40,389 nucleotides of DNA, taken from Methanomicrobiales archaeon (GTDB taxonomy: Archaea; Halobacteriota; Methanomicrobia; Methanomicrobiales; JACTUA01). Made by a program: the position numbers and the translations under genes. Positions 1-40,389 of the stretch are shown piece after piece. How positions within the stretch are numbered: the stretch's first letter is position 1; every line of letters starts with the position of its first letter. The notes beneath the pieces are model-generated. The model made no database searches. It saw only the letters and a program-made list of their open reading frames with translations, and was not told where the DNA came from. The stretch is taken from NCBI GenBank assembly GCA_029907705.1, contig JARYLJ010000018.1, positions 1-40,389 on the forward strand, in the 5' to 3' direction.

Positions 1-54
1 GGTACTACGACCATTCTGGATTACCAACCAAGGGGGGAGGGAACGTCGATAATC

Positions 55-372
55 ATGGATAATACCTCCCATTTCGACGATCCATCGTGTTCCGCCTATG
101 TGCTCTCTCCTCGGGCAGACGTTTTTTTCAAGACCTCGGATAAAGAGTACATCCGGGAATTCTCGATTCACGATATCGCTCGTGATATAGCAATCAGATC
201 GACCGATCCAGCCAAATACATGCAATTCCCGATCGCTCGAAGTCTGTCCGGAGAAGGAACGGAGGAATCGGACGCAGGGGCCCCATCGCGGCGGGGGCGG
301 AGGCATGCGGAGCCACCTGGACCGTTCGATGCCATAAAAAAACGTGTATATGTGACTGATCCTGACATCTGA
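55..372 (+). CDS. Possible hypothetical protein, 105 aa
   Basis: This is an open frame from an ATG preceded by a purine-rich tract (GGGGGGAGGG, about 13 nt upstream) that could act as a ribosome binding site. The product has a plausible globular first half (acidic and aromatic residues, about residues 20-60) and then a low-complexity Arg/Gly/Pro stretch. I recognise no domain or motif. It is the only plausible gene upstream of the ileS 3' end and converges on it. It may be the remnant of a longer gene, or not a gene at all. Confidence 0.25.
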   Translation: MDNTSHFDDPSCSAYVLSPRADVFFKTSDKEYIREFSIHDIARDIAIRSTDPAKYMQFPIARSLSGEGTEESDAGAPSRRGRRHAEPPGPFDAIKKRVYVTDPDI

Positions 373-636
373 AAAATCGACGGAAGCACTTTCGAAAAAA
401 TTGGAGTCCATGGGGCACTCCTGCTCCGCAAAAGAAGGACGTATCCCGTTCAGTCGATCCGGTTCGTGACAGAAGTTCATCCGGGATCGATTCATGGGTG
501 GGGCAATCAGGGAGTATGACCGATTATCGTTTATGTTTTAAAAATACGGATGGATTCTGCGGCTATCGAAAGGAATCATCCAGCATCGCAGATCCTGTTC
601 GACCGTTCATGCCATTTCCGTTCACGCTCCCGCACT
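373..636. other. Intergenic stretch between convergent genes
   Basis: This lies between the stop of the possible 105-aa gene and the stop of ileS, so it would hold the 3' ends of both transcripts. I see only short frames without recognisable protein content, and no strong hairpin, tRNA or repeat. Confidence 0.4.
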
Positions 637-3600
637 TCATGAGGGCGAAGCAGACCGGGAGATACCGGTCCTCATCAGGATGTCATCCACATCCCACTCC
701 TGCTGCAGCTCGTGGGAGGAGAGACTCATGATATCCGAACCGGCAGGCAGGATCTTCAGGGACCTCGCCCTCACCTCGCGCATGATCGCCTCCCGCCAGC
801 CATCATTCACGAGCGAGGATACGCGCGGATCATCGATCTCCACATCGGCGAGGATGAAATCCTCCACGCTCAGGTTCAACTGCCGCCTCATCTCCTGCAG
901 GCGCCTGATCACTTCCCTCGCATATCCCTCGCCCTCGAGCTCTGGAGTGAGGCGTGCATCGACATAGACGGTGGCGTTCTTCATGTTGGCCGATGTGAAG
1001 CCTTCGGGGAGGACCTCGTCGAACGCCACATGTGCCGGACCGATCCTGACCGCCGTATCCCCCACATGTACTTCCGTCGCCCCGTCTCCCGCCAGCACCT
1101 CCCGGAGTACCTTTCCATCCGCACGTTCGATCGCTTCTTTCACTCTGGGTGCATCCTTACCGAATGCGGGCCCGATTGTCTTCATCTGCGCGATGGCCCT
1201 CCACCCCAGCCCCTCCCACGGAGAATCCGCAAGGATCACCCTCCGGCTGTTCGCCCTGCAGGTGCAGATCCTGTTCAGTCTGGCGATCGCCCTCCTCACA
1301 ATCGGATCACCTGTGGAAACGATGCACTCCGCCACCGGCCACCGGAGTTTCCTCCTCGCTGTCTGTCTTGCGGCCGCCACCGCATCGTCGAACTGGCGCA
1401 CCACCTCCATATCCTCCTCGAGGACCGGATCGAGGAACGCTTCGTCCGGCCTCATCCAGTCGAGCATGTGGACGCTCTCGGGATCATGGGCCATCTTCAG
1501 GTTCATGTACATCTTCTCCGCCAGATACGGCGTGATGGGGCCCATCAGGAGTGCGAGGTATCTGAGCACGTAGTAGATGGTGCGGTACGCCTGTCCCTTC
1601 TCCGGGACATCCTCCTCCAACCACATACGCGATCGGATCAGTTGGATATACCAGCGCGAGAGATCCTCGAGGATGAAGTGCATGATCGCCCTTGTCGCCC
1701 TGTGGAGCTCGCATGACTCCATGTAGCCCTCCACCTCGCGGACGAGCGAGGCGGTCCTGGAGAGTATCCAGCGATCCTCCTCAGGCAGCCGGGGGAGCTC
1801 CTTCGCCATGGCCATACAATCCCATACCCCTTCTGTCATCGCAGGTGGGGAGAACCGATCCAGAATCATATACGGAAGTGGAAAACGGTATACATTCCAG
1901 AGGACGTTCAGGGTGCGGTGGATCGTGCGCACGCCCTCCAGATTGAACTTCAGATCGTCCCAGGGTGCATTCGCAGATAGGACATACAGCCTCAACACAT
2001 CGGCGCCGAACTTCGAGATGATCTCCTCGGGTGTGACCATGTTACCCAGGCTCTTGCTCATCTTTCTACCCTCTGCATCCAGTGCAAAGCCATGCATGAG
2101 CACGCTCCTGTATGGGGAACGGTCGAAGGCGATGATGCTGGCGCCCAGCTGTGAGTAGAACCAGCCTCTCGTCTGATCCTGCCCCTCTGTGATGAAGTCG
2201 GCGGGCCACAGCCGCTCGAACTCTTCCCTCCTTGCCGGGAACCTGAGCGTGGCCCAGGAGGCGACCGCGGAGTCGAACCAGACATCGAAGATATCCTGCA
2301 CGCGTTCCATCGTCCCACCACAGCGGCAGGGGACGGTGATTCTGTCGACATATGGTCGGTGTGGATCCCGCACCTCCGTGCCAGAGGCCTCTGAGAGCTC
2401 TGCGAGGGTGCCGAATACTGTGTAGCTATGGCAGCTCCTGCACTGCCAGATGGGGATGGGTATGCCCCAGTACCTCTGTCTGGAGATACACCAGTCGCGG
2501 GCCTCCTTCACCCAGTCATGGAATCGGGCACTCCCTGCCCACTCGGGGAACCACCTGACTCTCTCTATCTCCTCGAGCATCCGTTCACGGAGCTCCGATA
2601 CCCGCAGGAACCACTGCTGCGTCGCCCTGTATATGATGGGCGTTTTGCAGCGCCAGCAGTGGCCGTACCGGTGGACGATCTCCCCGCGGGCGAGGAGGTG
2701 ATCGCCCAGGTCAGCAATCACAAGCCCGTTCACCTCGTGGACATCCCTTCCCGCGTATGCGCCCCCCTCATCTGTGAAGTGTCCCGATTCGTCCACAGGG
2801 CAGAAGACCTCGAGGCCCTCTTTCAGGCCAAGCACGTAATCTTCCCACCCGTGACCTGGAGCGATATGCACTATACCGGTGTTCTCCATTGCGACAAAGT
2901 CCGCCATCACCACGCGGTGTGGTATCTTCTTCTGCCTGGGCACCCGCATGGCGAGCGGGGAGAGGTACTCCATCCCTGACATCTCCGAACCGAGCACCTT
3001 CGAGAGGATGCGGAAATCGGAATATCTCCCTTTCCTGAGCACCTGATCGACGAGGTCGTCTGCCATCCAGAGGATCTCCTCATCTCCTTCCTTCGTCGCG
3101 GCCACCCTAGCATAGACGAACTGAGGATTCACCGCTACCGCCACGTTCGCCGGGAGCGTCCAGGGGGTGGTGGTCCAGATCACGAGGTACTCGTCCTCTT
3201 TCCCCTTCAGCGGAAACTTGACGAAGATGGAGGGATCGGAGACATCCTCGTACTCCACCTCCGCATCGGCAATCGCGGTCTCGCATCGCGGGCACCAGTT
3301 CACCACCCTGTAGCCCTGCTCCAGTACCCTCTTCTCGTCCGCCCTTTTGAGGGTCCACCATGCCGCCTCGATGTATTCAGGGGCGAGTGTCTGGTACGCA
3401 TCCTCGAAGTCGAGCCAGACACCGAGTCTCCTGAACTGGTCGCTCATCACGTCCTTGTTCTTCAATGCGAACTGCCTGCACTCCTCGATGAATGGTTCGA
3501 TCCCGAAGGCCTCGATCTCCTTCTTCGTCCTGAATCCGAGCCTGTGCTCCACCTTCACCTCGATGGGGAGGCCATGCATGTCGTAGCCAGCGCGGTCGAG

Positions 3601-3834
3601 CACGTCCAGCCCCTGCAGCCTTCGGTACCGCAGGATGCAGTCCTTGAGGATCTTGTTCCACGCGGTACCGAGGTGTATATAGCCCGTCGTATATGGAGGG
3701 CCGTCCACAAAGAAGTAGGCCCTGTTCCCGCTCCGCCTCTCCTTCGCCTTTCTGTAGATCTCCTGCCTCTTCCAGAACTCCTGGACCTCCTCCTCCACAT
3801 CGTTGCCGCTGTACGTGCTCTCCACGTTCTCCAC
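637..3834 (-). CDS. ileS: Isoleucyl-tRNA synthetase
   Basis: This cytoplasmic class Ia aminoacyl-tRNA synthetase charges tRNA-Ile and has an editing domain that removes valine. About 1065 residues is the normal length for the archaeal/eukaryotic-type enzyme. The HIGH-type signature appears as HLGT at residues 54-57 after the PPYTTGYI segment, and KMSKS is at 591-595. The motif WTTTPWTLPANVAVAV marks the CP1 editing domain, and Cys pairs such as CPRC and CWRC suggest bound zinc. The frame opens at a GTG at 3843, but the GGGAGGA Shine-Dalgarno abuts that codon. The GTG at 3834 has better spacing and was chosen. It follows moeA by about 100 nt on the same strand, so it may have its own promoter. 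Ends in TGA. Identification is secure; only the start is uncertain. Confidence 0.96.
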   Translation of the reverse strand: MENVESTYSGNDVEEEVQEFWKRQEIYRKAKERRSGNRAYFFVDGPPYTTGYIHLGTAWNKILKDCILRYRRLQGLDVLDRAGYDMHGLPIEVKVEHRLGFRTKKEIEAFGIEPFIEECRQFALKNKDVMSDQFRRLGVWLDFEDAYQTLAPEYIEAAWWTLKRADEKRVLEQGYRVVNWCPRCETAIADAEVEYEDVSDPSIFVKFPLKGKEDEYLVIWTTTPWTLPANVAVAVNPQFVYARVAATKEGDEEILWMADDLVDQVLRKGRYSDFRILSKVLGSEMSGMEYLSPLAMRVPRQKKIPHRVVMADFVAMENTGIVHIAPGHGWEDYVLGLKEGLEVFCPVDESGHFTDEGGAYAGRDVHEVNGLVIADLGDHLLARGEIVHRYGHCWRCKTPIIYRATQQWFLRVSELRERMLEEIERVRWFPEWAGSARFHDWVKEARDWCISRQRYWGIPIPIWQCRSCHSYTVFGTLAELSEASGTEVRDPHRPYVDRITVPCRCGGTMERVQDIFDVWFDSAVASWATLRFPARREEFERLWPADFITEGQDQTRGWFYSQLGASIIAFDRSPYRSVLMHGFALDAEGRKMSKSLGNMVTPEEIISKFGADVLRLYVLSANAPWDDLKFNLEGVRTIHRTLNVLWNVYRFPLPYMILDRFSPPAMTEGVWDCMAMAKELPRLPEEDRWILSRTASLVREVEGYMESCELHRATRAIMHFILEDLSRWYIQLIRSRMWLEEDVPEKGQAYRTIYYVLRYLALLMGPITPYLAEKMYMNLKMAHDPESVHMLDWMRPDEAFLDPVLEEDMEVVRQFDDAVAAARQTARRKLRWPVAECIVSTGDPIVRRAIARLNRICTCRANSRRVILADSPWEGLGWRAIAQMKTIGPAFGKDAPRVKEAIERADGKVLREVLAGDGATEVHVGDTAVRIGPAHVAFDEVLPEGFTSANMKNATVYVDARLTPELEGEGYAREVIRRLQEMRRQLNLSVEDFILADVEIDDPRVSSLVNDGWREAIMREVRARSLKILPAGSDIMSLSSHELQQEWDVDDILMRTGISRSASPS

Positions 3835-3935
3835 GCTGTCCACTCCTCCCTGTACCTTTGTTACTACCTACGCAAATGATTTTTCAGACCGGCTCAGGTT
3901 CGCCCAGCTTTCTATATCATGGGGTGCATGGGGTT

Positions 3936-5810
3936 TTATCCATGCCCCTCTGCGCCGCCGAGATATCTGATTGTACCCGTGCTACCCGTCTCGTAGCCAC
4001 CCATTCTGGCGAGAGCATCCTTAAAAACGTCCGATCCCACACATTCGCACAGCCTCTGGATCCTGTCGTCCTTCAGTGCATCCCTGTGCAGCACGAGCTC
4101 GTACTCCTCTTCCGCGAGCCATACGAATGAAAGGCCGAATAACTTCGCTGCGCTGAAGGTGCATACGCACGCATCCGCCTCACCCATGGCGACGGAACGT
4201 GCCGCAGCGAGATGTGTGGTCACCTCCCGGGTATAGCCCGAGATGGACGAGGGTTCGATCCCCTTCGTCTGAAGGAGATGATCGAGGAGCATTCGTGTGC
4301 CCGAGCCCTTCTGTCTGTTCACGAATGTGTGTGCCGGCATCTCCTCCAGTGTAATCCCGCTCTTCGAGGCGATGCCCTGCGCTCTGCCCGCGACCTTCAG
4401 CAGTGCCAGCTCCTCGCCGGGAAGGTGCCTTCGCAGGTAGTATGTATTGTAGCTCCCATCCGGTGCGAGCAGGTGCATGGGTGCGGCATGGCAGTATTGC
4501 CCCTTCAGTGCCAGGAGCCCCCCCATGCTACCCACCGGGACCGCGTGCATCCATACCCCTTCACCTGTCAGCAGGTCGGCGAGGTAATCCAGCGACGGGT
4601 CGTGGCTGCCGGTGATGATCAGGCGGGTCATCGCCGCTCTCTCGCTCATCCAGAGGCGCACCTCGACCTCATCACCCGCGTTCTGGCCCTCCCGTTCGGC
4701 TGCGATTCTCACACACCCGTTGCTCCTCACCGCACTCATCTGTACCCCGGCGCCGCGTGAAAGTGGCACGGCAACCCACCTACCGTCCACATGCCCCGCG
4801 ATGACGAAGAGGAATTCTGCGATTCCGATCTCGGAGCTGACGCCTGTCGCAAGGTACGCCTTCACGATCGTCTCTCCGGGTGCAGGAAAGCCTTGCGAGA
4901 CGAGGAAAGGCGTTACGATCTCTCTCAGCACCGTGAGGGTGGAGAGTGGGTATCCGGGAAGACCGATGACGGGTTTACCCTGGATCTCCCCGATAATTAC
5001 CGGTTTTCCAGGTTTGATCGCGACTCCATGGACCAGCACGCGTCCCAGCATGCTGATCGTATCCACCGTGAAGTCCTTTGTGCCGGCAGAGGAACCGGCG
5101 GAGATCAGGACCATATCGTTCTCTCTCACCGCGCAGAGGAGGGCATTTCTGATCGCATCAGGCACGTCAGGCACGATGGGATAATGCCGGCACCCGGCAC
5201 CCATCGCTCGGAGCCATGCCCCGGCCACATGCGTGTTCGTCTCCACTGCCTGACCTGCTTTCGGCCTCGTTCCTATCGGAACGATCTCGCTCCCCGTCGG
5301 GATCAGCCCAACGGTCAGCCCCTTCACCTCCACCTCTCCGATACCGAATGCGAGGAGCGCACCGATGTCGTGAGGCCTGATCAGGTGGGATGAGGTGAGG
5401 ATCATCTCTCCCTCTCCGATATCCTCACCTGCAGGCCTGATATGCTGCCAGGGTGGCACACTCTTCCTGATGACATAGCCCTCGTCCTGCTCCCAGACGT
5501 CCTCGATCATGATCACCGCATCGAATGGCGGGAGGACCACATTTCCTGTGTTCACCCTGATCGCATTCTTCAGGATGACCGGATGCTGCTCCCGTGCCTC
5601 CCGTGTCTCGGCACTCAGGACGGCGATGCCATCCATCGCCGCTAGCGGCGCCTCAGGAACAGAGAAGCGGGCAAACACAGGGGAAGCGGTGACCCTTCCC
5701 ACCGATTCTGTCACCGGGACGCGCACGGTCCTTGCCATATGCGGAAATCTCTCCTTCAGTGTCACGATCGCCTCCTCCAGGGTGACGAGATCGAGATACC
5801 GCCTCACCAT
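3936..5810 (-). CDS. moeA: MoeA molybdopterin molybdenumtransferase fused to PBP-like domain
   Basis: MoeA inserts molybdate (or tungstate) into adenylylated molybdopterin in the cytoplasm. Residues 1 to about 395 are a full MoeA: AMDGIAVLS near the N-terminus, SAGSSAGTKDFT in the cofactor-binding domain, the loop GLPGYPLSTLTVL, and a C-terminal beta-barrel ending near EVEVRLW. About residues 400-624 form a substrate-binding-protein-like domain (ITGSHDPSLDYLADLL; later NRQKGSGTRMLLDHLL). This resembles the solute-binding domain often fused to MoeA in archaea and anaerobes, thought to sense or hold oxyanions. The start overlaps the upstream moeA stop by 7 nt, so the two are probably translationally coupled and may work as a pair. 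Ends in TAA. Confidence 0.94.
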   Translation of the reverse strand: MVRRYLDLVTLEEAIVTLKERFPHMARTVRVPVTESVGRVTASPVFARFSVPEAPLAAMDGIAVLSAETREAREQHPVILKNAIRVNTGNVVLPPFDAVIMIEDVWEQDEGYVIRKSVPPWQHIRPAGEDIGEGEMILTSSHLIRPHDIGALLAFGIGEVEVKGLTVGLIPTGSEIVPIGTRPKAGQAVETNTHVAGAWLRAMGAGCRHYPIVPDVPDAIRNALLCAVRENDMVLISAGSSAGTKDFTVDTISMLGRVLVHGVAIKPGKPVIIGEIQGKPVIGLPGYPLSTLTVLREIVTPFLVSQGFPAPGETIVKAYLATGVSSEIGIAEFLFVIAGHVDGRWVAVPLSRGAGVQMSAVRSNGCVRIAAEREGQNAGDEVEVRLWMSERAAMTRLIITGSHDPSLDYLADLLTGEGVWMHAVPVGSMGGLLALKGQYCHAAPMHLLAPDGSYNTYYLRRHLPGEELALLKVAGRAQGIASKSGITLEEMPAHTFVNRQKGSGTRMLLDHLLQTKGIEPSSISGYTREVTTHLAAARSVAMGEADACVCTFSAAKLFGLSFVWLAEEEYELVLHRDALKDDRIQRLCECVGSDVFKDALARMGGYETGSTGTIRYLGGAEGHG

Positions 5811-7006
5811 GGCAGCACATCCACCTCCTCGCCTGCCTCCATTCCCTCGCTCGTCGATGGTATCCTGATCATCCCATCGCTCGCCACGAGGGTATTCAGG
5901 AGTCCCGATTTCCCGAATATCGGGTATGCCCGGCCGTTCTCGAGGCGTACGCGGATGTATTCCTCGCGCCCTTTCATCGAGGGGACACTGCTCGCGAGCG
6001 TCGCCCTCGCACGTTCCTCATGGAATGGTCTGCCTGTCATCAGGGATATGAACGGCCGGACGATCACCTGGAAGACCACGTAGGCAGAGGCAGGATGGCC
6101 GGGGAGACCGATCACGGGTATTCCATCGATCTCACCGATGATGGTGGGTTTCCCCGGCTGGATGGCGATACCATGCACGAGCACCTTGCCGAGCGCCCCA
6201 ACGGTGGAGGCGACACGGTCTCTCGTATCCTTGGAGCTCCCGCCCGATACGATGACGAGATCGCACTCCCTCGCCGCGGACTCCAGCACCCCACCCAGCA
6301 CCCCTTCCTCGTCGGACACGATTTCATAGCACCTGGGACGGCATGAAAGACGCTGGAGAGCGGAAGCGAGCATGGGAGCGTTCACATCCCTCACCTGGCC
6401 CGGTGCAGGCATGGCCTCGACAGGGACCAGCTCGTTCCCCGTGGAGATGACCCCCACGACCGGCTTCGTCAGGACCGATATCTCCGATGCGCCTGCGGCA
6501 GCGCAGACACCTATCTCCTGGGGGCGGAGGAGCCTCCCCGCCTGCACCACCACCGAGCCCTTCCTGAAGTCCTCGCCCTTATGGAGGACATTCTCCCCGG
6601 GTGCGACCCCCCTCCTGATGAGTACAGTATCGCCCATCCTCTCCGTATGCTCGATCATCGCCACTCCGTCTGCACCGGGGGGCAGAGCGGCGCCCGTGGG
6701 CACGTAGATGCAGGCCTCATCCGGGAGCGGGGAAGGCTCCTGCATTCCCATATGTACGCTGCCACCGAGGGCGAGCATCGCAGGGATCGTATCGGTCGCC
6801 CCTGCCGTATCCTTCGCTCTCACCGCATAACCGTCCACGACCGACCTGTCGAATCCCGGAATGTCGATGTCCGACCGGACATCCTCTGCCAGTACCCTAC
6901 CGATCGCACCTTCGATCCGGATCCTCTCCACCCGTGGAGTAGGCGCCATCCGGAGCAGCCTCTCCACCGCATCCTTCACGGAGACAACCTGAAGATAGAG
7001 GCTCAT
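5804..7006 (-). CDS. moeA: MoeA molybdopterin molybdenumtransferase (single-domain paralogue)
   Basis: This is a 400-residue MoeA of ordinary length, without the extra domain of its downstream neighbour. Visible motifs are VDGYAVRA, PTGAALPPGADGVAMIEHTE, VSGGSSKDTRD in the MPT-binding domain, and the GLPGHPASAYVVFQ loop; the C-terminal barrel ends at VDVLPW. The frame extends further upstream, but the ATG at 7006 overlaps the stop of a 57-aa gene in an ATGA arrangement, which decides the start. It is the second of three tightly linked minus-strand genes. Tandem MoeA paralogues are common in archaea using tungsten and/or molybdenum enzymes; which metal each handles cannot be read from sequence. 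Confidence 0.95.
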   Translation of the reverse strand: MSLYLQVVSVKDAVERLLRMAPTPRVERIRIEGAIGRVLAEDVRSDIDIPGFDRSVVDGYAVRAKDTAGATDTIPAMLALGGSVHMGMQEPSPLPDEACIYVPTGAALPPGADGVAMIEHTERMGDTVLIRRGVAPGENVLHKGEDFRKGSVVVQAGRLLRPQEIGVCAAAGASEISVLTKPVVGVISTGNELVPVEAMPAPGQVRDVNAPMLASALQRLSCRPRCYEIVSDEEGVLGGVLESAARECDLVIVSGGSSKDTRDRVASTVGALGKVLVHGIAIQPGKPTIIGEIDGIPVIGLPGHPASAYVVFQVIVRPFISLMTGRPFHEERARATLASSVPSMKGREEYIRVRLENGRAYPIFGKSGLLNTLVASDGMIRIPSTSEGMEAGEEVDVLPW

Positions 7007-7176
7007 CTGAAGCAACCGAGCTGGCAGGCCCGTATCTTGATCCGATTCTGGTTGCAGTAACGGGCGATCTCCAGTTTGGGAATGCCGTACTCCTCGGAGA
7101 TGCTGAATGCATCCTCGCATCGGATCTCCTTCTCGATACCCCTCTCTCTGAACGCCTTCTCGATCAGCCGATCCAT
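7003..7176 (-). CDS. Small cysteine-containing protein, 57 aa, upstream of moeA
   Basis: This is a short frame starting ATG at 7176 (MDRLIEKAFRERG...) and ending TGA, whose last bases overlap the moeA start as ATGA, a strong sign of coupled translation. It is charged and mostly helical. A central segment (SISEEYGIPKLEIARYCNQN) reads like a helix-turn-helix-type unit, and the C-terminus is IKIRACQLGCFR. There are four cysteines in all. I have a recollection of short proteins ending in CQLG(L/C)F in methanogens and other anaerobes, some near molybdenum cofactor genes, but cannot confirm it here. Possible roles are a small regulator or metal-binding accessory factor for the MoeA pair (inference). 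Confidence 0.75.
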   Translation of the reverse strand: MDRLIEKAFRERGIEKEIRCEDAFSISEEYGIPKLEIARYCNQNRIKIRACQLGCFR

Positions 7177-7336
7177 AATTGAAGATCTCTAGAATACATC
7201 AAAATAGGTTCGTTGATGATCGCGGCGGCCAGCTCGTTATCCACGCAGGGGTTGCGAAGCCCTGGCTCCGATCGGTTTACCATGAAGAAGAGAGAAGAAG
7301 ATGAAGGGACATGAAAGCAGAAGAGGCGGCGCATCG

Positions 7337-8662
7337 ATGCGGTACGCCTTCGTGAATTCGGCCTACGACCCTGCCGGTAGAAACATCAGGGGGCATATGG
7401 AGTCCCTTCTCGAGCAGGGATGGCGGAAGAGGCTGCGGGAGAAGGGTGTCGAATGCGCCTTCGTGGAGGTGGCCGGAAGGCTGATCCATGCGGACCGTAT
7501 CGACAGTGAGTTGAAGGCGGATGCGATCGTCTTTCTCTCGAGGCATACGAGCCACCATCCTGCACCCATGCTGACCGTCCATGCGCCCGGTAACTTCGGC
7601 AGCGCAGAACTGGGTGGATCTATCTACCAGTTTCCGCCTGCATGCCCCGCGCTCATGAGGGCGGTTCTCGTCCAGCTACATCTGAATGCACCCTCTGGTT
7701 ACCACACAACCTACGAGGCGACCCACCATGGCCCGACGGAGATCGATACGCCGTGCCTCTTTCTGGAGATCGGCAGTACAGAGAAGGAATGGTGTGACCC
7801 GGTGGCCGGTTTTTCTACTGCCAGAAGCATGCTTCTCGCCCTTTGCACGCCACTCAGCGATGCGATCCCCCTGCTCGGACTGGGTGGGGACCACTATGCG
7901 ACGCGTGCAACGAGGATTGCACTTGCTTCGCGGGGTGCATTCGGGCACATCGTACCTGCCCGCGAGGTTCAGGGCCTCGAAAAGAGCCATCTGGCAAGAC
8001 TGATGGAGAGGACGGGTGCAAGGGCGGCGTATATCGACCGGCAATCTCTGGAGAGGAAGGAGGTGGAGAAGCTCGATTCCCTGCTCTGTTTGCTTCAGTT
8101 GCCTCTGCTCGGAGAGAAGGAGATCGAAGGACTCGGTGAACTCGATCTGGACACCTACCTCGCGATCAGGGAGCTTGCCCGGGGGATATATCCTGACTCA
8201 CACGTACACATCGATCGCCTGGCGGGGAGCGGGGCACCGGTGGAGTGCGTCGTGCCTGAAGATCTCCTCGCAGAAGCGTTGAGGGCGGACAGGGCAGGGA
8301 TACTGGGAGGCGTCAAGGCGCTTCCCGTCTGCCATCTGACAGGGGAGAACGGAAATCTGCTGCCGTGCTTCATTACCTTTGAAAAATGGAGATCGCAAGT
8401 AATAAATGATTTAATAAGGTTATGCATTCAAACCATAATTGGTTGTAAAAAAACTTCGATTGACGGTGATTGTCTGATCATCCTCGAATCTAGATTCGAT
8501 CCCGAAAAAGCGCGCATGCTGGGGATTCCGGCAGGATCGCTCTATAAAAAGCTCTCCCGGGGCGAGGCGGTGGAGCTGGAGGGTAAGAGGATCGCACCGG
8601 AGATGGTTCAGACATGGAGCCAGAGGGTACTCCACATTCCGGAACTGGAGAGGTATAGATGA
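7337..8662 (+). CDS. dtdA: D-aminoacyl-tRNA deacylase (archaeal DtdA/DTD2 type)
   Basis: This enzyme hydrolyses D-amino acids mischarged on tRNA, a cytoplasmic proofreading activity. The 441-residue product has the family's segments: an N-terminal [27 protein letters not shown] near residue 80-95, [18 protein letters not shown], and [11 protein letters not shown]. The C-terminal part carries the usual conserved GVKALPVC region. The frame is open from 7301, but MRYAFVNS at 7337 matches the usual family N-terminus and lies behind a GAGGCGG tract. The stop overlaps the ftsZ start (ATGA), so it leads the ftsZ-secE-spt5 run. The short AT-rich part near 8400-8470 differs in base use from the rest of the gene, but the reading frame is intact. 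Confidence 0.93.
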
Positions 8663-9807
8663 GATCGATTGTTGAAGAGGCTTTGCTACGTGCCGAGGGT
8701 GAGATGAAGGCCCAGAATGCCGTGAAGTCAGAAGCAGGGGTGGAAAAGGCCGTCCCGACTGCTCCGCCAGCGCCGCAGACCGAGAAGGAGCTGGACGAGG
8801 TCCTGAAGGAGCTGGAGACTGTCATCGCAGTCATTGGATGCGGAGGTGCAGGATCCAACACTATCATGCGGATGTATGAAGAAGGAATACACGGGGCACG
8901 ATTGATTGCGATCAACACCGATGCCCAGCACCTGGTGAGGACCCGGGCGGATCAGAGGATACTGATCGGCCGCCAGCGGACGCATGGACTCGGTGCAGGC
9001 TCGATACCACAGATCGGTGAGGAAGCGGCACTGGAGAACGAAGCCGACATCAAGAAGGCCGTGGAGGGGTGCGACATGGTCTTCGTCACCGCTGGTCTGG
9101 GCGGCGGTACCGGCACAGGCGCCGCGCCGATCATCGCGAAGGCGGCCAGGGAAGAGGGAGCGCTCACCATCGGCGTGGTCACGTTACCCTTCACCGCAGA
9201 GGGTGCGATACGGAGGCAGAACGCCGAGGCAGGGCTGGAACGCCTGAGGGACATCGCCGATACCGTCATCGTCGTCCCCAACGATCGCCTGCTTGAGGTG
9301 GTACCGAGGCTCCCCCTCATGGCCGCATTCAAGGTGGCAGACGAGGTCCTCATGCGGGCAGTGAAGGGTATCACCGAGCTGATCACCATGCCGGGCCTCG
9401 TGAACCTGGACTTCGCCGATGTGCGCACCGTCATGGAGAGGGGCGGAGTGGCGATGATCGGGATGGGCGAGAGCGACAGCGAGGACAAAGCGGCCGATTC
9501 CGTCAAGAAGGCGTTGCGTTCGCCACTGCTGGATGTCGATATATCGGGTGCGACTGCCGCGCTCGTGAATGTTGTGGGCGGTCCCGATATGACGATCGCC
9601 GAGGCGGAGGGCGTGGTCCAGGAGGTATTCAACCGGATAGATCCGAACGCGAGGATCATATGGGGTGCACAGGTCGATCCCGATATGGCACACAAGATGC
9701 GGACGATGCTGGTGGTGACCGGGGTTCATTCACCGCAGATCCTGGGAAGGAGCGATCGGGAGACGAAAAGGGTATCGAAACAGTTCGAGATAGATTTCCT
9801 GAAGTGA
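8659..9807 (+). CDS. ftsZ: Cell division GTPase FtsZ
   Basis: This tubulin-family GTPase polymerises into the cytokinetic ring. The product has 382 residues. A variable, Ala/Pro/Glu-rich N-terminal extension (about 1-50) precedes [12 protein letters not shown] (nucleotide-binding), the tubulin signature GGGTGTGA near residue 150, and the T7-loop region with NLDFADVRT needed for GTP hydrolysis. The C-terminus FEIDFLK is short and basic. Whether it is FtsZ1 or FtsZ2 cannot be decided by eye. It overlaps dtdA at its start and is followed after 7 nt by secE. This ftsZ-secE-spt5 order is common in euryarchaea and suggests cotranscription. Confidence 0.97.
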
Positions 9808-9814
9808 GACGGCA

Positions 9815-9991
9815 ATGGACATCAAGTTAGACGAGGAACTCTTCAACAAATACTGGCGCGTGATCAAGCTGGCGAGGACTCCCACTCGCGAGGAGTTCTC
9901 CAAGATCGCGATCGTGGCGGCCGCAGGTGTGTTCCTGATCGGCCTCATCGGCTTCATTATCACAATCACCATGGGTCCAATCCCCAAATGA
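9815..9991 (+). CDS. secE: Preprotein translocase subunit SecE (Sec61 gamma)
   Basis: This 58-residue protein (MDIKLDEELFNKYWRVIK...) has a basic amphipathic helix containing RVIKLARTPTREEF, followed by one transmembrane segment (IAIVAAAGVFLIGLIGFIIT). This is exactly the architecture of archaeal SecE, which clamps SecY in the membrane channel. The sequence KLARTPTREEF is a classic family feature. It starts 7 nt after the ftsZ stop, and its TGA overlaps the spt5 ATG (ATGA). The secE-spt5 pairing upstream of L11 is conserved in archaea. Confidence 0.95.
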   Translation: MDIKLDEELFNKYWRVIKLARTPTREEFSKIAIVAAAGVFLIGLIGFIITITMGPIPK

Positions 9992-10494
9992 GCGCCATGA
10001 ACGAGAAGGAAGAGAAGTTCGCGTCCGAATTCGGTAACAGTATCTACGCGATAAAGACGACCTCGAAGCAGGAGCGTGCGGTCGCGGACAGCATCAAGAA
10101 AGCGGTGGAGACGCAGACGAACATCAAGGTGACCGCGATACTGGTCCCCGACGAGCTTCGCGGCTATGTGCTGGTCGAATCCCCCGAGAGTCTGGCGAGG
10201 ATCGAACAGCTCGCTGAGATGATCCCGCATGCGCGGTCGGTCGTGAGGGCACGTACCACGCTCGATGAGGTGAAGCATTTCCTCGTCCCCAAACCGGTGG
10301 TGAGCGGCATCGAGGAGGGGACGATCGTCGAGCTCATCGCGGGGCCGTTCAAAGGGGAGAAAGCGGTCGTAAAAAGGGTGGATCTCGGGAAAGAGGAGAT
10401 CACCGTGGAGCTCTACGAGAGCGTGGTTCCGATACCCATCACGGTCAGAGGGGACAATATCCGCGTTATCGAACGGGTCGACGAGAACGTCTGA
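9988..10494 (+). CDS. spt5: Transcription elongation factor Spt5 (NusG)
   Basis: Spt5 binds the RNA polymerase clamp with Spt4 and promotes processive elongation. The 168-residue product has an NGN domain (IYAIKTTSKQERAVADSI through about residue 95, with RGYVLVESP) and a C-terminal KOW domain (IVELIAGPFKGEKAVVKRVD). The first codon overlaps the secE stop; MSAMNEKEEKF places another Met three codons later, so the true start could be 9997. It sits between secE and the L11 operon, the usual archaeal position. Confidence 0.96.
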   Translation: MSAMNEKEEKFASEFGNSIYAIKTTSKQERAVADSIKKAVETQTNIKVTAILVPDELRGYVLVESPESLARIEQLAEMIPHARSVVRARTTLDEVKHFLVPKPVVSGIEEGTIVELIAGPFKGEKAVVKRVDLGKEEITVELYESVVPIPITVRGDNIRVIERVDENV

Positions 10495-10517
10495 CCCGTT
10501 GGACCATTTTTTCCCAT

Positions 10518-10532
10518 TGATATATTTAAATC
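10518..10532 (+). promoter_or_regulatory. TATA box of the L11-L1-L10-L12 operon
   Basis: The sequence TGATATATTTAAATC is a good archaeal TATA element in the 99-nt gap after spt5. A start site about 25 nt downstream (near 10550) would give a leader of roughly 40 nt before rpl11. It separates the ribosomal operon from the secE-spt5 transcript. Confidence 0.7.
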
Positions 10533-10593
10533 GGACGAGAGCGACCTTAGTAAACCCATGCTCTCCTCGTTCAGGCAGGGCTGGTGAATGACA

Positions 10594-11070
10594 ATGGCAG
10601 AAGTGGTAGAAGTTCTGGTACCAGGCGGAAAAGCGACTGCAGGGCCACCGTTGGGCCCCGCCCTCGGACCACTCGGTATCAATGTGAAGGCAGTCGTGGA
10701 CGAGATCAACAGGAAGACGGCAGAATTCAATGGTATGCAGGTCCCTGTGAAGATCGTCGTCGATGACAAGAAGCAGTTCACCGTCGCTGTCGGGGTTCCA
10801 CCGACGACGGCGCTCATCAAGAAGGAGATAGGTATCGAGAAGGGTTCAGCGCAGCCCAACACCCAGGCGGTCGGTAACCTTCCGCTCGAAGCTGCCATCA
10901 GAATCGCCCGCATGAAGATGAACGACATGCTCTCGTACGATCTGAGATCCGCTGTAAAGGAGGTCGCAGGGACGTGCGTGAGCATTGGCGTGACTGTGGA
11001 TGGCAAGAGGCCCAAGGATTTCCTGGTTGCCGTGGACAGGGGCGAATACGAGAAGCAGCTCTCCGGTTGA
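10594..11070 (+). CDS. rpl11: Ribosomal protein L11 (uL11)
   Basis: L11 forms the GTPase-associated centre of the 50S subunit with 23S rRNA and the stalk base. The product has 158 residues. The N-terminal domain has [20 protein letters not shown] and [12 protein letters not shown]; the C-terminal RNA-binding domain follows, with [13 protein letters not shown] near the end. Two ATGs are close (10588 and 10594). The GGTGA Shine-Dalgarno touches the first and is 6 nt from the second, so MAEVVEVLV at 10594 is preferred. It is first in the operon, behind a clear TATA box. Confidence 0.97.
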
Positions 11071-11081
11071 AAGGACGGAGA

Positions 11082-11112
11082 CCATAGCAGATCGTGAGGT
11101 CGTTAACTATGG
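11082..11112 (+). promoter_or_regulatory. Possible L1 translational operator hairpin before rpl1
   Basis: CCATAG at 11082-11087 is perfectly complementary to CTATGG at 11107-11112. The enclosed part contains GATCGTGAGGTC, which can form a short inner GAU/GUC pairing. The last two bases of the stem are the first two of the rpl1 Shine-Dalgarno GGAGG (11111-11115), so folding would partly hide it. L1 is known to repress its own operon in methanococci by binding mRNA that mimics its 23S rRNA site. That this hairpin is the site here is inference. Confidence 0.4.
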
Positions 11113-11121
11113 AGGCAAGAG

Positions 11122-11766
11122 ATGGTTGAATTTGAAAAGATCGTCGAAGCGGTGAATTCGGCGCTGAAGGATGCACCGAAACGCAATTTTAACGAGAGCG
11201 TCGATCTAACGATAAATCTGAAGAATATCGACCTTTCGAACCCAAAAAACCGCATCGATGAGGTGATCCTGCTCCCGAATGGGACGGGCGGAGCGAATCG
11301 GATCGCGGTATTCGGGAAGGGCGACATCGTCACCAGAGCGAAGGATGCCGGTGCAGATCTCGTGCTCGGGCCACAGGACATCGAGCGTCTCGCGGGCGAA
11401 CCGAGGGAGGCGCGCCGGCTGGCGAACCAGTACCGGTTCTTCCTCGCGGATACCGGTGTCATGTCGCTCATCGGCAAATCGCTCGGTCAGAGGCTCGGAC
11501 CACGTGGAAAGATGCCGACACCCATTCCACCGAATACGGACATCCAGCCGATCGTGGACCGTCTGCGTAAATCCGTGAAGATCAGGACGAAGGATCGCAG
11601 GACGTTCCACACTAAGGTGGGTGTCGCAGGGATGGAGCCGGTAAAAATTGCGCAGAACATCGATGCCGTCCTGAAGAGGGTGGAATCGGTCCTGGAGCAG
11701 GGTTCTGCGAACATCCGATCGGTGTATGTCAAGACCACGATGGGTCCTGCAGTGAGGGTGATCTGA
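11122..11766 (+). CDS. rpl1: Ribosomal protein L1 (uL1)
   Basis: L1 forms the mobile L1 stalk of the 50S subunit that moves deacylated tRNA; it is also a translational repressor in many archaea. The 214 residues are the usual archaeal length. Recognisable parts are LTINLKNIDLSNPKNRIDEVILLP, the GADLVLGPQDIE segment, the signature LGPRGKMPTP, and the C-terminal SVYVKTTMGPAVRV. GGAGG lies 6 nt upstream of the ATG. Its stop is followed after one base by the GTG of L10. Confidence 0.97.
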   Translation: MVEFEKIVEAVNSALKDAPKRNFNESVDLTINLKNIDLSNPKNRIDEVILLPNGTGGANRIAVFGKGDIVTRAKDAGADLVLGPQDIERLAGEPREARRLANQYRFFLADTGVMSLIGKSLGQRLGPRGKMPTPIPPNTDIQPIVDRLRKSVKIRTKDRRTFHTKVGVAGMEPVKIAQNIDAVLKRVESVLEQGSANIRSVYVKTTMGPAVRVI

Positions 11767-11767
11767 C

Positions 11768-12622
11768 GTGCCCCTGTACACGAAGCACCTTCCGAAATGG
11801 AAGCGTGACGAGATCGAAGAGATCAAGAGGCACGCCACCGGCGTGAAATTGGTGGGACTGGTCGACGTGGAGGGCATTCCGGCCATACAGCTCCAGCAGA
11901 TCAGGAGGAGCCTCCATGGAAGGGCACTCCTGAAGATGACGAGGAATACCCTGATCGATCATGCGTTCACCGAGATGGGCGGTTCGATCAGCGAGATCAG
12001 GAAGCATATCGCAGGCCAGTCGGCACTCCTCTTCACCGACGAGAATCCCTTCGCGCTCTACAAGATGCTGGAGAAGACGAAGACGAAGATGGCGGCGAAG
12101 CCCGGTCAGACCGCACCGTATGACATCGTCGTCGAGAAGGGGCCCACCAGCTTCAAACCCGGTCCGATCGTCGGGACGCTCCAGCAGGTGGGCATCCCTG
12201 CGATGATTGAAGCGAGCAAGGTGAAGATCAGAGAGACGAAGGTCGTCCTGAGAAAGGGTGAAGTCATAAATAAAAAGATGGCCGAGGTGCTTGCGTTGCT
12301 CGATGTCAAACCCATGGACGTGGGTCTGGTGCTGCAGGCCGCCTACTATGACCACATGCTCTTCACCCCGGAGATGCTCGCCATCGACGAGCAGGTATAT
12401 CTGGACAGAATCGCGCTCGCCGCCTCGCAGGCATTCAACCTGTCGATGAATCTGGCGATCCCGACCAGGCAGACGATCGAACCCCTCCTCTCGCTCGCCA
12501 CGATGCAGGCGAGGCAGGTGGCAGTATCGGCCGCTGTATACGAGAGAGGGGTCATCGATGCGATCATCGCGAAGGCCGGTCGGGAGTCGCTGGCCCTGAA
12601 AAGCATGATGAAAGAGAACTGA
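11768..12622 (+). CDS. rpl10: Ribosomal protein L10 (P0, uL10), lacking the acidic C-terminal tail
   Basis: L10/P0 anchors the L12 dimers of the ribosomal stalk. The start is GTG, one base after the L1 stop. The N-terminal rRNA-binding domain is clear ([28 protein letters not shown]), followed by the archaeal insertion domain ([15 protein letters not shown]) and C-terminal helices that bind L12 ([20 protein letters not shown]). At 284 residues it is shorter than the roughly 330-340 usual for archaeal P0. It ends in LKSMMKEN, without the Glu/Lys-rich stretch and GLGALFG end that archaeal P0 normally shares with L12. Only about 30 nt remain before rpl12, so no tail is hidden in another frame. 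Confidence 0.95.
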
Positions 12623-12653
12623 AGGATTGGAGAAAACAAGAGGTGAGAATCAT

Positions 12654-12980
12654 ATGGAGTATATCTATGCAGCCCTCCTCCTGCACCATGCGGGAAAGGA
12701 GATCAAGGAAGAGAATGTGAAGGCGGTCATGACCGCCGCCGGTATCGCTGTGGAAGACGTCCGCGTGAAGTCACTCGTGACCGCGCTCCAGGGTGTGAAC
12801 ATCGAGGAGGCGATCAGCAAGGCGGCCATTGCCGCACCGGCAGCGCCCTCGGCCACTCACGCTCCTGCGGCTGCACCAGAGGCCAAGGCAGCCGCCCCCG
12901 CGGAGGAGAAGAAGAAGGAAGAGGAGAAGAAGGAGGAGGAAGAGAGCGGGATGGCAGGGCTGGGTGCCCTGTTCGGGTAA
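12654..12980 (+). CDS. rpl12: Ribosomal protein L12 (P1, archaeal stalk protein)
   Basis: L12 forms the flexible stalk dimers that recruit translation GTPases. The 108 residues have the archaeal P1 layout: a helical dimerisation domain ([17 protein letters not shown]... to about 60), an Ala/Pro-rich hinge, a Lys/Glu-rich charged stretch, and the terminal GLGALFG that contacts factors. The ATG at 12654 has GGTGA 7 nt upstream; the longer frame from a TTG at 12627 lacks this and does not match the family. Last gene of the operon; ends in TAA. Confidence 0.96.
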
Positions 12981-13305
12981 TCCCCCGCTCCTGTCGATCA
13001 TCCATCCTCTTTTCTCTTCGCGCAACGGTCGCGAACGACTGCAGAACTAAAAAAGGGTTGAATTCCCCGATTGTCGGGAATTCTTCTATGGCGGATCCTG
13101 CATTCGGGAGGAATTCACGCTATTCTTTGGGCCGTCTCTACGCGGATCAGCCACAGCACCACATTCCATGGAACCAGCGCCGATTGGTTCTTATCCGACC
13201 GATGGGATGATTCATCGTCGAACCCTGTTCAGATGGTCTCCAGGCCAGAACAAAATCGAAAAAAATCGAAGATAGGCATCTGATCGGCCATCTTCATCGG
13301 TCCGC
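12981..13305. other. Intergenic region after the L12 operon
   Basis: This gap separates rpl12 (plus) from the converging CBS gene (minus). It contains a T/C-rich stretch near 13005-13019 (CCTCTTTTCTCTTC) that could end transcription, and an inverted repeat at 13060-13083 listed separately. The rest shows only short frames without recognisable protein content. Confidence 0.5.
13060..13083. terminator. Inverted repeat between rpl12 and the CBS gene
   Basis: GAATTCC at the left pairs with GGAATTC at the right. An inner CGA/TCG pairing closes a 3-nt loop, with one bulged C on the left arm. A TTCT run follows on the plus strand. Its place between convergent genes fits a transcript end or mRNA 3'-end stabiliser. 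Archaeal termination relies mainly on T-tracts, so the role is uncertain. Confidence 0.4.
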
Positions 13306-13728
13306 TCAGAAACCGGGGCTCTGCTCCTCGATGATCGAGGAGATGAACGAGAGCTCTTTGACCAGGAGCCGCGTGAAGTCGTCGATCGTGATGATCCCGG
13401 AGAGGTTCCCCTTCGCGTCCGTGACCGGTATGCGCCGGAATCTCTTACCCTTCATCTGCTTCAGGGCATCGAACACGCCTGTGCTGCCGGGGAGGCAGAA
13501 GGGGTTCTTTGTCATCGCATCCTTTGCCTTCACCGCCCTGGTGTTGCCGTTCTTCGATACCACGCGGATCACGATGTCGCGATCGGTGATGATCCCGACG
13601 GGTTTCTTCCCTTCGGTTACGACCACGCATCCGACGTTCTTCCCCTCCATCAGCCCTATCACATCGTGCACGCTTGCATCGGGGGCGACCGTCACCACGG
13701 TCTTCTGGCAGCAATCATCCAGTGGCAT
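13306..13728 (-). CDS. Protein with two CBS domains
   Basis: This is a 140-residue stand-alone CBS pair. CBS pairs (Bateman modules) bind adenosyl ligands such as AMP, ATP or SAM and usually sense energy state. The first repeat runs from about residue 8 to 62 (VAPDASVHDVIGLM ... GIITDRDIVIRV), the second from about 70 to 125 (DALKQMKGKRFRRIPVTDA ... GIITIDDFTRLL). Two adjacent cysteines lie at the N-terminus (LDDCCQK). GAGGTGA lies 7 nt upstream of the ATG at 13728. It is 56 nt downstream of hypF on the same strand. The target is not visible. Confidence 0.88.
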   Translation of the reverse strand: MPLDDCCQKTVVTVAPDASVHDVIGLMEGKNVGCVVVTEGKKPVGIITDRDIVIRVVSKNGNTRAVKAKDAMTKNPFCLPGSTGVFDALKQMKGKRFRRIPVTDAKGNLSGIITIDDFTRLLVKELSFISSIIEEQSPGF

Positions 13729-13784
13729 GCGTATCTCACCTCAGCAACTGACTCTCTGGAGCAGGATATAAGCGTTCCCATTCC

Positions 13785-16034
13785 TCAGGGGCCGTTCTCC
13801 TGCATCAAGAGCGCCGCGCAGATGCACTGGCCGAAGGAGATGCAGCCATCGCCCAGGGGGTACTCATGGTTCATCACCAGGGTGAGGCCTTCGGCCGCGA
13901 TCTCGCCTGCGATCGTCTCGCGGATCATTCGGTTGTAGGCGACGCCCCCGCTTAGTGCCACCCTGCCGATGCCTGCGTTATGTGCCGCATCGATCGCGAG
14001 CTTCGCGATACCGCGTGCCAGGTTGAACTGCACCGAGGCGGCGATCTTCGCAGCGATCCTCCCTCTCTCCGCCCCGGATACGTCACCATCGCCACTCCAC
14101 CGTCCGAGCGCTTCGCGGAGCATCTCGCGGGTGGAGAGGACAGGCAGTCCCCCCTCGCGGGAGAAGACGAGCGGCCACTCCTCTGGCGTTGCATTTGCCG
14201 CTGCCGCCTCCAGCGTCATCGCCGGTTCGCCATCGTACGTCCTCTCCCGGCAGAGGCCCAGCAGGGCGGCAGCGGCATCGAGCACCCTCCCGGTGCTGCT
14301 CGTCCACGCGAGGTTCACGCGACGCTCCACCTGCCTTTCGAGGACCGACAGCTCGGTATCGGACCAACCCCGTGCCGAGAGCATCTCCTGGACCTCCGGG
14401 CACGGCAGGATACCATAGAGCATCCTCTCGGGGAAACGGGTGGCGAGATCCCCGCCGGGCATGGGCACTTCTGCGAGGTGGGCGACACGCCTGAAGCAGG
14501 GGGCCTCTCCGTCGAAGACCTCCCCTCCCCATACGTGTCCGTCCTCGCCATAGCCCACGCCATCGATCGTGATCCCGATGCAGGGCTCCAGCGTCGTCGC
14601 GGCCACATGCGCATGATGGTGCTGCACAGGGAACAGGGTCGCATTCGTTTTTTCGGCGAGCGAGAGAGCATATTTCGTAGAGAGGAATGTGGGGTGGAGG
14701 TCGTGGGCGATCGCATCGTAGCTCGCGCCAAGGAACGCGGCAAGCTTCATCTCGGTCTCCACCAGGTACTCGAGGGTCTGCGGGTTCCTCACATGCCCGA
14801 TGTGCGGAGAGGTGACGCAGAAGCCATCCCGGTATATTGTGATGTTCGAGTTCAGCTCCGGCCCCACGCCCAGGATACACCGGCGTCCCAGGTCGATCCT
14901 GCGTCGCTTCGGGGCATAGCCCCTCGACAGCCTGATGACGAAGCCGTCCCGGATCACGGAATCATCGCACCTGTTGACGATCGGCCTGTCATGGACGAGA
15001 TAGTGGTCCACGCAACCCTTCAGCCTCGCGACCGCCTCTTCTGTGGTGGTGAACATCGGGTAGCCCGGCATGTTCGCACTGGTCATGATCAGGAGCGGTG
15101 ATGCGAGGCGTGCGAAGAGCAGGTGATGGAGGCCCGAGTAAGGCAGCATGCAGCCGATATTGTGGAGGGGGCTGATCTCGCGATGAGAGGATGGATCCCG
15201 CTTCTCCAGCACCACGATGGGTCTTGCCACGCCTCTCAGCAGCTCCCATTCTTCGCTGTTCACGATGGCGATATCCCCGAGTGCATCGGGCCTGATCATG
15301 ATCGCGAGCGGCTGCCTCGGCCTCCCGAGCCTCCTCTTCAGCTCTCCAGAGGTCTCCTCGGTGCAGGCGATGTGAAAACCCCCGATGCCCTTGATGGCGA
15401 CGATGCCCCCTGCCTCGAGCACCGCTACCGCATCCCCCACCGGATCCGACGTCGGTTCGGCCCTCCCATCGCGATCGAGGAGGAGGAGGCGGGGTCCGCA
15501 CCGCTCGCACGCGATCGTCTGTGCATGGTGCCTGCGGGAGGAGGGGTCACCGTACTCCGAACGACAGGCTTCACACATGGGGAACTCCTCCATGGACGTC
15601 CGCTCGCGGTCGTATGGCAGAGATCTGATGATGCTGTATCTTGGCCCGCAGTTCACGCACGAAGTCGCCCAGTATTCATGGTACCTGCTCCGCTCATCCT
15701 CGATGTCGGCGATGCATTCCCCGCAGATCGCCACGTCGGGTGGAACCAGGCCCGATAGCGTGCCGGTCCCGCTCTCCCTGATCGTAAAGTCCCCGGGGGC
15801 CTCGCCCCCGATCTCGCTCACATCGATGACATCGATCCGCGAAAGCGGCGTACCCCGGGAGACCGCTTCCAGGAACTCCTCGAAGCGGTCGCCGTATGCG
15901 ACGATCTCGACCTCGCTCCCGAGGTTCTTCACGTGACCCCTGATCCCCAGCCTCGCTGCCTCCGCATACACAAAAGGACGGAATCCCACCCCCTGCACGA
16001 TGCCCTTTATGACAATCCTACCCTTCCGGCGCAT
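13785..16034 (-). CDS. hypF: Carbamoyltransferase HypF, [NiFe] hydrogenase maturation
   Basis: HypF makes thiocarbamoyl on HypE from carbamoyl phosphate and ATP, the first step in building the CN ligands of [NiFe] hydrogenases. The 749 residues are full length. An N-terminal acylphosphatase domain (GIVQGVGFRPFVYAEA) is followed by two zinc-finger units (CGEC...CVNC, CEAC...CERC) at about 105-185. Then come a YrdC-like domain (GGIVAIKGIGGFHIACTE) and a C-terminal Kae1/carbamoyltransferase domain with the metal-site motif HHHAHVAA and GVAYNRMI. The ATG at 16034 lacks a clear Shine-Dalgarno. It is transcribed away from the HTH gene at 16093 across a short AT-rich gap. No other hyp or hydrogenase gene is in the window. 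Confidence 0.96.
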   Translation of the reverse strand: MRRKGRIVIKGIVQGVGFRPFVYAEAARLGIRGHVKNLGSEVEIVAYGDRFEEFLEAVSRGTPLSRIDVIDVSEIGGEAPGDFTIRESGTGTLSGLVPPDVAICGECIADIEDERSRYHEYWATSCVNCGPRYSIIRSLPYDRERTSMEEFPMCEACRSEYGDPSSRRHHAQTIACERCGPRLLLLDRDGRAEPTSDPVGDAVAVLEAGGIVAIKGIGGFHIACTEETSGELKRRLGRPRQPLAIMIRPDALGDIAIVNSEEWELLRGVARPIVVLEKRDPSSHREISPLHNIGCMLPYSGLHHLLFARLASPLLIMTSANMPGYPMFTTTEEAVARLKGCVDHYLVHDRPIVNRCDDSVIRDGFVIRLSRGYAPKRRRIDLGRRCILGVGPELNSNITIYRDGFCVTSPHIGHVRNPQTLEYLVETEMKLAAFLGASYDAIAHDLHPTFLSTKYALSLAEKTNATLFPVQHHHAHVAATTLEPCIGITIDGVGYGEDGHVWGGEVFDGEAPCFRRVAHLAEVPMPGGDLATRFPERMLYGILPCPEVQEMLSARGWSDTELSVLERQVERRVNLAWTSSTGRVLDAAAALLGLCRERTYDGEPAMTLEAAAANATPEEWPLVFSREGGLPVLSTREMLREALGRWSGDGDVSGAERGRIAAKIAASVQFNLARGIAKLAIDAAHNAGIGRVALSGGVAYNRMIRETIAGEIAAEGLTLVMNHEYPLGDGCISFGQCICAALLMQENGP

Positions 16035-16042
16035 CAGGAACT

Positions 16043-16061
16043 CTTAATAAAATTTATTGAG
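16043..16061. promoter_or_regulatory. AT-rich palindrome in the hypF / HTH divergent promoter
   Basis: AATAAA (16046-16051) and TTTATT (16053-16058) are perfect inverted halves around a single A. The symmetry continues as CT/AG on the outside with one T-G mismatch. The palindrome lies 9 nt before the hypF start and about 32 nt before the GTG of the divergent regulator. A second AT-rich element (GATATAGAAAT) follows at 16071-16081. It could be a TATA element for one gene, an operator for the regulator, or both. Confidence 0.4.
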
Positions 16062-16092
16062 TTCAAAAAAGATATAGAAATAGGGTTTTGGA

Positions 16093-16605
16093 GTGTCGGG
16101 GCACGTAAGGATTGTAAACGATCCCATCGAGCTGGTTCCTCTCATCGTCACCTTCAACAATCCACGCTTCAAAGAGATCTACGCTCTTCTGAACAAGCAC
16201 TGGATGACGGAGGAGGAGCTCTGCCAGCACGTGGAACCGCAATACGTCTCCGAGTGCCTCTCCATACTGAGGAAGGGAAACCTGATTGAGGAGCAGTGGC
16301 GGATGCCCGATCCGGGCAGGAATCCGGTGAAGGAGTTCAGGACCACATACAGCAAGTTCAGGGCCAGCTTCCAGTGCTCCATGACGGATCTGGGGGACCT
16401 CCTCTATGCCTCCGTCTCGAACGACGAGAAGCTCCGCTCGCTCGCGGATCAGATAGTGAACGAAATAAAGGCGGGGAACACCTCCATCAACGATATATCG
16501 AGGAAGTTCGGCTGCAGCACGGTGACGATCAAGGGACTCGCAAAGCGGGTGACAGGACTCGATACAAAAGGACAGGGACTGGTTCTCGTTGAAAGAGAGG
16601 GATGA
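16093..16605 (+). CDS. Archaeal HTH protein with two helix-turn-helix regions
   Basis: This 170-residue protein looks like a DNA-binding regulator. The N-terminal half (NNPRFKEIYALLNKHWMTEEELCQHV..., then VSECLSILRKGNLIEEQWR) reads as an ArsR-like winged helix. The C-terminal half (NTSINDISRKFGCSTVTIKG) is a second HTH. Two Cys (ELCQHV and FQCSMTD) are possible redox or metal sites. The start is GTG and a Shine-Dalgarno is weak (GGAG just before), so the start is uncertain. It is divergent from hypF and overlaps the next gene by 17 nt. Targets are unknown; hypF and its own operon are natural candidates. Confidence 0.8.
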   Translation: MSGHVRIVNDPIELVPLIVTFNNPRFKEIYALLNKHWMTEEELCQHVEPQYVSECLSILRKGNLIEEQWRMPDPGRNPVKEFRTTYSKFRASFQCSMTDLGDLLYASVSNDEKLRSLADQIVNEIKAGNTSINDISRKFGCSTVTIKGLAKRVTGLDTKGQGLVLVEREG

Positions 16606-17404
16606 AGAAACGGAACCGCTTGCCCATGTGTTAAGAAGCAAGAGCGAAGCGACGCGATTCCAGATCCTCGTCGAGATCGCTGAGAATCAGCCAGCGGTAA
16701 GGCAGCAGGAGATTGCCGCGAAGCTGGGGGTGACGCCGCAGGCGGTCTCCGAGTACATCAGGGAGCTCGTGGAGGAAGGGCTGGTCGACGCGAAGGGCCG
16801 GGGCCATTACGAGGTCACCAGGGCAGGCGTGGAGTGGGTGCTTCACCGTGCCGAGGCGCTCGAGCTGTACGCCCGCCACATACGCAGGGATGTGATCCAT
16901 CAAGTCTCCATCTGGACGGCGCTCGCCGCCGAGGATATAAGAAAAGGGGAGCAGGTAGGCGTCTACATGAGCGGGGGCCTCCTCTACGCAGCGAAAAAAC
17001 CGCAGAGTGCGATGGGGATCGCCGCGATGGACGCGAAGGCCGGTGGGGACATCGGTGTGGAGCGGTTGAGCGGCCTCATCGATCACAGGGAGGGGACCGT
17101 CCACGTGGGAAAGGTCCCCAGAATCGAACGCGGCGGTTCCAGGGGCGTGGACCGGGATCGCCTGGAGCGGCTCCTGGAGAAGGCGAAGTTCGTCGGCGCC
17201 GTGGGGCTCGAGGCGCTGGTCGCGATCAGGTCCTCCGGCAGGGAGCCCGACATGTTCTTCGGTGCCCGGGAGGGTGCGATAGAGGCGGCATTCCACGGGC
17301 TCGACTGCGCCATCGTCATCGTGGACGAGGAGTTCACCGACTTCCTGAAGCGGCTGGAGGCGGCCGGTCTGCCCTACTTCATCCACGAACTGGTCATCCG
17401 ATGA
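16589..17404 (+). CDS. Winged-HTH regulator with C-terminal sensor-like domain
   Basis: The 271-residue product starts with a MarR-like winged helix: RFQILVEIAENQPAVRQQEI, then AAKLGVTPQAVSEYIRELVE, the wing at DAKGRGHYEVT. It is followed by a roughly 190-residue alpha/beta domain with no enzyme motif I recognise. The architecture matches a group of archaeal wHTH proteins with a putative ligand-binding C-terminus. The start is TTG at 16589, inside the previous gene; GTG at 16628 is an alternative just before the HTH. The stop overlaps the helicase start (ATGA), so the regulator and helicase are translationally coupled. Confidence 0.82.
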   Translation: MKERDEETEPLAHVLRSKSEATRFQILVEIAENQPAVRQQEIAAKLGVTPQAVSEYIRELVEEGLVDAKGRGHYEVTRAGVEWVLHRAEALELYARHIRRDVIHQVSIWTALAAEDIRKGEQVGVYMSGGLLYAAKKPQSAMGIAAMDAKAGGDIGVERLSGLIDHREGTVHVGKVPRIERGGSRGVDRDRLERLLEKAKFVGAVGLEALVAIRSSGREPDMFFGAREGAIEAAFHGLDCAIVIVDEEFTDFLKRLEAAGLPYFIHELVIR

Positions 17405-19440
17405 GGATCGTCGTCCATCCACAGAGGGGATTCTACAGACTCCTCTTCATCAGGGGCGATTATGTCAGGGGGGTTGGGCAGGTGACGATCTCCCAGACCC
17501 CGAAGGGGCCGAGGCCGAAGAACTTTCTGTACCGGAAGCAGGGGAAGAAGCATCCGAGGCCCGCACCCACGAAAGATCTGATATCCGCCCTCCGCGAGGG
17601 CGAGGTCCAGCTCACCGCGCCGGATACGCATTTCCTCGCTTTCCTCTCCGATCATCAGATCGCCTCTTCGGAGGTGAAATGCTGCAGAATCTGTCTGCTG
17701 GAGGATCGATTTACGCCCATCGCCATGGGTGAGGGGGTAAAGAGCGACCACGAGACGATCTGTTACGACTGCGCATTGAAGGAGCTCCGGAGGGAGATCG
17801 GGTACCTGGGCTCCTTTGGCAGGCGTTCGATGGAGCATATAGGGGCACTCCTCTCCCTGTACAGGGACGTCAACCGGGTGCTCGCCGCACTTCAGCCCGA
17901 GCAGCTGGATACGCATCTCACACTCTTCGACCGCCTCGATGTCACGAAGGTGGAGGAGACATCCCGGCTGGACGATCTGCCTCTGCCTGAGCTCTTCAGG
18001 ATGCATGCAGGCGTGGAGCGCCTGAGACCGGTCCAGCAGCTCGCCCTGGATAAAGGTCTGCTGGCGGGAAAGGACCTTCTCGTCGTCTCTGCCACCGCGA
18101 GTGGAAAGACCTTCATCGGCGAGATGGCCGGTATCAGGAACTACCTGGAGGGGAGGGGGAGGATGCTCTTTCTCGTCCCCCTCGTTGCCCTGGCGAATCA
18201 GAAATACCAGAGGTTCAGGGAGCGGTACGGCAGCTTCCTCCGTGTCTCCCTCCATACAGGGGTGAGCAGGCTCAATCTGCCTGAGACGAGGGCGGTGGGG
18301 GAGCGGGACATCGAGGCGGCGATCGTCGTTGGGACGTACGAGGGGATCGATCATCACCTCAGGACAGGACAGCGCATCAGGAACGTCGGGACGATCGTGA
18401 TCGACGAGGTGCAGATGCTGGAGGACCCGGACCGCGGGCACAGACTGGACGGCCTGATCGCACGATTGAAGGAGCTCGCACCAGGTGCACAGTTCCTCTA
18501 CCTGAGTGCAACCATCGGTGTCCCGCACCTGCTCGCAATGAAGCTAGATGCGGAGCTGGTGACCTATGCGGAGAGGCCGGTCCCGCTCGAGCGCCATCTG
18601 ATCTTCGTCGGGAGGCAGCACAAGATCAGATACATAAAACAGCTGGTGGAGGATGCCTTCAGGCGGCAGTCCTCGAAGGGCTCCAGGGGGCAGACCATCG
18701 TCTTCACCAATTCGAGAGCGAGATGCTATGTGATCGCAGAGGCGCTGGGGAGGCGCGCTGCGCCGTACCATGCCGGCCTGACATCGAGGGAGCGGCACGA
18801 GGTGGAGGAGAAGTTCTCGACAGGCGCGCTCGCTGCCGTGGTGACCACCTCCGCACTGGGCGCCGGTGTGGACTTCCCCGCCTCGCAGGTGATCTTCGAC
18901 TCGCTCGCGATGGGTATCGAGTGGCTGAGCGTGCAGGAGTTTCACCAGATGTCGGGGAGGGCGGGCAGGCCCGACTTCCATGATCAGGGGCGCGTGGTGA
19001 TCCTGGCAGAACCGGGCGGTAGTTACTCCCGTGAGAGTTCGAACACCGAGGAGGAGGTGGCACTTGCGCTGTTGAAGGGGGAGATGGAGGAGGTGGCCCC
19101 CCTGTACGACCTGGAGGAGTCCAGCGAGGAGTTCGTGGCGAATGCAGTTGTCTGCAACGGGGAGATCGGTATACTCGAAAGGATGAACCAAAGGATGGTG
19201 GGAAGGGCTGAACCCCCTCTGGACGCGCTTTTAGCTAAAGGGCTCATCCAGCGTTCAGACGGCAGGTACATCATCACGCCGCTCGCCCGCGTGATGGCAG
19301 AGCACTTCATCGGTCTGGAAAGGCTCGATCAGCTGAGGAAGATGGCTGAAAAGACGGAGGACTCGCTCGGAATTCTCGTGGAGCTGGAGGCGCTGGAGGA
19401 GGATCGTTCCGAATACCGAAAAGGGAAGGGAAGGCGATGA
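17401..19440 (+). CDS. Superfamily 2 DEAD/DEAH-type helicase with N-terminal zinc finger
   Basis: This 679-residue ATP-dependent nucleic acid helicase is Hel308/Ski2-like in its core. Residues 1-90 are a basic N-terminal domain. A zinc-finger-like CxxC pair (C95/C98 with C121/C124) precedes the core. Core motifs are SATASGKT at about 230-237 (Walker A), IDEVQML near 335 (DEVQ in place of DExH), YLSAT (motif III), and QMSGRAGRPD near 516-525 (motif VI). The ATG at 17401 overlaps the upstream wHTH stop; the frame is open further upstream only as a shadow of that gene. A role in DNA repair or fork restart, or in RNA handling, would be typical but is not proven. Ends in TGA. Confidence 0.9.
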   Translation: MRIVVHPQRGFYRLLFIRGDYVRGVGQVTISQTPKGPRPKNFLYRKQGKKHPRPAPTKDLISALREGEVQLTAPDTHFLAFLSDHQIASSEVKCCRICLLEDRFTPIAMGEGVKSDHETICYDCALKELRREIGYLGSFGRRSMEHIGALLSLYRDVNRVLAALQPEQLDTHLTLFDRLDVTKVEETSRLDDLPLPELFRMHAGVERLRPVQQLALDKGLLAGKDLLVVSATASGKTFIGEMAGIRNYLEGRGRMLFLVPLVALANQKYQRFRERYGSFLRVSLHTGVSRLNLPETRAVGERDIEAAIVVGTYEGIDHHLRTGQRIRNVGTIVIDEVQMLEDPDRGHRLDGLIARLKELAPGAQFLYLSATIGVPHLLAMKLDAELVTYAERPVPLERHLIFVGRQHKIRYIKQLVEDAFRRQSSKGSRGQTIVFTNSRARCYVIAEALGRRAAPYHAGLTSRERHEVEEKFSTGALAAVVTTSALGAGVDFPASQVIFDSLAMGIEWLSVQEFHQMSGRAGRPDFHDQGRVVILAEPGGSYSRESSNTEEEVALALLKGEMEEVAPLYDLEESSEEFVANAVVCNGEIGILERMNQRMVGRAEPPLDALLAKGLIQRSDGRYIITPLARVMAEHFIGLERLDQLRKMAEKTEDSLGILVELEALEEDRSEYRKGKGRR

Positions 19441-19540
19441 CCCCCCTCCGAAGACACATCCCGCCCACCTCCATTCGAAAATTAATTCATTTCTTGAGAA
19501 AATAATAAAGATTCAATCTTATCAAAATGCCTGAAAGAAA

Positions 19541-19552
19541 AGTATATATAGT
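19541..19552 (+). promoter_or_regulatory. TATA box of the small gene at 19579
   Basis: AGTATATATAGT lies in an AT-rich stretch about 30 nt before the ATG. A start site 25 nt downstream would fall near 19572, giving a leader of only a few bases, so the mRNA may be close to leaderless. No Shine-Dalgarno is visible. Confidence 0.6.
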
Positions 19553-19578
19553 ATAATGAAAGAATAAATCCTTACAGT

Positions 19579-19803
19579 ATGACAGCGATCATCGAAAATT
19601 CAGAGGATCTCTCTCTGGAGACCCGTCTGAATGCAATCACAGCGATGTTGAAAGGCGCGTCAGTCGATGGCATATCGGTCGTCAGGAACGAGGTCAACAA
19701 TGATATATTCATCAAGAACTTTCTGGCCCGAAACTCCTCCTCCATTCCTGACACCTCATTCGTGGTCGATCGTCTGAAGAGGGCTCCGATGCCAGACCTG
19801 TAG
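19579..19803 (+). CDS. Small hypothetical protein, 74 aa
   Basis: The product is mildly acidic (MTAIIENSEDLSLETRLNAI...) with a predicted helix in the first 30 residues and a basic end (VDRLKRAPMPDL). No cysteine, signal peptide or known motif is visible. Support comes from the strong TATA box at the right distance and the isolated position with its own AT-rich promoter. It ends in TAG, one of few in the window; the frame stays open about 45 more codons to a TGA, but that continuation looks like non-coding sequence. Function unknown. Confidence 0.6.
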   Translation: MTAIIENSEDLSLETRLNAITAMLKGASVDGISVVRNEVNNDIFIKNFLARNSSSIPDTSFVVDRLKRAPMPDL

Positions 19804-20570
19804 TCCCTCCTTTTTCCCGTTCATCGTAATATCCCTGCATATATGGACCGCCATACTTGGCCATCCCTTACCGATCGGGGGCTTCTCCCGTTCTCCCCGC
19901 CGCACTATGGTTTTCTATGCGGCGGAGACCGCCACCACTGAACGTTCGGGGTAGAGGGGAAGGGGGGAGGATCTGGCGCCTGCAGGAGCGATCGCGATGC
20001 TACAAAACGCTCCGGCAGGGTTAAGCGCCCTCCGGCGCCGCTCTGGCGTGCTGTATAACGATTCCCCCGATTCATCATGGCGGGTCATCGATGTTCTGAT
20101 CAGGTGTATGCAATGAGGAAGTGGGCCGGAACGACCTGGTCCGGGCAATGCTCCGGATCCGTGGTGAAAATCTGTCCAGGGACCTATCTCCCTCATGAAC
20201 AACGGTGATGCCACTCGGGGCATGAGAACCCATGCATGCGTTCATGCAGCGCGGCTCCAATCGTGATATCGCAGGATCGCTCGCGATGTGTGCATATCCC
20301 AAATGCATTCATCGCCCGGACTCGTGAAGGGGGTGGTATTCCGGGAGATAGCGCGAGAACCTCGCCGGATGATGAGGAAGCCAGAGGGTCTGCACGAATC
20401 AATCAGAGCACAGAATAAGGACGGATGATGCCCTCTATCTGGCCACCCCCAGGATAAAAGGGCAGGGAAAAAGAACTGTGGCGGGAGACAATCGATCGCG
20501 GAAAAAATCCAAAAAAACGCCCTTTCATAAAGGCATGCGCATCGCAGTTGCAGCCTCTCGCTCGCTCCTG
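19804..20570. other. Gene-poor stretch, 767 nt
   Basis: No frame here has convincing protein content on either strand; the longer minus-strand frames near 20242-20751 run into the methyltransferase region antisense to its reading. The only clear structure is a GC-rich hairpin at 19897-19925. Near 20500-20520 there is an A-rich stretch (GGAAAAAATCCAAAAAAACG), which on the minus strand is a T-tract just after the methyltransferase stop and could terminate that operon. A decayed gene cannot be excluded. Confidence 0.4.
19897..19925. terminator. GC-rich hairpin downstream of the small gene
   Basis: CCGCCGCA at 19897-19904 is exactly complementary to TGCGGCGG at 19918-19925, with a 13-nt loop that includes TTTT. 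It lies about 95 nt after the stop of the 74-aa gene. It may end or protect that transcript, or belong to an unrecognised RNA. Confidence 0.4.
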
Positions 20571-21404
20571 TCAGCCGTCGACGAGGCAGACCCAGCGATC
20601 GTAGAACGGGTCCGCCCGGTGTTCGAGGATGCGGACCGGTCGATCCACCTCTCCGATCCATTCCCTGGCAATGTCCGCCTCCCTCTCGGTTCCGAACGTC
20701 AGGATCATTCTCTCCACCAGGGAGAGGAGCTCGATGATCACCGCATGCCATACGGGCTCCGTGAAGCGGTTCACTTCGCCGGCCATAAAGATCGCCCCGA
20801 GGGGTGCCCTTTCGCAGTACTCCACCGCCCTCGCACCGTCGATGCAGATCGCCCTCTCCGGTAATAGCCTGCCGCGCGAGAGCCCGAGGGACAGGAGTGA
20901 GAGATCGTTGTCATAGGAGACCGTTCGGTAGCCGAGCCTCCGGAGTGCGAGGGTACCGATTCCGGAGCCGCAACAGGCGTCGATCACCTCCTCTCCCCTG
21001 CCCCTGCCCCAGCACCCCTCCACCAGCGATTCGATCGACGCGAGCCTGCCCTCACCCACATCCTCCATCGCGGGGGTGATCTGCTTCATGATCTGCACGC
21101 TGTAATGCTCCCTGACCGCCTCGATCCACTCACCCCGGCTGCACTGATAGATCTCCCCGCCGATCCCTTCGAAGAGTTCGAGGAGGGGAAGATTCGCCAT
21201 CCTGTGGATGAAGTTGCACGCGAACCAGTGCTGGGACTGCAGTACGGCGAGGGCGATCGGATCCTCCTGCTCGTCCAGGAGCAACCTTGCCTGCGTACCC
21301 CCCATCTCCACCATCTGATCGCTGTACCTGCCATCCACCAGTTCCGAATATGAAGGCTCCAGGAACCAGATCTCGTCCAGCTCAAGGATTTCCGCGGCCT
21401 TCAT
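20571..21404 (-). CDS. SAM-dependent methyltransferase-like protein
   Basis: The 277-residue product has a class I methyltransferase motif I, VIDACCGSGIGTLALRRLGY, near residue 139-158. Motif II follows as TVSYDND, and there is an acidic residue further on (ICIDGARAVEY). The usual (D/N)PP(Y/F) catalytic motif of N-methyltransferases is absent; the matching place reads IFMAGEVNRF. A roughly 130-residue N-terminal region (ELDEIWFLEPSYSEL...) is not recognised. Substrate unknown. It overlaps the end of the beta-helix gene by 23 nt and is last in the minus-strand run. TGA stop, then a T-tract about 55 nt later. Confidence 0.8.
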   Translation of the reverse strand: MKAAEILELDEIWFLEPSYSELVDGRYSDQMVEMGGTQARLLLDEQEDPIALAVLQSQHWFACNFIHRMANLPLLELFEGIGGEIYQCSRGEWIEAVREHYSVQIMKQITPAMEDVGEGRLASIESLVEGCWGRGRGEEVIDACCGSGIGTLALRRLGYRTVSYDNDLSLLSLGLSRGRLLPERAICIDGARAVEYCERAPLGAIFMAGEVNRFTEPVWHAVIIELLSLVERMILTFGTEREADIAREWIGEVDRPVRILEHRADPFYDRWVCLVDG

Positions 21405-22236
21405 CCTCCCTCCTGATCCTGAGCCCCTCTCTCGCCATAATCAGTCCGTCCACCCTGGCACCCTCGTGCAGCTCCAGGACCGCCGCCCGGATATTACCCA
21501 TGATATGTGCGCCCGCCCCGATCTCCACGCTCCCTTCCGAGACGATCTCGCCGTGCACCACCACATCCGGACCGATCCTGACCACGCCATCGGAGTTCAG
21601 GCTGCCGAAGTGGACGGTCTTCTCTCCGATCTCGATCTCACGTGCTTTTATCATGCCATGGAGCCGGCAGCTGCTGCCCGCAGTGAACGACTGCTGGGTG
21701 ACGATTCCATCGTCCGCGAGCAGCGTCTTCGGCGGGAGAACGAGCGGGATATTCTGCCCCTCCTCGCCGCTCAACTCCTTCAGCAACCTCTCCACCTCCT
21801 CCTCCCTCTCCATGTGCAGTAGGGTGAAGAGGTAGAGGAGAATGTACACGATTACTGGAATCGGGTTCCTTATCACGATCCAGCCCTTCGCCTCGAACCC
21901 CCTTTCGATCTGCACATTGTCGCCGATGTCCATGTCGCCGAGGACCGTCAGCTTGCCCTTAATCTTCACGCCTTCGCCGAGGAACGCATCCCCCTCCACG
22001 ATCACATCCCCGCGCACCTCGGAGAAGTTGTCGATGCGGAGGTCCCCTTCCGCCCGGACGATTCCTTCGATCTCGCAGAAGTCGCATATGGCAATATTCT
22101 CGCCATGGAGCCCGTATCCGATACGGCACCGATCCCCGACGATGATATCCGCATCCGCGACGATCATCCTCTCCTGGATCTGGGTCAGATCCGGTAAGAT
22201 GCATCGCGACAGTAGGCCCTCTCTGCTCCCTTCCAT
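21382..22236 (-). CDS. Beta-helix (bactofilin-like) protein with a central membrane segment
   Basis: The 284 residues form two short-repeat blocks. About residues 28-115 and 175-270 show six-residue periodicity of small hydrophobic and Gly/Asp residues (for example IRAEGDLRIDNFSEVRGDVI and VVVHGEIVSEGSVEIGAGAH), typical of beta-helix polymer-forming (bactofilin) or hexapeptide-repeat proteins. Between them is one hydrophobic segment, IPVIVYILLYLFTLLHM, at about residue 125-141, followed by a charged helix (EREEEVERLLKELSG). It may be a membrane-attached scaffold; an acyltransferase is less likely because no catalytic His is evident. It starts 24 nt after apgM and overlaps the methyltransferase gene. 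Confidence 0.75.
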   Translation of the reverse strand: MEGSREGLLSRCILPDLTQIQERMIVADADIIVGDRCRIGYGLHGENIAICDFCEIEGIVRAEGDLRIDNFSEVRGDVIVEGDAFLGEGVKIKGKLTVLGDMDIGDNVQIERGFEAKGWIVIRNPIPVIVYILLYLFTLLHMEREEEVERLLKELSGEEGQNIPLVLPPKTLLADDGIVTQQSFTAGSSCRLHGMIKAREIEIGEKTVHFGSLNSDGVVRIGPDVVVHGEIVSEGSVEIGAGAHIMGNIRAAVLELHEGARVDGLIMAREGLRIRREDEGRGNP

Positions 22237-22260
22237 CTCCGATACCGGCTCCAGAATGGT

Positions 22261-23496
22261 TCACGCCCCGTATTTATGAGCCTTGTTTATCAGATCCAGT
22301 GCGATGGGCATCAGGGAGAGTCCGCTGATCCGGTGAAGGCCGCCGTTCGCGCAGCTGATCTCGTCGAAAGATGCCACTCCATCGGTTCTCACCCCGTCGC
22401 CATGGATGACGACCGGCACCGGATCGGCGCTGTGCTCCCTGATGGCGCACGGCGTACTGTGGTCCCCGCAGATGACGAGGAGCACCCCTTCCAGCTCTTC
22501 CAGCGGCTGTAGCGAGGCATCGATCCGTTCGATGAAGGCAGCCTTCTCCCTCGCCAGACCGTCATGGGACGCCTCATCCGCGCCTTTGATGTTCATGAGG
22601 ACGAACTCCCTGCGTCCGAGTTCGCCGATGGCCGCCCTCACCTTTCCCTCGAGATTCGTATCCATGGAACCTGTCGCCCCCTCCACGGACACATGCTCCA
22701 GCCCGACCGCTCTTCCTATACCCGTGACCAGGGCGGCGGCCGAGATGACGCTGCCCTCCAGGCCATAGCGCTCTCCGAATGGCTCGATATGCCCCATCTC
22801 CCCTGCCCCCCTGACCAGTACGAGGTTCGCCGGGGGCTCCCCCCTCGCGATCCTCTCTCTGTTGAGGGGATGCTTCTCCAGCACCTCCTTCGACTGCCTG
22901 ACGAACTCGTTGCAGGCATCGGCGGTCCTCCTGTCCTCCTCCCGCTCCGTGAGCGGCCTCACTTGCATGGGGAAGAGCCCCTCCTTCTTCGGATCGTTCG
23001 AGGAGACGTTCGCCCCCAGTCGATTCCCCTTCAGGGCGAGGGCGGCCCGGTGCCCGGCACCAGACCGGAAAACGAACGATACACCGAGAGAGGAGAGATC
23101 CACCCCCTCCTCTATCGCCTCGCTCAGGGGCTGCGTTCGATGTATCCTGCCGGCGCGCCGGTCGAGAACCCGGCCGTCGCTGCCGATCGTGGCGTAGTTG
23201 CACCGAAAGCCGATCATGCCGGGCTCCATACGGATGCCGCAGCCCAGCGCCTCGAGCGGCCCCCTGCCCGTGTAACAGGACTTCGGATCGTAACCTAGGA
23301 GGCTCAGATGTGAGGTGTCAGACCCGGGCCTCACTCCGGCGCCGATCGTATCCATGATCCCGCAGATACCCTCGCGGGCGATGCGATCGAGGACAGGGGT
23401 ATTCGCCGCCTGCAGGGGGGTCAGGTGGCCGAGCTCCCTGCACGGGCGATCCGATATCCCGTCCAGCACAAGGAGAAGGATTCTGGAAGCCGTCAT
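22261..23496 (-). CDS. apgM: 2,3-bisphosphoglycerate-independent phosphoglycerate mutase, archaeal type
   Basis: This enzyme interconverts 3- and 2-phosphoglycerate in glycolysis and gluconeogenesis. It belongs to the alkaline phosphatase superfamily and uses two metal ions. The 411 residues fit the ApgM family. Visible features are LVLDGISDRP at the N-terminus (metal Asp), GSDTSHLSLLGYDP with the nucleophile Ser, GRGPLEALG, MNIKGADEASHDG and CGDHSTPCAIREHSADPVP at the second metal site. It follows rps3ae after 67 nt containing a stable hairpin. Confidence 0.96.
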   Translation of the reverse strand: MTASRILLLVLDGISDRPCRELGHLTPLQAANTPVLDRIAREGICGIMDTIGAGVRPGSDTSHLSLLGYDPKSCYTGRGPLEALGCGIRMEPGMIGFRCNYATIGSDGRVLDRRAGRIHRTQPLSEAIEEGVDLSSLGVSFVFRSGAGHRAALALKGNRLGANVSSNDPKKEGLFPMQVRPLTEREEDRRTADACNEFVRQSKEVLEKHPLNRERIARGEPPANLVLVRGAGEMGHIEPFGERYGLEGSVISAAALVTGIGRAVGLEHVSVEGATGSMDTNLEGKVRAAIGELGRREFVLMNIKGADEASHDGLAREKAAFIERIDASLQPLEELEGVLLVICGDHSTPCAIREHSADPVPVVIHGDGVRTDGVASFDEISCANGGLHRISGLSLMPIALDLINKAHKYGA

Positions 23497-23525
23497 CCAG
23501 AGAATTTCGCCCTCGATACTCTTTA

Positions 23526-23549
23526 CTCTTCCCGAATCCCCGGGAAGAG
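23526..23549 (-). other. Perfect 9-bp hairpin between rps3ae and apgM
   Basis: CTCTTCCCG at 23526-23534 pairs without mismatch with CGGGAAGAG at 23541-23549 around a 6-nt loop. It lies in the 67-nt gap of a minus-strand gene run. It could mark an RNA processing point or uncouple ribosomal-protein and apgM expression. No T-tract follows directly, so simple termination is less likely. Confidence 0.5.
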
Positions 23550-23563
23550 CAAGGGGGCCGCCA

Positions 23564-24181
23564 TCAGCGGGTCATCGGAACGTTCAACAGCTCCTTCTTC
23601 CGCTCCTCGAGCTTCGATTTGATGACCTCCACCCTTCGGACCGGGTGGATCACCTTCAGGAGTTTGTGGAGCTCCTTGGCAATATCCCCGCTCACCATCG
23701 CTCTGACGAGGGAGTCCATATCGTTCTGGGCCGCCGCCTGCATGACGAACTGGCTCATGGTGGACCTGATGTTGTGCGCCTGGCTCAGGTTCGCGCGGAA
23801 GAGCGTGAACGCGGTGACCGTAACACGGAGCTGCTTCCCGTCTTTCGTGACGACCGGGAGCACGACGTCGATCCTCGAGGTTCTGCGCTTCACCAGCGAG
23901 CGCATGAAGTCCCGCGTCAGTTCATGGCCGGCGAACTCCGTGTACGCCGCATCGCCTGCCACTTCCCTGATCCTGAATCTGAGCTTCACATGCTGCTTCG
24001 AATAATCCTGCGTGATCTCACCGAGAGTGGTCTCCATCACACGCCCGACCACCTTCTCAGGCTCATTCGCGATGGTGTCGCCGAGATAGTTCTTACCGAA
24101 GACCTCGGGTACATACACCTTGTACCAGCTCTTCGCCTTCCACCCTTCCACCTTCCTGCCGACCTGTTTCTTCTTTACCAT
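23564..24181 (-). CDS. rps3ae: Ribosomal protein S3Ae (eS1)
   Basis: This archaeal/eukaryotic 30S protein lies near the mRNA exit. The 205-residue product is of family length, starting MVKKKQVGRKVEGWKAKSWYK-type basic sequence. Conserved segments include GDTIANEPEKVVGRVMETTL, FRIREVAGDAAYTEFAGHEL, RSLVKRRTSRID and the C-terminal KVIHPVRRVEVIKSKLEERK. It begins 8 nt after the serS stop; the GGTGA that overlaps the serS TAG is its Shine-Dalgarno. Membership of the rps15-DHH-pcc1 cluster is usual in euryarchaea. Confidence 0.97.
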   Translation of the reverse strand: MVKKKQVGRKVEGWKAKSWYKVYVPEVFGKNYLGDTIANEPEKVVGRVMETTLGEITQDYSKQHVKLRFRIREVAGDAAYTEFAGHELTRDFMRSLVKRRTSRIDVVLPVVTKDGKQLRVTVTAFTLFRANLSQAHNIRSTMSQFVMQAAAQNDMDSLVRAMVSGDIAKELHKLLKVIHPVRRVEVIKSKLEERKKELLNVPMTR

Positions 24182-24189
24182 ATCATCAC

Positions 24190-25707
24190 CTACACGAATC
24201 TGAATATCTCCCTGAATTCACCCACACGCTCTGCCACCGCCTCCGGCCATCGCGAGGTATCGAAGCCCTTCTGCGAGAGGAATGCAGCAGCCCAGCGTTC
24301 ATAACCGATACCGGAGCAGCCCGACCAGCACTCGGCGCCGCTCTGAAGCTTCACGTTGAAACCCCTGGGGTATTTGTCCCCGTTCACGCTGACGTTCTGG
24401 AACTCCAGCCATGTGCCGTTGTAAGGCAGGAGCGCCTCGTAATCCGTCGTGCCCACGGCACCCGCGCAGCAGCCCTCTCCGATCAAGCCCTCCTGGGCCA
24501 TGAACCACGGCGTCACCCTTGCGGCCCGCCACTGCAGCTCAAGAATATCCTCGAAGACATGCCGGTAACGGTCGTGCAGCTCCTCTGCCACCTTCACCGT
24601 CTGTTCCACCGTGCCGATCCAGAGGACCTCGATCCGGTGGAATTCGTCCACCCTCTCGATGCCATGTATGCCGCCGCTCTCGTAGCGGTGGGAGGTGCCG
24701 CTCCTGTCGTAGATCCTGATGGGGAGGACATCGTTCGAGATCGTCTCCCCCTGGACGAACGGCCAGAAGGGCGGGCACTGTGCATAGCACATCCCCCCGA
24801 TGGGACCCTCGATCCGCTTCCGTATCTCCTCCACCCAGACCTTACCCGTCACCTTGAAGTAGTCGCCGATGTCCTCCCAGTACGCGGGATCCCGCGTCTT
24901 CGGGGTGGAGATGTAGTAGATCTCCGGATACACCCCCTTCGCATGCCCGGACCTCATCCAGACCTCCCAAGGCACCAGCTTCGGGAAGATCATCTCGGAG
25001 AAGCCGAGCGGTCGGAGGATCTCCTCCTGCACGATCGCTTCCAGTGCACGGAATACCTGCACCGCCGGTGGCGCGTATATCCACTGCCCCCGCGATGCGC
25101 CGTGCCTGATCCACCCGCGTGCGATCATCTCCTCCGTCGGGTTCTCCCTGTAGATCGGGGGCCTCTCGGGGCTCTGGTACAGAAGCTCCCAGTGCTCCGC
25201 CTTCCCACCGTAGGCCTTCGCCTCCATCTTCTCCTCGATCAAACGAAGGAGTCGATCCGGTACCCTGTCCTCCAGCTCGCCCGCACTCAGATCGAGCCTC
25301 ACCTGGACGCGTCCGGTCTCCCGGCGGACCTCTCCGATGAAGGGCAGTTTCGGGATCGCGGTGTCCGGTACCTCCTCCCCCAGCGTCAGGACGAACTCGT
25401 CTATCGCGATCCCCCTGATGCCCAGGCGGTGCCTCCCCATCGCCAGGGAGAGCTGTTTTCTGAACCGGAAGAGCGCATCGTGCGCTCTCGTATAGGGGCC
25501 GCTCTGCAGCTCCAGCCGGATTTCGTTTCCCTCCACACGCCAGGAGGTGATCTGACCCACCTCCCCGCTGCTCACCTCTCGTGGCACACCGCGCCTGAAG
25601 AGCCGCTCGTTCGCCTCCTGTACCGCCTCCGCGATCGTCTCCTCCGCTGTATCGCCGATCCGATCGCTGAGGACGAGCTTTCCTTTCAGTCCGAACCGTA
25701 CAAACAT
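24190..25707 (-). CDS. serS: Seryl-tRNA synthetase, methanogen-type (SerS2)
   Basis: This class II synthetase charges tRNA-Ser. The 505-residue length and sequence match the rare zinc-dependent SerRS found in methanogens rather than the common type. The N-terminal tRNA-binding domain (FGLKGKLVLSDRIG...) differs from the coiled coil of standard SerRS. The catalytic core shows MCYAQCPPFWPF and ECWSGCSGIGYERW, which supply the Cys zinc ligands and motif 3. The frame is open further upstream, but MFVRFGLKG at 25707 overlaps the pcc1 end by 22 nt and fits the family. It ends in TAG, with a TAA five codons on in frame. Its insertion in a ribosomal/KEOPS gene run is unusual. Confidence 0.95.
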   Translation of the reverse strand: MFVRFGLKGKLVLSDRIGDTAEETIAEAVQEANERLFRRGVPREVSSGEVGQITSWRVEGNEIRLELQSGPYTRAHDALFRFRKQLSLAMGRHRLGIRGIAIDEFVLTLGEEVPDTAIPKLPFIGEVRRETGRVQVRLDLSAGELEDRVPDRLLRLIEEKMEAKAYGGKAEHWELLYQSPERPPIYRENPTEEMIARGWIRHGASRGQWIYAPPAVQVFRALEAIVQEEILRPLGFSEMIFPKLVPWEVWMRSGHAKGVYPEIYYISTPKTRDPAYWEDIGDYFKVTGKVWVEEIRKRIEGPIGGMCYAQCPPFWPFVQGETISNDVLPIRIYDRSGTSHRYESGGIHGIERVDEFHRIEVLWIGTVEQTVKVAEELHDRYRHVFEDILELQWRAARVTPWFMAQEGLIGEGCCAGAVGTTDYEALLPYNGTWLEFQNVSVNGDKYPRGFNVKLQSGAECWSGCSGIGYERWAAAFLSQKGFDTSRWPEAVAERVGEFREIFRFV

Positions 25708-25916
25708 AGCCCCTCCGCAATCGAGAGGTTCATCAGGTAGTCGTCCACGGACGCGATCACCGACCTCATCTTCTCGCCTCTCACCTCTGTCCTCACGCAA
25801 TCCTCCATGGCGATGGTCACCATCTGCTGCAGGTTGTCAGGCTGCAATGCACCGGCGACGCACGCGGGCCTAACATGCCTCGTCACCAGTGCCCCCTCGA
25901 TCCTGGATACGGTCAT
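25686..25916 (-). CDS. pcc1: KEOPS complex subunit Pcc1
   Basis: Pcc1 is the dimerising subunit of KEOPS, which makes the t6A modification of ANN-decoding tRNAs using threonylcarbamoyl-AMP from Sua5 (also in this window at 28837). The 76-residue product has the two small family signatures: ALQPDNLQQM in the middle, and SVIASVDDYLMNLSIAEG near the end. The start ATG at 25916 overlaps the DHH gene stop as ATGA, and the end overlaps serS by 22 nt. The larger open frame upstream is a shadow of the DHH gene. Its position between a RecJ-like gene and rps3ae is the conserved one. Confidence 0.88.
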   Translation of the reverse strand: MTVSRIEGALVTRHVRPACVAGALQPDNLQQMVTIAMEDCVRTEVRGEKMRSVIASVDDYLMNLSIAEGLCLYGSD

Positions 25917-27121
25917 CCGAACGCCTCCGCCAGCCTCTCTCTGAAGCACCCGAACATCTCCGTCTCCACGAGTGCACCTGCCCTGTCCGTATGGCCGCCA
26001 CCAGATCCTCCGCATGCATCGGCGGCAGATCTCGCAATCGCCCCGAGGTCTAGTCGCATGCCCCTGGGTGCGCGCAGTGAGATCCGGCAGCGCCCGCCCT
26101 CCCTGGCAAAGACCGCTACGGGCCTCTGCACCTCCATGTCCCATGCGAGGGCATCCGCCACGCTACCCGTTAGCCCTGAATGCGGAACCTCGATCCAGAG
26201 TAACGCACCCTCCCCGCGTCCTGCCCCCGTCAGCGCCTCGATCACCTGCCTCCTGAAGTGGCGCATCACACCCACAGCATCCTCCAGGGCAGGCACATGG
26301 CGGAGGCAGAGTGCGGTCCCGAGGCCGCCTCTCTCCGACTTTCCACAGGAATCGACGAGCGCCATCAGCGTGTGTGCATCCTCGAGGCATTCCCGCTTCA
26401 GCAGGTAACGCGTGCCGTACAGCCTGGTGAGCGCCTCGGTCGAGGCGCCGGCGGCCGCCTCCAGCACGAGGCGAGAGAGCAGAAGATCCCGGCCCTCCCC
26501 CTCTCCCCCGTCGAGCGCTGCAGCGATACCCCGGCAGACCGCCTCGTTCCCGCTCACACCGGGGAGGTAGGGATCGATCGCATAGAGCAGGCGCTCCACA
26601 TCGTCCCCCCCTGCGAGGAGCAGGCCCTTCGCAGGTTCGATCACGCCCTTGGCGATGCCTTCGTTCACGATCCGCCTGTTTTCACCCGCGATCGCCTGCC
26701 GGTCGCCGAGCATCCCCAGGAGGGCGATGCCGGCAAGATCGGCATTGTCCCCCATCTCCATTGCGATCAGGTATGCGGCCGCCGAAGCGGAGAGGTCCCT
26801 CTGTCCATCGATTCCAAAGAGGTGGGGGTTCACATGGTACGGACCCTCGAAGATCGGTGTGTGATGATCGATCACCACCGTATCTTCAGGGAGGCTATGC
26901 AACTGCGAACCGATGTCGCAGAGGACGAGATCGCCCTTCATGTCCGCAGGCTCTGCATCCATACCGGTCCTCATCCTGAATGGCACGTCCGCCCTCCTGA
27001 GCGCATGGCACAGGATCGAACCTGCGGCGATCCCATCCGAATCATGGTGGGCATGGATCAGCACGAAGTCCCTGTCAAGCAGACAGGCCGCGACCTCGCG
27101 GACCGCACTCTCGAGCGGCAT
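25913..27121 (-). CDS. DHH-family phosphoesterase (RecJ-like)
   Basis: This is a 402-residue DHH/DHHA1 protein, a Mn-dependent phosphoesterase or 5' single-strand nuclease. The catalytic motifs are intact: HHDSDGIAAG at about 25-34, LCDIGS near 68-73, and VIDHHTP near 83-89. The C-terminal DHHA1 domain ends with GGSGGGHTDRAGALVE, the glycine-rich substrate-binding motif. The start is 3 nt after the rps15 stop, and the stop overlaps pcc1. Archaeal RecJ-like proteins in this rps15-linked position are thought to act in replication or RNA decay; the substrate cannot be read here. Confidence 0.92.
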   Translation of the reverse strand: MPLESAVREVAACLLDRDFVLIHAHHDSDGIAAGSILCHALRRADVPFRMRTGMDAEPADMKGDLVLCDIGSQLHSLPEDTVVIDHHTPIFEGPYHVNPHLFGIDGQRDLSASAAAYLIAMEMGDNADLAGIALLGMLGDRQAIAGENRRIVNEGIAKGVIEPAKGLLLAGGDDVERLLYAIDPYLPGVSGNEAVCRGIAAALDGGEGEGRDLLLSRLVLEAAAGASTEALTRLYGTRYLLKRECLEDAHTLMALVDSCGKSERGGLGTALCLRHVPALEDAVGVMRHFRRQVIEALTGAGRGEGALLWIEVPHSGLTGSVADALAWDMEVQRPVAVFAREGGRCRISLRAPRGMRLDLGAIARSAADACGGSGGGHTDRAGALVETEMFGCFRERLAEAFG

Positions 27122-27124
27122 ATC

Positions 27125-27583
27125 TCATCGGGACAGAAGGATCTCCGCGCTCTCCGGTTTGTACTCCCAGCCGGCGGGGAGCTTCCCTGCAGAGAGGTAG
27201 TACTTCACCAGCCTCCTCACCTTCGACTCCGTCAGCTGAAGCTGCCGCTTGTTGTGGAGGTCCTTCGGATTGTCCGTCAGGTGCTTCCGCATCGCGAGCG
27301 CCTTCTGGATCAGCTTCTGAAGATCCTCCGGTATCTTCGCCCCCATTCCGGCCTCCTCCACGATCCGGCTGATGCTCCTGCCCGTGGCGAGCTTCACATC
27401 GGGAACGCCGTGCTTGTCCCTCAGGATCAGCCCGATCTCTGCCGTGCTCTTCCCTGCCTTCCGGAGTTCGAGGATCTGCTTCTCGATCTCCTTCGGATCC
27501 GTCACCGACCAGGGGGGAGCCTCCTTCCGGTGCGGGCGGACGGAACCCGATACCCCTTTTCTGCGTGAATGCATCCTTGCCAT
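27125..27583 (-). CDS. rps15: Ribosomal protein S15 (uS15)
   Basis: This 30S protein binds the central domain of 16S rRNA. It is 152 residues long, with the archaeal N-terminal extension: MARMHSRRKGVSGSVRP, then a helix unit (EIEKQILELRKAGKSTAEIG) before the core (LTESKVRRLVKYYL). AGGAGGT lies 5 nt before the ATG at 27583, which settles the start although the frame is open to 27895. It heads the minus-strand run rps15-DHH-pcc1-serS-rps3ae. TTGATAAAA on the minus strand near 27722-27730 is a weak candidate TATA box. Confidence 0.96.
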   Translation of the reverse strand: MARMHSRRKGVSGSVRPHRKEAPPWSVTDPKEIEKQILELRKAGKSTAEIGLILRDKHGVPDVKLATGRSISRIVEEAGMGAKIPEDLQKLIQKALAMRKHLTDNPKDLHNKRQLQLTESKVRRLVKYYLSAGKLPAGWEYKPESAEILLSR

Positions 27584-27858
27584 CGAATACCTCCTGACGA
27601 TGAGTTGTAAGTCCACAGAAGAGCCAGACCGGCCCGTGTAATCCCCAGCCTCTCGGCGGTGCTGCACCATTGCAGGCACGTCGGACTTACAGCTGCCAGC
27701 ATCTTTCAGAAGAAAGTGCCTTTTATCAATCACCGCCTGCTGTATTAAGCGTATGCCCATCGTGGAGAACGGGGGTGCGCCACCGCTCCCTTCCGGCACC
27801 ATATGCGGCGTATCACAAGAGTGATTATCTCGGGGGCAGAAATATTCTGATCGGCCTT

Positions 27859-27929
27859 GCGGTAGTAGTCTAGCGGCAGGACAGGGGCTTCCCAAGCCTC
27901 TAGCCCGGGTTCGAATCCCGGCTACCGCA
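27859..27929 (+). tRNA. tRNA-Gly (anticodon CCC)
   Basis: A complete cloverleaf is visible. Acceptor GCGGTAG pairs with CTACCGC; D-arm is GTCTAGCGGCAGGAC; the anticodon stem GGGGC/GCCTC (one G-U) encloses loop TTCCCAA, giving anticodon CCC. The T-arm is CGGGTTCGAATCCCG and the discriminator is A. There is no intron and no encoded CCA. An AT-rich AAATATTC about 15-20 nt upstream may be part of the promoter. Confidence 0.97.
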
Positions 27930-28162
27930 TTCTCTTCTGGCGGATATCATTGTCGAAAGGGCGGGTACCGATCGTTCGATCTCCGGTCGTTCCAGAACAA
28001 GGCGGCACGGGAGACACGGTTCGGGGTCCCATGCCAGGGTCCGCACATCCGATGGGGATGCGTCGCGACCGGGCACCCGTGAAGAAAACTGATATAGTCG
28101 GGGCGCACACTCTCTCTGAAACGGCGTCTTCCTTTGCCACGGAGGAGACGGACACGGGAGAA

Positions 28163-28837
28163 ATGACAGCAGACGGAATAATCGGGCTCAGCCTTGTCAC
28201 CGATCACTGCCCCGGTGTACTGCGCGATATCGCAGCGGTCATCGCGAGGCACGATGTGAACATCCTCATCGTCCAGCAGTCGGTCATCCCCTCAGGGGCG
28301 CACAGGGGGGAGGCGGCACTCTACTTCGAATTGGATATCGGGGGGAAGCAGGACCGCGTGATTCAGGAACTGAAGTCCCTCCCGTGCGTCCATGAGGTGG
28401 TGGTCCACGAGTCCTTCGAGAGGATCTACGGGTCACGGGTGATCATCATCGGCGGAGGGGCACAGGTGGCGCAGGTCGCACTGGGTGCGGTGAATGAGGC
28501 GGACCGACATAATATCAGGGGAGAGCGCATCTCCGTGGACACGATACCACTCGTCGGAGAGGAGGATCTGGCCAGGGCGGTGGATGCGGTGGCGAGGCTT
28601 CCCCGTGCCTCGATCCTGGTGCTGGCCGGATCGCTGATGGGAGGGGAGATCTCGAAGGCGGTGGAGAGGGTGAGGGAGGCGGGCATACCTGTCATCGCCC
28701 TGAAGATGGCCGGTAGCGTTCCCAGACACGCAGATCTCGTGGTCACGGACCCAATCCAGGCAGGGGTATTTGCAGTGATGCACGTCAGCAAAAAGGCGGT
28801 CTTCGACATCGAGAAGGTGAAGGGCCGGGAGTTCTGA
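28163..28837 (+). CDS. ACT-domain protein, DUF5612 family
   Basis: This 224-residue protein belongs to a conserved methanogen family. The N-terminal ACT domain (about 5-85; [20 protein letters not shown]) usually binds amino acids or other small ligands. The rest ([57 protein letters not shown]) is the DUF5612 part, a Rossmann-like domain of unknown function. The frame is open from 27950, but the ACT domain begins just after the ATG at 28163, which has GGGAG upstream. The stop overlaps the Sua5 start by one base (TGATG). The regulatory role is inferred from the ACT domain only. Confidence 0.85.
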
Positions 28838-29430
28838 TGGAGGGGACTCTCGAGCGTGCGGTGCACGTCCTCAGGCGGGGGGGACTCGTCGTCTACCCGA
28901 CCGACACCGTGTACGGCCTCGGCGCCGATGCACTCTGCGACGAAGCAGTGGAGAGGGTCTTCGAGGCGAAACAGCGCCCGTTATCGAAACCGATATCCAT
29001 CGCGGTGAACGACATGGAGATGCTCCGCTGCGTCTCGGTCGTCACTCCCGAGGCGGAGGAGTTCGCCACCCTCTTCCTCCCGGGCCCCTACACGATCGTG
29101 CTGAAGGCAAGACGCATACTCCCGAAAGTGCTGACGGGAGGAACCGATCTGATAGGCGTCAGGATACCCGCGCACGAGATCGCGCTCGCGCTGATAGAGA
29201 AGTTCGACGGGCCGATCACCGCCACCAGTGCAAACATCTCGGGGGAGAAGGATCCCGTCTCTCCTGAGGAGGTCCATGTCGTCCATGATCTCCTGATAGA
29301 CGGCCATGTACTGCCTGGCACCCCGAGCACCGTCGTCGACCTGGTCCACTTCCGGGTACTGAGAACCGGACCGGGGATGGAGGAGATCAGGGACTATCTG
29401 AAGAGAAGGGGGCAGAGAGGCGTTGGGTAG
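28837..29430 (+). CDS. tsaC: Threonylcarbamoyl-AMP synthase (Sua5/TsaC/YrdC)
   Basis: It makes threonylcarbamoyl-AMP from threonine, bicarbonate and ATP, the substrate KEOPS uses for t6A in tRNA. The 197-residue product is a single YrdC domain without the C-terminal Sua5 domain: GGLVVYPTDTVYGLGAD, KQRPLSKPISIAV, LFLPGPYTIVLKA, PITATSANISG. It overlaps the DUF5612 stop and is followed by a nucleotidyltransferase whose TTG overlaps its end by 8 nt. It ends in TAG with no early backup stop in frame. Functionally it pairs with pcc1 in this window. Confidence 0.93.
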   Translation: MEGTLERAVHVLRRGGLVVYPTDTVYGLGADALCDEAVERVFEAKQRPLSKPISIAVNDMEMLRCVSVVTPEAEEFATLFLPGPYTIVLKARRILPKVLTGGTDLIGVRIPAHEIALALIEKFDGPITATSANISGEKDPVSPEEVHVVHDLLIDGHVLPGTPSTVVDLVHFRVLRTGPGMEEIRDYLKRRGQRGVG

Positions 29431-30394
29431 GCCCGTCCGCCTGAGGGACTTCGTCGAGGACCACGATGGCTGGCTCTATTCGGTTGCGACCTACGACAAC
29501 GATCCCCTCATCGGATGCCTCCTCCGCTACGTGCCCGATCCGACGGGTGAACGCCTCAGGACGGACGGAACCAGGTACCGGAAACTTTCCTTCGAGGAGG
29601 CGTACCGGCTCGTCGAAGAGAAGAAGCCCGCGTACTCGGGCCTGGTCCAGCGGGTACCGCTGGAAGACCTCCGCAGGATCCTGAAGCCGGAGGAGGAGGT
29701 GGGGGCCGTCTGCGCACGCAATCCACGTGTGGCACGTCTCATCTCCCGATTCGACCTGCCTGCCGGTAGCTACGGCTGCACAGGATCCCTCCTCTGCGGG
29801 CTCGAGCATGCAGGCTCGGACATCGATCTCGTGATGTACGGCGATGCCTGGTTCGAGGCGAGGCGGCAGCTGCGGGAGGCGATCCGCAGGGGAGAACTGC
29901 AGGAGATCGATTTCGGGATGTGGAGGACGATCTACGAGAAGCGCCGGCCGGCGATACCCTTTCAGGTCTTCCTCTTCCACGAGCGGAGAAAGTGGAACCG
30001 CGGCCAGTTCGAGGGGACATACTTCGACCTCCTGTATACGAGGGCGTACGAGGAGCTCCCCTCTCCGCCTGTGAAGAAGGGCAGATCGCTGGGCAGGATG
30101 CGCCTGGAGGCGGTGGTAAGGGATGCAGGGCACGCGATGGACAGCCCGGCGGTCTACGAGGTGGAACACCGGGATGTGCACCGGGTCCTCTCGTTCACGC
30201 ACACATATGCGGAACAGGCGAGGGAGGGGGAGGTGATCCAGGCCTGCGGCGTCTGCGAGGAACTGAACGGCGAACGCTGGCTCGTCGTCGGCACGACGAG
30301 GGACGCGCCGGGGGAGTACATCGTCTCGAAGACGCTCCTCGAGGAGGCGGGGATCCATTACGATCCAGGGGAATGGGTACCGGAGATCGAGTGA
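29423..30394 (+). CDS. Archaeal nucleotidyltransferase-superfamily protein
   Basis: The 323-residue protein has the pol-beta nucleotidyltransferase signature in the middle: GCTGSLLCGLEHAGSDIDLVMYG, where GS and the DxD pair bind metal and nucleotide (about residues 118-140). The third carboxylate may be in the QVFLFHERRKWN region. An N-terminal part (RLRDFVEDHDGWLYSVATYD) and a C-terminal part (ACGVCEELNGERWLVVGTTR) have no motif I know. The start is TTG behind GAGAGG, overlapping tsaC. An RNA-modifying or tRNA role would fit the neighbour but is inference. Confidence 0.8.
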   Translation: MGRPVRLRDFVEDHDGWLYSVATYDNDPLIGCLLRYVPDPTGERLRTDGTRYRKLSFEEAYRLVEEKKPAYSGLVQRVPLEDLRRILKPEEEVGAVCARNPRVARLISRFDLPAGSYGCTGSLLCGLEHAGSDIDLVMYGDAWFEARRQLREAIRRGELQEIDFGMWRTIYEKRRPAIPFQVFLFHERRKWNRGQFEGTYFDLLYTRAYEELPSPPVKKGRSLGRMRLEAVVRDAGHAMDSPAVYEVEHRDVHRVLSFTHTYAEQAREGEVIQACGVCEELNGERWLVVGTTRDAPGEYIVSKTLLEEAGIHYDPGEWVPEIE

Positions 30395-30913
30395 TCGGTG
30401 GGGGCACCGGCGATCTCACACTGGCACGAACCCCTGCGGTGGCACCTTCGGCGGCCCGATGCGGGGCCGGATCGACCCCTCCACCGAAAGATCAGGAGTC
30501 CCTCTCCCCGTTTGTCCAAGGCCCCCTCACCCGTTCCATGTGGAGAACCTCGCAGTCACTCCTTTTTTTTATTCGAAAAAGGCATGCCCATGCAGGAACG
30601 CCTCTCCAAACCGCGGGAAGGACCAGATCCGCAAAGACGCGATAACCGGTGGAGGCGCTCGCTCGGCCATCGCCTGGCCATAGTTTCGGTCGAAATACCA
30701 CCCGTCGAATTCACCGAGGGGCTCCGGATCGCAGGTGCCGCCGATCGCCCTCCACCCCACTCCTGCCGGCTGCACCGCGGAAGAATCCGGATCCGCTCTT
30801 CGAGCAGGGTGAGGGCGGAGGAATCCCCTTACCCCCCTCATCAACCTGCACTTCACATGGCGATTTTCCACTCACTTCAGGCGGGCCGGAGCGATGGATC
30901 CATCGAAGCGGAT
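30395..30913. other. Gap between convergent genes, 519 nt
   Basis: No convincing gene lies here. On the minus strand a frame over 30569-30838 ends EFDGWYFDRNYGQAMAERAP... and looks weakly protein-like. It is separated from the Cas4-like stop by about 75 nt and has no clear start or Shine-Dalgarno. CGCCTCtCCA near 30600 can pair with TGGAGGCG near 30652, with one bulge. A T8 run at 30566-30573 on the plus strand could end the tsaC-nucleotidyltransferase transcript. Confidence 0.35.
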
Positions 30914-31576
30914 TCAGAAGAGGTCCGAGAGGCGCCGCGGGGCCGGTGAGCACTCGCCTGCATGCGGGCAGCTGTCGCAAGGTGCGCCTGCCGGTCTCGC
31001 GGGGATACTGCCCGAGAGGACCCGTCTCGCGGCCTCGATTGCCCTGAGCAGCATCCTCCTGTCCCTTGGCGAGGGGGTGCATGGCCTGAGCACACCGCTC
31101 GGAACATACTCCACCCAGCCGGACTCCGCCGGTATGCCCAGCGTCTCCGCGATGCAGAGGGAGAGGGCCGCCACCCTGATTCTGTCGCTGCGGTACACTC
31201 CCATCGCAGGCGCCTCGCTCGACCTCGTGACCGCGAAGAGTGGCTCACCATCGAAGAGCTTGTCCACGACGCCCCTGATCCCGTACTCCTGCGAGGAGAC
31301 ATTCAGATCCGTCTGCCTCGCTTTTGGCCATTCCCTGGCGCTGCACGCGCCGATCCAGCCTCCGAGCAGCTCCCGCATCTCGTCGCCGATCCCCGGCTGC
31401 ACCGCCCTTATCTCCCGCCAGATCGCCTCCTCCTCCAATGCCTCCCCAAGATGATAGCTCACCTGCTTCGCGATCGTGTACCGTGGAGACTCCTCCGCTG
31501 GCTTCTCCCTCTCGATATACAGCCTGACCGGGCACTGGTGCGCCCTCACCACCTGCGAGATGCCGATGAAATCCAT
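30914..31576 (-). CDS. Cas4-like (DUF83, RecB-type) protein with degenerate active site
   Basis: The 220-residue product has the Cas4 layout: an N-terminal Cys in AHQCPVRLY (C15) and a C-terminal cluster CDSCPHAGEC (C200, C203, C209), the four ligands of an Fe-S cluster. The nuclease core can be followed: GIRGVVDKLF gives the motif II Asp. The place of the E-x-K motif reads AVTRSSEAP, so Glu and Lys appear to be Val and Arg. The helix DRIRVAALSLCIAETLG follows as in Cas4. No CRISPR array or other cas gene is near. It may be a non-nuclease or altered-nuclease archaeal stand-alone member. TGA stop. Confidence 0.8.
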   Translation of the reverse strand: MDFIGISQVVRAHQCPVRLYIEREKPAEESPRYTIAKQVSYHLGEALEEEAIWREIRAVQPGIGDEMRELLGGWIGACSAREWPKARQTDLNVSSQEYGIRGVVDKLFDGEPLFAVTRSSEAPAMGVYRSDRIRVAALSLCIAETLGIPAESGWVEYVPSGVLRPCTPSPRDRRMLLRAIEAARRVLSGSIPARPAGAPCDSCPHAGECSPAPRRLSDLF

Positions 31577-31770
31577 ACAAATCCTGTGGCCGTACCGCGA
31601 CTATTGCGGCCCTTCTACACTTCTAATGGTATCGCACGGATGTTATCTCCTTCCCTTCACCTCTGCGGCCGGAGCAATATCGGGCATGAAGGATCGGGTA
31701 TGAAGCGGCCGGAGGGCCTGGCATTCGGCCGCAGGGGCCACCCAGGAGAATAATTTAAAATGGAACTGTC

Positions 31771-32691
31771 TCAACTGAAAAATCCAGAGAGGCGATGAAT
31801 GAACCCGGCGATGGCGAACTTCAACCCCTCGAAAAATCCCTCCCCCTCGATCCTGATCCTGCCTGCATCGTACGCCTCCAGAAAGAGCAGCTCCTTGCGC
31901 TCCATTGCATCGACGGTCGCCTGATCGGTAAGGATGCCGAGTGTATTGTCGGGGAGGCTCCCCTCGCCCAGCCCGATCACCCTTCCGCCATCGGTGACGA
32001 TGAACGAGGGGGAGGAGTCCATGTACACATTCATGCGTGCCGTTCCAACCAGGCGTGCAAGGGCCGGATCGATCGCACCCGGATCCCCTACCGATCTGAT
32101 ATCCGCCCCCATCAGGCGCGGAATGACGAGCGGATCGCAGGATGGCACCTCCTTTGCCTCCGGGAGATCCTCGCAGCCTTCGGCACAGTAAAGGAGGTCG
32201 AGGAGTTCGTCGTACGACAGAGGATCGTCCCCCATATCCCCGCCCGTAATCACCGCCGCACCCTCCTCCCCATACTTATCGTAGAATATCGCACGATGGA
32301 TCAGGGGGTCGCTGTATGCCCGATCCCCTGTCGAGACACGGATGCGCGGGGTCGGTGTGAGGTTGCCTTCCGTTTCCCTCCGGTACTGCCCGATGCACTC
32401 CGGATCGAGCAGGCATCTCACCGGGTTGGCGCATACGCCGAGGACACACTCCCGTCCGAATCTCGGGCGCTCGTATGCCTTACAGCCGTATGCACCGCAC
32501 GTCATGTAACCGCTCACCGCGACGCAATGCGATGGATCGCTGCAGCCGCAGTAGAGGCACTCGTAGCAGGCCGGCTTCAATGGGTCCGTGCAGCCGATGT
32601 TGTTGCCTGTATCGCACCCCTCGCCCTGATTGAAATAGCCGTTGCCGCAGTCCGCTGCGCTCCTTATCGTCACATCGGTGGTCTCAATCAC
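31771..32691 (-). CDS. C-terminal part of a secreted Cys-rich protein (after in-frame TAG)
   Basis: This 306-residue frame opens at a GTG without Shine-Dalgarno and has no signal peptide. Its first part is an extracellular-type Cys-rich region (CGNGYFNQGEGCDTGNNIGC, then CYECLYCGCSDPSHC and more). The following 180 residues form a mixed alpha/beta domain ending in RIRIEGEGFFEGLKFAIAGF; the last 70 residues faintly recall SCP2-like segments of secreted archaeal proteins (low confidence). Upstream the same frame stays open for 10 codons back to the TAG that ends the 105-aa signal-peptide gene. The two are most simply one gene of 423 codons (33039-31771) with an amber codon at position 106. Confidence 0.75.
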   Translation of the reverse strand: MIETTDVTIRSAADCGNGYFNQGEGCDTGNNIGCTDPLKPACYECLYCGCSDPSHCVAVSGYMTCGAYGCKAYERPRFGRECVLGVCANPVRCLLDPECIGQYRRETEGNLTPTPRIRVSTGDRAYSDPLIHRAIFYDKYGEEGAAVITGGDMGDDPLSYDELLDLLYCAEGCEDLPEAKEVPSCDPLVIPRLMGADIRSVGDPGAIDPALARLVGTARMNVYMDSSPSFIVTDGGRVIGLGEGSLPDNTLGILTDQATVDAMERKELLFLEAYDAGRIRIEGEGFFEGLKFAIAGFIHRLSGFFS

Positions 32692-32721
32692 CTTCGTTCC
32701 GGGCGGGATGTCGTTCGCCCT

Positions 32722-33039
32722 CTAGATGTCCCAGGGATAGTCAGCCACGGCCTTCCACGCTGCTCCGGGAAGGTCGAACCTCTTTTTGTACACCACCGTC
32801 CCGTTGCAGATCACCACGCAGACGAGGTTCCTGAAGCGTTCATCCACTTCGAAGGCCCTGCGCTCTCCGATCTTCATGGGTATGGAGATCGCGAGCTCGC
32901 CCCTCAGATCGAAACACTTCAGGATCACGCAGTCATCGGGAGGACAGCGGGCACCGAAATGGAAGGTGAAGGTGTGGGAGACCGCCCCTGCAACGGTCAC
33001 CAGCACCACGACTGCCAAAACGAGGAGATAGTATCTCAT
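32722..33039 (-). CDS. Signal-peptide-bearing N-terminal part of the TAG-interrupted secreted protein
   Basis: The 105-residue product starts MRYYLLVLAVVVLVTVAGAV, a signal peptide with likely cleavage near residue 20. It continues as a small beta-rich domain with four or five Cys (RCPPDDCVILKCF, LVCVVICNG). It ends at WDI followed by TAG, after which the frame continues into the Cys-rich gene with no intervening stop. The ATG has no Shine-Dalgarno but lies 25-30 nt after a TATA-like GATATACC, suggesting a leaderless mRNA. Alone it would be a short secreted protein; joined it supplies the export signal for the downstream part. Confidence 0.75.
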   Translation of the reverse strand: MRYYLLVLAVVVLVTVAGAVSHTFTFHFGARCPPDDCVILKCFDLRGELAISIPMKIGERRAFEVDERFRNLVCVVICNGTVVYKKRFDLPGAAWKAVADYPWDI

Positions 33040-33061
33040 CAGAAGGTGAGGTGATGCTGCC

Positions 33062-33069
33062 GGTATATC
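33062..33069 (-). promoter_or_regulatory. TATA box of the secreted Cys-rich gene (leaderless)
   Basis: On the minus strand GATATACC is centred about 26 nt before the ATG at 33039, the usual archaeal TATA to start-site distance. The sequence between is pyrimidine-rich and has no ribosome binding site. Transcription would therefore begin at or next to the start codon. Confidence 0.5.
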
Positions 33070-33222
33070 ACCTTTCTCCCGCGGAAGAACAGGGGTCGGA
33101 GGTGGCACGGCGGCATATCGCCACTCGCCTGCCTCAGAGAGCGGGGGAGAGAAGGCGGGCGCCATCGGGCGAACACCGGACCCATGCGAATCCTGATGGT
33201 TCCGGAGTAACCACTCTTCTGC

Positions 33223-33513
33223 ATGACGACACGCGAGATACAGGTGAATATACCCCAGACCCTCGACCCGGTGTACAGCAACCGCATACAGGTCGCATAC
33301 AAGGAGGACGAGTTCACGTTTCTCTTCCTCCACGAGATCCCGAACGTGAACCAGGCGAGAGCGAAGGCGATCGTCTCCATCAGTCCCAGGCATGCGAAGA
33401 ACCTCCTCGATGTGCTCGCCTCCAGCCTCCGCGACTACGAGAGCAAGTTCGGGAGCATCCAGGCACAGCAGGAGAAGCCGGTCGAGAACGTGACGATGAG
33501 GGGTTACTCCTGA
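33223..33513 (+). CDS. DUF3467 family protein
   Basis: The 96-residue product matches DUF3467, small proteins of unknown function found in bacteria and archaea. The signatures are YSNRIQVAYKEDEFTFLFLH, the central RAKAIVSISPRHAKNLLDVL, and the end SLRDYESKFGSI. A GGAG tract lies about 15 nt before the ATG. It is divergent from the secreted Cys-rich gene across a 183-nt gap and is followed by tRNA-Thr on the same strand. Role unknown. Confidence 0.88.
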   Translation: MTTREIQVNIPQTLDPVYSNRIQVAYKEDEFTFLFLHEIPNVNQARAKAIVSISPRHAKNLLDVLASSLRDYESKFGSIQAQQEKPVENVTMRGYS

Positions 33514-33587
33514 TCCCGACATTCCCCCGCCCGGGAAGAAAACGAGAGCGAATCTGCAATCCTGACTGCATCCCCTGAAAACTGGAT

Positions 33588-33602
33588 AAGCCTTATTATC
33601 GA
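33588..33602 (+). promoter_or_regulatory. TATA-like promoter element of tRNA-Thr
   Basis: AAGCCTTATTATCGA lies about 30-40 nt before the mature tRNA 5' end, the expected place for an archaeal TATA element. The stretch between is A-rich. Confidence 0.5.
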
Positions 33603-33629
33603 ACAGCAGAAAAAACTATGGAAATCCGT

Positions 33630-33701
33630 GCCGCTGTGGCTTAGTGGTATAGCGGCTGATTCGTAATCAGCAGGTCGGGGGTTCGAATCCCTCCAGCGGC
33701 T
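33630..33701 (+). tRNA. tRNA-Thr (anticodon CGT)
   Basis: A complete cloverleaf is visible. Acceptor GCCGCTG pairs with CAGCGGC; the D-arm is GCTTAGTGGTATAGC; the anticodon stem GCTGA/TCAGC encloses loop TTCGTAA, anticodon CGT. The variable loop is AGGTC, the T-arm centres on GGTTCGAATCC, and the discriminator is T. No intron, no encoded CCA. Codons ACG are read by this tRNA, which also would be a t6A target. Confidence 0.97.
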
Positions 33702-34085
33702 TGCCATTCGGCGAAAAAGTTCATCATATCGGGGTGAATCCTGTTTTTAGCACCACGGATTCGCAAAGAAAAATTCGCGCCCCCTCGGACAGTGTGATGC
33801 TGGATGGTCTCCTCTCTCTTGTAGCTCTTCTCTTTTTTTGGTTCTCTTCATGTTACTCACTCGTATTCTGCTGTATGAACAGTTACACAACCCTAAACAC
33901 AGTTATTGATATTAGATGGACGCTCGGTCGAGTACACGGCGATAATGGCGAATCGAACCGGTTCAGCGAGACACGGTCTTCCCGAAGACGTAGACACCGA
34001 TGCATTTTATGAAGAAGTGACTCGGTTGCCTGAATTCTCAAAGCGCCAGTGTGGCGGGCGATCTGGCGACCGAACTTCTGAAAAA
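33702..34085. other. Gene-poor, AT-richer stretch after tRNA-Thr
   Basis: No secure gene is visible. A plus-strand frame from the ATG at 33945 begins with plausible protein (MANRTGSARHGLPEDVDTDA and on) but loses protein character after about 40 residues; it could be a remnant. T-rich runs near 33830-33850 could terminate the tRNA transcript. Base composition is clearly lower in G+C than the rest of the window. I found no second copy of the tRNA 3' end that would mark an integrated element. Confidence 0.4.
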
Positions 34086-34193
34086 TTATTTCCGGGACTC
34101 TTCCTCCTCCTCTGATTGCTGGGATTTATTTGCTTTTGGTATAATTTTTGGTCCGCAGCAACCGCACGATCGGTCTCCAAGAAGTTTGGCCAT
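34086..34193 (-). CDS. Small CGCCG-motif protein, 35 aa
   Basis: The predicted product starts MAKLLGDRSCGCCGPKIIPK, followed by a polar linker and an acidic tail (SEEEEESRK). Three Cys in CGCC form a likely metal or thiol site. GGGAAAAAGGA lies 3 nt upstream of the ATG at 34193, and a TATA-like ATATATTTAAAA sits about 25 nt before a start site near 34213. The frame is open to 34328, but an earlier start would bury the promoter palindrome in coding sequence. I recall similar Cys-rich short proteins next to permeases of the DUF318/ArsP type but cannot verify it. It is divergent from such a permease here. Possible metal(loid) chaperone (inference). Confidence 0.6.
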   Translation of the reverse strand: MAKLLGDRSCGCCGPKIIPKANKSQQSEEEEESRK

Positions 34194-34229
34194 GAATCCT
34201 TTTTCCCTTACATCGTGGTATCGCTCCAT

Positions 34230-34251
34230 TATTTTAAATATATTTGAAATA
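34230..34251. promoter_or_regulatory. Palindrome A, overlapping the TATA box of the CGCCG gene
   Basis: Ten of eleven base pairs of this 22-nt palindrome match; the only mismatch is T against G. Read on the minus strand its left half is TATTTCAAATA. It covers the TATA-like sequence expected for the small minus-strand gene, so a bound protein would block transcription. Confidence 0.6.
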
Positions 34252-34330
34252 TTTTTATCTGAGTCCAGATAAAGATGCTGCTTTTGACCGTGAAAGAACG
34301 CCCGGGTATAAATATCTCGAAATTCCATAT

Positions 34331-34352
34331 TGTTTCAATATAACTTGAAATA
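34331..34352. promoter_or_regulatory. Palindrome B, second copy of the putative operator
   Basis: TTTCAA (34333-34338) and TTGAAA (34345-34350) are perfect inverted halves with a 6-nt spacer; an outer T/A pair extends it. Read plus-strand, it matches palindrome A (minus-strand reading) at 15 of 22 positions. It is directly followed by a TATA-like AAATATATT (34348-34356) that could serve the permease. Confidence 0.6.
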
Positions 34353-34435
34353 TATTCCGGGGAGATATGGTGTTCTGTCAAACGTGCATGGGATGGGGTG
34401 AGGATCCACCATTTCTTTTTGTTTCTCTGTCAAAA

Positions 34436-34457
34436 TGAGAGAGCCTGGACTCTCTTA
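34436..34457 (+). other. Hairpin in the permease leader
   Basis: AGAGAG pairs perfectly with CTCTCT around the loop CCTGGA, and outer T-G and G-T positions extend it to 8 pairs as RNA. It lies about 110 nt before the permease ATG. It may be a leader structure or simply the 3' end of another transcript. Confidence 0.35.
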
Positions 34458-34566
34458 TCTGTAAAATTTCACGAAGATTGAAAAAGATCATCCGAGGTGT
34501 CTCCATGCAACATTTACAACAGGTGCGTATGGGCGCAGGAATCCTCTTACCCAAAAGAGAGGAACC

Positions 34567-34980
34567 ATGACGACGCTCATCGATCTTTCCACTGCATTGC
34601 ATTACTTTGCTATCATAACCATAGAACTCGTCCTGCTCTTCATCGGGATCAGTTTTCTCGTGGGGCTGATCAGGGAGTATATACCGGAAGAACGGATACG
34701 ATCTGCCCTCAGGGATCGGAATTATGGTCTGGGGAATGTACTCGGCGCTGGTTTTGGTGCGCTCACCCCGTTCTGCTCCTGCTCCACCATACCGATACTC
34801 GTGGGCCTGCTGGACATAGGTGTTCCCTTCGGCATCGCCTATTCCTTCCTTATCGCATCGCCGCTTCTCAATCCGGTCATATTCTCTCTCCTGCTGGCCC
34901 TCTTCGGCATCGTACCAACGCTCGTCAACACAGTCATCGGATTCGCGACCGCAGTGCTTTCAGGTATCCTGCTGCAATGA
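34567..34980 (+). pseudogene. DUF318/ArsP-type permease, N-terminal part, ended by in-frame TGA
   Basis: The 137-residue frame has GAGAGG 5 nt before its ATG and encodes the first half of a multi-pass membrane permease. Hydrophobic helices are interrupted by the family's loop FCSCSTIPILVGLLDIGVPF and end IASPLLNPVIF. The family (DUF318, including arsenic-resistance ArsP proteins) is usually about 300 residues. Here a TGA at 34978-34980 stops it after SGILLQ, yet the frame continues without another stop to 35502 with the second half of the protein. The joined gene has 312 codons. It is therefore probably a pseudogene, or the TGA is a sequencing error. Confidence 0.8.
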
Positions 34981-35007
34981 GCAGGCTATGCGAAGTACGT
35001 CAAAGCG

Positions 35008-35502
35008 GTGACGCTGGAACAGCACGGGAACTGCGATTGTGCCGGGGTGCCATCCCCCTCCCTCCGTGTCGAGGCACGGATGAGCCGATCCCTCAGGTTC
35101 GCTCTCTCGCTGTTCCGCCAGGTCGTGCCATATCTGATTCTGGGTGCCGGAATCGGAGCGTTCATCTATGGATTTGTGCCAGAAAGTCTTATCGTGACCC
35201 TGGCCGGCCCCCAGAATCCAATGGCCATACCGGTCGCCGCAATCATCGGCATCCCGATGTATATACGTGCGGAGACCATCATCCCGATCAGTGCCGTGCT
35301 CCTGTTGAAGGGGATGGGGATCGTTGCGGTAATGGCGCTGATCATCGGGGGGGGGGCGGGCGCCAGCATGCCTGAAGTCACGCTTCTGGCCTCCATCTTC
35401 GAGAAACGGCTGGTGGCCGCCTTCGTGATCACGATACTGGGAGTGGCAATCTTCGCAGGCGCAATCTTTCAGATGCTCTCGACCGGAGGGCTGCTGGGAT
35501 GA
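35008..35502 (+). pseudogene. DUF318/ArsP-type permease, C-terminal part
   Basis: This frame is in phase with the upstream half. Counting from the TGA, the sequence AGYAKYVKAVTLEQHGNCDC follows directly, then a linker and membrane helices (VVPYLILGAGIGAFIYGFVP, IPVAAIIGIPMYIRAETIIP, MALIIGGGAGASMPEVTLLA). It ends with a hydrophobic helix and TGA. The GTG at 35008 has no Shine-Dalgarno and lies inside the domain, so it is not a credible independent start. The second half shows no further damage, which suggests a recent change. Confidence 0.8.
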
Positions 35503-35524
35503 GATTCCGATTCGATTCCGATTC
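35503..35524 (+). repeat. Tandem 11-bp direct repeat after the permease stop
   Basis: GATTCCGATTC occurs twice without a gap, starting directly after the permease TGA. It is probably a small slippage duplication with no function of its own. Confidence 0.6.
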
Positions 35525-35931
35525 AGAGGAGATCGATATCTGGAGGGGAGAGATCCCTCCGGCTTCTCTATCCTTCTCTCTTCCTCCTGGCATCCTGTAT
35601 CCTCTCCTCTCCTTTTTACTGCAGGCCTCACGGGGTGCGATTGCGTAATGCGGGCCGAATCTTCCCTTGCACGAACTGCCTGTGTTTGTGTGTTCTCGGT
35701 CGGGTGTGCATCCATCGAATGCCGCAGGCCCTGACTTTCTGAACCAGTGCTGGTGAATACGCCACCGGAACACTCCAGGTGCCCCCTCTGCTCCCGCATA
35801 CGATGCCCTGTCACCACAAGACTGCGGAATACTGCTGTGGATACCTCATCGGTCCGCACATCACCACGCATCCGCGCGAGGCGCTTCTGCCACGCACCAC
35901 CAAACCACATGCGACAGCGACCGTCTCGAAC
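35525..35931. other. Gap between convergent permease and B3/B4 genes
   Basis: No gene-like frame is visible on either strand. A long pyrimidine tract (about 35560-35625, ending CCTTTTTACT) is a reasonable transcription end for the permease. Confidence 0.4.
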
Positions 35932-36624
35932 TCACGGGCCCCTGTTTAATACACGCGGAGATACCTCCGGCGCGGTCCCTCTCCCTCCAGTGAACTCCTC
36001 CAGCAGCCCCCTGCAGAGCCCGTATGCCTCCAGCAGCTGATCCAGGCGTATGCCCGGCACCCCGCAGATCACGATGTGCACATTCCTGGTGCTCACCGTC
36101 ACCCTCGTCGCGTGCGAATCGCGATAGGGATAGATCGCCACGATCTTCTCTTCGTCGGTCATCACCAGCTGGTTCTTCTTCAGGACAACCGGCACCTCCA
36201 TTCCGATGCCCTGGAACCCCTCGCCCCCGAGTGCGAAACGCAGCGAGAGCGCGCCTTTCAGCGTATCCGCATCGAAGGCGGCGATGGGGATGCCCGATCG
36301 CATGGAGGCGATGTTGTACGCATCCACAGCGGTGTTGATGCGGGGGAGTTCCTTACCGGCGAGCACCCTCCGCACGAGCGCCTCCGAGGCAGGACGCGTC
36401 TTCGTCGGATCCACCTCCACCCTCCAGAAGAAGTCACGGTACGCACGAAAGAGCGGCTCGTCCTTCACCCGCTCCAGCGTGTACCGCGACCTGATCTCCT
36501 CCGCTGCCCCCTTCTTCCGCTCCTCGAGCGCATCGCTACCCTCCGCGATCCTGGCGCCCCTCACTTCGCCTTCCGCCACGGCGATACCGGGGAAGGTGGA
36601 GAGGAGATCGCTGTCAAAGTGCAT
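35932..36624 (-). CDS. B3/B4-domain protein (PheRS beta-like, tRNA-editing-type fold)
   Basis: The 230-residue product matches stand-alone B3/B4 proteins, which share the editing-domain fold of the phenylalanyl-tRNA synthetase beta subunit. Characteristic segments are EEIRSRYTLERVKDEPLFRA, YRDFFWRVEVDPTKTRPASE, LPRINTAVDAYNIASMRSG, PIAAFDADTL and, near the end, TRVTVSTRNVHIVICGVPGI. Such proteins may clear mischarged tRNA or hydrolyse a related ester; the substrate is unknown. AGGAAAG lies upstream of the ATG at 36624. It is 86 nt downstream of the anchored surface-protein gene on the same strand. Confidence 0.85.
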   Translation of the reverse strand: MHFDSDLLSTFPGIAVAEGEVRGARIAEGSDALEERKKGAAEEIRSRYTLERVKDEPLFRAYRDFFWRVEVDPTKTRPASEALVRRVLAGKELPRINTAVDAYNIASMRSGIPIAAFDADTLKGALSLRFALGGEGFQGIGMEVPVVLKKNQLVMTDEEKIVAIYPYRDSHATRVTVSTRNVHIVICGVPGIRLDQLLEAYGLCRGLLEEFTGGRGTAPEVSPRVLNRGP

Positions 36625-36710
36625 GATCAGGGTTCTTTCCTGCGACGTTACAGGTGATCGTCATCTCATTTGAACAAACCATAAGGGAAAAAAGAGATAT
36701 ACATCACCTC

Positions 36711-37490
36711 TCATCCTCTCCTCTGGAGCAGGATCAGCAGGGCGATCCCTGCCGCCAGGATACAGAGAGGGCTAGAAAGTGATGCCTTCGTGGTGGTGGG
36801 CGCGGAGGTGGTGGGTTCAGGACCAGCATCGGGATCATATCCAGCCTGGCAATCGGGATCAGTCCGATTGTCCTGCATCCCGTCGCAGAGATCATCGGCA
36901 CCCCCGGATGGACAGTCTTCGGGGCAGTAGAAGGTATTCTCCCCCGGGTCGCACACCGCGTTCGGCACGCACAAGACCTTCAGGTACGTGGCAGCAGATT
37001 CTGCTCGGTTTCCGGCATCATCGGTGACAATGGCAGAAGGAAACGCGATCATGCCCACATTCTTCGGGATCGCACGGTAGGTGATTGTCTGGCTGGAGGC
37101 CGGGTTCAGGGTCAGGCTCCACACATAATATGGAATTTTCAGCGCTTCGTACTCGTGGTACCCGATCTCGTATGGATTCTGGTAGTCGAGTCCCGGCCGC
37201 AGATCCTCGTAGACCTTTACGTCAGGACGACTCTCTCCCATGTTCGTCACCTTCAGAGAGATCGTGAGCTCTGAGCCGATCTTCACGGTCTCCGGATGTG
37301 TCCGCTCGATCGCATACCTCCCCGGTTGAGCAGGATAGGTCTGTACTTCTTGGACATACTCGCTGATATTCACGGTCGCATTGGACGGCAGGTCCGACGG
37401 AAGTCCATCCTTCAGTACCGGGATCGCCGCCGCCATGCTGGACAGGAACGCAAGCAGCAGCAGATACAGTAACAATTTTTTGCCGTTCAT
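36711..37490 (-). CDS. Secreted, C-terminally membrane-anchored surface protein
   Basis: The 259-residue product has a signal peptide (MNGKKLLLYLLLLAFLSSMA), then a beta-sandwich of DUF11/CARDB type (IGSELTISLKVTNMGESRPD through about residue 170). Next is a Cys-rich unit (VCDPGENTFYCPEDC, LCDGMQDNRTDPDC), a Thr-rich linker, and a last hydrophobic segment (LCILAAGIALLILLQRRG). The end resembles a sorting or anchor signal but has no classic PGF or PEF motif. Its ATG overlaps the stop of the 953-aa surface protein (ATGA), so the two are made together and may sit together on the cell surface. Confidence 0.85.
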   Translation of the reverse strand: MNGKKLLLYLLLLAFLSSMAAAIPVLKDGLPSDLPSNATVNISEYVQEVQTYPAQPGRYAIERTHPETVKIGSELTISLKVTNMGESRPDVKVYEDLRPGLDYQNPYEIGYHEYEALKIPYYVWSLTLNPASSQTITYRAIPKNVGMIAFPSAIVTDDAGNRAESAATYLKVLCVPNAVCDPGENTFYCPEDCPSGGADDLCDGMQDNRTDPDCQAGYDPDAGPEPTTSAPTTTKASLSSPLCILAAGIALLILLQRRG

Positions 37491-40348
37491 CGTCTGATCC
37501 CCTCACAGGAGTAAATCTGGTCATTTAACGGACAATGCGAGGTACTCTCCGCGTAATAGTCATTCGAACAGCCCTCGTCCATATTCCTGCAGTAATCGTA
37601 CCAGGCAACCATCCTCCCTCCGGAGTATACAGGTGGGTATCCGCTTCCTCCGAAGATCTCGCCACCCCTGTTTCCGACGGTATCCACGTAGTGGAACTTG
37701 GACTCGCCGGGGAAGCGCACGAGGTTGTAACCATGTCCATCCCCGTTCACGGAGAAGACGTCGTCATGGCTGTATCCCAGTTTCCGGAGGATCGTGGTCA
37801 GTGCGAAGGAGTAATCCACACAGGTTCCGGTGGAGAGCCGGTTGATGCTCGCATGGGCCGGGACATCCGCCCAGCTGTCGGAATTTCTCCTGAAATCGGT
37901 GTCGGACTTCCAGTACCCCGATTTGCCATATTTTCCGAAAATCCACGCATCGTAGTACTCGCAGCGGTGTCCTGACATCATGAAGTCCGGGTAGTTCTGA
38001 GGCTCCCCGCCGCACGCCCGACTCGTCCCCATCTCCCAGGCAGCTGGATTCACCCGCCAGTAGGAGCATGTATCGGGGCACAGATCGTCACCGTAGCAGC
38101 AGATCTCCCCATAGAAGTACCCCTGCATGTAGGCATGGCAGGATCCGAACGCATAGATCGTATACAGGGCAAGCGCCCTTTTATAGCTGGAAGGATTGTA
38201 GGATGTGTCGATCCCTGAACCTGCACGGGCCAGACCGCAGGCGCACTCCTTCTCCGCCTCGCGCGTTCCGGTGAAGCGGGTGGCATAGTCCGGATGCTCG
38301 ACGCAGGTGATGGCATCACGCACGATGAAGTCGAGATCCGGATGGCAGACCTCCACGATCGCGCACGAATCGTCCTCCGTGTTCATCCCGATCGCAGGCC
38401 CCTGATCCGTGGACCAGTGCTCGGTGCACGGAGTATCTGCTGGTGCATATTTCGCACCGGTGCTGCATCGCGCACAGGGCGGGCAGTAGCGCCCTCCGCA
38501 GTCCACGCCCTCCTCGTCCCGGTCCTGCACACGATTATCGCACGTGATCTCGAAGGTCCAGTCAGTCTCCATGCAGTTGTTCAGCTCTCCTGAGGGCGCC
38601 GGTGTGATCTCGTCCACCTCGTTACTGCGGTCTGCACAGATCTGGACATGCACACGGCTCGTATCGGGTCGCCACGTGCTGGAGAAAGAAACGGTTGTAG
38701 CGGCTCCAGCGGAAAGCGAAGGCGCACGACTCCTGCCGAATTCGTGGTAGTTCAGATACAGGATCGTATCCGACGCTGGAGCGGAAGCTCTGCCCTGATT
38801 CGCAACCGTATACCTGATCACGTATTCGGTGCACGGCGGGGTGCATTCAAAGAAGACGCTGGTGATTACCAGATCCGGTTTCGGAATGACCGTGGTCGGG
38901 ACCTCCTCGCAGGTGATGTTGAGCGTGTAATTGTTGTTTGCCTCGCTGATCTCGGCCGTCCTGTTGCTGTGATCCGCCATGATGAGGAGCGTATCGGATG
39001 TTCCGGTGCAGGTCCGCATCGTGTAGTTGAACCAGAACTCCTCCTCCCTGGACTCTCCCGGACCCAGGCGTTCCGTCCCATCCTGGCCTGTGTACACGCC
39101 ATCGATGAAGAGCCCGGTCTCGGTAAAAGGAGTATAACCTGTCCCCTCGTTCTTCACCTCGTACCCGACGCGGTACACCATCCCGGGCAGCGGCGTTAAC
39201 CAGGCTCGCCTGATGACGAGGTCCGGTATCCTTCCGGGCAAGGGTCCGACCGTGCAGTTCCAAGTCGCGGTCATCTCGTTGTTCCCCTCGTTCTCCTCGA
39301 TCAAGGTATCGGGGGGATCGACGACGACGCGAACCGTGTCGGTCGTGCCTGTACAACTCCCGATATAGGAGAAGGTATCGGTGAACGTGCCCGAGGAGGG
39401 GATGCGTGGAACTGTGCGGGTACCGACCCATGTCCCATCGAGGTAGAGACGGGCCTCTGTAGATGGGCTTTCCGTATCGCCCTTGTTCAGAATGGTGAAT
39501 TCGATGGGAGTGTCCGAATTGTATGCCCTTGTCGTATAGGTGAGATTCTCCTCTCCGACATGCCTTATGCTCGAGACCGCAAGGTCAGGTTTCTCCACCA
39601 CGGCAGGACAGGTGTAGGAGCGTTCCTTATAGTTATTGTCTTCGTTGGACTCCGATATGGCATTCGGGTAATCCGCGATCGCCGCCAGAAGATCGGAACC
39701 GCCCGTGCACTCACCCCTGTAGGGGAACTGCCCCACCGTATTCTGGCCGGGATTCAGTCCCGCTACGAGATGCTCTCCGATCTTCACTCCATCGATATAG
39801 AGGGCGGTGGTACTCGGCCCGGAAGCAGCATCTCCCGCATTCTGGATGATGTATCTGAACTCATGGAATGCCGGCCAGTCGTCCGTATAGACATCCACTA
39901 TTCGGAGATCCGGCTTGCCAGTGGGTATCGTAGTAGGTACAGGCGTGGTGGTGGGAGGCGGGAGCTGATAGCAGTACAGCGGGTTCTGCTTCGCGTCGTA
40001 GCCGCACAGGATCTGATCCTTCCCGCATAGCTTGTATCCCAGCTTGAGCGCCGCGTCGGGGGAGGTGCAGATACATCCCTCCGGACACGCTGGCGGGGCC
40101 TTCGTCGTCACCGGTTTTTCATAACAGTACTTGGGGTTCTGCTTCGCATCGTAGCCACAGAGGATCTGCTTGCCCCCGCAGAATGTAGCCGCTCCCATCT
40201 GCTTCGCCTCTTCCGCTCCCAGGCAGATGCAGTTTGAGGGGCAGGTTACCTGGGCACTTGCCGTTCCCAGTATGATGAAGCAGAACAGCAGCAACGCAAT
40301 GGCAATTCTCTCCAGCCCTATAACAGCTCCTTCCACGGCAGTGTACAC
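37487..40348 (-). CDS. Large secreted CARDB-repeat protein with transglutaminase-like domain
   Basis: The 953-residue product starts with a signal peptide (hydrophobic stretch about 15-32, ending TASA). Two copies of a Cys-rich repeat follow (about 36-77 and 87-128; each has ILCGYDAKQNP then YCY). Thr/Pro linkers lead to four CARDB-like adhesion domains (each opening PDL(V/R/A)I and carrying GD or G-x-x-NNY ends) at about 143-600. A DEEGVDCGGRYCPPC motif leads to the C-terminal 350 residues, which end in a transglutaminase/papain-like core. C843 (GTCVDYSFALTTILRKLGY), H872 (GDGHGYNLV) and D889 (HYVDTVGN) form an intact triad. The start is GTG with no clear Shine-Dalgarno, so it is uncertain. 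It could crosslink or cleave surface proteins. Confidence 0.88.
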   Translation of the reverse strand: MYTAVEGAVIGLERIAIALLLFCFIILGTASAQVTCPSNCICLGAEEAKQMGAATFCGGKQILCGYDAKQNPKYCYEKPVTTKAPPACPEGCICTSPDAALKLGYKLCGKDQILCGYDAKQNPLYCYQLPPPTTTPVPTTIPTGKPDLRIVDVYTDDWPAFHEFRYIIQNAGDAASGPSTTALYIDGVKIGEHLVAGLNPGQNTVGQFPYRGECTGGSDLLAAIADYPNAISESNEDNNYKERSYTCPAVVEKPDLAVSSIRHVGEENLTYTTRAYNSDTPIEFTILNKGDTESPSTEARLYLDGTWVGTRTVPRIPSSGTFTDTFSYIGSCTGTTDTVRVVVDPPDTLIEENEGNNEMTATWNCTVGPLPGRIPDLVIRRAWLTPLPGMVYRVGYEVKNEGTGYTPFTETGLFIDGVYTGQDGTERLGPGESREEEFWFNYTMRTCTGTSDTLLIMADHSNRTAEISEANNNYTLNITCEEVPTTVIPKPDLVITSVFFECTPPCTEYVIRYTVANQGRASAPASDTILYLNYHEFGRSRAPSLSAGAATTVSFSSTWRPDTSRVHVQICADRSNEVDEITPAPSGELNNCMETDWTFEITCDNRVQDRDEEGVDCGGRYCPPCARCSTGAKYAPADTPCTEHWSTDQGPAIGMNTEDDSCAIVEVCHPDLDFIVRDAITCVEHPDYATRFTGTREAEKECACGLARAGSGIDTSYNPSSYKRALALYTIYAFGSCHAYMQGYFYGEICCYGDDLCPDTCSYWRVNPAAWEMGTSRACGGEPQNYPDFMMSGHRCEYYDAWIFGKYGKSGYWKSDTDFRRNSDSWADVPAHASINRLSTGTCVDYSFALTTILRKLGYSHDDVFSVNGDGHGYNLVRFPGESKFHYVDTVGNRGGEIFGGSGYPPVYSGGRMVAWYDYCRNMDEGCSNDYYAESTSHCPLNDQIYSCEGIRR

Positions 40349-40389
40349 CTTAAGCTGTAAATTGAGTTCCCGTATCCTGACAGGATCTC

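Follow-up and report, generated by a model that had tools for sequence, protein, structure and literature searches.

The interrupted reading frame

An in-frame TAG in the window (the whole 40,389-nucleotide stretch of DNA analysed here) raises the question of whether a gene for a secreted, Cys-rich protein is read through, decoded with pyrrolysine, split in two, or simply broken. From 33039 to 31771, the minus strand forms a single 423-codon frame with one internal TAG at 32722-32724, laid out as 105 codons, the TAG (codon 106), 316 codons and a terminal TGA. The locus has the following features:

31577..33222, gap of 1,646 bp flanked by Cas4-like and DUF3467 genes, holding the interrupted gene
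32725..33039, minus strand, pre-TAG part, 105 codons (translation; coding score +18 nats)
32722..32724, minus strand, in-frame TAG, codon 106, in a predicted linker past the beta-rich domain
31774..32721, minus strand, post-TAG part, 316 codons, in the same frame as the pre-TAG part and without a signal peptide; first start a GTG 10 codons in
32395..32649, minus strand, Cys-rich module, residues 131-215, 14 Cys, CGNG...GEGCD motif; similar CGNG module in locus L002
31774..32061, minus strand, C-terminal exported domain of about 100 residues, also found in other exported proteins of the phylum

An order-5, 3-periodic coding model trained on the same genome, with all five other frames compared on both sides of the TAG, places this frame ahead of every other by 18 nats before the TAG and by 47 nats after it, and GC3 is 0.77 before and 0.74 after. 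A run of 316 stop-free codons following the TAG has a probability of ~3e-4 to 4e-5 from composition. Before and after the TAG, the coding signal therefore lies in the same frame, as expected of a pseudogene, and together with translation it confirms the single internal TAG within a 423-codon frame reported in the preliminary description. Upstream, the minus frame stays open to 33522, but this extension is the antisense strand of the DUF3467 gene, with a reversed codon-position bias, so that the ATG at 33039 is the likely start. An antisense ORF at 31795-33054 (plus strand) was also considered as a real gene and was ruled out, since coding composition favours the minus frame.

In our judgement this is most probably an ordinary case (probability roughly 0.7), in which a lineage-specific gene for an exported protein has recently been broken by one nonsense codon. 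Breakage was the last of three options in the preliminary description, and it is supported by continuous coding on both sides of the TAG, by the lack of pyrrolysine machinery, and by genes elsewhere in the genome that are broken by TAA or TGA. As a separate observation, CTAG is depleted ~2.3-fold in this genome (249 occurrences against 574 expected from trinucleotides), and the internal TAG is itself part of a CTAG.

One gene or two

The only hydrophobic core typical of a signal peptide precedes the TAG, within a signal peptide at approximately residues 1-20; the 12-residue Kyte-Doolittle mean reaches 3.5 there and at best 1.4 after the TAG, in agreement with the earlier statement that the post-TAG Cys-rich part has no signal peptide of its own. 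A small domain follows, in which six beta strands are predicted, ending near residue 89 (AlphaFold, pLDDT mostly 52-69 over the domain), and which contains 5 of the 22 cysteines, the other 17 being located after the TAG. AlphaFold models are poor (mean pLDDT 40 and 38), and a PDB fold search with the first of them gives nothing significant. Pfam, NCBIfam and PDB sequence searches return no significant family, and no homologue of the pre-TAG part is found in the genomes of the order and phylum.

The TAG falls past the predicted end of the beta-rich domain, which would suit two genes, that is, a 105-residue secreted protein that terminates at the TAG, followed by a second, separate protein initiated at GTG 32691 or GTG 32673. 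These codons are the first possible starts after the TAG, ten and 16 codons on, and the ten open codons described previously are therefore as reported. The first ATG is at 32505, ~72 codons on. The claim that the downstream part has no ribosome binding site holds for GTG 32691, which is not preceded by a good Shine-Dalgarno sequence, but is weakened for GTG 32673 by an AGGTGAT that overlaps GTG 32691 and lies ~13 nt before the second start. Against two genes, the second product would have no signal peptide, whereas 34 of 38 homologous frames have one, no ATG occurs for 72 codons past the TAG, and the first 40 codons after the stop favour the same frame by 7 nats. We therefore regard two genes as quite unlikely. 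A single 423-codon gene, as originally proposed, is the better reading, because the post-TAG part lacks both an early ATG and a signal peptide while homologues of its C-terminal domain are exported and uninterrupted; the junction itself, however, is unalignable, as the searches gave no relative of the N-terminal part. The shared coding frame, and an export signal present only upstream, agree with this proposal.

A family of exported archaeal proteins

The C-terminal domain, for which there is no Pfam or NCBIfam model, defines a family of exported archaeal proteins. In 34 of the 38 matched homologous frames a strongly hydrophobic, signal-like N-terminal stretch is present in the same uninterrupted frame, and at least two of the other four are truncated where the available sequence stretch ends. 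Among the 232 genomes of the order, 28 have the domain, and it also occurs elsewhere in the phylum (carriers L002, L040, L041, L044, L050 and L198-L224). Its closest relative, L002 in genome G070, is a single 453-residue frame consisting of a signal peptide, a metalloprotease-like region (called from the motif HEAGHMMGLDD, Pfam giving no match), a CGNG Cys module and the C-terminal domain, and L224 is an uninterrupted, exported paralogue in the same genome as the window. The window protein thus resembles L002, L040, L041, L044, L050 and L224 in having the C-terminal domain and an export signal, and resembles L002 also in the CGNG Cys module. In these relatives, however, no stop interrupts the frame, and the N-terminal parts are unrelated (metalloprotease-like, by eye dockerin-like, and others). 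Only the C-terminal domain and the Cys module have relatives, none of which aligns across codon 106, and searches of the order (232 genomes, identical to those of the class group) and of the phylum (394 genomes) gave no orthologue. Searches of viral, phage, plasmid and genome-contig sequences likewise yield no close relatives. A by-product of this comparison is an uncatalogued exported domain that is common to many archaea of the phylum.

By eye the C-terminal domain looks SCP2-like. No significant Pfam or PDB profile match is obtained for this idea; one of eight members hits Alkyl_sulf_C at an E value of 0.05, and the single-sequence model is too poor to compare (pLDDT 38). In L224, a dockerin-like repeat seems to be placed inside the domain.

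Pyrrolysine and readthrough

Pyrrolysine is known in methanogens, and the organism, which carries mcrA, is a methanogen, making decoding of the TAG as pyrrolysine an obvious idea. The genome is 98.85% complete, and a search of it for PylS, PylD and a CUA tRNA, part of the check proposed in the preliminary description, reveals no PylS or PylD above cut-off and, in the sequence scanned, no CUA tRNA. PylSn is absent in 41 genomes of the order, the best PylSc matches in the organism's own genome score 24-33 bits against a cut-off of 178, and the best PylD match scores 18.3 bits against a cut-off of 150, the Methanosarcina control being positive for PylS and PylD. On inspection, two PylSc-matching loci read as phosphoseryl-tRNA synthetase (SepRS) and PheRS alpha. 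None of 44 tRNAs genome-wide has a CUA anticodon, the two intron-bearing tRNAs being read as Met CAU and Tyr GUA. Over 1.6 of the genome's 1.79 Mb, neither ARAGORN nor a search for anticodon arms gives a CUA tRNA. In the literature, UAG decoding is tied to pylT and pylS (PMC2933860). The gene shares with the pyrrolysine-encoding mtmB, mtbB and mttB an in-frame TAG in a methanogen, but differs from them in that no pyl genes or tRNA-Pyl were found, it does not encode a methyltransferase, and no unusual RNA structure lies downstream (PMC2933860). A pyrrolysine reading is effectively excluded, short of a pyl cluster in the 1-2% of the genome that is missing, and the case cautions against taking an in-frame TAG in a methanogen as evidence of pyrrolysine.

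TAG is an ordinary stop codon in this genome, ending tsaC and altogether 182 of 1,415 predicted genes (12.9%), which bears out the earlier view that it is not generally recoded. At coding-stop-coding junctions TAG accounts for 28 of 180 stops (15.6%), a share not clearly enriched over that at gene ends; the junction list is noisy, most of its entries being adjacent genes in a common frame, and it served solely for comparing stop types. Downstream of the TAG, RNA structure is not unusual (z -0.5). An Rfam search gives nothing above threshold.

Functional readthrough, in which near-cognate decoding of the TAG would yield some full-length exported protein, has in its favour that the gene contains no second lesion; one lesion alone is as compatible with functional readthrough as with recent decay. 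Moreover, single in-frame stops that purifying selection maintains are reportedly widespread among bacteria, where functional readthrough is proposed to be frequent (PMC7918605). The window gene resembles the nonsense-interrupted prokaryotic genes of that study, which are pseudogenes or possible readthrough cases, in having one in-frame stop, an intact frame and coding signal on both sides, but it has no close relatives on which downstream selection could be gauged. On the other side, no suppressor tRNA and no relative with the same stop were found, and neither the RNA structure nor the frequency of TAG at junctions departs clearly from the ordinary. With TAA- and TGA-interrupted genes also present in the genome, this option from the preliminary description gains no positive support, and we consider it very doubtful. 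More improbable still is that readthrough without pyrrolysine reaches a useful level, one archaeal gene thereby giving both a short secreted and a long Cys-rich exported form.

Origin and breakage of the gene

In 13 relatives the Cas4-like gene directly adjoins a divergently oriented DUF3467 gene; none of these relatives (0 of 13) has a match to the window gene at this site, and the gap contains no direct repeats suggesting a mobile element. The window gene is a lineage-specific insertion; because the flanking genes adjoin without it, it is probably dispensable in the order, and such an origin fits tolerance of its loss. In the preferred reading of a recently broken gene, an exported-protein gene comprising signal peptide, beta-rich domain, Cys-rich module and C-terminal domain would have been inserted between the two neighbours, and a single nonsense codon would later have broken it, translation ending at codon 106. 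The product would be at most a short secreted fragment, and the Cys-rich and C-terminal parts would either not be made or not be exported. The lesion would be recent, because the frame has acquired no further stop or frameshift and its codon composition remains intact. Presumably, translation in the cell does end at the TAG, and losing the gene is tolerated. Against recent breakage, the searches gave no orthologue that has a sense codon at position 106, so that the ancestral sense codon is a presumed one.

Single in-frame stops also occur in three or more other genes of the genome, so the type of lesion is not specific to TAG:

L172 7075-9783 (G000:C16), magnesium-transporting P-type ATPase MgtA, one in-frame TAA after residue 82, otherwise intact
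window 34567-35499, plus strand, permease-like gene, one in-frame TGA after residue 137, a stop spanned by the family match
L165 1118-3097 (G000:C7), secreted Cys-rich protein, one in-frame TGA; the related L050 continues across the position

Read through its TAA, the MgtA ATPase scores 1,323 bits to NF011702, and an uninterrupted relative, 44% identical, is located in L133 of the same genome. The permease matches the NCBIfam SO_0444 Cu/Zn efflux family with an E value of 1.5e-27, below the family cut-off. Because such TAA- and TGA-interrupted genes occur in the same genome, a non-specific cause, either mutation or sequence error, is the simplest for the TAG too, and genes of this kind form the background against which a TAG case should be judged.

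A consensus or assembly error would mean that 32722-32724 is a sense codon in the real genome and that the gene is intact. The single lesion with full coding signal on either side would be expected in that event, the assembly consists of 70 contigs, and the other single-stop interruptions could also come from errors or strain variants. Single-base consensus errors should be rare, however, and for at least one of the other interrupted genes, mgtA, the genome also contains an uninterrupted relative, which is what real, tolerated decay would lead one to expect. An error is therefore unlikely, and we rank it as less likely than recent nonsense breakage. Finally, the Cys repeats of the L165 protein recur in the window, in the protein near 39968-40243.

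Follow-up and report, generated by a model that had tools for sequence, protein, structure and literature searches.

Repressors of the E. coli ArsR family sense As(III) through three cysteines arranged as C-x-C-x2-C, and archaeal transcription usually starts about 25-30 bp downstream of the TATA box. For bacterial ArsR operators, the accessible portions of reports on Synechocystis and Paracoccus (PMC9137774, PMC4585019) give a core consensus of ATCAA-N6-TTGAT. In Synechocystis, according to the same portions, arsR is distant from the ars operon, and its product has two binding sites. In methanogens, the available text on the redox regulator MsvR describes one TATA box centred 27 nt upstream of the transcription start (PMC3729527).

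The DNA analyzed here, hereafter the window, is a 40,389-nt stretch of contig JARYLJ010000018.1 from a Methanomicrobiales archaeon. A first-pass annotation described two related 22-nt palindromes lying between a small-protein gene and a permease gene and proposed that they are ArsR-type operators. Both palindromes were located, A (TATTTTAAATATATTTGAAATA) at 34230-34251 and B (TGTTTCAATATAACTTGAAATA) at 34331-34352, 101 nt apart and, by a hand count, identical at 15 of 22 positions as it had reported. Comparison of sequences across the order indicates that A and B are very probably the operators of an autoregulated LCVC ArsR/SmtB repressor encoded on another contig, C19, and that they would lie over the starts of divergent promoters. 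The features are as follows.

34086-34229, minus strand: 47-residue Cys-rich small protein (CGCCGPKIIPK), belonging to a family that is conserved in the order and encoded next to the operator
34232-34249, no strand assigned: operator A, TTTTAAATATATTTGAAA (minus strand, TTTCAAATATATTTAAAA), predicted ArsR site at the start of the small-protein gene
34268-34273, minus strand: TATA-like element TTTATC, 24 bp upstream of A, putative promoter
34307-34314, plus strand: TATA-like element TATAAATA, 26 bp upstream of B, putative promoter
34333-34350, no strand assigned: operator B, TTTCAATATAACTTGAAA, predicted ArsR site where transcription of the permease gene is expected to begin
34567-35502, plus strand: ArsP_1 (PF03773) permease with an in-frame TGA at 34978-34980

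Predicted operators and promoter geometry

When the window was searched with TTTCAA-N6-TTGAAA allowing one mismatch, A (one mismatch) and B (none) were the only matches, against 0.02 expected, and none of 100 shuffles contained two matches. With two mismatches allowed they were still the only ones (0.25 expected). The genome (1,788,592 bases in 70 contigs) was then scanned with the looser pattern TTTCAA-N6-TTRAAA, which occurs at only three places in 1.79 Mb: A, B and a perfect 18-bp palindrome on contig C33 (C33:42996-43013). All three precede ArsP-type permease genes. The full C33 18-mer with up to three mismatches recovered only the C33 site and A, and the reversed control gave one match per strand. 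The inverted core TCAA-N6-TTGA is complete in B and in the C33 site, and one half only is present in A.

The first-pass annotation also had each palindrome touching a TATA-like element, one in each direction. The letters inside the palindromes are not the probable promoters; a TATA-like element does, however, lie 24 bp upstream of A and another 26 bp upstream of B. Given these positions and the usual archaeal distance from TATA box to start, both operators would cover the expected transcription starts, from which we infer that blocking of the polymerase is the likeliest mode of repression. The geometry recurs in relatives, where TTTATA-like boxes are found mostly 25-27 bp upstream of the site matching A. 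With small-protein promoters aligned on the operator, 25 of 29 distinct sequences have a TATA-like hexamer whose first base lies 23-27 bp upstream of it; across the order the site usually falls about 26 bp downstream of the TATA box, where transcription is expected to start.

The distance of 101 bp between A and B differs from the 50-54 bp usual for site pairs in relatives. A second site at the usual distance was sought for both A and B and none was recognisable, and a search for a third operator between them found no 18-mer with three or fewer mismatches. Midway between A and B lies a quasi-palindrome, TTTGACCGTGAAA (34283-34295), whose centre is 48.5 and 52.5 bp away from theirs; it does not match the operator pattern, yet it sits near the site spacing of relatives. 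Inspection by eye also revealed a 21-residue frame (34505-34570) following GAGGTG and overlapping the permease start as ATGA, which could be a coupled leader peptide.

A candidate repressor and its site across the order

The annotation had found no regulator gene beside the palindromes and expected one elsewhere, possibly of the ArsR family. A profile search gave ten HTH_5 matches in the genome, the best being the C19 protein at 54.3 bits (next, 40.9), and a related site does lie upstream of its gene. This site, TTTCATAATACTTTGAAT, begins 38 bp before the start codon, has two mismatches, and resembles TTTCAT-N6-TTGAAA, often the form of the copy nearest arsR, as in many relatives. The C19 protein scores above the ArsR family cut-offs of both PF01022 (52.8 bits, cut-off 22) and NF033788 (79 bits, cut-off 55), and the solved structures matching its profile include CzrA, SmtB, NmtR and similar proteins. 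All 37 aligned homologues contain the CVC motif, preceded by leucine in 36, and it is likewise invariant in all nine rows of a separate alignment (A1). The third cysteine of C-x-C-x2-C is absent from the motif in the aligned homologues, which reads LCVCIMK or LCVCVIK; many of them, not all, carry an N-terminal cysteine, so that a further ligand may be provided elsewhere in the protein.

The upstream regions of ArsR genes were examined after the addition of 80 loci from named genomes (mostly Methanomicrobiales, with L175 and L184 from Thermoplasmata/Thermoplasmatota). Of 120 genes, those with less than 200 bp upstream or a protein similarity ratio above 0.9 were dropped, leaving 95 nonredundant genes with a CVC motif. 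The exact sequence TTTCAA-N6-TTGAAA is found within 500 bp upstream of 48 of the 95, and a copy with at most one mismatch upstream of 68; 27 have no such site. Spacers of 0-5 and 7-14 bp gave no exact matches, and with one mismatch allowed they appeared in at most seven of the 95; half-sites reversed or everted likewise gave no exact matches upstream of ArsR genes. Exact sites numbered 56 in the 48 kb upstream of arsR and 13 in the remaining 697 kb of flank, a figure that includes other ars promoters. Site pairs 50-54 bp apart accounted for 34 of 48. In a search of 41 genomes, a homologue of the C19 ArsR was present in 35 and the exact site in 28, the present genome being included in both counts. 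The same site thus precedes CVC ArsR genes throughout the order as well as ArsP/ACR3 operons, and the assignment of the palindromes to ArsR-type operators stands; on these sequence comparisons the ArsR-regulon reading is well supported.

It was considered whether A and B are chance palindromes that serve no regulator. They are AT-rich and overlap AT-rich promoter DNA, and four stray exact copies examined in relatives (L053, L102, L103 and L104) lie inside coding frames. However, the pattern is confined to the N6 spacing, with 48 of 95 upstream regions against none for 14 other spacers, and its three places in the genome, all before ArsP genes, together with the low number expected in the window, render chance highly improbable. 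The four stray sites within coding frames also disfavour a general regulon for metals or thiols in which many targets are controlled.

A different regulator, either another HTH_5 protein or MsvR, was likewise weighed. The genome does hold ten HTH_5 matches, and MsvR acts at divergent promoters in methanogens according to the available text of PMC3729527, but the C19 protein is the best of those matches and its homologues have the site upstream. The MsvR motif given in that text, TTCGTA-N4-TACGAA, is not TTTCAA-N6-TTGAAA, and the C19 protein reaches only 24.6 bits against an MsvR cut-off of 220. MsvR itself is rejected on motif and profile score, and another regulator is on the whole improbable.

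On a Thermoplasmata contig (L175, 3924-3994), the gene of a C19 ArsR homologue is preceded by two exact sites at a spacing of 53 bp. The homologue and its paired sites suggest transfer beyond the order.

Putative target genes and a scattered cluster

The permease neighbouring the palindromes was identified as an ArsP_1 gene; as a correction to the annotation, its frame is interrupted by the TGA. It matches PF03773 over its full length (171.2 bits, profile positions 3-293, one TGA inside), and the position of the TGA is a sense codon in relatives, whose orthologues are uninterrupted there. The genome contains only two ArsP_1 genes, this one and one on C33, and both bear the operator. Both permeases pass the Pfam cut-off for PF03773 and in this they belong to the ArsP_1 family; they differ from its narrower equivalogs in falling below their cut-offs. 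The two fragments of the window permease, scanned apart, gave 42.1 and 64.1 bits for the SO_0444 Cu/Zn efflux equivalog (cut-off 300) and 41.3 and 33.2 bits for SaoE (cut-off 325).

The C33 site lies upstream of the other ArsP-type permease gene, which is part of an operon for arsenite efflux by ACR3. The genes that follow are, in order, the ArsP_1 permease, an 89-residue protein, a thioredoxin of the TIGR00412 MTH895/ArsE family, a DGC-domain protein, ACR3 and a universal stress protein. The ACR3 gene appears frameshifted because its two consecutive profile-match pieces are in different frames. In relatives, the sites are commonly found between a divergent arsR and an operon with permeases of both the window and C33 types, the 89-residue protein and thioredoxin. 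That operon opens with a small Cys-rich protein, and ACR3 and the universal stress protein are present in several; in this comparison the ACR3b and FTR rows reflect conservation at the DNA level only, and the DGC rows carry no information. The three loci of the present genome, on three contigs, appear to be fragments of a single module, every one with its own operator. This module is termed ancestral because the clustered form occurs more widely; what is a single divergent cluster in relatives would here have been scattered with its operators kept.

The TGA in the permease and the apparent frameshift in ACR3 may point to partial decay of the regulon or to assembly errors. These two lesions and the scattering of the cluster could also mean that the operators are ancestral relics of a decaying locus with a permease pseudogene. 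However, the operators, their TATA-like elements and the frame of the small protein are all intact, the permease still scores as a full-length match, and the TGA could be a consensus or assembly error, so that this explanation is rather unlikely.

The small protein belongs to a family of about 43-51 residues with an invariant GCC and a KIVPK-like tail. No family match was found for the window member in Pfam or NCBIfam, or for one relative in Pfam. Within the order, 59 of 150 genomes encode a member; a sample of the phylum gave 25 of 294, of which 24 belong to the same order and one, a weak match (E = 6.8e-4), lies outside it. The small-protein alignment (A2) was seeded from loci fetched via ArsR or the operator, and hits from whole-genome searches therefore provide a fairer test. 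Of 45 such loci (one being the window itself), 38 have an operator with at most one mismatch in the 150 bp upstream, as do 35 of 42 distinct upstream sequences, and control spacers of 3, 4, 5, 7, 8 and 9 bp gave 0, 0, 1, 0, 0 and 0. The seven loci lacking the operator are L231, L233, L234, L235, L237, L239 and L240. As read from the sequence, the gene in L237, which is outside the order, directly follows the end of a frame resembling an ArsP-type permease, an adjacency that would link small protein and permease in a way that does not depend on the operator. In genus g18 (L231, L233, L234 and L235), also as read from the sequence, the small-protein gene follows another frame at a short distance, in what may be an arsR operon.

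The annotation suggested a metal(loid) or thiol stress regulon. The metal(loid) part is supported; thiol stress is disfavoured since the recurring partners are ArsP permeases, the TIGR00412 (MTH895/ArsE) thioredoxin and ACR3. The ArsR repressor of C19 would then operate as follows. The TATA boxes are between A and B, and promoters facing outward would drive the 47-residue protein through A and the permease through B. With no metalloid present, the repressor would sit as a dimer over the starts of transcription and keep RNA polymerase out. Binding of As(III), Sb(III) or a methylated arsenical at the Cys-x-Cys motif would dislodge the repressor and so induce the small protein and its neighbouring permease, the C33 ArsP-thioredoxin-DGC-ACR3-USP operon and arsR itself. 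The gene content and the Cys-x-Cys motif favour arsenic as the presumed inducer; antimony or another thiophilic metal is possible. More tentatively, the paired operators may bracket the BRE/TATA about five helical turns apart, and the undescribed Cys-rich mini-protein encoded by the first gene (consensus CGCCCG-x-VKIVPK) may be a metalloid chaperone, an independently evolved archaeal counterpart of ArsD, whose conjectured role would be to hand arsenicals to the ArsP permease or to modulate the repressor.

Comparison with known systems

No published operator of this type in archaea or Methanomicrobiales was found in the open-licence literature, and the accessible part of a report on mercury methylation (PMC10349881) contains no description of it. 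For an archaeal ArsR regulon spanning a methanogen order, the analysis provides a concrete operator together with its promoter geometry. Furthermore, it links the scattered arsenic genes of one genome to a single putative regulator and ties a small Cys-rich family with no Pfam or NCBIfam match to ArsP-type permeases.

MsvR, as far as described in the available text (PMC3729527), is similarly an archaeal autorepressor at divergent promoters, with boxes over the start or the BRE/TATA, but it differs in its motif and in being a redox-sensing V4R protein with oxidative-stress targets. The present operators are classed with known ArsR operators because they share the TCAA-N6-TTGA core and the C19 protein passes the ArsR cut-offs. 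Compared with the bacterial operators, as given in the accessible portions of those reports, the inner core and the 6-bp spacer are the same, and Synechocystis arsR is likewise remote from its targets. The archaeal sites differ in the outer TT/AA that extend the core to the 18-mer TTTCAA-N6-TTGAAA, in their position on the start of a TATA promoter, and in pairs about 52 bp apart. Judged by sequence, the ArsR-operator core is thus a known one, here placed in an archaeal promoter and accompanied by an undescribed small protein.
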